41,067 bases of DNA from contig JALHRC010000011.1 of NCBI GenBank assembly GCA_022841645.1, forward strand, positions 1 to 41,067, written 5' to 3'. Made by a program: the position numbers and the translations under genes. Positions within the stretch are counted from its first letter, which is position 1. Each line of letters starts with the position of its first letter. The DNA is from Minisyncoccota bacterium. Its GTDB lineage: Bacteria; Patescibacteriota; Minisyncoccia; Phycocordibacterales; UBA918. The notes under the pieces were generated by a model. It was not told the DNA's origin and made no database searches. It saw nothing but the letters and a program-made list of their open reading frames with translations. Of this stretch, positions 1 through 41,067 are shown piece by piece.

Positions 1-111
1 GAAGATTTGGATGAAATCCACGCCTTCCTTAACGACCGACCAAGGGAGTGTCTTGGGTTTAGAAGTCCACGGGAGTATTATTATGAGCACACTGTCCTAG
101 TTCGGGGGTGA
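1..111 (+). CDS. IS30-family transposase, C-terminal fragment (cut by window edge)
   Basis: The frame is open from the first base to TGA at 109-111 and gives 36 residues. They contain LNDRPRECLGFRSPREYYYE, which matches the typical C-terminal signature of IS30-family DDE transposases (LNxRPRxxLGxxTPxE). The catalytic core lies outside the window, so it cannot be said whether the element is intact. The terminal inverted repeat should lie just after the stop, in about 112-135, but its partner is not visible. The element sits at the edge of the glycan locus, a common place for insertion sequences and glycan-cluster reshuffling. Confidence 0.75.
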   Translation, partial: EDLDEIHAFLNDRPRECLGFRSPREYYYEHTVLVRG

Positions 112-135
112 CGGGAGGCGCAAAATCTACCTATT

Positions 136-164
136 ATTATAGCATAAGCTATACAAAAAAGCAA
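136..164 (-). promoter_or_regulatory. Orphan sigma70-type promoter reading leftward
   Basis: On the minus strand TTGCTT (164-159) and TATAAT (141-136) are 17 bp apart, with TATGC just before the -10 (extended -10). Layout and sequence closely resemble the promoter of the DGR target gene at 29165-29193. It fires leftward, antisense to the transposase end, and no minus-strand gene lies there. It may be left from a gene displaced by the insertion sequence. The rest of 112-237 shows no gene. Confidence 0.5.
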
Positions 165-237
165 CCGGTGCTTGACCGACTCTCCCGCTTTTGGTGTATG
201 AAAAACCTTTAAAGTATGAAAAGATGTAGTCACCGTT

Positions 238-1125
238 ATGCCCACACTCACTATTTTTGCCAATTTTAGAATCGACAGTGATGAGCGATTTCAACGGATG
301 GTCGACTCTTTCCACTCTATTGCCAACATTGGCGCGAGTGAGTGGGTAGTGAATGCCCGCGGACTTCATGCGGAAAAAACTCTCTCATTTCTCCGCGAGC
401 AGATTGGCGATAAATTAGTAACTTTCTCACTCGAAAGTCCACAAGGATGGTTTAACGACACTCGCCAGATGCTCCATAGCATCACTGGAGACTACGTACT
501 ATTCTGGCTCGAGGACCATCTCAATATTGCTCCTACTGAAGTCTATGGTGATCTTTTACAAGAAATGCACGCCGGTGGCGCAGACTACTTAGAGTATTCG
601 TGGTGGCACTCAGGCAAGCTTCTTAAGCCTTATAAGGCCATACCCAAAACCGAAGGTGCCCGATGTTCGATTTTTACACTCACTAAGCGTGATTTTAATG
701 AAATAGAGAAAGACTATAACATTTTCATAATCAGCATGGCTGGTGTATTTTCTAATTCCTTGTTCAAAAAAATCATTAACAAAACGTCACTATTCCTTCG
801 ACCGTACCCCAAACAAACGCCTTTCAATTTTGAAAAAGGTGGCGGGTGTAAAAGCTGGTTACCCATACGCATGGCGCTACCAAAGCAAGAATTATTTGCT
901 AATATCGACGATGATCACAGTGACCCGGGTTATTCACTACAGTCGCGTGGCTTATATCCCACACGAGAAAGGCGGCATCAACCAGAGCCGCCGCCTTTAA
1001 AAAGTAGAAAAATGGGATCTGTTAAAAAAATGATTCCTACACTGATCTATAAGAGACTAATAAAAGTAGTTATTTTTTACAATCGGGTCACAAATTACCT
1101 AAGAATTATACGGAGCGGTGGCTAA
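238..1125 (+). CDS. Glycosyltransferase-like protein (GT-A type, putative)
   Basis: 295 residues. The start of the protein (LTIFANFRIDS, then a stretch ending GDYVLFWLEDHL at about 84-95) looks like a GT-A nucleotide-sugar transferase, with WLEDH in place of the usual DxD metal site. A basic C-terminal tail (about 240-295) could be a peripheral membrane anchor. The predicted role is adding a sugar to a surface glycan, inferred mainly from its place at the edge of the glycan locus. It is convergent with rmlB, with 23 bp between the stops. No SD precedes the ATG. The exact family was not recognised. Confidence 0.55.
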   Translation: MPTLTIFANFRIDSDERFQRMVDSFHSIANIGASEWVVNARGLHAEKTLSFLREQIGDKLVTFSLESPQGWFNDTRQMLHSITGDYVLFWLEDHLNIAPTEVYGDLLQEMHAGGADYLEYSWWHSGKLLKPYKAIPKTEGARCSIFTLTKRDFNEIEKDYNIFIISMAGVFSNSLFKKIINKTSLFLRPYPKQTPFNFEKGGGCKSWLPIRMALPKQELFANIDDDHSDPGYSLQSRGLYPTRERRHQPEPPPLKSRKMGSVKKMIPTLIYKRLIKVVIFYNRVTNYLRIIRSGG

Positions 1126-1148
1126 ACAAAATACAGGTAGGACAAAGC

Positions 1149-2093
1149 CTAGGGCGCCTTAATTTGCTCAATAGTCTTGTCAAGACCAGAATCAAAATCA
1201 ACCAGAGGTATCCAACCTAACGATTTTATCAGCTTTTCTGACCGTAAGGCATATCTAAAGTCATGGCCTTTTCGGTCAGCTACATGGTTGATTGCGCTTT
1301 CGTCTCGGCCGGTGAGCGTCAGCAGTCGGCTGACCAGCTCCTTATTTGAAAGCTCAGTACCCCCACCGACGTTATACACCCCTCCCGAGGTTCCCTTGTT
1401 AAATACCACATCGATGGCCCGCACATGGTCCTCTACATGCAGCCAGTCACGGATATTCGAGCCATCCCCATACAGCGGAACTGATTCTCCCGCCAGCAAT
1501 TTTTTAATAAAGAGCGGTATCAGTTTCGAATCATCTTGGTGCGGGCCATAGTTATTTGAACAGCGCGTAATGACCACATTAAGTCCAAAGGTTTTGTGGT
1601 AGGAGCGCACGAGCAAGTCGGCAGCGGCCTTAGAGGCGCTGTAGGGATTATTGGGTGCAAGCGGACTATCCTCGGTAAAGGGCTCATCGGAGGGACCGAG
1701 AGAACCATACACCTCATCAGTTGATACCTGGTGAAAACGTTCCACTTTATGAGCCACCGAGCATTCAAGGAGACGCAGTGTACCTAAAACATTTGTGGTG
1801 ATGAATATTTCAGGCCCGGCAATGCTTTTATCGACATGGGTTTCGGCCGCAAAATGAATCACCCCCTGCGGTGAATAACGTTCAAAGAGCGAATGAAGCG
1901 ACTCGCCATCGCAGATATTTACCTTTTCAAACACATAGTTCGGGGCGCTCCTTACCGTAATATTGTCGGTGTTCCCTGCGTACGTTAGTGCATCGACGTT
2001 GATAAAACGAATGCGGGGGTAAAGCGGAACAAACATATTGAGGTAATTGCTCCCAATAAACCCTGCCCCGCCCGTTACCAAAATTGTCTCCAT
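1149..2093 (-). CDS. rmlB: dTDP-glucose 4,6-dehydratase
   Basis: 314 residues, an extended short-chain dehydrogenase. It converts dTDP-glucose to dTDP-4-keto-6-deoxyglucose, the second step toward dTDP-rhamnose and related deoxysugars. The NAD-binding motif GGAGFIGSNY is at 8-17, the family-specific catalytic triplet T125-D126-E127 lies in STDEVYG, and the YxxxK pair is Y151/K155. The segment NNYGPHQ and the DWLHVEDH motif are also typical. It lies 5 bp downstream of rmlA on the same strand, so both sugar-nucleotide steps are probably co-transcribed. rmlC and rmlD are not in the window, so the final sugar cannot be named. Confidence 0.93.
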   Translation of the reverse strand: METILVTGGAGFIGSNYLNMFVPLYPRIRFINVDALTYAGNTDNITVRSAPNYVFEKVNICDGESLHSLFERYSPQGVIHFAAETHVDKSIAGPEIFITTNVLGTLRLLECSVAHKVERFHQVSTDEVYGSLGPSDEPFTEDSPLAPNNPYSASKAAADLLVRSYHKTFGLNVVITRCSNNYGPHQDDSKLIPLFIKKLLAGESVPLYGDGSNIRDWLHVEDHVRAIDVVFNKGTSGGVYNVGGGTELSNKELVSRLLTLTGRDESAINHVADRKGHDFRYALRSEKLIKSLGWIPLVDFDSGLDKTIEQIKAP

Positions 2094-2098
2094 ATACC

Positions 2099-2821
2099 CT
2101 ACTGCACCTGTAGTCCACGCTGTTCCTTTGCCCGAATATACCGCGTGGCGTGATAGAGACTCTCAAACGTTCCAATATCAAACCATTTCTTCTTTAAAAA
2201 CACCGCCTTGAGAGTTCCTTCCTCGATGTATTTATTATTGACGTAGGTAATCTCATACTCTCCGCGCTTTGACATTGGCTGTCGTTTCATTTTTTGAAAA
2301 ACAGTGTTGTCGTACAAGTAAATACCCGTCACTGCGTAGTGGCTTTTAGGCTGCACTGGCTTCTCTTCAATCTCGAGAACATGGTGCTTGCGATCGATGG
2401 TCGCTACCCCGAAGCGCTCGGGATCTACAACCCGTTTGATGAATACTTTTGCACCGGTTTCAAAACTATGAATATGACGAGAAATGTCATCTTCGACAAT
2501 CCCGTCGCCCAGCCACAATAAAAAATTGTCTTTACCGATAAATTTTTTGGCTACCAAAAGACCGTGGGCAATGCCCTTTGGCTGTGGTTGCACGCCAAAG
2601 GAAATCCGGCAGCGCTTTTCGCTCTTGAATAGGGCTTTAAAGAGCGGCACGGCGGTGGGAGTACTTACAATCATTACCTCCCTTATCCCAAAATGCACCA
2701 TCTTATCAATGGCGTAGACAATTACCGGCTTATTGTAGACCGGTAACAGGTGTTTATTAACTACAGTAGTGAGTGGGCGAAGGCGCGTGCCTTCTCCTCC
2801 GGCTAGAATAACAGCTTTCAT
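2099..2821 (-). CDS. rmlA: Glucose-1-phosphate thymidylyltransferase (short form)
   Basis: 240 residues. It makes dTDP-glucose from dTTP and glucose-1-phosphate, feeding the rmlB product. The nucleotidyltransferase signature GGEGTRLRPLT is at 8-18, followed by NKHLLPVYNKPV. WLGDGIVEDD holds the metal-binding aspartate region, and EIEEKP and GEYEIT are also typical. Classical RmlA is about 290 residues; this one lacks the C-terminal part, as in shorter bacterial and archaeal homologs, so another sugar-1-phosphate nucleotidyltransferase is possible. It is divergent from the exostosin-like gene, with only 27 bp between the start codons, so the two promoters must overlap. Confidence 0.85.
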   Translation of the reverse strand: MKAVILAGGEGTRLRPLTTVVNKHLLPVYNKPVIVYAIDKMVHFGIREVMIVSTPTAVPLFKALFKSEKRCRISFGVQPQPKGIAHGLLVAKKFIGKDNFLLWLGDGIVEDDISRHIHSFETGAKVFIKRVVDPERFGVATIDRKHHVLEIEEKPVQPKSHYAVTGIYLYDNTVFQKMKRQPMSKRGEYEITYVNNKYIEEGTLKAVFLKKKWFDIGTFESLYHATRYIRAKEQRGLQVQ

Positions 2822-2835
2822 GGCGTGCGTACGTC

Positions 2836-2841
2836 TATAGT
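2836..2841 (+). promoter_or_regulatory. -10 box of a likely leaderless transcript
   Basis: TATAGT ends 7 nt before the ATG at 2849, which puts the expected +1 at or next to the start codon. This decided the choice of ATG 2849 over the upstream GTG at 2825, which lies on the far side of the -10. Confidence 0.45.
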
Positions 2842-2848
2842 CGAATAC

Positions 2849-3778
2849 ATGATACCATATAAATATTATCGTGCTTTTATGCTTGGAAAACCCGCTGTCA
2901 CCGACACCCTGTTTCGGGTATACCGCATCATCGGACGTACCCTGATTAAATACTCCCGCAATCCCCGCCCGACGAGCGACCCCTTTGTGACTGGAGACGG
3001 TTTCCGTGCTTTAGGTGACCACCGCTACGACAATCTCAGCACGCACATTGATCCGGCCGCTGTAAAAGAAGGGCAGATCGTTTTTGTCGGTGACAGCCGT
3101 ATCGAAGAATTTGTGGAGAAGATACACCCGGCCATTAACCATCCTTACATACTTATTACCCACAACGGCGACGCCACAGTAAGTAAAGAGCTATTTGAAA
3201 AGGTAGCGTCAAAAATCGTTCGTTGGTACGGCATCAATGTGACGTGGGATGATCCAAAAATCGTTCCCCTTCCCCTCGGAGTTGAGAATCAGCATTACTA
3301 TATCTGCGGTATACCGGCAGTATTCCGGTGGGTTATGAACCGGCCCGTGCCAAAGAAAAACAAGATATTTTACGCCTTCACCGTTGCCACCAACCCAGCA
3401 GAACGCGGGCCAGCCCTTGCTGTCATAAAATCCCACCAGGAAGGCGAGACTCTGACCCGGTGGCACAACTTTTTTTCATATTTACAAGTTCTAAATGAGT
3501 ACAAAATGGTACTCTCACCCCCTGGCTCATCTACCGAAGGACACCGAACCTGGGATACGCTATATCTTGGTGGCGTACCGATCGTAAAAAGCTGCATCAC
3601 CACCAGGTACTTTAAACGCATCGGGCTACCTCTCCATGTAGTGGACGACTGGAACGAGTTGCTGTCGCTCGATGCGGCATCGATTGCTGAGACCTTTATC
3701 ACAATACAGAATAACTGCGACAAAACACCACTTACCATGGAGTACTGGCGCACTAAAATTAAGGATGCGGCTCCATGA
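2849..3778 (+). CDS. Exostosin-like glycosyltransferase
   Basis: 309 residues from the ATG at 2849; a GTG at 2825 would add 8 residues but precedes the -10 box. The C-terminal signature LSPPGSSTEGHRTWDTLYLG (about 222-241), followed by GVPIV, is characteristic of exostosin/GT47-like transferases, where the conserved Glu and Arg contact the nucleotide sugar. The segment around 78-84 (VFVGDSR) fits the N-terminal half of the fold. The predicted role is a glycosyltransfer step in the surface glycan; donor and acceptor are unknown. Its TGA stop overlaps the ATG of the next gene (ATGA), indicating translational coupling. Confidence 0.7.
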   Translation: MIPYKYYRAFMLGKPAVTDTLFRVYRIIGRTLIKYSRNPRPTSDPFVTGDGFRALGDHRYDNLSTHIDPAAVKEGQIVFVGDSRIEEFVEKIHPAINHPYILITHNGDATVSKELFEKVASKIVRWYGINVTWDDPKIVPLPLGVENQHYYICGIPAVFRWVMNRPVPKKNKIFYAFTVATNPAERGPALAVIKSHQEGETLTRWHNFFSYLQVLNEYKMVLSPPGSSTEGHRTWDTLYLGGVPIVKSCITTRYFKRIGLPLHVVDDWNELLSLDAASIAETFITIQNNCDKTPLTMEYWRTKIKDAAP

Positions 3779-4734
3779 GCAAGCGCGCGCTCATTACTGG
3801 CATTACTGGCCAAGACGGCAGCTACTTGGCCCATCTTTTGCTTACCAAGGGGTACGAGGTTTTTGGCATTGTGCGCAAGAAACACGCAGCTCATGGAGGA
3901 CTTGACCGTCTCCACATTACAGACCGTGTTCGGCTTATTGAGCGTGACCTCACAGATTTAGGCGGCCTCAACGAAGCAATGCGAGAGATTCTGCCACACG
4001 AAATCTACCATTTTGCAGCCCAAAGTTCGGTACAGCACTCACATGAACATCCCTACGAAACACTACACTTTAACGTTTCTTCTTCCGCTGCTTTGATGGA
4101 GGCAACTCACAACATACACCCTACAGCAAAGTTACTGTTTGCTTCCTCGTCAGAAATCTATGCCGCTACTCCCTCGCCCATAACGCTAGCCTCTGCCTAT
4201 GGGCAAACAAGCCCCTACGGGATATCTAAACTTACCTCTCAACTGAGCTTAGAACACTACCGGAGTCACCACGGTGCGTTTTTTGTAAGCGCGGTACTCT
4301 TTCCTCACGAGTCCGTACTACGAGACAATCGCTCTTTCATTAAACGAACAATTAGCACGGCTCGCCGTATCGCCAACGGAAGTAAAGAAATTATCGAGGT
4401 AAAAAACCCTAGCAATCAGCGAGACTACGGGTACGCCCCTAGCTACGTCGAGGCGTGCTTCCTTGCTTTGCAGACTGACACACCACGTGACTACATAGTG
4501 TGCTCAGGACGTTCAATTTCCTTACAAGAAATCATTACCTATGTGGTTGATGCTTTCAATCTCCCGCCGACCGTAATACAGAGTGAGGAATCCACTTCCC
4601 CTTACTTTGGGCCAAGAGTGGTCGTGGGTGATCCGACCGAAACTAAAAGAGCACTGTCGTGGACATACGACAAGAGTTTTTATGATGTTCTTGACGAAAT
4701 GATAGCCTTTGAAATCGCCACCGCCCCATCATGA
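3775..4734 (+). CDS. NAD-dependent sugar-nucleotide dehydratase/epimerase, GDP-mannose 4,6-dehydratase-like
   Basis: 319 residues. The N-terminus GITGQDGSYLA (9-19) is the hallmark of GDP-mannose 4,6-dehydratase (Gmd), followed by FASSSEIYA (catalytic Ser and Glu region, about 122-130), Y148/K152 (SPYGISK) and RDYGYAPSYVEA. Gmd makes GDP-4-keto-6-deoxymannose, precursor of GDP-fucose, GDP-rhamnose and perosamine. The GT11 fucosyltransferase-like gene at 15349 fits a 6-deoxyhexose in the glycan. The protein is about 40-50 residues shorter than typical Gmd, so a related 4,6-dehydratase or reductase (RMD-like) is possible. It overlaps both neighbours by 4 nt. Confidence 0.75.
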   Translation: MSKRALITGITGQDGSYLAHLLLTKGYEVFGIVRKKHAAHGGLDRLHITDRVRLIERDLTDLGGLNEAMREILPHEIYHFAAQSSVQHSHEHPYETLHFNVSSSAALMEATHNIHPTAKLLFASSSEIYAATPSPITLASAYGQTSPYGISKLTSQLSLEHYRSHHGAFFVSAVLFPHESVLRDNRSFIKRTISTARRIANGSKEIIEVKNPSNQRDYGYAPSYVEACFLALQTDTPRDYIVCSGRSISLQEIITYVVDAFNLPPTVIQSEESTSPYFGPRVVVGDPTETKRALSWTYDKSFYDVLDEMIAFEIATAPS

Positions 4735-5915
4735 AAACAAATCTATCGATTATCATACCCTGCTACAACTGTGCCGGTACCCTCAAAGAAGCCGTCGACT
4801 CTTGCTATAGGCAAGGACTGGCCGACGATGCGTTTGAGGTTATCATGGTAGACGACGGCTCACACGACGAGACACGTTCGGTGATGGAAGCGCTAAGAGC
4901 CGAGCACGCCAATATTCGCCTGCTCTTTCACAGTGAAAATAGAGGAGGTGGAGCTGCTCGCAATACGGGTATTAAAGAAGCCCGGGGTGAGATTATGTAT
5001 TGTCTGGATAGCGACAACTTTTTTGCCCCGCAATCAGTGCCAGACATGCTAGTACAACTGGAAACTTCAGGTATGGATGGGGTGGCCTTTTACGAACGTC
5101 GGTTTTTTACCGGTGCCAATACGCGGCGATACCACTCGCATTACAACGCACTTCGACCAGATTCGTTTAGACTCTTTGATATTTTTAACAACAGCAAGAC
5201 CTTGCTCGACAACTTCTTTTATACCAAAGCAGCCTATCAAAAAACCGGTGGCTATCCTGAGCATCATGGTTTTGACACTCAATGCTTTGAGGTGCGCTTT
5301 CTGGCTGCCGGAAATACGTTAGCAGCTGTACCAAACAGTGTCTTTTGGCATCGCCAAGCGGGAACAAACAAATCTTACTTTGTGCGGGTATATGAATCAG
5401 GTGAGTTTTCGCTCAACCTTTACTACATCCTCGAAGACATCTTTCACTTACTAAGCCCAAGGGTCAGAGAAAAAGTGCTTGCCTATGACGTCTTTCGACT
5501 GACAAAAATGGGGCAAGAAAATCTTATCGGCATGTTGCAGGCCATGTACGCTACGCAAGAGAAGGACTTTTTTATTGCCGACTACGAACGCTACCTCATT
5601 CCGAACGGTCGAACTGCCTTTCTAAACGACCACCCCCATGACCAATTTGTTAAAGCACTCCACTATTACAGCAGCGGTCAATATAAGGAAGCAAATTCGT
5701 TGTTCTTGGACTATCTCCATAGCCACGGCGGTACACCCTTACTATACTTCAACTGTCTCCGTTGTGCCGTCGGAGCAAGCGGCACCGAGAAGGCCACTAT
5801 AGAAAAAATCGCACTACAAGCAGGACGTGAGTTTTCTCCACAGCCACAACACCTCGATTTGAGCGCCCGAGTGACCACCAGAATTATTAATAAACTTCGC
5901 TCCTTTCTATCATGA
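4731..5915 (+). CDS. Family 2 glycosyltransferase with C-terminal extension
   Basis: 394 residues. The GT2 (GT-A) core covers about 1-230: LSIIIPCYNCAGTL (5-18), VDDGSHDET (about 41-49), GGGAARNTG and the DxD-like CLDSDN. The region from 230 to 394 is helical and not part of the core; it contains FVKALHYYSSGQYKEANSLF, which resembles one TPR-like hairpin and may bind a partner. There is no membrane segment, so it should act at the cytoplasmic face. It starts inside the stop of the gmd-like gene and its TGA overlaps the next ATG. A similar GT2 lies at 14432. Confidence 0.88.
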   Translation: MKTNLSIIIPCYNCAGTLKEAVDSCYRQGLADDAFEVIMVDDGSHDETRSVMEALRAEHANIRLLFHSENRGGGAARNTGIKEARGEIMYCLDSDNFFAPQSVPDMLVQLETSGMDGVAFYERRFFTGANTRRYHSHYNALRPDSFRLFDIFNNSKTLLDNFFYTKAAYQKTGGYPEHHGFDTQCFEVRFLAAGNTLAAVPNSVFWHRQAGTNKSYFVRVYESGEFSLNLYYILEDIFHLLSPRVREKVLAYDVFRLTKMGQENLIGMLQAMYATQEKDFFIADYERYLIPNGRTAFLNDHPHDQFVKALHYYSSGQYKEANSLFLDYLHSHGGTPLLYFNCLRCAVGASGTEKATIEKIALQAGREFSPQPQHLDLSARVTTRIINKLRSFLS

Positions 5916-6694
5916 TTAAAGAATCGACAAAAAAAGTAATCCGACGTATTCCGGGTGCGGTGAGACTCTACATGCTCTCGCGTAAAATTCGGGCTATTCC
6001 GTGGCTAGTTCGGGATTACATCCGCTATAAAGAACTGGCCGCAAAAACTAAGGACACCAGATTTTCTGTAAAACTATCCGATGCCCAGCCAATCTTAATT
6101 GATAAAACGGTAACGACACAATTTGAACCACATTACGTCTACCACCCGGCATGGGCAGCTCGTATCGTGGCGAACAATCGCCCAACCAAGCACGTAGACG
6201 TCTCATCAATTCTGCAATTCAGTACCATCGTCTCAGCCTTTGTGCCAGTTGAATTTTACGACTACCGCCCGGCTACATTAGCGCTTCCAAATTTTACGTC
6301 ACAGCATGCGGACCTAACGCAGCTCCCTTTTGAAGACAACTCCATCACGTCGCTATCGTGTATGCATACCGTTGAACACATCGGCCTTGGTCGCTACGGT
6401 GATCCGATTGATCCGGAAGGCGACATCAAGGCCGGCAGAGAACTGGCCCGCGTTCTAGCACCCGGCGGGGCTCTCATATTTGTCACTCCGGTCGGCCAGC
6501 CAAAAATTGCTTTCAACGCGCATCGCATCTATTCGTACGAACACGTACTCGCTCTCTTCCCCACCCTCACCTTAAAGGAATTTTCGCTGGTCCCCGATAA
6601 CTACCGCGAGGTAGGGTTTGTAGAGAACGCGGACCCACAGTTGGTTAAGGACCAGGAGTGGGGATGTGGGTGCTTCTACTTCACTAAAGCATAG
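5912..6694 (+). CDS. DUF268-family protein, copy A (methyltransferase-like)
   Basis: 260 residues. The motif CMHTVEHIGLGRYGDPID (about 150-167), followed by RVLAPGG and FVTPVG, matches the DUF268 family, which has a Rossmann, methyltransferase-like C-terminal half. No biochemical function is firmly known; a role in modifying a glycan or lipid carrier is inferred from context. The N-terminal 50 residues are basic and hydrophobic (RRIPGAVRLYMLSRKIRAIP) and may associate with the membrane. A clear paralog lies at 11869, sharing long identical stretches from about residue 70 to the C-terminus. It overlaps the upstream GT2 by 4 nt. Confidence 0.75.
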   Translation: MIKESTKKVIRRIPGAVRLYMLSRKIRAIPWLVRDYIRYKELAAKTKDTRFSVKLSDAQPILIDKTVTTQFEPHYVYHPAWAARIVANNRPTKHVDVSSILQFSTIVSAFVPVEFYDYRPATLALPNFTSQHADLTQLPFEDNSITSLSCMHTVEHIGLGRYGDPIDPEGDIKAGRELARVLAPGGALIFVTPVGQPKIAFNAHRIYSYEHVLALFPTLTLKEFSLVPDNYREVGFVENADPQLVKDQEWGCGCFYFTKA

Positions 6695-6697
6695 TGC

Positions 6698-8506
6698 ATG
6701 TGCGGGATTTTTGGTTATCAGATACAGAATGACGCTGCTCTAGCGAGGAGCTTTTTTATTGACCTCGCGCACCGCGGTCCAGACGCGCAGGCTACTACCC
6801 AAGTAGACGAGTGGACACTGGGCCACCTGCGCCTCTCCATCATCGAAACCAGCAGTGCCAGCAATCAACCATTTCTGAAAGACGGTAATTGGATAATTTT
6901 CAACGGGGAAATTTATAACTACCTCGAACTTAAAGAAACATATCTTAAGAATACTCCCTTGCGCACTGCCTCCGATACCGAGGTGCTTCTCACGCTCCTT
7001 AACCAGGAAGGTCTTGCTTGTCTTAACAAGCTCAACGGTATGTTTGCCTTTGCGTGGTACAACGCTGCAGAAAAAAATCTCTACCTGGTGCGCGACCGCT
7101 TTGGGGTAAAACCGCTCTACTATACCCACGACAAACAGGGCTTTGCTTTTGCCTCAGAAATGCGACCACTTACTCGCCTCGCGCGTAACGTCGAATTTGA
7201 CGAAGAGGTAATGTCTGCCTTCTTTAAAGATACCGCCACCGATTTTGATGAACGAAGTGGCATCAAGCATATTCTGCAAGTAAAACCCGGTCACTTCTTG
7301 ACAGTGACAGAGAGTGGAGTACCAACCGAGCACCGCTGGTACCACGATCGCGACTACGCCTTTGACACCAGCATCTTTGCTAGCAAAGAACGCACTCTCG
7401 CGGCGTTTGAGGACCTACTCACCGACTCCCTCGCACTACGGCACCGCGCGGACGTTCCAATTTGTATCACTTTAAGCGGTGGCCTTGACTCGACCACCCT
7501 CTACGTCCTCGCTAAAGAAAAATTGCAATCAAAGATTCAGCCCTTTATTTTTGCTCATCCCGGCAGTGCCACCGATGAAAGTATGCGCGCTATCGCACTG
7601 GCAAAAAAATACGGGGACAGCCCCATCGTGGTGACGAGCGAGCCTGGTCAAGAACTAGAGCGACTTACCGCAGCCCTCCGCTACCTTGAATACCCGATCT
7701 GGAACCCATCGGCAGTGGCGTATCTCGACATGTACAAAGCTATCAAAAGCCACGGCTATACGGTCGTTATCGAGGGTCATGGTAGTGACGAACAGCTCGG
7801 CGGCTATCCGTACATGCTTGAAGCGGCTTGGAAGCAAGCACTCCTACGAGGAAACTTCCGCTTCGCCCGTACGCTCTATCGGACGTGGCAACAGACACAA
7901 AATCCCGCCCTCGGTACGCTGCCAGAGCAACCGAGCGAACTATTCGGCATGACCAAAGGATTGTTGCGGGCACTTCTCAAAGCACTCCTCTCACCGCGTA
8001 AATGGAAGTACTGTTCATTTGACGCCTTGGTGCGCGAGAGCTTCGATTACAAAATCCTTCCGATTGTGCTACGCACCTTTGATCGTCTCCCCATGGCCGC
8101 CTCGCTCGAAGCACGCTGCCCCTTTATGGACTACCGGGTAGTAGAATTTATTCGAACTCTTCCCCTTGAATACAAAGTAAACGAGATCGGGAGTAAAGCC
8201 ATCCTGCGCGAAATCCTTAAAAAATATGGCCACGCAGATATTTACCAAAACCGCACCAAAATGGGATTTGCGTCAGATATTCCAGTGCTCATAAACGAAC
8301 CCCAGGTCAGGGCGGCACTACGCCAAGCTGTGAACGACTTCGACTTCCCGCACTTCGCTCGCGAAAAAGCCCTGGCGAGCGAGCGCCTCAAAAAAACCAC
8401 CCTCACGTGGGATGACATAGCACCCATCTGGAAAGTAGCGGCCTTCCCACTTTTAAAGAACAGCTACGCCTCTACAAAAACCGCCTCAGGTAAAGGGAGG
8501 GAGTAG
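6698..8506 (+). CDS. asnB: Asparagine synthase (glutamine-hydrolysing)
   Basis: 602 residues. The glutaminase domain begins with the nucleophile Cys2 (MCGIFGY), with HRGPDA, FNGEIYNY and VRDRFGVKPLYY following. The synthetase domain has the PP-loop SGGLDS at 260-265 and GHGSDEQLGGYP. All key catalytic residues seen are intact, so it should make an amide from a carboxylate using glutamine and ATP. In glycan clusters such enzymes often amidate a sugar acid rather than serve asparagine supply, and the location favours that. The gap to the upstream DUF268 gene is 3 bp. No SD is present. Confidence 0.9.
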   Translation: MCGIFGYQIQNDAALARSFFIDLAHRGPDAQATTQVDEWTLGHLRLSIIETSSASNQPFLKDGNWIIFNGEIYNYLELKETYLKNTPLRTASDTEVLLTLLNQEGLACLNKLNGMFAFAWYNAAEKNLYLVRDRFGVKPLYYTHDKQGFAFASEMRPLTRLARNVEFDEEVMSAFFKDTATDFDERSGIKHILQVKPGHFLTVTESGVPTEHRWYHDRDYAFDTSIFASKERTLAAFEDLLTDSLALRHRADVPICITLSGGLDSTTLYVLAKEKLQSKIQPFIFAHPGSATDESMRAIALAKKYGDSPIVVTSEPGQELERLTAALRYLEYPIWNPSAVAYLDMYKAIKSHGYTVVIEGHGSDEQLGGYPYMLEAAWKQALLRGNFRFARTLYRTWQQTQNPALGTLPEQPSELFGMTKGLLRALLKALLSPRKWKYCSFDALVRESFDYKILPIVLRTFDRLPMAASLEARCPFMDYRVVEFIRTLPLEYKVNEIGSKAILREILKKYGHADIYQNRTKMGFASDIPVLINEPQVRAALRQAVNDFDFPHFAREKALASERLKKTTLTWDDIAPIWKVAAFPLLKNSYASTKTASGKGRE

Positions 8507-8509
8507 CTG

Positions 8510-8515
8510 TATAAT
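8510..8515 (+). promoter_or_regulatory. Putative internal -10 (TATAAT)
   Basis: A perfect TATAAT lies just after the asnB stop and 35 nt before the ATG of the FkbM gene, which would give a 5' leader of about 29 nt. No convincing -35 was found. It sits in one of the few intergenic gaps in the operon, so it may be an internal promoter. Confidence 0.35.
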
Positions 8516-8550
8516 GTGCCGGTCACGCCGCTGCTGTAATTCTTACATTC

Positions 8551-9348
8551 ATGGTCACCATTTCACCCACCTCAAAAATTCGTCGCACAGTTTTTAAATT
8601 TCTTCTCAAGGTTATTTATATCTTGCTTGATAACACCGGCGACAGCAAACCCGAACGCAACGGCGAGTATCATTTTATTAAAAAACTACAGGAACAATTT
8701 CGCGATCAGAAGGTCGTACTCTTTGACGTCGGCGCCAACCTTGGCGAATACACTGAACGACTCACGCTGGGGGGTGGCTACACCCTAGCAGCACATCTTT
8801 TTGAACCGCAAAAGGCTTGCTTTGCTACTATCCAAAAAAAGTTTGCCGGGATGTCCACCATCCAGGTCAACAACTTTGGGTTTTCGGATAAAGAAACAAC
8901 GGCCACGCTCTTTAAAGACCATGAGAGCTCACCGCTCAGTTCCCTCTACGAGCGGGATCTTTCGAGTATTGATATAACTCTCGGAATACAAGAGACGGTT
9001 AAGCTTAAGCCGGCTCACACTTACATTAAGGAGCATGGAATAAGCCACATTAATCTCCTCAAAATTGACGTGGAAGGTCACGAGACAGCGGTCTTTGCCG
9101 GTTTTGGCGACTTCCTTCACCCCGACAACATCGATTACATTCAGTTTGAGTACGGCGGAGCAAACCTCGACTCCCGCACCACCCTACGCGAACTACACAA
9201 CCTCCTGACACAGCGTGGCTTTGTCATGTGCAAAATGATGCGCCGTTATTTGGCCCCTAGAGCATACGACCCTGATTTGGAAAATTACCAGTACCAAAAC
9301 TGGGTTGCTGTAAGTCCACGCATAATGAAGCACCAAGAAGCCGCCTAA
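8551..9348 (+). CDS. FkbM-family SAM-dependent methyltransferase
   Basis: 265 residues. The SAM-binding motif FDVGANLGEYTERL (about 58-71) and the FkbM signature NLLKIDVEGHE (about 170-180) are both present, and IDYIQFEYGG completes the fold. FkbM enzymes O-methylate sugars or polyketides, so O-methylation of a glycan residue is likely here. Its ATG is 44 bp after asnB, and the next gene starts 6 bp after its stop. No SD is visible. Length is normal for the family. Confidence 0.88.
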   Translation: MVTISPTSKIRRTVFKFLLKVIYILLDNTGDSKPERNGEYHFIKKLQEQFRDQKVVLFDVGANLGEYTERLTLGGGYTLAAHLFEPQKACFATIQKKFAGMSTIQVNNFGFSDKETTATLFKDHESSPLSSLYERDLSSIDITLGIQETVKLKPAHTYIKEHGISHINLLKIDVEGHETAVFAGFGDFLHPDNIDYIQFEYGGANLDSRTTLRELHNLLTQRGFVMCKMMRRYLAPRAYDPDLENYQYQNWVAVSPRIMKHQEAA

Positions 9349-9354
9349 CCCTCC

Positions 9355-10758
9355 ATGTCTTCCACGACGATCACTACCTACGAAACAGATTGGCTGGGTA
9401 GTCGCCCGGTGTTTTACAACGAACGCACAGGGCTGGTCAGTCACGCCATAACAGACGTTATCGACCCCTCACGAATTGAACTGCACCCCGAAGGTTTCAA
9501 TAACTATCTAGAATTTGGTTATGCTGTGTTTGGCCAAACAGCCTTAGTGGATATCAAATACCTGCCACACTCCACCCGTCTTACGAAAACGGCCGAGGGT
9601 AGTCTAAAAGAAGAGAAACTCCCTGACATTGCCGAAACTCTCCTTGCACACACCCGAAGCGAACACGACGTCCTCGAGCACTTTGCACAGGCAATAGCGA
9701 CCTGGGAGAAAACGACGTCAGGCACTATTGTTTTGCCCCTAAGCGGCGGTTTCGATTCACGTTTGTTAGCGCACAGTCTTAGGGGTAACAACCGTGTACG
9801 TGCCTTTACCTACGGTACCTCGTACCAACAATCTCGGTCATTTGAAGTAATAAACGCGCGCGTCCTGGCCGCTTCACTTGGTCTTAGCTGGGAACAGATT
9901 CCCCTTCATGATTTTCTGGGGCGCATCCCGAACTGGGAAGAACACTACAGCGTTGCTACCCACGCCCATGGCATGTACCAAATGGAATTTTATGAAGCGA
10001 TTAAAAATAAGGTCGGTAGCGGCACGGTGCTCTCAGGCATCATCGGCGACGCCTGGGCTGGCAGTGTCAAAATTCCACCTATCACTACCACAGAAGACGT
10101 CCCTGCTCTTGGGTATTCGCACGGCATGCACGCCGATCGTGGTGAGAGCCTGATAAAAAGTGGCGATGAGTTGAAGCAAACATACTTCACGACGCACCGA
10201 ACGAAGCTCCTGGACGAGCGCTGGCGAGTGATTGAATCAATGCGCTTTAAGATAGTGCTACTTTCGTACCTCCTACGCACCCCCGAACATTTTGGCTTTG
10301 CTAGTTGGTCACCATTTCTTATTCCTGAGATTGCCCTCTCAATGCTCAGTCTGCCACTAGAGCGTCGCCAGAATCGACAGTGGCAACGAGATTATTTTAA
10401 GCAGCACGCGTCACTCAACCTCGAGCGTCACCTGCTTAAGGATCGAAAGAACGTGCTCAATTTAACGGCCTTAGAAGAGACTCCCCTACCACCACTTGAT
10501 ACAACGGTCCTTGGTCCTTATGTGAAGCCTGCCTACCTGACCTGGATCAACACCACCCTCGTCGGGGCGGCGCGCACGCTGCGCCACAAACGTCTCCTTG
10601 CCACGCCCGCTTCCTTATTGGGCTTCTTTCCAGGCCTTCACAGCCTTCCTGGCAGACTAGGCCTTGATCCCTACACTCTAAAAAACGAGGAGAGTCGAGC
10701 GCTTAATGCCTACCTTGTCCTTCACCCTATACAGACCGTATTAAACATGCGACGATAA
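9355..10758 (+). CDS. Asparagine synthase-like protein lacking the glutaminase cysteine
   Basis: 467 residues. The ATP-pyrophosphatase PP-loop SGGFDSR is at 130-136, followed by a typical synthetase-domain layout. The N-terminal part (about 1-110) keeps a reduced version of the glutaminase-like fold (DWLGSRPVFYN) but lacks the MCG start, so it has no catalytic Cys2. It cannot release ammonia from glutamine itself; it may use free ammonia, depend on AsnB, or catalyse another adenylation-dependent amide bond. Two genes away from asnB in the same operon, it may act on the same sugar acid. No SD. Confidence 0.75.
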   Translation: MSSTTITTYETDWLGSRPVFYNERTGLVSHAITDVIDPSRIELHPEGFNNYLEFGYAVFGQTALVDIKYLPHSTRLTKTAEGSLKEEKLPDIAETLLAHTRSEHDVLEHFAQAIATWEKTTSGTIVLPLSGGFDSRLLAHSLRGNNRVRAFTYGTSYQQSRSFEVINARVLAASLGLSWEQIPLHDFLGRIPNWEEHYSVATHAHGMYQMEFYEAIKNKVGSGTVLSGIIGDAWAGSVKIPPITTTEDVPALGYSHGMHADRGESLIKSGDELKQTYFTTHRTKLLDERWRVIESMRFKIVLLSYLLRTPEHFGFASWSPFLIPEIALSMLSLPLERRQNRQWQRDYFKQHASLNLERHLLKDRKNVLNLTALEETPLPPLDTTVLGPYVKPAYLTWINTTLVGAARTLRHKRLLATPASLLGFFPGLHSLPGRLGLDPYTLKNEESRALNAYLVLHPIQTVLNMRR

Positions 10759-10768
10759 TGCCACGTAT

Positions 10769-11863
10769 ATGATCAAGCTACTTTTCGCTGGAGACGTCGT
10801 TGTAAGTAACGCCCATAATCCCATTGCCACGCCCGAACTGACATCGTTTATCAAGAGCCACGACCTGGCGTGTGTCGATATTGAGGCGCCAGAAACTGCT
10901 GGCAGTGCAGGAATCGCAAAGTTTGGCCCCCATCTGCGCCAAGCATCCGGAGGACTGGCGCGCATTGCCGAAGCCGGCTTTACCCTTTTTCATGCCGCCA
11001 ATAATCATATTGCTGATTTCGGCCAACCGGGCATCACCGATACGATCGCGGCTGCCGGCAGCGTACCAATTCTTGGTATTGGACACCATCACGAAGACAC
11101 GTACAAACTCCACCTCACCGTAATCAAAGGCCGACGCTTTGGCTTTCTAAGCTTTGCCGAGTGGGGTTTTGGCGCGGCCGACACCGCCGAGGGCGGAGGC
11201 TTTGCCTGGGTTAATCATCCGTCGGTTGGCAAACTCGTGCGTGACTCGCGCAGCAAGGTTGATGTGCTGATCGTTCAAGTGCATGCGGGAGTTGAAGAAG
11301 TAGATATTCCGCTTCCCGAGTGGCGCACGTGCTATCGTGAACTCATCGACCAGGGAGCCAACGTCGTTATCGCCCACCACCCGCATGTTACCCAAGGCAC
11401 CGAGCGCTACGGGCGCGGCATGATTTTCTATAGTTTAGGAAATTTTCTCCTTGGGAACGCGAATGGAAAAACGCCTGGCTCGTACGGCGCAGTGCTGTCG
11501 ATTGCCTTTGATGAAAACCAGATCAGTGAATCGACGCTTCATCCTCTTACCACTACCCCTGAAGGAGTCGTATCGCTCGACGAACGAAAAGAAGCCCGCG
11601 ATCACATCGCTGCTCTCGACACGCTCCTTGGTGAAGGCTATGAGGCCTTAGTTGATCGCACCGTTACCTCGCTCTGGCAAAGCCGCTATCGCCATTTCTA
11701 CCAGCGTTCCCTCGGCGGCTTTCATAGTGTGCGCGGGTTTATAAAAACATTGCTGCGAGCTGCCGAGGGCGAGACGGTCGATTATCGCCTCCTCTCACAC
11801 AACCTCAACATTGAATCACATCGCTTTGTAGCCATGCGGTTGTCTAAGCTACGTTCGAAATAG
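10769..11863 (+). CDS. CapA-like capsule/poly-gamma-glutamate synthesis protein (metallophosphatase fold)
   Basis: 364 residues. It matches the PGA_cap/CapA family: FAGDVV at the N-terminus, AANNHIADFGQPGI (about 74-87), QVHAGVEE, VVIAHHPHVTQGTERYG (about 198-214) and FYSLGNFLLG. These supply the Asp, Asn and His ligands of the calcineurin-like metal centre. Relatives take part in capsule or polyglutamate export or ligation, but the reaction is not settled. No signal peptide or membrane anchor is visible, unlike classical CapA, so it probably acts in the cytoplasm. A GATAAT motif lies 9 nt before the ATG. Confidence 0.82.
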   Translation: MIKLLFAGDVVVSNAHNPIATPELTSFIKSHDLACVDIEAPETAGSAGIAKFGPHLRQASGGLARIAEAGFTLFHAANNHIADFGQPGITDTIAAAGSVPILGIGHHHEDTYKLHLTVIKGRRFGFLSFAEWGFGAADTAEGGGFAWVNHPSVGKLVRDSRSKVDVLIVQVHAGVEEVDIPLPEWRTCYRELIDQGANVVIAHHPHVTQGTERYGRGMIFYSLGNFLLGNANGKTPGSYGAVLSIAFDENQISESTLHPLTTTPEGVVSLDERKEARDHIAALDTLLGEGYEALVDRTVTSLWQSRYRHFYQRSLGGFHSVRGFIKTLLRAAEGETVDYRLLSHNLNIESHRFVAMRLSKLRSK

Positions 11864-11868
11864 TAACT

Positions 11869-12639
11869 ATGTCGCTGCGTTCTCGCTCACTCCAACTGCT
11901 GCCCGGCTTGCGTGGCCTTCACGAGCTCTTTGTGGCCATCGTACGCCTACCGCGTTTTTTGCGGCAGTGGCGGGCCTTGCGGGCTTCAGCTACTACAACC
12001 ACTGCCCGTTTTCCCCTCACCCTCCGCGATAGTTATCCGCGCGTACTGGACGACACCACCCACACGCCATTTGACCCGCACTACGTCTACCACCCTGCCT
12101 GGGCGGCCCGTATCTTGGCTACCACACGGCCAGAAAAGCACATCGACATCGCTTCGATTTTAGCCTTCCCCACTATCGTCTCGGCCTTTGTACCGGTCGA
12201 GTACTACGACTACCGTCCCGCCGAACTGCGGCTCTCTAACCTGAAAAGCAAACCAGGCGATCTCCACGCTCTCCCCTTTGCCGATAACTCAGTTACTTCA
12301 CTTTCCTGTATGCACACTATCGAGCATGTAGGCCTGGGGCGCTACGGCGACCCGATTGACTACGACGGCGACTTACGCGCGACTGCTGAGCTCATCCGCG
12401 TACTTGCTCCCGGGGGCAATCTGCTGTTTGTGACACCAGTTGGGAAGCCGCGTCTCATGTTTAATGCTCACCGAATTTATTCCTATGAACAAATCATAAG
12501 TGCCTTTACCGGCCTTTCCCTCAAAGAATTTTCGCTCGTTCCTGACGATTATGTAAAGACTGGTCTTATCGTAAACGCCGACCCAACCCTCGTACAATAT
12601 CAAAATTACGCCTGCGGCTGTTTTTGGTTGGTAAAATAA
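11869..12639 (+). CDS. DUF268-family protein, copy B
   Basis: 256 residues, a close paralog of the protein at 5912. Shared blocks include HYVYHPAWAARI, IVSAFVPVE, SLSCMHT, GLGRYGDPID, RVLAPGG, FNAHRIYSYE and LKEFSLVPD. The N-terminal 55 residues differ and are more basic (RLPRFLRQWRALR). The two copies flank asnB, fkbM, the asnB-like gene and the capA-like gene, suggesting a duplication. The function is unknown, probably methyltransferase-like. It begins 5 bp after the capA-like gene and ends 3 bp before the next gene. No SD. Confidence 0.75.
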   Translation: MSLRSRSLQLLPGLRGLHELFVAIVRLPRFLRQWRALRASATTTTARFPLTLRDSYPRVLDDTTHTPFDPHYVYHPAWAARILATTRPEKHIDIASILAFPTIVSAFVPVEYYDYRPAELRLSNLKSKPGDLHALPFADNSVTSLSCMHTIEHVGLGRYGDPIDYDGDLRATAELIRVLAPGGNLLFVTPVGKPRLMFNAHRIYSYEQIISAFTGLSLKEFSLVPDDYVKTGLIVNADPTLVQYQNYACGCFWLVK

Positions 12640-12642
12640 AAC

Positions 12643-13566
12643 ATGGCTAGATCTCTCGCCCCCATTGTCCTCTTTACCTACGCGCGGCCGGAGCATACGA
12701 GGCGCACTATTGAAGCGCTGCAGAAAAATACCTTGGCCAGTGACAGTGAACTCTACATCTATTCCGATAGTGCCAAAAACGAAAAGTCAGCAGTGGCAGT
12801 GGCTGAGGTGCGATCATACCTGCGCACGGTCACTGGTTTTGGAAGAATCGAAATTATTGAACGCGAACGCAACTGGGGCTTGGCTGATTCTATCGTGAAC
12901 GGTGTCACCACGCTGGTTGAGCGGCACGGAAAAGTGATTGTGCTCGAAGACGATATTGTGACCTCGCCGCACTTTCTAACTTACATGAACGCCGCCCTCA
13001 CCCTCTATGCCGATATGCCTCAAGTAATGCATGTAAGTGGTTACTTCTTCCCTCTCACCGATACTGAGGCCGCAACGCTGCCACCCACCTTCTTCTACAA
13101 CCAAACCTCCTGCTGGGGCTGGGGTACCTGGGGGCGCGCATGGAAACACTATCGCAGTGACGCCGCCACTCTGCTTGGTGACATACAGACTGCAGGCCGC
13201 CTTCGTGAATTTGACATGGACGGGCAATTTCGTTTTTCCTCAACCTTGCGCGCCAATGCCGAAGGACGACAAAAAACCTGGGCAGTGAAGTGGCATGCCA
13301 GTGTTTTTCTGAAGGGGGGACTGTGTCTTCATCCCTGTTTTTCACTGACTCAGAACATCGGTCACGATGGCAGTGGCACCCACGGTAAACATGATGCCCG
13401 TTACTTTGACCCTCACTTTTCTGCTGCCACGCACGTTACACTAGAGCAGGGTGCGCTACAAGAAAACACCACCGCTCGGGCCATTGCCACCCGCTTTCTC
13501 GCGCGCCTCCGCCCTTCCCTGTTTACCCGCTTTTACACCCTTCTTAAGCGCTCCCTTTCCTTATGA
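12643..13566 (+). CDS. Glycosyltransferase of GT-A/GNT-I-like type
   Basis: 307 residues. PIVLFTYARPEHTRRTIEAL at the N-terminus, ENERNWGLADSI-like spacing (the sequence reads RERNWGLADSIVNG) and VLEDDIVTSPHF (about 105-116) are typical of GT-A enzymes of the GNT-I/GT2-like group; EDD serves as the metal-binding DxD. The TSCWGWGTWGRAWKHY segment (about 154-169) is a strongly conserved block in bacterial homologs from capsule loci. It is cytoplasmic, with no membrane helix. Donor and acceptor are unknown. Its TGA overlaps the next ATG by 4 nt. Confidence 0.82.
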   Translation: MARSLAPIVLFTYARPEHTRRTIEALQKNTLASDSELYIYSDSAKNEKSAVAVAEVRSYLRTVTGFGRIEIIERERNWGLADSIVNGVTTLVERHGKVIVLEDDIVTSPHFLTYMNAALTLYADMPQVMHVSGYFFPLTDTEAATLPPTFFYNQTSCWGWGTWGRAWKHYRSDAATLLGDIQTAGRLREFDMDGQFRFSSTLRANAEGRQKTWAVKWHASVFLKGGLCLHPCFSLTQNIGHDGSGTHGKHDARYFDPHFSAATHVTLEQGALQENTTARAIATRFLARLRPSLFTRFYTLLKRSLSL

Positions 13567-14435
13567 TTAAAAGTCCTATAAACGGCGGCGAAACCTCGCT
13601 CGTTACCACCATACCCACGGCCTACCTACAGAAATTGTATGCTCCTATCACTGATGTAACGCGCTTTTTCAGCGGCCTTTCTGAAGTATCGGTGTACGAA
13701 TGTCTCGATACGCACTATCGCTTCTACCACCCACCCTCAGTTGCCGGTGACGGACCATTTTATGAAGCCCTCGCCAAGGAAGACCTTTACTACATTCCCT
13801 GGAAATGGGAGCACGAAGTCACTGATGCCTATATAAAGCCGGGTGATACGGTGCTTGAGCTTGGGTGCGCTACCGGTGACTTTCTCGTTGCCATGATGCG
13901 ACGCAAACAGGTAAAGCCGTTCGGTACTGAACTCAATGAAAACGCCCGCGCTACCGCCGAGGCACGGGGTATTTCGTTTGCCGGAACCACTGCCGCCGCT
14001 GTTACCTGTGCCTTTCAGGTCCTCGAGCACATTAGTGACGTGCGTGGTTTTTTAAACGAAGCCATTTCCTCCACGAAGCCCGGCGGGTACATCATTTTTG
14101 GAATTCCCAACAACGACTGCTTCATCAAAGACGACCCTGGTTGCTTTCTTAATATGCCACCTCATCACATGGGTTTATGGAACGAAGCGTCACTACGCGC
14201 CCTTAGCGCTCACTTTCCTTTAGAGGTGGTGGAGATCAAAACCGAATGCCTCCAGAAGCACCACTACCGCTACTACTATCAGGTGCGTTTTGGTAACTTC
14301 TTCAAACGTTTTGGCTTCTTTGGCAAAGTCGTAAACAAGCTTATCTACGAATGCTGTGCCCATTTCATTATTGCCGGGCGGGCGCGCCATATTCTCGGCC
14401 ACACGATTATGGTGATCTACCAAAAGCGCGCATGA
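13563..14435 (+). CDS. Class I SAM-dependent methyltransferase
   Basis: 290 residues. Motif I is VLELGCATGDFLVAM (about 97-111), and FQVLEHISDVRGFLNEA (about 149-165) is the post-motif typical of Methyltransf_11/23 proteins, followed by KPGGYIIFGIPN. The C-terminal 60 residues are basic and aromatic. It likely methylates a sugar or lipid-linked intermediate; the substrate is unknown. It overlaps both neighbours by 4 nt (ATGA), so it is embedded in the glycan operon. Confidence 0.85.
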   Translation: MIKSPINGGETSLVTTIPTAYLQKLYAPITDVTRFFSGLSEVSVYECLDTHYRFYHPPSVAGDGPFYEALAKEDLYYIPWKWEHEVTDAYIKPGDTVLELGCATGDFLVAMMRRKQVKPFGTELNENARATAEARGISFAGTTAAAVTCAFQVLEHISDVRGFLNEAISSTKPGGYIIFGIPNNDCFIKDDPGCFLNMPPHHMGLWNEASLRALSAHFPLEVVEIKTECLQKHHYRYYYQVRFGNFFKRFGFFGKVVNKLIYECCAHFIIAGRARHILGHTIMVIYQKRA

Positions 14436-15352
14436 GTGCAGTTACCTTTGTCATCCCCGCCTACAATGCCGCTTCTACGCTTGAGGCGGCGGTTGAATCT
14501 ATTTTTTCCGACAACTTCACGCTGGGCGACGCGGTGATTATTGTTGACGACGCTTCTACCGATAGCACGGGGGCAGTCGCCTCGAAATTAGAAGCGCGTC
14601 ACCATCCATACATTAAAGTGATTCGAAACGAACACAACAAAGGCTGTCCGGCGAGTCGTAACGTTGGTATACGCCTAGTGGAGACACCGCTTATCATGAA
14701 TCTCGATGCGGACAATATTCTTGCATCCGGCAGTGTACAAAAGCTAGTCACCACACTGGAGCAAGAACAAGCCGATATGGCCGCTTTTGCACGCTACAAC
14801 TACTTCACCGGAAACCCTCGGCACATCACGCATTACTGGCGCTGTCGTCCCGGCCTTTTTACGCTCGCTGACTTATTTGCTGGCCACATTAACCCTGGTC
14901 CGGGCGGTAACTTTCTTTATACCAAGGCAAGCTGGGAGAAGATCGGCGGCTACTGGGAGTACGGCAAGGGCCTCCATGAAGCCTGGGGCTTTACCCTCAA
15001 GCAACTAGCCGCCGGGGCTCGCCTTACTGTGGTACCGGGCACTCACTACTTTCACCGTCACGGCCACGCCTCACTATTTGCTACTGAGTCACGCAACAAG
15101 GAAGAGGAACATGCCCTCACCAAGAAAATGGTGCGGCCCTACCGCGACCGTTTTGATGCTGCTACATGGACGTACATCGAAACCACTCCTGATTGGCAGG
15201 CGCGGCTTGAGGGTCACCCCCTTACGCTTAAGGGGCTGCCTCTAGGCAGAAACGGCACTATGCGCCGCACCGGGTACGGCATTTACAGGATAGCGGTGGA
15301 CACGCTACAATCCATCTTGGATCGACTTACACACCTAATATCACGACGATGA
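14432..15352 (+). CDS. Family 2 glycosyltransferase
   Basis: 306 residues from the ATG at 14432, chosen because it overlaps the upstream TGA by 4 nt like its neighbours and begins right at the GT2 fold. FVIPAYNAASTL, IVDDASTDSTG, NKGCPASRNVG and NLDADN (DxD) are all present. Its layout resembles the GT2 at 4731 (both have a YFTGN or FFTGAN block after the DxD and a GGYWE or GGYPE block), suggesting paralogs, but it lacks the long helical C-terminal extension. It is cytoplasmic and glycan-related; sugar specificity is unknown. Confidence 0.88.
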   Translation: MSAVTFVIPAYNAASTLEAAVESIFSDNFTLGDAVIIVDDASTDSTGAVASKLEARHHPYIKVIRNEHNKGCPASRNVGIRLVETPLIMNLDADNILASGSVQKLVTTLEQEQADMAAFARYNYFTGNPRHITHYWRCRPGLFTLADLFAGHINPGPGGNFLYTKASWEKIGGYWEYGKGLHEAWGFTLKQLAAGARLTVVPGTHYFHRHGHASLFATESRNKEEEHALTKKMVRPYRDRFDAATWTYIETTPDWQARLEGHPLTLKGLPLGRNGTMRRTGYGIYRIAVDTLQSILDRLTHLISRR

Positions 15353-16221
15353 TTATCGTAAATCTCAAAGGTGGGACGGGGAATCAAATTTTTCAGTACG
15401 CCCTTGGTCGACACCTGGCCATCAAAAACAACGGTACTCTCAAACTCGACGTGATGGGTCTGGAGCGTGCCAACAAAGTCGGCGACATCTATCGGCCACT
15501 GCAGCTCGACGTATTTAATATTCAAAAAAACTACGCCACGGAAGAGGAGGTACGGCGGCTTAAGTACCCGTACGGAATCATCTCAAAAGCGTGGCGATAC
15601 TTGGGCTTCAAACTCTCGCGTGATAAGAACACCCTTTTTTATCCTAGTGTGCTTAAGCGAAAGGGTGACATCTACCTTGATGGCTATTGGCAATCACCCC
15701 TGTACTTTGATGCGATACGAGACACGCTCCTTAAAGAACTCACACTCGTAAAACCTTTATCAGCCCCGGCAGCTGCAATCGCGCAGCAGATTAAAAATTC
15801 CACGTCCGTCTCGCTCCACGCGCGGCGAGGCGATTATGTCAAAAACCCTCGCGTACTCCACGACTTTGGCATGTGTACACAGGGCTACTATGAAGCAGCC
15901 ATGAAGAAAATTGAGGAAGTGGCCCCCTCCCCTACCTACTTTGTTTTTTCTGATGATATCGAGTGGGTTAAAAACAACCTGCCCGTGGGAGAAAAGGCAG
16001 TGTTTGTGAAGGACCCGGCCATTACCGATACAGAGGAACTCATGCTGATGAGCCTCTGTAAGCACAACATCATCGCCAATAGTTCGTTTAGTTGGTGGGG
16101 TGCGTGGCTCAATCAAAATCCACAGAAGCGCGTCGTTGCCCCCACCCCATGGTTTGACCACCAGCCGTTCGACCCTGGTCTGCTTCCCCCTACATGGATC
16201 ACGGTCCCCAAAGCCCTTTAG
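15349..16221 (+). CDS. Alpha-1,2-fucosyltransferase-like glycosyltransferase (GT11)
   Basis: 290 residues. The N-terminal LKGGTGNQIFQYALGRHLA (6-24), the central SLHARRGDYV (GDP-binding Arg motif, about 154-163) and the C-terminal NSSFSWWGAWL (about 243-253) are the three GT11 signatures. Such enzymes transfer fucose or another GDP-6-deoxyhexose in an alpha-1,2 linkage. This fits the gmd-like gene at 3775, which would supply the GDP-sugar. No membrane segments. It overlaps the preceding gene by 4 nt and the next by 28 nt. Confidence 0.92.
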   Translation: MIIVNLKGGTGNQIFQYALGRHLAIKNNGTLKLDVMGLERANKVGDIYRPLQLDVFNIQKNYATEEEVRRLKYPYGIISKAWRYLGFKLSRDKNTLFYPSVLKRKGDIYLDGYWQSPLYFDAIRDTLLKELTLVKPLSAPAAAIAQQIKNSTSVSLHARRGDYVKNPRVLHDFGMCTQGYYEAAMKKIEEVAPSPTYFVFSDDIEWVKNNLPVGEKAVFVKDPAITDTEELMLMSLCKHNIIANSSFSWWGAWLNQNPQKRVVAPTPWFDHQPFDPGLLPPTWITVPKAL

Positions 16222-16982
16222 GCGAACAACCACTCGTGAGTATTCTCATGCTCACCTACAACCGCGCGGGGTACCTAGCGGCGGCGATTGACAGTGTCCT
16301 TAAGCAAACCTACCAGCACTGGGAACTTATCGTGATCGATGACGGATCCACCGATGAAACGGCACGTATTTTGCAGGGCTATCAGGATGCGCGTATTACG
16401 TATCATCAGCACGCTGACAATAAGGGCCTCATGGCGCGTAGACGTGAAAGTCTCTCCTACATCACCGGATCGTACGCCGCCATTCTCGACAGTGATGACA
16501 TATGGACCAGCGAACAAAAACTTGAAAAACAGGTAACGTTCATGGAAACATACCCAGAATGTGCCGTGGTAGGCAGCTTCATTACCCACATCGACGAGAC
16601 AGGACGTGAGATTGGCCGCAATCGCTACGGTACTACCGACTCTGTTATTCGGAACCATCTTCTAGTGCGCAATCAATTTGCCCATTCAAGCGTACTGCTG
16701 CGCTCCTCGTACCTCAAACTTACCGCCGGATACCGCGATATCGTACCGGGGGAAGATCTCGATCTTTATCTACAACTCGGTCAGTACGGCACCTTTGCTA
16801 ACCTTCCTGAATATTTAGTGTCCTACCGAATACACCAAGAAAGTAGCAGTGTGAGAAAAACCAAAGTAGCGGCGTCCGTCATGAGCGTGATAGGTCGCCA
16901 TCGTCACAACTACCCTGGTGCCTGGCGTGGTTACCTAAAGATGGCTCTTATCTGGTGCCTTGCTAGCGCGCGTCTGTACTAA
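16194..16982 (+). CDS. Family 2 glycosyltransferase
   Basis: 262 residues. LVSILMLTYNRAGYLAAAID (14-33), VIDDGSTDETARIL (about 50-63), ADNKGLMARRRESL and ILDSDDIW (DxD) define the GT2 fold, and GEDLDLYLQLGQYG is the usual ED acceptor-side motif. The ATG at 16194 gives a 28-nt overlap with the GT11 gene; a GTG at 16236 would remove the overlap but would start directly on the first strand, so ATG is preferred. It is the last plus-strand gene of the operon. Its 3' end overlaps the convergent sulfotransferase-like gene by 20 nt. Confidence 0.85.
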   Translation: MDHGPQSPLGEQPLVSILMLTYNRAGYLAAAIDSVLKQTYQHWELIVIDDGSTDETARILQGYQDARITYHQHADNKGLMARRRESLSYITGSYAAILDSDDIWTSEQKLEKQVTFMETYPECAVVGSFITHIDETGREIGRNRYGTTDSVIRNHLLVRNQFAHSSVLLRSSYLKLTAGYRDIVPGEDLDLYLQLGQYGTFANLPEYLVSYRIHQESSSVRKTKVAASVMSVIGRHRHNYPGAWRGYLKMALIWCLASARLY

Positions 16983-17778
16983 GCAGTTGCCACTCATTTA
17001 CGAGATCTCGATGGAGAAGGTCTGAAAGGGTCCGGACGTCTTTTTCATAAAACCGACTCAGAAGCACTCGCTCCCGGGTGCTCAGTGTCAGGGCTGTTGG
17101 TGGGAACACGGCCGACGCAGTAGCCAGCCGGCGTGCCCGGTGATAGGCTCGTAGTTTATCAAGCCTGAGCCGGCGTGCCCAAAAACCGGGACGCGTCTCT
17201 TCTTCTGTGAGTACCCGCAGCACCTTGGGCACAAAATGCACATCAACTTCGAGGTGGGTATACACTTCTGTCACCACTTTACTAGGATTCTCACGCACAT
17301 CATCACCGGTGAGCACTAAAAGATCGACAGGAGAATAATAGCCAAAGAAACTTACCAGTTGCCGGCCGTAAAGAAACTCGGAAAGGAGGAGCGGCGACCG
17401 CTCGAGAAAAGCTTCAAGCGGTGGAGGGGACGGATGGCCACTCGTCGCCTTGGTGTAGTGCTCCGAAATTGCCACGAGCGGATTTTCAATCACAGCAACC
17501 AGGCGGGCCTTTGGGTATTCACGTGAGAGTCGTGCCGGGACCCCGGGCGCCGAAAGGTAACTGGTCGAACACTCGCCGCGCTTGGTACCCTCACCACAGT
17601 CAGCAAACTGCTCTTCATACCACGACCGTCCTTTTTTAAGCGCATCACTACTAAAGAACTTGGTGTCTTCTGGGGTAAAACAGAGACCTGGATGCTCGCG
17701 CAGTAGCGCACAAAAGCGCTGCGGAAGCCCGAGCCCCGGCGGGTGCATGATGACGAAATCAAGAATAAGTTGTTTCAT
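16963..17778 (-). CDS. Sulfotransferase-like protein with degenerate PAPS motifs
   Basis: 271 residues. The overall plan resembles the sulfotransferase fold: an N-terminal strand followed by a loop (IMHPPGLGLPQ), a central VAVIENPLVAISEHYTKA (about 103-120) where the 3'-phosphate motif (RNPxxRxxSxY) should be, and a C-terminal helical part. The usual KxGTT P-loop and the Arg of the RNP motif are replaced (E for R, LVA for the second Arg), so PAPS binding is doubtful. It may be a diverged or inactive relative, or use another donor. ATG overlap (4 nt) with the upstream GT4 gene indicates coupling. Confidence 0.5.
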   Translation of the reverse strand: MKQLILDFVIMHPPGLGLPQRFCALLREHPGLCFTPEDTKFFSSDALKKGRSWYEEQFADCGEGTKRGECSTSYLSAPGVPARLSREYPKARLVAVIENPLVAISEHYTKATSGHPSPPPLEAFLERSPLLLSEFLYGRQLVSFFGYYSPVDLLVLTGDDVRENPSKVVTEVYTHLEVDVHFVPKVLRVLTEEETRPGFWARRLRLDKLRAYHRARRLATASAVFPPTALTLSTRERVLLSRFYEKDVRTLSDLLHRDLVNEWQLLSTDAR

Positions 17779-19124
17779 ACTGAGGGCGGCGCTTCAATAA
17801 CAGGAGATTCTTGACCGATAAACATCGCGTACTCGATACTGGCGCGATAGGCCTTCCGGTAGGTCTCGGGGTCTTCGTGGAAATGCTCAAGAACAATCGC
17901 TTCTGCCGTCAAAGCCAGTGACCGGCGTAGTGCCACTTCGTTCAGAATAGTGTGAACGCTGTATTTGAGCTCTTCCACACTATCATGGCGGAACAAAAGT
18001 GCCGATTCCCCATCCACAAACAAATCATCGCGAAAAGGATTGCGCGCCAAAATGAGAGCGATGCCAGCGACTGCTCCTTGCCTGGCAATATCATCTGCGT
18101 CACCATCAATGTCACTCACAATAAGCACATGGGCCGCTTTAAAATATGCCAGCACATCGACTGCTTCCCTTTCAAATACCACCTGTGCCCCAATACCCAA
18201 ATGATTGGCTCGACGCTCAAACTCCCGCTGAGCTGGGCCGTCACCGAGCACAATCAACCCCACGCGCGGATTACGCAAGTAGCTACAGGTGGCATCAAGT
18301 ACTCGATAAAGGGTACTCTCGTGTCCCAACCGCCCTACGTACAACATGATGAATGAAAAGTTCGGGTAGCGGCTTTTTACGTTTGCGGCCGCTGCGCTGC
18401 GGCTAAGCGCAGGGTAATTATGAAAGCGCGGTAGTGTCGAGAGGTCGGGAATAGACCACTGCTTGCCCAAAAATTCTTGCAAGGCTGAACTTTCCGTGCG
18501 GACACTCACAAAGCGTGGAATGAGCCAGCGGGCTAAGCGGCGGCGCAAACGGTTGCCGTGCCCGTGTCGAACAAAGTCGGACTTGGTAAAATCTTCCCGC
18601 ACATGGAGCTGGGTCGGACGACCATAGCGCTTACCCGCCAAGTACGCCACCAGGGCCGCTTCATACGGTTCACGGGCGACAATCAGATCGGGTCGTAAGC
18701 CACCAAGAAAAGCCAGTTCTTGGTGAATGAGACGCAGGCCAACCATAGGCGTCCACCACCACACCCGCGAACTGGCGGTATACAACCAGACATTTTTGGC
18801 AACGCGAAGTACAGGATATTTGGCAGGGATACCCGTGCGTAAAATCAAAATATGCACCTCATCAAATAAGTCAGCCAGCTGCACAAAACCGTCGAGTGTT
18901 TGCTGTGTCGGGTTAAGCAGTGACTCGTCTCGCGAAATAAACAGCACCCGTACAATATTTCGTCCCGAGGCGGCTTCATAGAGACCTTCGCGAGCAATTG
19001 CTTCCCGCACCGGTACTACCGATATCGCGGGTGTGCTTTGGCCTTCCTCTAGTTTCAGAACCTGCTCAAGAGCAAGCTGCGCGCGATCACTGGAGTCACT
19101 GTGGTAGAGATCAAACCGAGGCAT
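17775..19124 (-). CDS. GT4-family glycosyltransferase (GT-B fold)
   Basis: 449 residues. The C-terminal half carries the GT4 donor-site pattern: LYVGRLGHESTLYRVLDA, GLIVLGDGPAQREFERRA, and VLIVSDIDGDADDIARQGAVAG in place of the usual EGxPxxxxEA block, where the catalytic Glu appears changed (the block reads DIDGDADDI). The N-terminal half has VRVLFISRDESLLN and IVAREPYEAALVA typical of the acceptor domain. It probably extends a surface glycan at the membrane; the substrate is unknown. A TATACT box ends 6 nt before the ATG, so transcription probably starts at or next to the ATG (leaderless). Confidence 0.8.
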   Translation of the reverse strand: MPRFDLYHSDSSDRAQLALEQVLKLEEGQSTPAISVVPVREAIAREGLYEAASGRNIVRVLFISRDESLLNPTQQTLDGFVQLADLFDEVHILILRTGIPAKYPVLRVAKNVWLYTASSRVWWWTPMVGLRLIHQELAFLGGLRPDLIVAREPYEAALVAYLAGKRYGRPTQLHVREDFTKSDFVRHGHGNRLRRRLARWLIPRFVSVRTESSALQEFLGKQWSIPDLSTLPRFHNYPALSRSAAAANVKSRYPNFSFIMLYVGRLGHESTLYRVLDATCSYLRNPRVGLIVLGDGPAQREFERRANHLGIGAQVVFEREAVDVLAYFKAAHVLIVSDIDGDADDIARQGAVAGIALILARNPFRDDLFVDGESALLFRHDSVEELKYSVHTILNEVALRRSLALTAEAIVLEHFHEDPETYRKAYRASIEYAMFIGQESPVIEAPPSV

Positions 19125-19130
19125 GCTCTC

Positions 19131-19136
19131 AGTATA
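19131..19136 (-). promoter_or_regulatory. -10 box of a likely leaderless transcript (GT4 gene)
   Basis: TATACT on the minus strand, separated by 6 nt from the ATG at 19124. The same arrangement, with the same hexamer and spacing, occurs before the VirD4-like gene at 22551-22556. Confidence 0.5.
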
Positions 19137-19167
19137 CCAAGTACAAACGGACTCGACGGGAGATTAC

Positions 19168-20613
19168 CTACGTAGACGTACGACGACCAATAAAAATAAA
19201 GCCAGAGAAAATAAGCAGAGCAAGCAGAAGATACGGCCAGCGTATAGTGGGGGCAGTAGTCACTTTGGACTCCGCTGACGCTCCTGTGGTAGTAGACTGT
19301 CGCTGTGGTGGTATGGAGGAGGTGTCGCTTATGGCAGCGGCCTCGACAAGTGGCAGGTACTCTACGAGAGGAGCAGTGGCAGGCTCCTCGGGTGACGGTA
19401 CGATGACGGGAGGCTCTGGAATAGACTGCGTTTCCTCGCTGACGACCAGCGGCTGCGGCGTTGGCACGGGGGTGAGCGAAGCGAGTGGCACTTCACTTAC
19501 ATTAGACGACCCTACCCGCTCCCCGCGAGCATCAATCAGCACCGGTGAAGCAGTGCTTCGCCCGACCGACGCTTCCAGCGGCACCAGTAGAGTTTCGCCA
19601 GCCATAATATATGAGCGGGGAGGAATAGTGAGTGACGAACCTCTCGCCTCTACCCGGTACTCGGATATATCAAGGTCGTACGAAGCGGTGTTGCGCATGA
19701 GGAGGGTCCCGTCAGGACGCTCTTCCAGTACGAGGGTGACCGGCATGACCACGAGCTCATGGCGCGCAGTGACATCATGTCGGGCAAAACGGGCGCGTAC
19801 TGTCACAATATACTTACCGTCATGGCGGTAGTGGTGGCGGGCAACGCGACCACTACCAGTAGCAAAGTCTCCAAAGTTCCATTCGTATACCAGTGAGTTG
19901 CGAATCGTATCCGAGAGACCTTCAGCCCGAGCGGTGAAGGTGACTGTTTGGTTTTCGTATGCCACGGTCTGCGCTTCTACCGTCAAGCGCAGTTCGGCTG
20001 TGGATGGAGTGAGCGGAGTCGCAGCAGTGCGGCCTACTGGGCGCACCACGGTAGCCCGCGCTCCGCCACCAGCGGTAGAGCCGCCATTACTGTTGTCGTC
20101 ACTAGAATTTTGAGAAGGCACACTCGTTGCGCCCGGTGGATTACCCGGGGTGGCGACACCGGTACGCCAACCAGAAGCTGTACGCTGAGCGGTCTCTTTT
20201 GTTTCGTTATTTCCTCCGCTACTTTGCCAATTTTCGCCTCCGACGACCTGATCTTCGATCTGTCCGTCAGCCCGCCGCAAGGTAAGCGTCGCACCGGTAT
20301 TCACGAGGGGCCCGGTATAAATAAAAAATGCCGTCCCTGGGGCCGAGTCGTCACTACTACGCTCGAGCACAGCATACGACTCGGGTGGGATACTTCCCAC
20401 CAGTGTTACTAGAAAATTATTGCCGTCCGCAATCGTCCATCCCTCCACGTCGACCGCTCCCCCACTCGGGTTATGGAGTTCAATCCATTCATGATTAGGC
20501 GACGCGGCACTCCCCATCCATGCCACTTCAGTTATTTCTACCGCCGCCGCCAGCTGTGCCCACCCGATGCCAAGCATCACTACGAGGACGGAAACAAAGG
20601 CAGGAGCAGTCAT
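19168..20613 (-). CDS. Surface-anchored lamin-tail (LTD) and PKD domain protein
   Basis: 481 residues. A signal peptide covers about 1-25 (VSVLVVMLGIGWAQLAAA). It is followed by a lamin-tail domain (about 26-115: EITEVAWMG, HEWIELHNPSGGAVDVEGW), a Ser/Gly/Thr-rich linker, a PKD-like domain (about 210-290, YEWNFGDFATGSG and DGKYIVTVRARF), a second beta domain (about 295-365), a Pro/Ser/Thr-rich stalk and a C-terminal membrane helix (LLLALLIFSGFIFIG) with a short basic tail. This is the layout of a wall- or S-layer-displayed adhesion protein. It lies 5 bp downstream of the VirD4-like gene. Confidence 0.85.
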   Translation of the reverse strand: MTAPAFVSVLVVMLGIGWAQLAAAVEITEVAWMGSAASPNHEWIELHNPSGGAVDVEGWTIADGNNFLVTLVGSIPPESYAVLERSSDDSAPGTAFFIYTGPLVNTGATLTLRRADGQIEDQVVGGENWQSSGGNNETKETAQRTASGWRTGVATPGNPPGATSVPSQNSSDDNSNGGSTAGGGARATVVRPVGRTAATPLTPSTAELRLTVEAQTVAYENQTVTFTARAEGLSDTIRNSLVYEWNFGDFATGSGRVARHHYRHDGKYIVTVRARFARHDVTARHELVVMPVTLVLEERPDGTLLMRNTASYDLDISEYRVEARGSSLTIPPRSYIMAGETLLVPLEASVGRSTASPVLIDARGERVGSSNVSEVPLASLTPVPTPQPLVVSEETQSIPEPPVIVPSPEEPATAPLVEYLPLVEAAAISDTSSIPPQRQSTTTGASAESKVTTAPTIRWPYLLLALLIFSGFIFIGRRTST

Positions 20614-20618
20614 GGTGA

Positions 20619-22544
20619 TTAGATGAACGGCGATTTCTCCCCGTCCCCCCGTAGCAGTCGCTCGACCGCTTTAGCTGAGGGCTGTGAGGCTGCCGTTTCC
20701 GCGGCAGCCGGCGCCACCACCTTTGGTGGTGGCGCCTCGGCAGGCACGACGCTTGGCGCAGCCGGAGCGCCCACCACGGCCGACAGGGCATCTTTAAGGG
20801 CCGTCCGTTCGGACGAACCGGCGTTATTGTCTACTGACGAGTGTTCACCACTCTTTGCTAACGGAGTTTTATTATCAGACGTTGGTGCTGCCGCTCCCGT
20901 AGCGGTCGCCGGGACACCCTTTTCTGTCTCCTTGGCGTTCGTGGTGCTGAGTCTCGCCAAGACCGCCCGTAGATCATCAAGAGACGGCGCCTTGGCCACC
21001 GGCTTATTCATTGGTTGGCGCTCGCCACCACTGTGAGAAGAAGGTGATGGAGATGGCGCACTGGCAACCAGCGGTTTTGCTGGTGATGGAGTGGGCTTAT
21101 GGTTCGCTCCTCCACCCCCACTCCGTACCCCATTACCATTCCCTCCCGCCGGACGGCCCCCATCAGTAGTCTTCGCTGGAGCTGCCTTAGCAGCGGGTAC
21201 AGCAGCCGACGATGTCGGTGATTTTGGTCGCGGAGGGGGTGTTGGCGGCGCTATGGGTGCATGCAAGTCAGTGACAATTTTCTCGACCACATCGCGGGTC
21301 TTCGTGAAATTTTTCCGACTAGCTGCCACCACCATGTCTTTACATGATACGCGCGGGCGCTCCACTGGCGGTAATGTCTGGGCTGAAAACGGCTGACTGC
21401 CGATACCGTCGATCATGAGCGTGAGATAAATCTGTGCAAAGCCAAGGTTTACGAGGTCGGCAGCGAGGAAGCGCGGTGTAAATACGGTTTCAAGTACTTC
21501 AGCGTCAAACGGCCCCACGCGGAAGGCAACCGTTGTACCGACGTTTCCGAACACTGCGTCGCGCACTTCTTCTTCCATCTGTGCTATGTATTGGTGCGCG
21601 ATGATGAGGTTGAGGTGGTACTTACGCGCCTCGGAGAGAATGTTGGCGAACGTGGCATTGGCAAACGACTGGAACTCATCCACATAAAAGTAGAAGTTCG
21701 GCATCGTCCGCATAACATCTACCGACAGATCGGCCCGACTCATGGCGGCAAGGTAAATGCGCGTGGTGAGCATCGAGCCAAGGAGGTTCGCGTTCGTCTC
21801 ACCAATAAGACCCTTCGAGAGGTTCATGATGAGAATCTTTTTCTCATCCATAATTTTACGAATGTCAAAACTCGACTTCGGTTGACCGATGATATTACGA
21901 ATCAGTGGGTTACCGGTAAACTGACCAATCTTATTTTGAATGGCCGGCAGCGCTTCGGCGGCAAAGCGCTCGGTGTAATTAGCAAACTCATCCACCCAAA
22001 AAGATTTTACTGCCGGGTCCTTAATGTAATCAACCACGCGCGTGCGATACGCTTTGTCTGAAAAAAGCCGGTTGACGGAAAGGAGCGTGGTATCAGGATA
22101 CTCAATAATAGCGAGCAGTGCATTCGTGAGAATGTACTCCATCCGCGCGCTCCAGGCGTCGACCCAAATCTTTTTAAAGGTAGACATGAGGCCCGATACC
22201 ACGAGGTGACGTTTGTCAGGCTCAACGTCTTCCATAACGTTGAAAGAAATCGGATGCCCGACGTCAAACGGTGCAAAATAAATGACATCATTAACCCGGT
22301 GCTCAGGAATGTAGTCGAGCAGCGTTTCAGCAGCAGAGCCGTGCGGGTCGATAAACGCCATGCCCTCTCCGGACTGAATATCCTGGGCCGCCATATTCTC
22401 AAGAAGCGTCGACTTTCCCATACCGGTCTTGCCGACCACGTACATGTGACGCTGGCGATCCCTGGCTTTTATACCAAAGGGTACCTGCCCACCGCGGGCA
22501 TCAGTTTTGGCAAAAAAGGTAATCTTCTCGGGATCGAAGGCCAT
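20619..22544 (-). CDS. VirD4/TraG-like type IV secretion ATPase with disordered tail
   Basis: 641 residues from the ATG at 22544; an upstream in-frame start would cross the -10 box. Walker A is GKTGMGKS (38-45), DPHGS follows, and the Walker B-like FYFYVDEFQSF lies near 290, with an arginine/glutamine-rich IIAHQYIAQM segment after it. This is the FtsK/HerA-type motor of coupling proteins (DUF87/TraM-recognition group). No N-terminal membrane helices are present, unlike VirD4 itself. The last 230 residues are Pro/Ala/Ser/Thr-rich and probably disordered. It could drive DNA or protein export in pili or competence systems. No relaxase or VirB operon is seen nearby. Confidence 0.82.
   Translation of the reverse strand: MAFDPEKITFFAKTDARGGQVPFGIKARDRQRHMYVVGKTGMGKSTLLENMAAQDIQSGEGMAFIDPHGSAAETLLDYIPEHRVNDVIYFAPFDVGHPISFNVMEDVEPDKRHLVVSGLMSTFKKIWVDAWSARMEYILTNALLAIIEYPDTTLLSVNRLFSDKAYRTRVVDYIKDPAVKSFWVDEFANYTERFAAEALPAIQNKIGQFTGNPLIRNIIGQPKSSFDIRKIMDEKKILIMNLSKGLIGETNANLLGSMLTTRIYLAAMSRADLSVDVMRTMPNFYFYVDEFQSFANATFANILSEARKYHLNLIIAHQYIAQMEEEVRDAVFGNVGTTVAFRVGPFDAEVLETVFTPRFLAADLVNLGFAQIYLTLMIDGIGSQPFSAQTLPPVERPRVSCKDMVVAASRKNFTKTRDVVEKIVTDLHAPIAPPTPPPRPKSPTSSAAVPAAKAAPAKTTDGGRPAGGNGNGVRSGGGGANHKPTPSPAKPLVASAPSPSPSSHSGGERQPMNKPVAKAPSLDDLRAVLARLSTTNAKETEKGVPATATGAAAPTSDNKTPLAKSGEHSSVDNNAGSSERTALKDALSAVVGAPAAPSVVPAEAPPPKVVAPAAAETAASQPSAKAVERLLRGDGEKSPFI
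20710..20736. repeat. Perfect 12-bp hairpin palindrome inside the VirD4-like tail
   Basis: Arms 20710-20721 (GGCGCCACCACC) and 20725-20736 are exact reverse complements around a TTT loop. It lies in the Pro/Ala-rich coding tail (residues PPPKVVAP). Confidence 0.7.
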
Positions 22545-22550
22545 AGCATC

Positions 22551-22556
22551 AGTATA
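22551..22556 (-). promoter_or_regulatory. -10 box of a likely leaderless transcript (VirD4-like gene)
   Basis: TATACT with 6 nt to the ATG at 22544, identical in hexamer and spacing to the GT4 gene promoter. Confidence 0.5.
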
Positions 22557-22587
22557 ACAAATGACCTGAAATAAGAAGCGCCTATGG

Positions 22588-24096
22588 CTACTGCCCAAAA
22601 CGCTCTTCTAAATAAGTGAGGAGTGTAGCCACATCAGCTGTTCGCTGCTGTGAACCGAGTAGGATAATAGCAATAAGACGCTCTTCCCCGCCAATACTGA
22701 CCCAGTGGAGGGTAATCGACGTTTGTCCGGCCGCTTCCGTTTCTCCAACTTTGCCGCCCACAAATGAACCTACACCATCGAGGGTATTAAAGTTTGCTAC
22801 ATCAGAAAATCCGTCGGGGGCACCAGCACTAGTCGACGTGCCGCGGGTGAGTTCTACTAAGAACGGGTGCTGGAGAGCCAAATACCGAGTTAACCACCAG
22901 AGATCATTGACGGAGGACACGTTGCCCGCATCAACGCCAGAGGGATCAACAAACACGGTGTCGCGCAGTCCCAGCTTGGCGGCGCGCGCGTTCATGGCAG
23001 CAATGAATGCTTCACGGCCCACCGCGCCGGCAAGCACCTCGGCAGCCTCATTTGAGGACTCAAGCAGCAAAAGCTCTAAAAGAGCGTGCACAGAAACGCG
23101 ACTACGGTCAAACAGTCGCGGCATCACCGATTCAATAAGGTTTGGTTCTTCGATAGCCACTCGTTTATCGAGTGCAAGCTCCTCGGTAGCAATAAGCGCT
23201 GTCATGAGCTTCGTCAGCGAAGCAATCGGCACCGCGGTATGACGTTCCCCCACTGCGAGTATCGTGTCATTTTTTACGTCAGCCACCAGGTAGTACGGCG
23301 TGGGAAAATCTGCCACCTTGGACTCGTAGTCAGAACTCACAGACACTTTAGGCGCGGGTGCGTGTACGACGACCGGCATCCCTACCACCGCCACGGAAAA
23401 GAGCTGCTCTGCTACCTCACTTTTCACTCGTACACAGTCGCGAGCGTACGTGCTATCCACTTCATCCCCGTCTCCATGAACCGGTGTCCCGTGCAAAAAG
23501 CGATTACCTTGCCAAATAAGACTATCTGGCAGCGTGACATCTAAATACGACGAACGATGAGCAGCTACTTTAGCTTCTAGCTTAAACACACCCGCCTCGA
23601 GCGCACACCACGAATCACTCTGAGGGAGTGAAGAGAGTGGCGCATCGACCTCCACGACACCACCCACAAATGCTCGTACGCGCCCCGACACAGCATCGAG
23701 ATCAATAAAACTAGCGCCGGCGCTGATGAGTTCAGTACGCAACGTTTCGTAGGGTGCCTCTTGTGCATAGACCAAGGAAGGGCCATAGACAAACGGCACC
23801 GCTCGCTCGCTGTACGGATCAAACTGTAAAAGCGCCGCCATGCTCCCCCCTGAAGGCAAGAGATCGGAGAGGCGCAGTGAAGAGAGCGCCGGGGCGTACC
23901 ACAGGCTGGTGCCCACGATCGTACAAAAACATGCGACCGCGACTGCGAGGAGGGAGCGCTGCGGTCGGTGGGCCAAGGCCTTCCCCTGCGGCAGGGCCAA
24001 GGAACGCGGAATAAGCGCGCCTAGTTTTTGGCGAGCGCGGTCGTCTTCGTGGCGCACGAGAGTTACCCCGCGCGCTCCATCGCCATTTGGGCCCAT
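22588..24096 (-). CDS. D-alanyl-D-alanine carboxypeptidase-like protein (PBP5/S11 family)
   Basis: 502 residues. A basic cytoplasmic tail (1-45) is followed by a membrane helix (about 48-68), a beta-rich extracytoplasmic region (about 70-245) and an S11 penicillin-binding domain (about 255-500). The active-site SxxK is S293-L-T-K296 (ASLTKLM) and SxN is S348/N349 region (LESSNEA). The third motif reads K449-V450-G451 instead of the usual KTG, in GGKVGETEAAG. The enzyme should trim the terminal D-Ala from peptidoglycan stem peptides; the KVG change may lower or alter activity. An ATG-proximal -10 (TATCAT, 24104-24109) suggests a leaderless mRNA. Confidence 0.85.
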   Translation of the reverse strand: MGPNGDGARGVTLVRHEDDRARQKLGALIPRSLALPQGKALAHRPQRSLLAVAVACFCTIVGTSLWYAPALSSLRLSDLLPSGGSMAALLQFDPYSERAVPFVYGPSLVYAQEAPYETLRTELISAGASFIDLDAVSGRVRAFVGGVVEVDAPLSSLPQSDSWCALEAGVFKLEAKVAAHRSSYLDVTLPDSLIWQGNRFLHGTPVHGDGDEVDSTYARDCVRVKSEVAEQLFSVAVVGMPVVVHAPAPKVSVSSDYESKVADFPTPYYLVADVKNDTILAVGERHTAVPIASLTKLMTALIATEELALDKRVAIEEPNLIESVMPRLFDRSRVSVHALLELLLLESSNEAAEVLAGAVGREAFIAAMNARAAKLGLRDTVFVDPSGVDAGNVSSVNDLWWLTRYLALQHPFLVELTRGTSTSAGAPDGFSDVANFNTLDGVGSFVGGKVGETEAAGQTSITLHWVSIGGEERLIAIILLGSQQRTADVATLLTYLEERFGQ

Positions 24097-24103
24097 GGTA
24101 CTA

Positions 24104-24109
24104 ATGATA
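24104..24109 (-). promoter_or_regulatory. -10 box of a likely leaderless transcript (carboxypeptidase gene)
   Basis: TATCAT with 7 nt to the ATG at 24096, in the 36-bp gap after the DUF4015 gene. Confidence 0.4.
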
Positions 24110-24132
24110 CCCTGCGGCAGGAGCCTAAATGC

Positions 24133-25461
24133 TCACTCGCCCACACCTGTCTCGTCGTCCGGCAGCAGTGCTGCCCGGGTGTAAATATTAGAGGGCGCCC
24201 AGATCATCCACGACATCACCCCGGCGTCGTAGCTCGCCTGTATCTGAGCACGTACGTCGGCGGCATCATAGTCACCACCGTAGTCAAAATCCTGAATCCA
24301 GGTGCGCAGTCGGTCCTGACCATAGCTCGGTTTGCGGTACACCGCGGGTGTCGATGTACCAATTCGTTCATGGAGAAAGCCACTGACTGGCGTGGTACTC
24401 GCTTGCATGCGCGCAAGGCCCGAAGCCATCGCGCCATAAACCACTGCGTAGGGATTGTCATTGGGGTCACCCAGTCCCTGATAGTCCGGCGGGTAGTGTG
24501 AGGGATAGACCATTGGCGCCACGACATCAAAGTAGGGCGCCGCTCGTTCTTGGATCTGGCCGATTGAAAGGTCATTATAACTCGACGTCGTGAGTCCAAA
24601 GAGATCGACTGACAGCCACGGGGTGGTAGTAGCCCGGCCGGTACCCTCGTGTCGGTACTGTGAAAAACGCGCCGGATCACCCAGTGCCGCATGAAGGTGG
24701 GAAAAGAATGCCTCGAGATTGGCCTGCTTGTCGTTTGGCCAGGAGGAAGCCGCACTGTGTGGAAATGAGATGTCGGCCAGATTGCCATCCGAAGGATAGC
24801 GTACGTAGTCAAAATTCAACTCGTCAAAACCAATGTTGTATGACTCCACCGCTAGCGCAATGATATGTTCCCAGTACTCCTTCGCCGCTACGTCGATAAA
24901 TGACAAACCCTTGTAGTCTTTCCACACCGTTTGCCCATCCGCACGCTTCACTGCAAGATGCGGGTGACGGGTGGCCGCAAAAGGATCTTGGAAAACAGTG
25001 ATTCGTCCAATGACGTAGATATTTTCGGCATGTAGAGCTTCGAGAAACGCCCGCATGTCGCGTGCTCCACAGCGCGACTGCTGCCACGCCGGCTGCCAGG
25101 CTGCTCCTTCGGGTGGAAACGAGATGCTGCCTGAGTAATCTTTAATATCTAAAACGATACTGTTGATTTCGGTCTCGCGGACGAGAGTAACGAGTCGCTC
25201 ACGAAACGACGGAGTGCCCGCCACACACGCCGTCATATAAATCGCCTTCACCGCCTCCGGGCGCGGTACGTGTCGGACAACGGGACGCGTGTCTGTCACT
25301 GTTGGTGCAGTGGTAAGCGGCTGTATCGTAGCCGATTCGCCCATCAACACAGCATCCGGCCGCCCCGTGTCATAGGTGGTCGCAAGAAATGGCAGATGAA
25401 TATAACTCGTGACAATGATAAGGCCAACGAGCGTTAGACCACTGATGCCAATAAGTCGCAT
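24133..25461 (-). CDS. DUF4015-family putative glycoside hydrolase
   Basis: 442 residues. An N-terminal signal anchor (5-30, GISGLTLVGLIIVTSYI) leads to a TIM-barrel-like domain starting VKAIYMTACVAGTPSF (about 71-86). VLDIKDYSGSISF (about 103-115), FDELNFDYVRYPSDG and APMVYPSHYP are the conserved blocks of the DUF4015 family, where Asp and Glu residues are candidate catalytic acids. Family members are predicted to cleave envelope polysaccharide, but the substrate is not established. The position next to a D-Ala carboxypeptidase supports a cell-wall role. TATGCT (25473-25478) lies 11 nt before the ATG, giving a very short leader. Confidence 0.82.
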   Translation of the reverse strand: MRLIGISGLTLVGLIIVTSYIHLPFLATTYDTGRPDAVLMGESATIQPLTTAPTVTDTRPVVRHVPRPEAVKAIYMTACVAGTPSFRERLVTLVRETEINSIVLDIKDYSGSISFPPEGAAWQPAWQQSRCGARDMRAFLEALHAENIYVIGRITVFQDPFAATRHPHLAVKRADGQTVWKDYKGLSFIDVAAKEYWEHIIALAVESYNIGFDELNFDYVRYPSDGNLADISFPHSAASSWPNDKQANLEAFFSHLHAALGDPARFSQYRHEGTGRATTTPWLSVDLFGLTTSSYNDLSIGQIQERAAPYFDVVAPMVYPSHYPPDYQGLGDPNDNPYAVVYGAMASGLARMQASTTPVSGFLHERIGTSTPAVYRKPSYGQDRLRTWIQDFDYGGDYDAADVRAQIQASYDAGVMSWMIWAPSNIYTRAALLPDDETGVGE

Positions 25462-25481
25462 AGAACACCCTTAGCATATCA

Positions 25482-25724
25482 CTAGGGCGTAGGAGAATCT
25501 TCCCGCGACACGGCAGTACTTTCAACAAACGAGTCGTTGCCGCGCTCACCATTCCCACGATCGATGGTGTTGAGGTACTGTACTCGACGCAGAGTGTAGC
25601 CGACAAGAATAAGGAGTACCCCAATTGTTACGACGATCCAGGTGATCCAGGCCCCAGGTAGACCTAAAAACGGCACTGCTACAAGCGCACAACCAGCGAG
25701 GAAAACTATCGTAGAGCGGGACAT
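25482..25724 (-). CDS. Small two-helix membrane protein
   Basis: 80 residues. Two hydrophobic helices (about 6-24 FLAGCALVAVPFLGLP and 27-46 ITWIVVTIGVLLILVGYTL) are followed by a hydrophilic tail (RRVQYLNTIDRGNGERG). No family was recognised. A TATAAT at 25749-25754 gives a leader of about 18 nt. No SD is present. Confidence 0.6.
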   Translation of the reverse strand: MSRSTIVFLAGCALVAVPFLGLPGAWITWIVVTIGVLLILVGYTLRRVQYLNTIDRGNGERGNDSFVESTAVSREDSPTP

Positions 25725-25748
25725 GAAGAAACAGACGAGAACAGTGTC

Positions 25749-25754
25749 ATTATA
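25749..25754 (-). promoter_or_regulatory. -10 box (TATAAT) of the small membrane protein gene
   Basis: A consensus -10 lies 24 nt before the ATG at 25724; the -35 region is poor. Confidence 0.45.
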
Positions 25755-25828
25755 GAAAATTGCCGGCGCACATGGTGCTGCTACCTGAGGATAGGCAAAA
25801 GGTGCAAGCGAAGGCGCCCCATTCTACC

Positions 25829-26548
25829 TTACCCACCCACCGTGACCATGATGACAAACTCGCCTTTTTGTTTAGCAGGTGTCGTTTTGAGGTACGAAAG
25901 GAGCTCGGAAGGAGTCCCCACTACTACTTCCTCAAATAGTTTGGTGAGTTCACGAGCCATCGTGACCTGCGCGTCGCCATGAACACTACTGAGCGCCTCC
26001 AAGGTCTTCAATATGCGGTGGGTTGATTCAAAGAAAATTACGGGCTGCACATGACCACCAAGCTCTGCAAAAAACGTCTGCCGACCTTTTTTCTGCGGCA
26101 CAAAGCCAAGGAAAGTGAACTGGTTGCCAGCAATACCAGAAAGCGACAGTGCGGCCGTGAGCGCCGAGGGCCCCGGAATAGCCTCGATGCGCGCGCCCAG
26201 CCCCACTTTCCCAGAAAAGTGGGGCTGGGCGCGCAACCTCTGAATTAACTTCACCCCAGGATCACTCACCCCCGGTGTCCCCGCGTCACTACACAGCGCA
26301 ATATGCTTCCCTGCTTCCAGGTCAGTCAAAATTGCTTCATGCACCCCTTCACTCGCATGCGCGTCATACCGCTTCAGCTTGGCTTTTATACCGTGATGCG
26401 AGAGGAGCTTCCCCGTCACCCGGGTGTCTTCACAGAGCACGTAGTCTGCTTCGCGAAAAGTACGCAAGGCCCGCAGCGTAATGTCCTCAAGGTTGCCGAT
26501 CGGTGTAGCTACAACGGAAAGAGTGCCGGGACTGTCAGCGGTTTTCAT
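25829..26548 (-). CDS. rsmI: 16S rRNA (cytidine1402-2'-O)-methyltransferase
   Basis: 239 residues from the ATG at 26548; an upstream TTG at 26554 is less likely. It 2'-O-methylates C1402 in the 16S decoding centre with SAM. VVATPIGNLEDITLRALRTF at the N-terminus, CEDTRVTGKLLSHHGI, CSDAGTPGVSDPG and IPGPSALTAALSLSG are the classical RsmI/YraL motifs, and KKGRQTFF and ARELTKLFEE complete it. Between DPG and IPGPSA it has about 10 extra residues relative to E. coli RsmI, created by a 44-bp palindrome (26191-26234). Its target base lies about two nucleotides from the insertion site in this organism's own 16S gene. Confidence 0.92.
   Translation of the reverse strand: MKTADSPGTLSVVATPIGNLEDITLRALRTFREADYVLCEDTRVTGKLLSHHGIKAKLKRYDAHASEGVHEAILTDLEAGKHIALCSDAGTPGVSDPGVKLIQRLRAQPHFSGKVGLGARIEAIPGPSALTAALSLSGIAGNQFTFLGFVPQKKGRQTFFAELGGHVQPVIFFESTHRILKTLEALSSVHGDAQVTMARELTKLFEEVVVGTPSELLSYLKTTPAKQKGEFVIMVTVGG
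26191..26234. repeat. 19-bp perfect inverted repeat inside rsmI
   Basis: Arms 26191-26209 and 26216-26234 are exact reverse complements with a 6-nt loop. They encode the family-atypical stretch RAQPHFSGKVGLGAR, which looks like an inserted palindromic element that stayed in frame. Confidence 0.8.
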
Positions 26549-26587
26549 TACCAAAACCTATCACCAAATGGCTAAAAACGGAAGGCG

Positions 26588-27577
26588 CTACACCGGCTGT
26601 AGCCTTTCCGAAAGTTTGTACGCGGTCCCGTGCCGTAGCAACCCAAGGTACGACTGTACTACCGCTGTAGTACCATCGGCCTCGGCAACTTTCTTAAACA
26701 TCCGTTTTTTAGTGATCGTTCGCAGCACGCGGTGGTGCGGAAAATGCACCCATCCCAGAAAATCCACACCCGCCGCCAACGTACCAATAGAAACTTTAGC
26801 GGGATGTAACGCGAGCCTAAGTCGGCCCTGCAGAAACGTCTGCATCCGTGGCACGAGTGACAGCAACCAGTCACGATCACGTGACAATACGACAAAGTCA
26901 TCGGCATATCGTATGTAATACCTCGCCTTTATCTCTCGCTTTACAAACTGATCAAATTGGTTTAAGTATACGTTCACAAACAGTTGCGAGGTGAGGTTTC
27001 CCAGCGGCAATCCCTTTCCTGTTTCAGTGCTTGAAAAACTTTCTAGCACACACCCACACAACCCGCGAATGTCGGTATCGACAATAGCACTGGCTAAAAT
27101 TTGCTCAAGCACCGTGTGATCAATCGAAGCAAAGCACTTGCGAATATCACCCTTCAGTACCCAGCAGGTTTTTGTGTTGTTTTGGCTCACCCTGTTGCCG
27201 AAACTGGAAAACCGGCGTAACGCTCGGTGCGTTCCCTTCCCTAGCCGGCACGAGTATGAATCGACAATAAATATGCGATCAAAAAACGGATACAACTGAC
27301 GATAGATGGCGTGATGGAGGAGTCGATCACGCACGCAAGCTTTATGAATGTTCCGCGGCTTGGGATCAGAAATGTTAAAGGCTTCGTAGCAGCCATGCTG
27401 GTAGGTCTTGTTTTTCAAATCATGATGAAGCGACAAGATGTTATCCATGAGATCATATTGAAAAACTTGAACGTCTGTCCGTTTTCGCTTTCCGCGCACA
27501 AATTCTTCCCACGCCTGAAGTAGATTTTCAACCGAGATGATATGATCGTAGGTAATGTTTGAAGATGTAAAAAACAC
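26588..27577 (-). CDS. DGR-type reverse transcriptase
   Basis: 329 residues from the GTG at 27577; the frame stays open upstream to 27682, but that part is low-complexity and non-homologous, so the start is uncertain. It copies the template RNA into mutagenised cDNA for transfer into the variable repeat. RT motifs: DPKPRNIHKACVRDRLLHHA (71-90), the D144 region (LKGDIRKCF), the DGR-type motif GLPLGNLTSQ (189-198, in place of the group II intron QG pattern) and the catalytic YADD (224-227). No maturase or endonuclease domain follows, as in DGR RTs. It diverges from avd and lies 39 bp downstream of rsmI's start side. No SD. Confidence 0.92.
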   Translation of the reverse strand: MFFTSSNITYDHIISVENLLQAWEEFVRGKRKRTDVQVFQYDLMDNILSLHHDLKNKTYQHGCYEAFNISDPKPRNIHKACVRDRLLHHAIYRQLYPFFDRIFIVDSYSCRLGKGTHRALRRFSSFGNRVSQNNTKTCWVLKGDIRKCFASIDHTVLEQILASAIVDTDIRGLCGCVLESFSSTETGKGLPLGNLTSQLFVNVYLNQFDQFVKREIKARYYIRYADDFVVLSRDRDWLLSLVPRMQTFLQGRLRLALHPAKVSIGTLAAGVDFLGWVHFPHHRVLRTITKKRMFKKVAEADGTTAVVQSYLGLLRHGTAYKLSERLQPV

Positions 27578-27583
27578 ACCCAA

Positions 27584-27611
27584 GTCTACCCCCCCCCCGC
27601 AACAATTCAAC
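27584..27611 (-). promoter_or_regulatory. Putative RT promoter with a G10 spacer
   Basis: On the minus strand TTGAAT and TAGACT are separated by 16 nt, of which ten are the homopolymer G run (C10 at 27589-27598 on the plus strand). The -10 would end about 6 nt before the GTG start. The hexamers are only moderate matches, so this is tentative. Confidence 0.35.
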
Positions 27612-27631
27612 AACCTAAGCTGATTCCAGTC

Positions 27632-27970
27632 GTGTTGAAGTTGAAAGACGTGTACGGGGTGTGGCAGGAATACCTGACACACTTTCCTAAACAGAATAGA
27701 TACACTTTAGGCAACAAAACTGATGAGGTATTTTTGTTAGCAATTGAGTATTGTTTTCTGGCGAGCTACGCCCACAAGGATACAAAACTTATTCACCTGG
27801 AACGGTGTATTTCACGAGTAGACCTACTCAAGCTACTTCTTCAACTCGCGTGGGAAATCCGCGCGCTTGATGCCAAGAAATACCGTGTGCTTGGTGAGCA
27901 ACTCCAAGAAGTGGGGCGAATGCTTGGAGGCTGGAAAAAAGGTTTGGAACCAAAAAACTCCCCGTCATAA
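27632..27970 (+). CDS. avd: DGR accessory variability determinant (Avd-like four-helix protein)
   Basis: 112 residues from GTG 27632 (TTG 27635 is an alternative). Avd forms a small helical pentamer that binds the RT and template RNA and is needed for cDNA synthesis. The pattern FPKQNRYTLGNK (about 18-29), DLLKLLLQLAWEIRALD (about 69-85) and the C-terminal EVGRMLGGWKKG are the typical bacterial Avd/four-helix-bundle features. It is encoded opposite to the RT, the template repeat and the target gene; in the best-known DGRs avd lies on the same strand as these. Its stop falls inside the template-RNA terminator. No SD and no clear promoter. Confidence 0.85.
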   Translation: MLKLKDVYGVWQEYLTHFPKQNRYTLGNKTDEVFLLAIEYCFLASYAHKDTKLIHLERCISRVDLLKLLLQLAWEIRALDAKKYRVLGEQLQEVGRMLGGWKKGLEPKNSPS

Positions 27971-27978
27971 ACGAGGAG
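27952..27978 (-). terminator. Intrinsic terminator of the DGR template RNA
   Basis: On the minus strand CTCCTCG (27978-27972) pairs with CGGGGAG (27964-27958), with one G-U pair, and is followed directly by six T. It lies about 15 nt past the template repeat and overlaps the avd stop codon on the other strand. Confidence 0.7.
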
Positions 27979-28159
27979 AAAACCGTGTGTTGCTCACGAC
28001 CACCCGATGACGGTTGTCGGCGTTCCAGACGTTGTCGTTCTCGAAGCGGTTGACGTTGACCTTGAGCTGGCCATCGTTCACGTTGACGTTGGCGACGAAC
28101 AGAAGCGAAATGTGAAGCGAATCATCTTTTTCACCAAAGTGTGATGGTATCCAGCGCAC
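27958..28159 (-). ncRNA. Predicted free-standing DGR template RNA
   Basis: Promoter TTGGAA-17-TACAAT (28194-28166) and the terminator at 27952-27978 bound a transcript of about 200 nt holding the whole template repeat (27993-28102), a leader of about 57 nt and a trailer of about 35 nt. The sense matches the target gene's coding strand, as required. The 3' part is antisense to the end of avd. Confidence 0.6.
27993..28102 (-). repeat. DGR template repeat (TR)
   Basis: 110 bp, aligned without gaps to 28434-28543. The two differ at 14 positions, and every one is an A on the minus (sense) strand of this copy, which identifies it as the template. Read in the target frame it is rich in AAC codons: eight codons (seven AAC, one AAG) differ from the variable copy. 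It lies between avd and its own promoter. Confidence 0.95.
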
Positions 28160-28165
28160 TTTTGC

Positions 28166-28194
28166 ATTGTATGTGAGACCTCAAAGTCTTCCAA
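28166..28194 (-). promoter_or_regulatory. Promoter of the template RNA
   Basis: On the minus strand TTGGAA (28194-28189) and TACAAT (28171-28166) have a 17-bp spacer. The predicted start is near 28159. The rest of 28103-28349 shows no gene. Confidence 0.6.
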
Positions 28195-28349
28195 TTCACT
28201 CCACCAACAAACTATTTTTTTTAAGCCATACAGCCACCCGCGCTTTTGTTAGTCGTAACCAGCAAAATTCTGAAGCAACTGTCGGCGCTGTCAGACGTTC
28301 GCAGCCGTAACCGTGAACTAGTATCTGCAGTGCGTAGAGTATATATAAA

Positions 28350-28386
28350 AACAGAACCTTAGACACCCACGTGGAGTGTCTAAGGT
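28350..28386 (-). terminator. Intrinsic terminator of the DGR target gene
   Basis: Arms 28356-28366 and 28376-28386 form an 11-bp perfect stem, with a 9-nt loop that itself contains the palindrome CCACGTGG. On the minus strand it is followed by a T-rich run (TTCTGTTTTTA). It lies about 45 bp after the target stop codon. Confidence 0.7.
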
Positions 28387-28398
28387 CCTAAGCGTCCA

Positions 28399-28412
28399 AG
28401 CGCCGCAGCGCT
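28399..28412 (-). repeat. Small hairpin downstream of the variable repeat
   Basis: AGCGC/GCGCT, 5-bp stem with a 4-nt loop, 21 nt beyond the 3' end of the variable repeat. Several DGRs carry a hairpin at this place that promotes retrohoming; here the stem is shorter and further away, so the role is a guess. Confidence 0.4.
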
Positions 28413-28429
28413 CAGGGTCAGATGGTCTG

Positions 28430-29041
28430 TTACCTCACGACCACCCGATGACGGCGGTCGGCGTTCCAGACGCCGTCGCACTCGAAGCGGAGGACGAGGA
28501 CCCTGAGCTGGCCATCGAACACGTTGACGATGGCGACGAACAGTTCCCCGCCCGCCTCAAACAGAAAGAGGGTTGCGTAGCCATCCTGCCGCAGCTGTTC
28601 ACGATGTTCCCTGCAGAACTCGACGATCTGCCCCTGCGTGAGACAGAGCGAGCGCAGGTCATCGGGCAGCGACATGAACAGCTGCGGGAAGTTGCCGTTC
28701 TTCGTCTGCTCATAGACGTCCACCGGTGCCTCAGGAGTGTCCACGCCTGGCTGGTCAGTACCCCACCCAGCAAAGTCTGGATCGATATATCCGAAGACGT
28801 CGCCGGACTGCGTAATCGTCGCCGTGCCGCTCGTGGCGGCGAGGGTGACCGACTGCAGGTGACGCAGGTGGGTAGTGTGCACGCCAACTGCACCCTGTAT
28901 CACGAACGGATTACGCCGTTCGAGGAAGGCCTGAAGATGGTCCCCGGTGAGAGAGCCGTCAGCAATCTGCCGGAAGAGGTCCTTGAGTTGAGCAGCCGCC
29001 ACGCCGGACGACCCCTTCACGACAACCTTCTGAGCTGCCAT
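28430..29041 (-). CDS. DGR target protein with variable C-terminus
   Basis: 203 residues from the ATG at 29041, chosen because AAGGAG lies 7 nt upstream; an earlier in-frame start at 29074 has no such support. The N-terminus (KGSSGVAAAQLKDLFRQIAD, then SLTGDHLQAFLE) resembles a helical domain I recall from many short CPR proteins. The C-terminal half should be a C-type-lectin-like fold, as in other DGR targets, with the variable repeat as residues 167-202. No signal peptide or membrane helix is visible, so its location and ligand are open. It has a strong extended -10 promoter, a long structured 5' UTR and its own terminator. Confidence 0.88.
   Translation of the reverse strand: MAAQKVVVKGSSGVAAAQLKDLFRQIADGSLTGDHLQAFLERRNPFVIQGAVGVHTTHLRHLQSVTLAATSGTATITQSGDVFGYIDPDFAGWGTDQPGVDTPEAPVDVYEQTKNGNFPQLFMSLPDDLRSLCLTQGQIVEFCREHREQLRQDGYATLFLFEAGGELFVAIVNVFDGQLRVLVLRFECDGVWNADRRHRVVVR
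28434..28543 (-). repeat. DGR variable repeat (VR)
   Basis: 110 bp at the 3' end of the target gene. Against the TR the substituted codons read N to I, F, L, L, C, G and R, and K to R. The 3' end (on the sense strand) of about 20 bp is identical to the TR, as expected for the initiation of mutagenic homing site. Confidence 0.95.
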
Positions 29042-29048
29042 GATCTTA

Positions 29049-29054
29049 CTCCTT
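29049..29054 (-). promoter_or_regulatory. Shine-Dalgarno of the DGR target gene
   Basis: AAGGAG on the minus strand, 7 nt from the ATG. It is one of only two clear SDs in the window. Confidence 0.7.
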
Positions 29055-29082
29055 GCGCTAGCGGGCCTAACCACAGACGTGG

Positions 29083-29136
29083 GTTTGCCATAGCAGAAAA
29101 ATGCTTAAGTTTAAGCTGCTTTCTGCTATGGCAAAC
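29083..29136 (-). repeat. Long inverted repeat in the target-gene 5' UTR
   Basis: Arms 29083-29099 and 29120-29136 are exact 17-bp reverse complements. The 20-nt loop contains a second 6-bp hairpin (GCTTAA/TTAAGC), so the RNA would fold into one long interrupted stem between promoter and start codon. There is no T run, so a classical terminator is unlikely. Confidence 0.8.
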
Positions 29137-29164
29137 TACAGGTTTTAGAAAGAACTACTCTACT

Positions 29165-29193
29165 ACTATAGCATAGTTCTAACCAAAAAGCAA
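29165..29193 (-). promoter_or_regulatory. Strong extended -10 promoter of the DGR target gene
   Basis: TTGCTT (29193-29188), 17-bp spacer, TATAGT (29170-29165), with TATGC before the -10. The predicted start near 29158 gives a 5' UTR of about 117 nt. Confidence 0.7.
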
Positions 29194-29260
29194 GGGCAGG
29201 CGGCACGCGTCAACCATCCCAGACTGACACCACAGTGGAATGGGGTGGAGTAAAGCCAGC

Positions 29261-30688
29261 TTAAGGCTTACTTGATTTTCCAAACACATCCTTAAAGGAG
29301 AGGGTATCACCGTTATCGTACTCGGCGCGAGCTTTTTTTATACTGGCGGATAGCGCCCGATCATGTGAGGCCAGCTGATCTTCATACTCGTCAATCGTGA
29401 TGAGTTGGGTTGCCACCTCTGTCACCTCCCCCGCCCCCATCACCACCACGACATACTGAGAGGTAGCAAATTCACGAACACGGTCGGCCGCAGCCTCCAT
29501 GGTGGGCAAAAATTCGGCGGGCGTATTTTTTTCATTAATTACTGCTACCAGCCTTTCAGAACTGACGCCACTTACATTTTCTTCCCGCGCGGCGTAAATG
29601 GGGAGCATGAGGACATGATCGGCCTTAGCAAGCTCTGTAGCAAAGTCAGCAAACAGTTCGTGTGTGCGTGAATAGGTATGCGACTGAAATACCACCAGTA
29701 GTTTTTTGTCGGAGTAGAGCTCGCGCACACCCGCGATCGTAGCGGCAATCTCCGTAGGATGGTGAGCATAGTCGTCATAGAGTGGTGCCCCGTTTACGTC
29801 GCCTTTGTATTCAAAGCGACGCCAGGTGCCCGAGAAGGCAGCGAGCGCGGCGGCACTCACCTCGGAAGGTATGCCGACCACCTTCGCCGCCGCGCTCGCT
29901 GCCGCCGCATTCATGCGGTTATGAAGCCCTGGTACTTTAAGTGGAAGACTGGGATCAAGGTGCTCACCATAATCAACCACCGTGGCCGAGAGTGCTGCTA
30001 CCACCGACGCCACATTCGGGTGTGCAGTTTCGGCTACCACATACCCACCTTCCGGCACTTTTTCTGCGAAAGATCGGAAGGCACTTTGCACGTCAGCCAA
30101 GTCTTTGTAGTAATCGACGTGCTCGTAGTCGATGTTGGTGATCACAAGCACATCGGGCTTGAGATGCAGAAAGTCGCGCTTAAACTCACAAGCTTCGACG
30201 ACCGCATACTTGCTCTTCCCGGCTCGAAAATTACTGCCGGTTTTGGCGCGCAAGGAACCGACCACTGCAGTAGGATCCAGCCCCGCAGTTTCCAGAATAT
30301 CAATGATCATAGCGGTAGTCGTGGTCTTGCCGTGCGCTCCCGCAACCGCAATCAGGTAGTACTCGTTAGCGATCATGCCCAGCGCTTCGAAATAGTTGAT
30401 AGTTTTTATACCCTGCTCACGGGCGCGGACCAACTCAACATACCCCTCAGTCTTTTCATTGACTGCCTCGGTATAAATAACCATTTCACATTCAAGGGTG
30501 ACGTTCTCGGCATTGTGCCCTTTAAACACCGTCGCCCCTTCACGTTCGAGCGCAGCAGTTATATCGGACGGCGCTCGGTCCGACCCACTCACCTGCTTTT
30601 TCTCATGAAGAAAAAACCGCGCCAGGGCCGACATGCCGATCCCGCCAATGCCAATAAAATGAATGCGCTGTGCTGTTTCCATTTCCAT
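29261..30688 (-). CDS. murC: UDP-N-acetylmuramate--L-alanine ligase
   Basis: 475 residues. It adds L-Ala to UDP-MurNAc with ATP, the first peptide step of peptidoglycan synthesis in the cytoplasm. HFIGIGGIGMSALARF (10-25) is the MurC-type Rossmann start, AGAHGKTTTTAMI (116-128) the ATP P-loop, and NIDYEH, LHNRMNAAAASAAA and DDYAHHPTEI (a highly specific Mur-ligase motif) follow. The related ligase Mpl shares these motifs, but the pairing with murD favours MurC. It starts 8 bp after murD. Alternative starts are ATG 30688 and 30682. Confidence 0.92.
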   Translation of the reverse strand: MEMETAQRIHFIGIGGIGMSALARFFLHEKKQVSGSDRAPSDITAALEREGATVFKGHNAENVTLECEMVIYTEAVNEKTEGYVELVRAREQGIKTINYFEALGMIANEYYLIAVAGAHGKTTTTAMIIDILETAGLDPTAVVGSLRAKTGSNFRAGKSKYAVVEACEFKRDFLHLKPDVLVITNIDYEHVDYYKDLADVQSAFRSFAEKVPEGGYVVAETAHPNVASVVAALSATVVDYGEHLDPSLPLKVPGLHNRMNAAAASAAAKVVGIPSEVSAAALAAFSGTWRRFEYKGDVNGAPLYDDYAHHPTEIAATIAGVRELYSDKKLLVVFQSHTYSRTHELFADFATELAKADHVLMLPIYAAREENVSGVSSERLVAVINEKNTPAEFLPTMEAAADRVREFATSQYVVVVMGAGEVTEVATQLITIDEYEDQLASHDRALSASIKKARAEYDNGDTLSFKDVFGKSSKP

Positions 30689-30696
30689 ATAAAGCG

Positions 30697-32076
30697 TTAC
30701 ACAATATACTTCCCTACCTCCACCATAAACGCATCGCTCCTTTCATACTCATTTTTGAATAATCCAAACGACGCGAAGCCTGGTGAAAATAGCAGGACGT
30801 CGCCAGACTGGGCAACTGCAAGAGCGGCCTTGACTGCCTCACCCATACTGACGGTACTCGTTCGATTGATCGTACTACCCACCACATCAAGCTGCGCTGT
30901 CAATCGGTCGGTGCCAGTACCAGGAAGCAGCACCAACTGCTTTACGTGCGTCACAAGAAGTGGTAGCAGCGGTGTCGGGTCTACCTCTTTATACGAACCA
31001 CCGGCAATTAAAATGACATTCTGCCCGGCCGCCACTGCCTCGATCCCGGCCATGGTCGCCGTGGGCGTGGTCGCGTTGTTGTCATTATAGATTCGTACAC
31101 CATTTTCGGTGGCGCCCACATACTGAAGCCGCCCGGAGACTCCTGGGAAGGTCGTGAGCGCTTCAAAGATTTCTTCATCGGGAAGTCCGAGGGCCTTGAG
31201 CGCCTCATAGGCCAGGGCGGCATTCTCACGGTTATGAGCACCCGAGACTGCCAGGATCATGTCCTCAGGCAGCACTGACACGTCCGCGAGTATCACCTCT
31301 TGTCCGATCGTAATACCCTCCCTGGCCGCAAATGCCTGTGCGCGCGCGAACACTGCCGGAGTAGTGATAAACGTACCGCTCTCTTCTTGGTAGCGGAAAA
31401 TATTTGCCTTGTCAGCAAAATAAGCGTCCATGGCCTCTTCGTAGGTACGACCACCAGTGTGGTAGTAGTTGAGATGATCTTCCATGAAGTTTGTAAAGAC
31501 GGCGACCTGTGGGCTGATGCCCGCCCAGCCGAAGCCTTGGAGTTGCCATGAGTCGAGCTCCATAACCGCGAGCGACCCGTCCTTTACTTCCTTTAAAAGC
31601 TGCAAGTTAGACACGCCTCGGATGTTACCACCAAGCAGCACTGGCTCACCGGTGACCTCAGTGAGCCCGTGGTGAATCATGTGGGTGACCGTACTCTTAC
31701 CCCGGGTGCCGGTGACGCCAATTATTGGCACGTGGGAAAGCTCGGCAAATAGAGCGGCGCTTTGGACAAGGCGCACCCCGGCCGCACGACACTCCATAAG
31801 TACAGGTTCAAAAAGCGGTGCCCCGGCTCCCACAAGGACAAGATCAGCATCTTTAAAATCAGCAAAATCGTAGAGGCCAAATTTAAAGCGAACGTTCGGG
31901 TACGCAGAGAGAGCATCGATCGACGGTTGCATAACGGTCTGCGGGGCACTATCGACGACGAGGATGTCCGCCCCGGCCTCTGCCATATAGGCGGCGTCCC
32001 CCACCCCACGACCCAACAGCCCAATCCGCATAACCGTTACCCGCTTACCTTTAAAGTAGTCCCTGAATGTATCCAT
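30697..32076 (-). CDS. murD: UDP-N-acetylmuramoylalanine--D-glutamate ligase
   Basis: 459 residues. It adds D-Glu to UDP-MurNAc-L-Ala. The P-loop is IGVTGTRGKSTVTHMI (119-134). FTNFMEDHLNYYHTGGRTYE, the DNNATTPTAT block and ILIAGGSYKEVD are MurD-like, and the N-terminal IGLLGRGVGDAAYMAEAGA is the UDP-binding domain. Length is normal. A TATGAT at 32088-32093 lies 11 nt before the ATG, so the leader should be only a few nucleotides. It is the first gene of a murD-murC pair. Confidence 0.92.
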   Translation of the reverse strand: MDTFRDYFKGKRVTVMRIGLLGRGVGDAAYMAEAGADILVVDSAPQTVMQPSIDALSAYPNVRFKFGLYDFADFKDADLVLVGAGAPLFEPVLMECRAAGVRLVQSAALFAELSHVPIIGVTGTRGKSTVTHMIHHGLTEVTGEPVLLGGNIRGVSNLQLLKEVKDGSLAVMELDSWQLQGFGWAGISPQVAVFTNFMEDHLNYYHTGGRTYEEAMDAYFADKANIFRYQEESGTFITTPAVFARAQAFAAREGITIGQEVILADVSVLPEDMILAVSGAHNRENAALAYEALKALGLPDEEIFEALTTFPGVSGRLQYVGATENGVRIYNDNNATTPTATMAGIEAVAAGQNVILIAGGSYKEVDPTPLLPLLVTHVKQLVLLPGTGTDRLTAQLDVVGSTINRTSTVSMGEAVKAALAVAQSGDVLLFSPGFASFGLFKNEYERSDAFMVEVGKYIV

Positions 32077-32194
32077 AGATTGTGGCTATCATAGACCAAG
32101 TGGGTGGAAATACAATAACTCCTAAGTGGTGTACAACCGCCCCTAGGCGCTCCCCAACTTGTTACACTTAAGGTGCCACTTCATCAAATATTGT

Positions 32195-32407
32195 ATGCCA
32201 ACCTCATTTGTAAAATCCAAAAACGATCATTCAATCGAGTCTGTCCCCTACTTCTCGGCTATTGCCTGGGGTATCTTTCTATTATTTGCTGGATTTGTTT
32301 ATCTGCTTTCAGGTGAGCTGCGCGGGGCGACCACCGCCCTTGAAGCAGCGAGTTTTGCTAACGCCGGTGCGCTAGATGTGAGCACTATTAGCGCTGACGA
32401 AGAATAA
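32195..32407 (+). CDS. Small single-pass membrane protein
   Basis: 70 residues from ATG 32195. A hydrophilic N-terminus (SFVKSKNDHSIES), one membrane helix (about 19-38, YFSAIAWGIFLLFAGFVYLL) and a short acidic tail. No family recognised. It is divergent from murD and followed by a perfect hairpin. Confidence 0.5.
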   Translation: MPTSFVKSKNDHSIESVPYFSAIAWGIFLLFAGFVYLLSGELRGATTALEAASFANAGALDVSTISADEE

Positions 32408-32428
32408 TCCCCTACCCCTAAACGTCGA

Positions 32429-32460
32429 AACCGGGCAGCGCAGAGATGCGCTGCCCGGTT
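32429..32460. terminator. Bidirectional hairpin between convergent small genes
   Basis: A 14-bp perfect stem (AACCGGGCAGCGCA and its complement) with a GAGA loop, between the stop of the gene at 32195 and the stop of the minus-strand gene at 32474. There is no T run on either side, so its terminator role is inferred from position. Confidence 0.6.
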
Positions 32461-32473
32461 ATCTGTGGCCACT

Positions 32474-32659
32474 CTACTTTTCGCTCCTCTGTGAGAGGAC
32501 AGCGTACAGCAGAATGGCCAATGCTATCAGTCCGGCCACTACCTGGAGCGGCAAAGCCCACCACGCCTGGTCGATGGCGAGCTCCTGCGGATAGTTGGGG
32601 TCCGCGATGGCGACCACGAAGGCGGCCAAAAAAGTCACCCCCCAGAAAATTCTGCTCAT
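32474..32659 (-). CDS. Small two-helix membrane protein
   Basis: 61 residues. Helix 1 is at about 4-19 (IFWGVTFLAAFVVAIA) and helix 2 at about 36-55 (LPLQVVAGLIALAILLYAVL), with a short basic tail (SQRSEK). No family recognised. Unlike almost all other genes here it has a strong promoter (TTGACT-17-TACTAT) and a canonical SD (GGGAGG, 32665-32670, 5 nt from the ATG), so it is probably highly expressed or recently acquired. Confidence 0.65.
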   Translation of the reverse strand: MSRIFWGVTFLAAFVVAIADPNYPQELAIDQAWWALPLQVVAGLIALAILLYAVLSQRSEK

Positions 32660-32664
32660 CGTTC

Positions 32665-32670
32665 CCTCCC
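32665..32670 (-). promoter_or_regulatory. Shine-Dalgarno of the small membrane protein gene
   Basis: GGGAGG, 5 nt before the ATG at 32659; the second of two clear SDs in the window. Confidence 0.6.
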
Positions 32671-32719
32671 TGGAATGAGCGTTCAGCCGATCCCCTGATC
32701 AGCTATCCAACCTATTTAT

Positions 32720-32748
32720 ATAGTAGCATATTTAGATATAAAAGTCAA
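32720..32748 (-). promoter_or_regulatory. Extended -10 promoter of the small membrane protein gene
   Basis: TTGACT (32748-32743), 17-bp spacer ending TATGC, TACTAT (32725-32720). It belongs to the same type as the promoters at 136-164 and 29165-29193. Confidence 0.7.
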
Positions 32749-32795
32749 TACTTATCCCCACGCCCATTGCCAGCTTATTTTCCGCCCTGCCTGGG

Positions 32796-32823
32796 TTACA
32801 TTTTTCATAAAATTTGTTATAGT
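32796..32823 (+). promoter_or_regulatory. Promoter of the tRNA-Ile gene
   Basis: TTACAT (32796-32801), 16-bp spacer, TATAGT (32818-32823). It lies about 33 bp before the tRNA. Confidence 0.5.
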
Positions 32824-32856
32824 GCGGGGCACAAAAGTGTTTGTAGAAGCCCGTGT

Positions 32857-32929
32857 GCGCGTTTAGCTCAGTTGGTAGAGCATTCGACTGATACTCGAAA
32901 GGTCCTAGGTTCGAACCCTAGAACGCGCA
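32857..32929 (+). tRNA. tRNA-Ile (anticodon GAU)
   Basis: 73 nt. The acceptor stem GCGCGTT pairs with AACGCGC, the D stem GCTC with GAGC, the anticodon stem TTCGA with TCGAA around loop CTGATAC (anticodon GAT), and the T stem CTAGG with CCTAG around TTCGAAC. The discriminator is A and CCA is not encoded. The acceptor stem continues outward for 10 perfect base pairs, making a 17-bp stem in the precursor (32847-32863 with 32922-32938), followed by TTTT, which probably doubles as terminator. From 32940 to 33172 I see no gene. Confidence 0.95.
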
Positions 32930-33172
32930 CACGGGCTTTTATTGTGCGCGTGTGCTGAGAAATGTGAACTGCTTCACATTTCTCCCGCTCGCACAGGGCA
33001 CGTTGATGTTTACAAAACGTGAGGGAACATTGCGGCGAGCAATTTTCCCGATTCCGACCAGCGGAGAAACATATTGTTAGCCACCTACTACACTTAGTAT
33101 GCACTTCCATTGTGTCAAATTTTCAGTAATAATCAGTGCACCTACCCATTATCCTCTGCCTAACCGTACCCC

Positions 33173-34261
33173 ATGGAAACCATTCTCAAACGTGCCACCT
33201 GGCTTGAGCTTTTCTACGACCTAGCCATTGTGGCACTCGTCGCACAACTCACCTACCTCGCTGCCAAATACCACCACAGCCCGAGCGATTTTCTCAATAT
33301 CTTCATTATTGCGTACACTATTTTCTTTACCTGATGGACAACTACCGTTAACCGCAACCTCCAACTCACCGAGGATCGTTTTGACCAAATTGCTGTACAA
33401 CTTAAAGTGGTCGGGGCATTTGTCATGAGTATTGCGATGGCTGATGTATTTTTAGGAAACTACCTCGTCTACTTTAGCGCCCTCGGGTGCGTTCGCCTGA
33501 TTCAAGTGGCTTTGCTGTTTCGGCTCTATGCACTCGATCCACAGCATGCTCCAAAAACCTACAACATCGCTACGGGGATAGCGATCGCCAGTGGCTTATG
33601 GATCGTGTCGAGTTTTCTTCCACCACCCTACCACTTCGTCGTTGCTCTAGCGGCGCTCGCGCTTGATATGCTGACGCCACTAACCAAAGGTAAGGGTAAC
33701 ACCGTGCGTCTCTTAAATGTTCACCACCTGCAAGAGCGCCTCGGGCTCTTTCTTATGTTAGTGCTCGGAGAGAGTATGTTGGTCGTCGCGCTCGTAAGCA
33801 CAAGCGCGAGTACCCTCACCTCACTACCACAGGCCGTGTTTTTGGGTCTTCTTATCACTATTGTCGTGTGGTGGCTCTACTTTGACTACCTCGAGCGCTG
33901 CGTCCATGGCGAACGTCCGCGGCACTTGTTTTGGTACCTGCAAGGGCACTGCCTCGTGTTTCTTTCACTCATTTTTGTAGCCGCTGGGTACAAAAATATC
34001 ATCGCCGACGGCACGTACACTGTTTTCGACACAGCACTCATTGCTGGCGGACTCTTTGGGGTAATCGCTGGTCTACTCGCTGTTCGGATCACTCTTTCAC
34101 CTCTCCCGAGAGTTATGGTAGTTGCGTTTATTGGAGCACTTTTCCTGATTGGCATAATTACCATTAGCAACATCTTCACCCCGTACGCTGTATTTAACCT
34201 TACCGGAGGCACAGTGATCGCCCTGGGCCTCATTGACCGACTGTTCTTAAGAAAACACTAA
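33173..34261 (+). pseudogene. ltrA: LtrA-family membrane protein gene interrupted by one in-frame TGA
   Basis: The frame from ATG 33173 would encode 362 residues but for TGA at 33332-33334 (codon 54). The start TWLELFYDLAIVALVAQLTY and the later HHLQERLGLFLMLVLGESML are clear low-temperature-requirement A (LtrA) signatures, and about 8-9 membrane helices are visible. TGA sits where relatives usually have the first Trp of a WW pair (FFT-stop-W), so a single G to A change from TGG explains it. Other genes here end in TGA, so it is not a Trp codon. The remaining 309 codons are intact, suggesting a very recent mutation, a sequence error, or readthrough. Confidence 0.8.
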
Positions 34262-34355
34262 AAGACCCATCATGACAGAAAGGTAGTCATAGGGCGCCCA
34301 ACGCAGTACCAGCTACGGCACCGAGTGGTGCACGACAATTCAGATGACCCAATGA

Positions 34356-35525
34356 CTACTCATCACCAACTCTCTGCGGCTCGCTGCGCAAAGCAATCAC
34401 AAGCACCATCACGAGTACCAGTGCGGCAAAGCCCATCCCTACCCACGGAATCCAAGCGTTTTGTTCGGTAAAGCGGCTCTCTTCAGGGTCACAGGCGTCG
34501 CCGATGCCATCACTGTCAGTATCGCGCTGGTCGCGATTTGGTTCGGTCGGGCAATTGTCGATTGCCTCTTCGTGGCCATCGCGGTCGTAATCTTCACAGA
34601 CATCCCCGCGTCCGTTGTTGTCGCTGTCAGCTTGATCTGGATTGTAACGTTGTACGCAATTATCGAGCGTATCGACTACCCCATCACTATCAAGATCGGC
34701 TGGCACGTAGGCGTCATTTTGCCGACCTTCCTTAAGGACCTGTCGGCGTATGTTTTCTGCACCAGCAAGATCACCACGTTCCCCCACACTAATGTGCACT
34801 GGGCGGTCAGCGCCGCTATACAGGTGGTAGCTCGCGCCAGGCTGAGCGAGGTAGCGCAACGTCCGTGTATGCACCTCCGCATCCGCAGCATCGCCTTCTA
34901 CCAGTCGCAGCTCGGTGATGCGCAGGGGCTGTGCGTAGGTCAAAGTGACGATAAATTCCTGTGCCGTGGTGCGCGGAAAAGCAACCGCACTGCCGCCAGG
35001 CAAGATTGGAGCTAACAGGATTTCACTTCGCTCACCCACCACCGCACTCACCCCAACAGTACGAGGCAATGCTACGTGCGCGTCGAGCGCAAGGCGTAGC
35101 CCAGAAACACTCACCGGGCGCTCTGCCACCACACGCAGCGTCACCTCACCTTGCATGTTCTCAGGCAGTGGAAATTGGGCGAAGGAAGTTGCATCGGCAT
35201 CAGTAAGTGCCGGGAGTGGAGTACCCGTTTCCGCGTTGGTCACGGTGAAGCTTACCGGAATTCCCGTCCGAGTAGTAATAAAGGGAACAAAACGCTCCGC
35301 TACCGCTTCCCAGAGCGCCATTTGATCGTCGTAGAGGAGCTCGGGCGGTAGAGAAACTTCCATCACCGTCGGCACGGCGGCGGAACTCGTGGGTAACGTA
35401 AAGACAGTGGTATAAGCGCACTGCGGTTCACAGTCGACAACAGTAAAAGCTACCGTTGGCGCTGGTAGCAAGAAAAATAATACGCCAAGTAGCAACCAAC
35501 TACACCTTGAAGTAGTGAGCACCAT
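34356..35525 (-). CDS. Surface protein with thrombospondin type-3 (Ca2+-binding) repeats
   Basis: 389 residues. A signal peptide (about 1-26, LLLGVLFFLLPAPTVAF) is followed by a beta-rich domain (about 27-265), then TSP3-like calcium repeats: DLDSDGVVDTLDNC, DSDNNGRGDVCEDYDRDG and DTDSDGIGDACDPEESR (about 280-350). A membrane helix (AWIPWVGMGFAALVLVMVLVIAL) and a short tail close the protein. It is thus anchored by its C-terminus with the repeats as a rigid calcium-dependent stalk. It lies 9 bp after the DUF2339 gene on the same strand. Confidence 0.85.
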   Translation of the reverse strand: MVLTTSRCSWLLLGVLFFLLPAPTVAFTVVDCEPQCAYTTVFTLPTSSAAVPTVMEVSLPPELLYDDQMALWEAVAERFVPFITTRTGIPVSFTVTNAETGTPLPALTDADATSFAQFPLPENMQGEVTLRVVAERPVSVSGLRLALDAHVALPRTVGVSAVVGERSEILLAPILPGGSAVAFPRTTAQEFIVTLTYAQPLRITELRLVEGDAADAEVHTRTLRYLAQPGASYHLYSGADRPVHISVGERGDLAGAENIRRQVLKEGRQNDAYVPADLDSDGVVDTLDNCVQRYNPDQADSDNNGRGDVCEDYDRDGHEEAIDNCPTEPNRDQRDTDSDGIGDACDPEESRFTEQNAWIPWVGMGFAALVLVMVLVIALRSEPQRVGDE

Positions 35526-35534
35526 AAATAACTA

Positions 35535-37385
35535 TTACCTGCGCTGTCGTCGGTGCAGAAGTGCGGCACCCATGAGCATAAGTCCAATCAACCCAAAAGT
35601 GATGATGCGACCGGCCTCACCCATATCCCAGATATCAACAACAAGCAGTCGCACCACCACAAAGGCGATGAGCGTCCCACCATAGAGACTAATGGCACGC
35701 ACGTGGCAAGCTTGTCCACCGATGTAGGCGGTAAGACCAACCACTGTGTAAAGAAGGAGGGAGAGTAGCACTGCTGTGTCGTCCTGCAGGACCGCATGGG
35801 CAATTTCCCACACTAGGACATATATATAGAACGACCCGATGATGGCGAGTACACCGCCGAGGGAACGTAGTGCGGTCTTCTCAGCCTCCTCACCGTGCCC
35901 TACGAGGAAAAAGGCCCCGGCCCCCACTAGCACTATCGCCATGATGAGGAGGACAAAGAAGTCTTGATGCCAGAGACCGGCCGAAGGATCCCAACTAAGG
36001 CTCTCGACCGAAAGTAATACGGGCACGGCAAATAGAAGTGCTGCTCGCTGTGCAACACCTGCCGTACGAGTAATCGCATACGCGGCTATCACAATGGCTG
36101 CGGCCTCGAGAGCAAAGGCAATGGTGAGGGCCGGGCCAGAAAGCTCGACCGCTGTAGCGGCACCGAGGAGCCCTACTCCTACCGCTGCGTAGACATACAG
36201 CACCTCGCGAATGCCGGTCGCACGGAAGAGCAAAAACGAACCCATCAGAAACGCGAGCATCCAGGACGACAGAAGAAGGCTTTGCCACTCCTGTGGTGCG
36301 ACAGCGAGAATCCACACCATAACAAAGAGACCACTGCCCACCGCAGTGAGGAGATCGGCCTTCGCATCACTCCCCGTCCGCACCACCCCCGCCGTATGGA
36401 GTACAAAGAAGATGGCCGCGAAGGCGAAGGCGAAGAGAAGTAGCGTGGGGGCTTCGGGATGGGTGGGATTGCCAAAGACGGGGAGGCTGTACAGGAAAAC
36501 GACAATAAGTGCTGCCAACAGGAGGAGACGATGCCCGGTTGCAGCTACTACCCCTACCGTTCCCACAACCACCACGAGTAGATAAGAAAAGAGGCCAACG
36601 TAGGTGGGGGCTGGTGCGTCGGTAAGAAGCGGTGCTACGGCCGCCAAAAGCAGTGAGGCGAGTGCAAGCGAGCGACGCTTATGCTGCACACTAAAGGTGG
36701 CCACCACTGCCACCGCGAGAAACATGATCGCCAGCGCCAAGGTCGGCGTAAACATATCGTACGCGACCCGTGCGGCAAAAGTTGTCATAAGTATCGCTGT
36801 CGAACCAACCACCAAAAGAACACCGCCTTGGTGCACATACTGGCGAATGCGCCACGCTCCGAGTAAAAGAAAGAGTGCACCGATGCCGTAGCCAATCATG
36901 ATGCGCCCAGCTGGTCCCACCCAGTTGTTCATAAAGGCGTAGGTAGTAAACCAGCCCAGCGCAATAAGGAGAAGGAGTGCACCGAGTTTCATAATCCAAT
37001 CCTCGCGTAGCCAAGCAAAAAATTGTGTGAGTGCGTCAGGGGTGGTCGGTGGGGGCGCAAACGATGCGATTTGCCGACTGGCAGAAGAAAGCGTACTAAA
37101 CGCTGCCGCCACTGCCGCCGCCGGCCACCCCCGTTCGACAAGCGCCGCCTCAACCTCGGTACGCGTAGCTCCGCGGGCAAACCGGTCTTTAATATATGCC
37201 ATAAGCTCCGGACTCACTGCTGCCGCGGCTGTTTCAGCCACCGCTCCAGAGGGGCCCGCAGCTGCGGCGGTTGCTCGTTGTGTGAGTGCGCGTACCGTCT
37301 CTTCTAGCCGCTCCACGCGAGAGCGCAATGAGGCATAGGCGAGAAAAAATGCCACGAGTCCACCCACTAAAAGAAAGATTTCCAT
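35535..37385 (-). CDS. DUF2339 polytopic membrane protein
   Basis: 616 residues with many membrane helices. Helix 1 (about 1-20) is followed by a coiled segment (RSRVERLEETVRALTQRA) and a short helical domain (about 58-98, SPELMAYIKDRFARGATRTE and following), then the DUF2339 hallmark WLREDWIMKLGALLLLIALG and over ten further helices. The function of the family is unknown. The short helical domain resembles the N-terminus of the protein at 37948, suggesting a common binding partner. CATAAT (37394-37399) lies 8 nt before the ATG, consistent with a leaderless mRNA. Confidence 0.82.
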   Translation of the reverse strand: MEIFLLVGGLVAFFLAYASLRSRVERLEETVRALTQRATAAAAGPSGAVAETAAAAVSPELMAYIKDRFARGATRTEVEAALVERGWPAAAVAAAFSTLSSASRQIASFAPPPTTPDALTQFFAWLREDWIMKLGALLLLIALGWFTTYAFMNNWVGPAGRIMIGYGIGALFLLLGAWRIRQYVHQGGVLLVVGSTAILMTTFAARVAYDMFTPTLALAIMFLAVAVVATFSVQHKRRSLALASLLLAAVAPLLTDAPAPTYVGLFSYLLVVVVGTVGVVAATGHRLLLLAALIVVFLYSLPVFGNPTHPEAPTLLLFAFAFAAIFFVLHTAGVVRTGSDAKADLLTAVGSGLFVMVWILAVAPQEWQSLLLSSWMLAFLMGSFLLFRATGIREVLYVYAAVGVGLLGAATAVELSGPALTIAFALEAAAIVIAAYAITRTAGVAQRAALLFAVPVLLSVESLSWDPSAGLWHQDFFVLLIMAIVLVGAGAFFLVGHGEEAEKTALRSLGGVLAIIGSFYIYVLVWEIAHAVLQDDTAVLLSLLLYTVVGLTAYIGGQACHVRAISLYGGTLIAFVVVRLLVVDIWDMGEAGRIITFGLIGLMLMGAALLHRRQRR

Positions 37386-37393
37386 ATAGCTTA

Positions 37394-37399
37394 ATTATG
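37394..37399 (-). promoter_or_regulatory. -10 box of a likely leaderless transcript (DUF2339 gene)
   Basis: CATAAT with 8 nt to the ATG at 37385. Confidence 0.35.
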
Positions 37400-37496
37400 G
37401 CACGCTATCGTGCTTCTTGATATTTTCACCCAACACTACTGTGTACAATAGCAGCAACGCAAGTATGCCACCACGTAGTATCATGATGCTATACCT

Positions 37497-37826
37497 ATGA
37501 CTCTGTTCCAATACCTCACCGCCTTCATCGAGTTTTTTTCCCAAGTCATTATCCCTTTCATTGTTGGTGTGGCCTTTTTGGTGTTTGTCTGGAATGTCAT
37601 CCGCTACTTCGTCATCGAAGGTCACAGCGAGGACGGGCAGAAGGCCGCCAAAGCCCAGATCGCCTACAGCCTCGCCGCGTTTGTAGTGATTTTTATTTTT
37701 TGGGGTATGGTGACGCTACTCGCCGAGAGCCTTAATCTGCAGAATGAAAACCCTGTGTGTCCAGACTACTTGATGCAGCTTGGTCAGTGCAGTCGCTACA
37801 ATAACCCCCTAAGGCCGCCCGTTTGA
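37497..37826 (+). CDS. VirB2/TrbC pilin-like small membrane protein
   Basis: 109 residues with two membrane helices (about 15-37 VIIPFIVGVAFLVFVWNVI, about 60-80 SLAAFVVIFIFWGMVTLLA) and a short loop between them containing EGHSEDGQKAAKAQ. This two-helix hairpin with a polar turn is the layout of VirB2/TrbC-type conjugative pilins and of similar CPR proteins. A processed signal peptide is not obvious. It may work with the VirD4-like ATPase at 20619 in a type IV secretion or pilus machine. The gene stands alone, divergent from the DUF2339 gene. From 37827 to 37947 there is no gene. Confidence 0.6.
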   Translation: MTLFQYLTAFIEFFSQVIIPFIVGVAFLVFVWNVIRYFVIEGHSEDGQKAAKAQIAYSLAAFVVIFIFWGMVTLLAESLNLQNENPVCPDYLMQLGQCSRYNNPLRPPV

Positions 37827-37947
37827 CCAATTTCGCATTGACCAATAACTCTAGTGGGGAGGGTATCGCCTTTCCCAGTCCCACATCAGCAAGACCAGTG
37901 TCTGTGAGACAAAGACAAGAACTCCATCTACGTAATAACTCCCCACA

Positions 37948-38934
37948 CTACTGAGGCCCAGCCGACAGTACAGCCCAGAGAATAATTCCACCCAAAATAA
38001 TGATCAGCGGCAGCGCGACTAAACCAAAAGCCGCAGCAGTGGCGTACAGGCGGCGTAGACCACCATGCGCCGCACCATCAAAGCTCGGGCGAACCGCCAC
38101 CAGTGTCTCATACATCACCACCACAAAGGCCATAATCAGTAGACTACCCACCGACCCTAAGGCAGCTTGTGTCACCTCGACGGTAATCTCGGACAACACC
38201 AGCGCACTCGTGACACCTTGGAGAATACCGACCGGCACCATAACCATGAGACACATTACGAGATAGCGCCACAACACCTGCCACCAGTTCCCCTGTACAA
38301 GGAGGGTGCTACGCACGAGCGCCCCGAGTCCCCGAACATCCTCACGGGCAAATACCGTGAGTGAAAATAGTAAGTACACAGCTACCACCATAGCTGGGAT
38401 GATAAGCAGAATAAAGCTGGTCGCCATCACGAGCGTGGAAAGTAAGCTGACCCACAACACCGAGAAAAACCGGCGACTTAAAATCCACGAGAAACTCTGT
38501 TCAAGACTTTCCTGCCCATGCATGACGAAGGCGCGCACCGCCGCGAAGATACTGATGTAAAAGAACAACGTCACAAATAGCAAGGCGAGGCTGCCCGCCA
38601 GTTGCAAGCCAGCGCTACGCTCACTCAAGTCGCTGTCATACGCCAGAGCTGAAATGATAACTGACAGCGTAAGGAGAATCGCCACCACATCGAGGCGAGC
38701 GACGCACCTACGAATTGCTTGGCCGACGAGAGTAACAAAGCTTGGCCACACGACGGTGGTAGTTGGTGGGGGTGGCGGTAGCGATGGCACCACTCCTGCT
38801 ACTTCAGGGAGTAGGGCAGCGATTGTCGGTTCAGCATAGTGATGACTACGTAGCGTCTCCGCAATGGCCAGGGGACTGAGGCCGCGCGCACGCTCCGCTT
38901 CAACATACGCGCGCTGCTCGGAAGTGGGTAACAT
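37948..38934 (-). CDS. Polytopic membrane protein with N-terminal helical domain
   Basis: 328 residues. Residues 1-45 form a short helical domain (TSEQRAYVEAERARGLSPLA, then IAETLRSHHY), followed by a Pro-rich linker (SLPPPPPTTTV) and six or so membrane helices. Helices at about 105-130 and 165-195 (LLSTLVMATSFILLIIPAMV) and the pattern REDVRGLGALVRSTLLVQGNWW recall bacterial DUF975/YciC-like or YIP1-like integral membrane proteins. The function is unknown. It is the first gene downstream of the 16S 3' end, so rRNA readthrough would enter it. No SD. Confidence 0.6.
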   Translation of the reverse strand: MLPTSEQRAYVEAERARGLSPLAIAETLRSHHYAEPTIAALLPEVAGVVPSLPPPPPTTTVVWPSFVTLVGQAIRRCVARLDVVAILLTLSVIISALAYDSDLSERSAGLQLAGSLALLFVTLFFYISIFAAVRAFVMHGQESLEQSFSWILSRRFFSVLWVSLLSTLVMATSFILLIIPAMVVAVYLLFSLTVFAREDVRGLGALVRSTLLVQGNWWQVLWRYLVMCLMVMVPVGILQGVTSALVLSEITVEVTQAALGSVGSLLIMAFVVVMYETLVAVRPSFDGAAHGGLRRLYATAAAFGLVALPLIIILGGIILWAVLSAGPQ

Positions 38935-39251
38935 GGGAGCAAACTAACAATCGTAAATAATGTGAAAATTGTAGCACAGAGGAATGGACGCAGCGGCAGG
39001 GGACGCATCGATGCAAACAGCGGGCGGCCCCAAAGGGGCCGCCCGCTGTTTGCATCTTACATTAAAAACTCCACCTCCATGAGTGTCTTCGCACGCTCGT
39101 TTGTCTTATCCTAAGGTCCTGGTCTTTCCCAAGCGTCTGATACCAGTAAAGAGAATGAGTATCATGTCCCATTCTATGCTCAATTGAGGCACAGAATATC
39201 GACCAATTAGCCATCTATCATGAGAGTCACCCCTCATGCGTGACGTATCCA
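38935..39251. other. Spacer after 16S rRNA, no 23S or tRNA
   Basis: 317 bp without a gene. Apart from a large hairpin (39010-39056) I recognise nothing: no tRNA-Ile/Ala, no 23S start. The next gene downstream on the rRNA strand is a membrane protein. Confidence 0.6.
39010..39056. terminator. 22-bp perfect GC-rich hairpin, probable rRNA terminator
   Basis: Arms 39010-39031 and 39035-39056 are exact complements with an AAA loop. It lies about 200 bp past the 16S 3' end and 76 bp before the next gene. No T run follows on either strand. Confidence 0.55.
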
Positions 39252-39381
39252 ATTGGAATTAATCCACGACCAGCTTCCGCTAGCCGTGCCTTGTTACGAC
39301 TTACTCCCTGTCATCGATCTTACCGTCGGCCCACGCGAGGTGGGACTTCGGGTACTACCGACTCCCTTGAGTTGACGGGCG
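39252..39381 (-). rRNA. rrs: 16S rRNA, 3' exon
   Basis: It corresponds to E. coli positions about 1400-1542: CGCCCGTCAA at the start, the 1492R site (GTCGTAACAAGG) and helix 45 with a GGAA loop. The last bases read TGGATTAATTCC where nearly all bacteria have TGGATCACCTCC, aligned without gaps, so the anti-Shine-Dalgarno core is changed from CCUCC to AUUCC. The exact 3' end is set by alignment. Confidence 0.92.
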
Positions 39382-40221
39382 AATGTGATAGTTACAGACT
39401 TCACGTTCCCACGTAGCAAGCGGATTTCCCGCACTACGCGAGTCCAACAGTTTTTTGATTCATGTTCGATTTAAGAGCGCGAATTTTTTCAATCCCACTT
39501 TTTGTAAGATGAGCTTGCCTTTCAATAAGACGAGCTACCGCGCAAAAAGCTTTGAAGCTCTTTTGTTTCGATACACTTTGGAGTGGATGGGCCTGAAAAA
39601 ATGGAATAATTTTGTTCAAGATATCCCGATGGGAGTTAACGGTGTATCGATAACACTGACAGTGATTGGTGCGCACTTCTTTTTGGAAATACACAGCACC
39701 GCAATCAAGCGTATTCTTTACTTTTTCAAGCAATGGTCGATCCTGTTCTTGCATTTTCAAATGAAAGTGCACTTGGATTCCGTACCCTGCTTTATAAGAC
39801 GATGATTTCCACATGTTTACGTGAAAACATCCCTCACCATCCGTTAAACCGACAATATACTCCTTCGTTACTGTTGGTTTTGTCCTTCCCATGCGTACTT
39901 AAGTATACAACTAAGTTGACGTATAGTACTACGACGCAGCTGACTTCTTGTGGGTACATCTGTAGTCTCCTACAAGATCTCCCCGGGTTACGCATAGTTC
40001 TATTCCACACATCCACTACGGCTTTTCTTGGTATCTTCCCCATCCTCACCGCGCTTTTTCGATGGGTCGATACGGCCTTTTTGTGTAGGGCTGTGTTTTG
40101 TCGCTCGGTCCTTCAGTCCAACCCTCGCGGATTTGGACCTACCGTTGACTACGCTCTTACGACGAATAAGAGGAGTGGATTTAAACCACTTAGATCTATG
40201 CGCTACCGGGCGCATTTATTT
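39382..40221 (-). other. 840-bp intron-like insertion in 16S rRNA
   Basis: It interrupts 16S between positions equivalent to 1399 and 1400. The first 329 nt (sense) are non-coding and rich in hairpins (ATGCGC/GCGCAT, GTGG/CCAC, CTCTTA/TAAGAG, GGTCC/GGACC), with a GACTAC segment (near 39972) that could be a P7 strand, as in group I introns. A LAGLIDADG ORF follows, then only 52 nt. The boundaries do not show the usual U at the 5' and G at the 3' splice site, so the group is unproven and splicing is inferred. Confidence 0.75.
39434..39892 (-). CDS. LAGLIDADG homing endonuclease (single motif)
   Basis: 152 residues. The motif YIVGLTDGEGCF (12-23) is the LAGLIDADG helix with its acidic catalytic residue, followed by the usual beta strands (GYGIQVHFHLKMQEQD) and KVKNTLDCGAVYF. 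With one motif it should act as a homodimer on a near-palindromic site, here the intronless 16S allele. It lies in the 16S insertion on the rRNA strand. A maturase role in splicing is also possible for this family. No SD, and expression would depend on unprocessed rRNA precursor. Confidence 0.92.
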   Translation of the reverse strand: MGRTKPTVTKEYIVGLTDGEGCFHVNMWKSSSYKAGYGIQVHFHLKMQEQDRPLLEKVKNTLDCGAVYFQKEVRTNHCQCYRYTVNSHRDILNKIIPFFQAHPLQSVSKQKSFKAFCAVARLIERQAHLTKSGIEKIRALKSNMNQKTVGLA

Positions 40222-41067
40222 GTGAGTACAAGGCTCGGGAACGTATTCACCGTGGCGATGCTGATCCACGATTACTAGCGATTCCGGCTTCATGGGGTCG
40301 AGTTGCAGACCCCAATCCGAACTGAGATTGGCTTTATAAGGATTTGCTCCGTGTTACCACATTGCGTCCCGTTGTACCAACCATTGTATCACGAGTGCAG
40401 CCCGAGGCATCAAGGGACATGCTGACCTGGCGTCATCCTCACCTTCCTCTCCCGTGAGGGAGCAGTCTCGCCTGACACTTGTAACAGGCAACGAGGGTTG
40501 CGTTCGTTTCCCCACTTAAGGGAACAGCTCAAGCCACGAACTGACGACGGCCATGCATCACCTGCTATACACCCTCGAAGGCTTCTCTACTTTCATAGAG
40601 CGTGCAGTATAGTTTCTAGCCTTGGTAAGGTTTTTCGCTTATCGACGAATTAAGCCACATGATCCACTGCTTGTGCGAGCCCCCGTCTATTCCTTTGAGT
40701 TTTAATCTTGCGATCGTACTACCCAGGCGGTCTGTTTAACGCGTTAGCTTCGCCACAGAGAGGGTCGATACTCCCTATAGCCAACAGACAGTGTTTAGGG
40801 CGTGGACTACCGGGGTATCTAATCCCGTTCGCTACCCACGCTTTCGTGCCTTAGCGTCAATAAAGTCCCAGCAAGCTGCCTTCGCATTTGGTATTCCCCA
40901 CGATATCAACGGATTTCACCCCTACACCGTGAGTTCTGCTTGCCTCTGACTTATTCTAGATAAACCGTTTCAGATGCAGTTCTGGGGTTGAGCCCCAGGA
41001 TTTAACACCTGACTAATCTATCCGCCTACGCACCCTTTACGCCCAGTAAATCCGGATAATGCTTGGG
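40222..41067 (-). rRNA. rrs: 16S rRNA, 5' exon (cut by window edge)
   Basis: It covers E. coli positions about 540-1399, reading from the right: TTACTGGGCGTAAAG near the window edge, the 787-806 region, the 907-926 region and CCTTGTACTCAC at the junction. Length matches E. coli to within about 15 nt, so no second insertion is present in this part. Position 1396 reads U instead of A if the junction is placed here. Confidence 0.95.

Follow-up and report, generated by a model that had tools for sequence, protein, structure and literature searches.

Contingency loci in Neisseria, Haemophilus, and Campylobacter carry poly-C/G, dinucleotide, or tetranucleotide tracts, and those known to date turn surface structures, methylases, and other such products on and off. 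In diversity-generating retroelements (DGRs) such as that of Bordetella phage BPP-1 (mtd, avd, TR, brt), adenine-directed mutagenesis proceeds from a template repeat (TR) to a variable repeat (VR) at the 3′ end of the target gene. The avd gene, TR, and brt of BPP-1 run in one direction, with a structured spacer 3′ of the TR (PMC12875486). Avd is needed there for cDNA synthesis and retrohoming, and avd nonsense mutations in a rebuilt system resulted in repair at ~1e-9; the natural control of DGR activity has been called an exciting frontier (PMC12875486). Roux et al. (2021) described a DGR clade 2 restricted to Patescibacteria (PMC8144416). Turnover is slower in the cellular clades 2 and 5, with stronger control of reverse transcriptase (RT) activity left open as the cause, and the main text of that study makes no mention of Avd, frameshifts, or repeats (PMC8144416).

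Here, we analyzed a stretch of 41,067 nucleotides (contig JALHRC010000011.1 of a Minisyncoccota bacterium; hereafter, the window) together with related loci. Its DGR resembles that of BPP-1 in the adenine-directed change from TR to VR at the target 3′ end, in an RT homologous to bRT (the RT family profile matches 8ub7_A at E 1e-61), and in an Avd with the fold of 4dwl. Unlike in BPP-1, avd lies antisense between the TR and the RT gene and contains a repeat tract, a terminator follows soon after the TR, and a structured domain is located 5′ of the TR; the BPP-1-type layout of co-oriented avd, TR, and RT with a structured spacer 3′ of the TR is absent. The host group, the cellular setting, and targets lacking recognizable domains are shared with clade 2 of Roux et al. 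(PMC8144416), to which, judging from host and RT similarity, the loci studied here very likely belong. A DGR in Patescibacteria is not in itself new, and the locus is an unremarkable representative of an already described group.

Our main proposal is that the locus represents a Patescibacteria-type DGR whose activity is gated by slipped-strand phase variation of avd, to which we assign a probability of about three in four. We further consider it likely that DGRs across Patescibacteria are subject to stochastic, heritable on/off control by the avd tract and that this lineage has its own form of TR-RNA with a conserved 5′ structured domain. Two features, the proposed avd repeat switch and a 5′ domain of the TR-RNA, set the Patescibacteria group apart as a distinct DGR variant. 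Neither of the two was described in the papers found by searching the open-licence literature, although an earlier mention in DGR surveys of these lineages is possible.

Organization of the locus and adenine-directed variation

The features of the locus were as follows.

26588..27583, minus strand: DGR reverse transcriptase (RVT_1, E 2.5e-21; phage RT family phrog_1423, E 1e-100), start probably at TTG 27583 or GTG 27577
27555..27970, plus strand: avd, from the upstream ATG (Pfam bAvd, E 6e-14; NCBIfam DivGenRetAVD, E 1.7e-18, a hit short of the model's cut-off; frame check)
27589..27598, plus strand: C10 simple repeat, between avd ATG 27555 and the avd core
27958..27978, minus strand: predicted intrinsic terminator at the TR-RNA 3′ end (terminator scan), overlapping the avd stop codon
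27993-28102, minus strand: TR, from the recomputed repeat alignment
28098..28231, minus strand: predicted structured RNA domain with helices P1-P3, directly 5′ of the TR (covariance model R1, 79.2 bits, E 7e-16)
28352..28390, minus strand: hairpin followed by a T-run, downstream of the VR and the target stop; a target terminator or a DGR-type hairpin
28430..29041, minus strand: DGR target gene, 203 aa from ATG 29041, with a C-terminal variable domain
28434-28543, minus strand: VR, at the 3′ end of the target gene

Our recomputed alignment revealed that the TR and VR are ungapped 110-nt direct repeats with 87% identity, both on the minus strand, and that each of their 14 mismatches falls at a TR adenine (27 A in the TR; hypergeometric P 1.1e-10), with A changed to T at 6 positions, to G at 5, and to C at 3. 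These values agree with the first-pass annotation, which had described a gap-free repeat pair with strict adenine-directed variation and eight changed codons (seven AAC, one AAG). Its placement of the VR at the 3′ end of the target gene was likewise confirmed by the 203-aa open reading frame, as was the presence of an RT and an Avd-like protein beside the repeats. Because the TR/VR differences are restricted to adenines and the RT, Avd, and target are all there, the locus is a DGR whose VR was rewritten sometime in the past. The earlier claim that the element has been active consequently holds for the past, as indicated by the A-limited TR/VR divergence. Its description as complete is correct with respect to the RT, Avd, target, and TR/VR, but not for the avd reading frame, since the C10 tract places avd off the frame of its ATG. 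Both this broken frame and the location of avd on the strand opposite to the RT, TR, and target had escaped the earlier reading. No further TR or VR copy and no second RT were found in the same genome (1.1 Mb, 98% complete).

The elements are arranged in the order target with VR, RNA domain, TR, terminator, avd (antisense), tract, and RT, with avd on the plus strand head-to-head with the RT gene. The divergent placement of avd is typical of the group: of 133 distinct Patescibacteria DGR loci, counting that of the window, 132 had divergent avd and RT genes with near or overlapping 5′ ends, and an A-only TR/VR pair was found in 113 of the 133. In related loci, the distance from the TR to the RT core was usually 480-650 nt, with the TR upstream on the RT strand and just beyond the avd 3′ end. 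Among 70 distinct viral-contig loci with a recognizable avd, the gene was on the RT strand in 60 and divergent in 10; a repeat at avd was found in none of the former and in three of the latter (C11, C8, and GA19).

A simple repeat at the 5′ end of avd and its effect on the reading frame

As assembled, translation from ATG 27555 yields 22 aa before reaching TGA 27621-27623, and the conserved avd core (approximately 27599 to 27970) lies in a different frame. The two would be joined, with a stop at 27968, only if the tract length were 2 mod 3 (8 or 11 C). Because C10 shifts avd out of its ATG frame, the assembled consensus of the window probably represents the OFF state of the DGR, with the caveat that assembled homopolymer lengths can be wrong. 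One of the traits of contingency genes was found here, as a non-triplet repeat in the 5′ coding end of avd changes the downstream frame. The tract is comparable to simple-sequence contingency loci, in which a short repeat with a unit of 1, 2, or 4 at the 5′ end of the coding sequence sets an ON or OFF frame, whereas the gene switched here would, unlike in the known contingency loci, be part of a targeted mutator.

A simple repeat occupied the same spot in 120 of 132 distinct Patescibacteria relatives (window excluded). Most were poly-C (C7-C14, n=100), followed by CT/TC (n=15), tetranucleotides (n=4; GTCA, CAGC, ACGA, and CAAT, at one locus each), and GA (n=1), and no repeat with a unit of three was detected among these 120 loci. 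Within the same loci, 99 C/G tracts of at least 8 nt were located in the 12.1 kb of the avd 5′ zone compared with 4 in the other 1,162 kb, corresponding to an enrichment of ~2,400-fold. The sequence of the repeat was far less constant than its position. The RT tree (FastTree, with many weak branches) implied at least 16 changes of repeat kind, and 8 changes between poly-C and the rest, counted group by group, were forced by well-supported branches alone. Different units occurred at 86% avd identity (ACGA9 in L131, CAAT7 in L180) and at 88% (TC12 in L164, C8 in L197), and the C12 tract of L158 differed in length from that of L197 at 94%. Tract length therefore differs among close relatives, in a comparison between species only. 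A fixed position combined with a changing sequence is as expected if selection maintains length instability itself.

The repeat also showed a strong strand bias, with C on the avd strand in all 100 poly-C loci and CT/TC in 15 loci versus GA in 1; it is accordingly almost always purine-rich on the RT strand. Such a pattern could be explained if the repeat belonged to the leader or promoter of the divergent RT gene, providing poly-G or AG-rich sequence for ribosome binding or spacing, and if its effect on avd were incidental. The RT strand displays poly-G or AG in 115/120 loci, and the poly-G of the window stops 5 nt ahead of TTG 27583. However, the distance from the repeat to the nearest RT ATG varies from 1 to 52 nt, the GTCA, CAGC, ACGA, CAAT, and GA repeats do not resemble Shine-Dalgarno sequences when read on the RT strand, and the repeat is always inside an open avd frame, all of which make this explanation improbable. 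The bias nevertheless hints that the tract may also function in the RT leader, alongside the proposed avd switch.

Analysis of reading frames pointed to translation of avd through the repeat. An ATG no more than 60 nt away was open into the repeat in all 118 testable loci, compared with 69.6 expected from dinucleotide shuffles, and no in-frame stop was present between the repeat and the avd core in any of the 120 loci, where 38.7 would be expected. The absence of stops indicates that the tract-to-core stretch is read as avd. Avd could alternatively be started downstream of the tract, in which case the frame of the upstream ATG would be irrelevant; in the window, GTG 27632 could start a slightly shortened Avd, and an ATG or GTG follows the repeat in 33/120 loci. 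In addition to the lack of stops, this possibility is opposed by the 87/120 loci devoid of such a codon and by the tract-free loci, whose avd is in frame with the upstream ATG, and we regard it as very improbable. In all ten tract-free loci whose sequence could be read and was free of any leftover tract, avd was in frame. L170, a candidate tract-free exception with avd off frame, was rejected because a C6 tract is present, and L138, with an N gap exactly at the tract spot, was outside the readable set.

Counting ATG starts only, loci with all ATGs in one frame were divided into 20 ON and 52 and 35 in the two OFF frames. Poly-C loci were ON in 17 of 90 cases versus 29.4 expected with random lengths, revealing a bias toward OFF. 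Products read from the most upstream ATG were 126-149 aa long in 23/25 ON loci; those of OFF loci were 9-81 aa. Programmed slippage by RNA polymerase or the ribosome would allow some in-frame Avd to be made at all times, resulting in low constitutive activity and no heritable switch, in keeping with the divergence of VRs even though most assembled loci are OFF and with the capacity of homopolymers to cause slippage. The shift needed is not constant, however, as frames 0, 1, and 2 are all common, and in 20 loci poly-C is replaced by di- or tetranucleotide repeats, which fit slippage during replication rather than known recoding signals. We therefore consider programmed slippage an unlikely source of Avd. 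The fraction of TR adenines changed was 0.56 in ON loci and 0.56 in OFF loci, with equally diverged VRs. Equal divergence would be expected with frequent exchange of states and equally if the state were irrelevant; it neither supports nor excludes switching.

Under the proposed phase variation, slipped-strand mispairing during replication would alter the length of the tract (C10 here) in the 5′ coding end of avd. A change that brings the core into frame would produce the ON state, with an Avd of ~126-149 aa carrying the repeat in a disordered N-terminal tail, and a change that takes the core out of frame would produce the OFF state, with a short stub. Because Avd is essential in the BPP-1 system, an out-of-frame avd should silence the DGR in that cell, retrohoming included. 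OFF cells would retain their present VR, rare ON cells would re-randomize theirs from the TR, and slippage would restore the avd frame in a few descendants of an OFF cell. The structural model of an ON-form Avd (L096, C13) is compatible with this scheme: residues 1-19, holding the repeat-encoded prolines, are disordered, and beyond this tail lies a bundle of four helices (pLDDT over 90). The bundle matched BPP-1 Avd 4dwl (TMt 0.91) as well as the Avd chains of 8ub7, a DGR ribonucleoprotein. As the repeat falls in the disordered tail, changes in tract length should not harm the Avd fold.

The avd repeat switch would offer a specific, sequence-readable answer to the question of DGR control that is testable in existing metagenome reads. 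If the proposal is true, ON and OFF cells could be told apart by tract length, and diversity in the VR should go with ON alleles. Contingency loci and DGRs, two classes of programmed variation, would then be joined in one circuit, in which one locus that mutates at random turns a second, targeted mutator on and off.

The TR-RNA and the DGR target

The RNA domain directly 5′ of the TR spans ~130 nt, comprises three helices, and is conserved among related loci. In an alignment of 42 sequences, standard pairs occupied 98.1% of pair cells, compared with at most 53% when partners were slid, and 18/20 pairs displayed compensatory changes; the observed values were reached by no shuffle. The covariance model gave one match each in 80/96 sources (Patescibacteria-type loci, of which some are viral contigs) and none in 68 other viral-contig DGR loci, and the domain was found in 26/99 related genomes, in one or two copies each. 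A hairpin with a T-run was present 3′ of the TR in most relatives. The covarying domain on the 5′ side and the terminator on the 3′ side of the TR together make it probable that the TR-RNA is transcribed on its own, with a putative binding domain at its 5′ side. As a specific search model, the domain can be used to find Patescibacteria TRs, and it is a candidate site for binding of the RT-Avd complex.

The structure of the TR-RNA was visible by covariation only, as single-sequence folding of the window TR-RNA performed no better than shuffles (z -0.5). A search for an Rfam identity of the TR region returned sub-threshold matches only, which we judged to be chance.

With regard to the target, no relatives were found in IMG/VR, and a Foldseek search with the target model gave nothing below E 0.1. 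Fold comparison yielded weak C-type-lectin-like matches, with a VIA Z of 4.3 at best, and one of them was a C-type lectin. The N-terminal part of the protein is common to other proteins, and its C-terminal domain was modeled with confidence. A putative binding surface on the target, as put forward in the first-pass annotation, is plausible.

Strand bias of the tract and assembly gaps

The simple repeat between the upstream ATG and the core of avd, proposed as a slipped-strand phase-variation switch, exhibited a strong strand bias across the tract-bearing loci, as homopolymer tracts on the avd strand were always poly-C and never poly-G, and dinucleotide tracts were CT/TC in 15 cases versus GA in 1. 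An assembly N gap lay exactly at the tract position in one locus (L138), and N was found directly at the tract in another (L059), which could be an outcome of tract heterogeneity within the sample. Genome G000 contained approximately 11 further C/G tracts of at least 8 nt, including those at C14:5082-5159 and C24:51-63; two were 13 in length, and one pair flanked an N gap.

Atypical loci

Alone among the loci, L108 carried avd on the RT strand, with the avd-TR block seemingly inverted relative to RT; here the repeat was absent and avd was in frame. At L313 (genome G074, contig C7) and L315 (G030, C14), a lone TR-RNA domain, the conserved structured RNA directly 5' of TR, was followed by a TR-like stretch and a terminator, with neither RT nor avd in the stretch of flanking sequence covered. 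These solitary copies may be either relics or templates acting in trans.

Target gene and its upstream flank

28900-29041, minus strand: target N-terminus, first ~50 residues (MAAQKVVVKGSS...LKDLFRQI)
29083-29136: near-perfect 26-bp inverted repeat, 2-nt gap

Recurrence of this N-terminus in proteins with other C-terminal parts (L044, L046, and L047) suggests that the segment is modular. The inverted repeat lies just upstream of the target gene.
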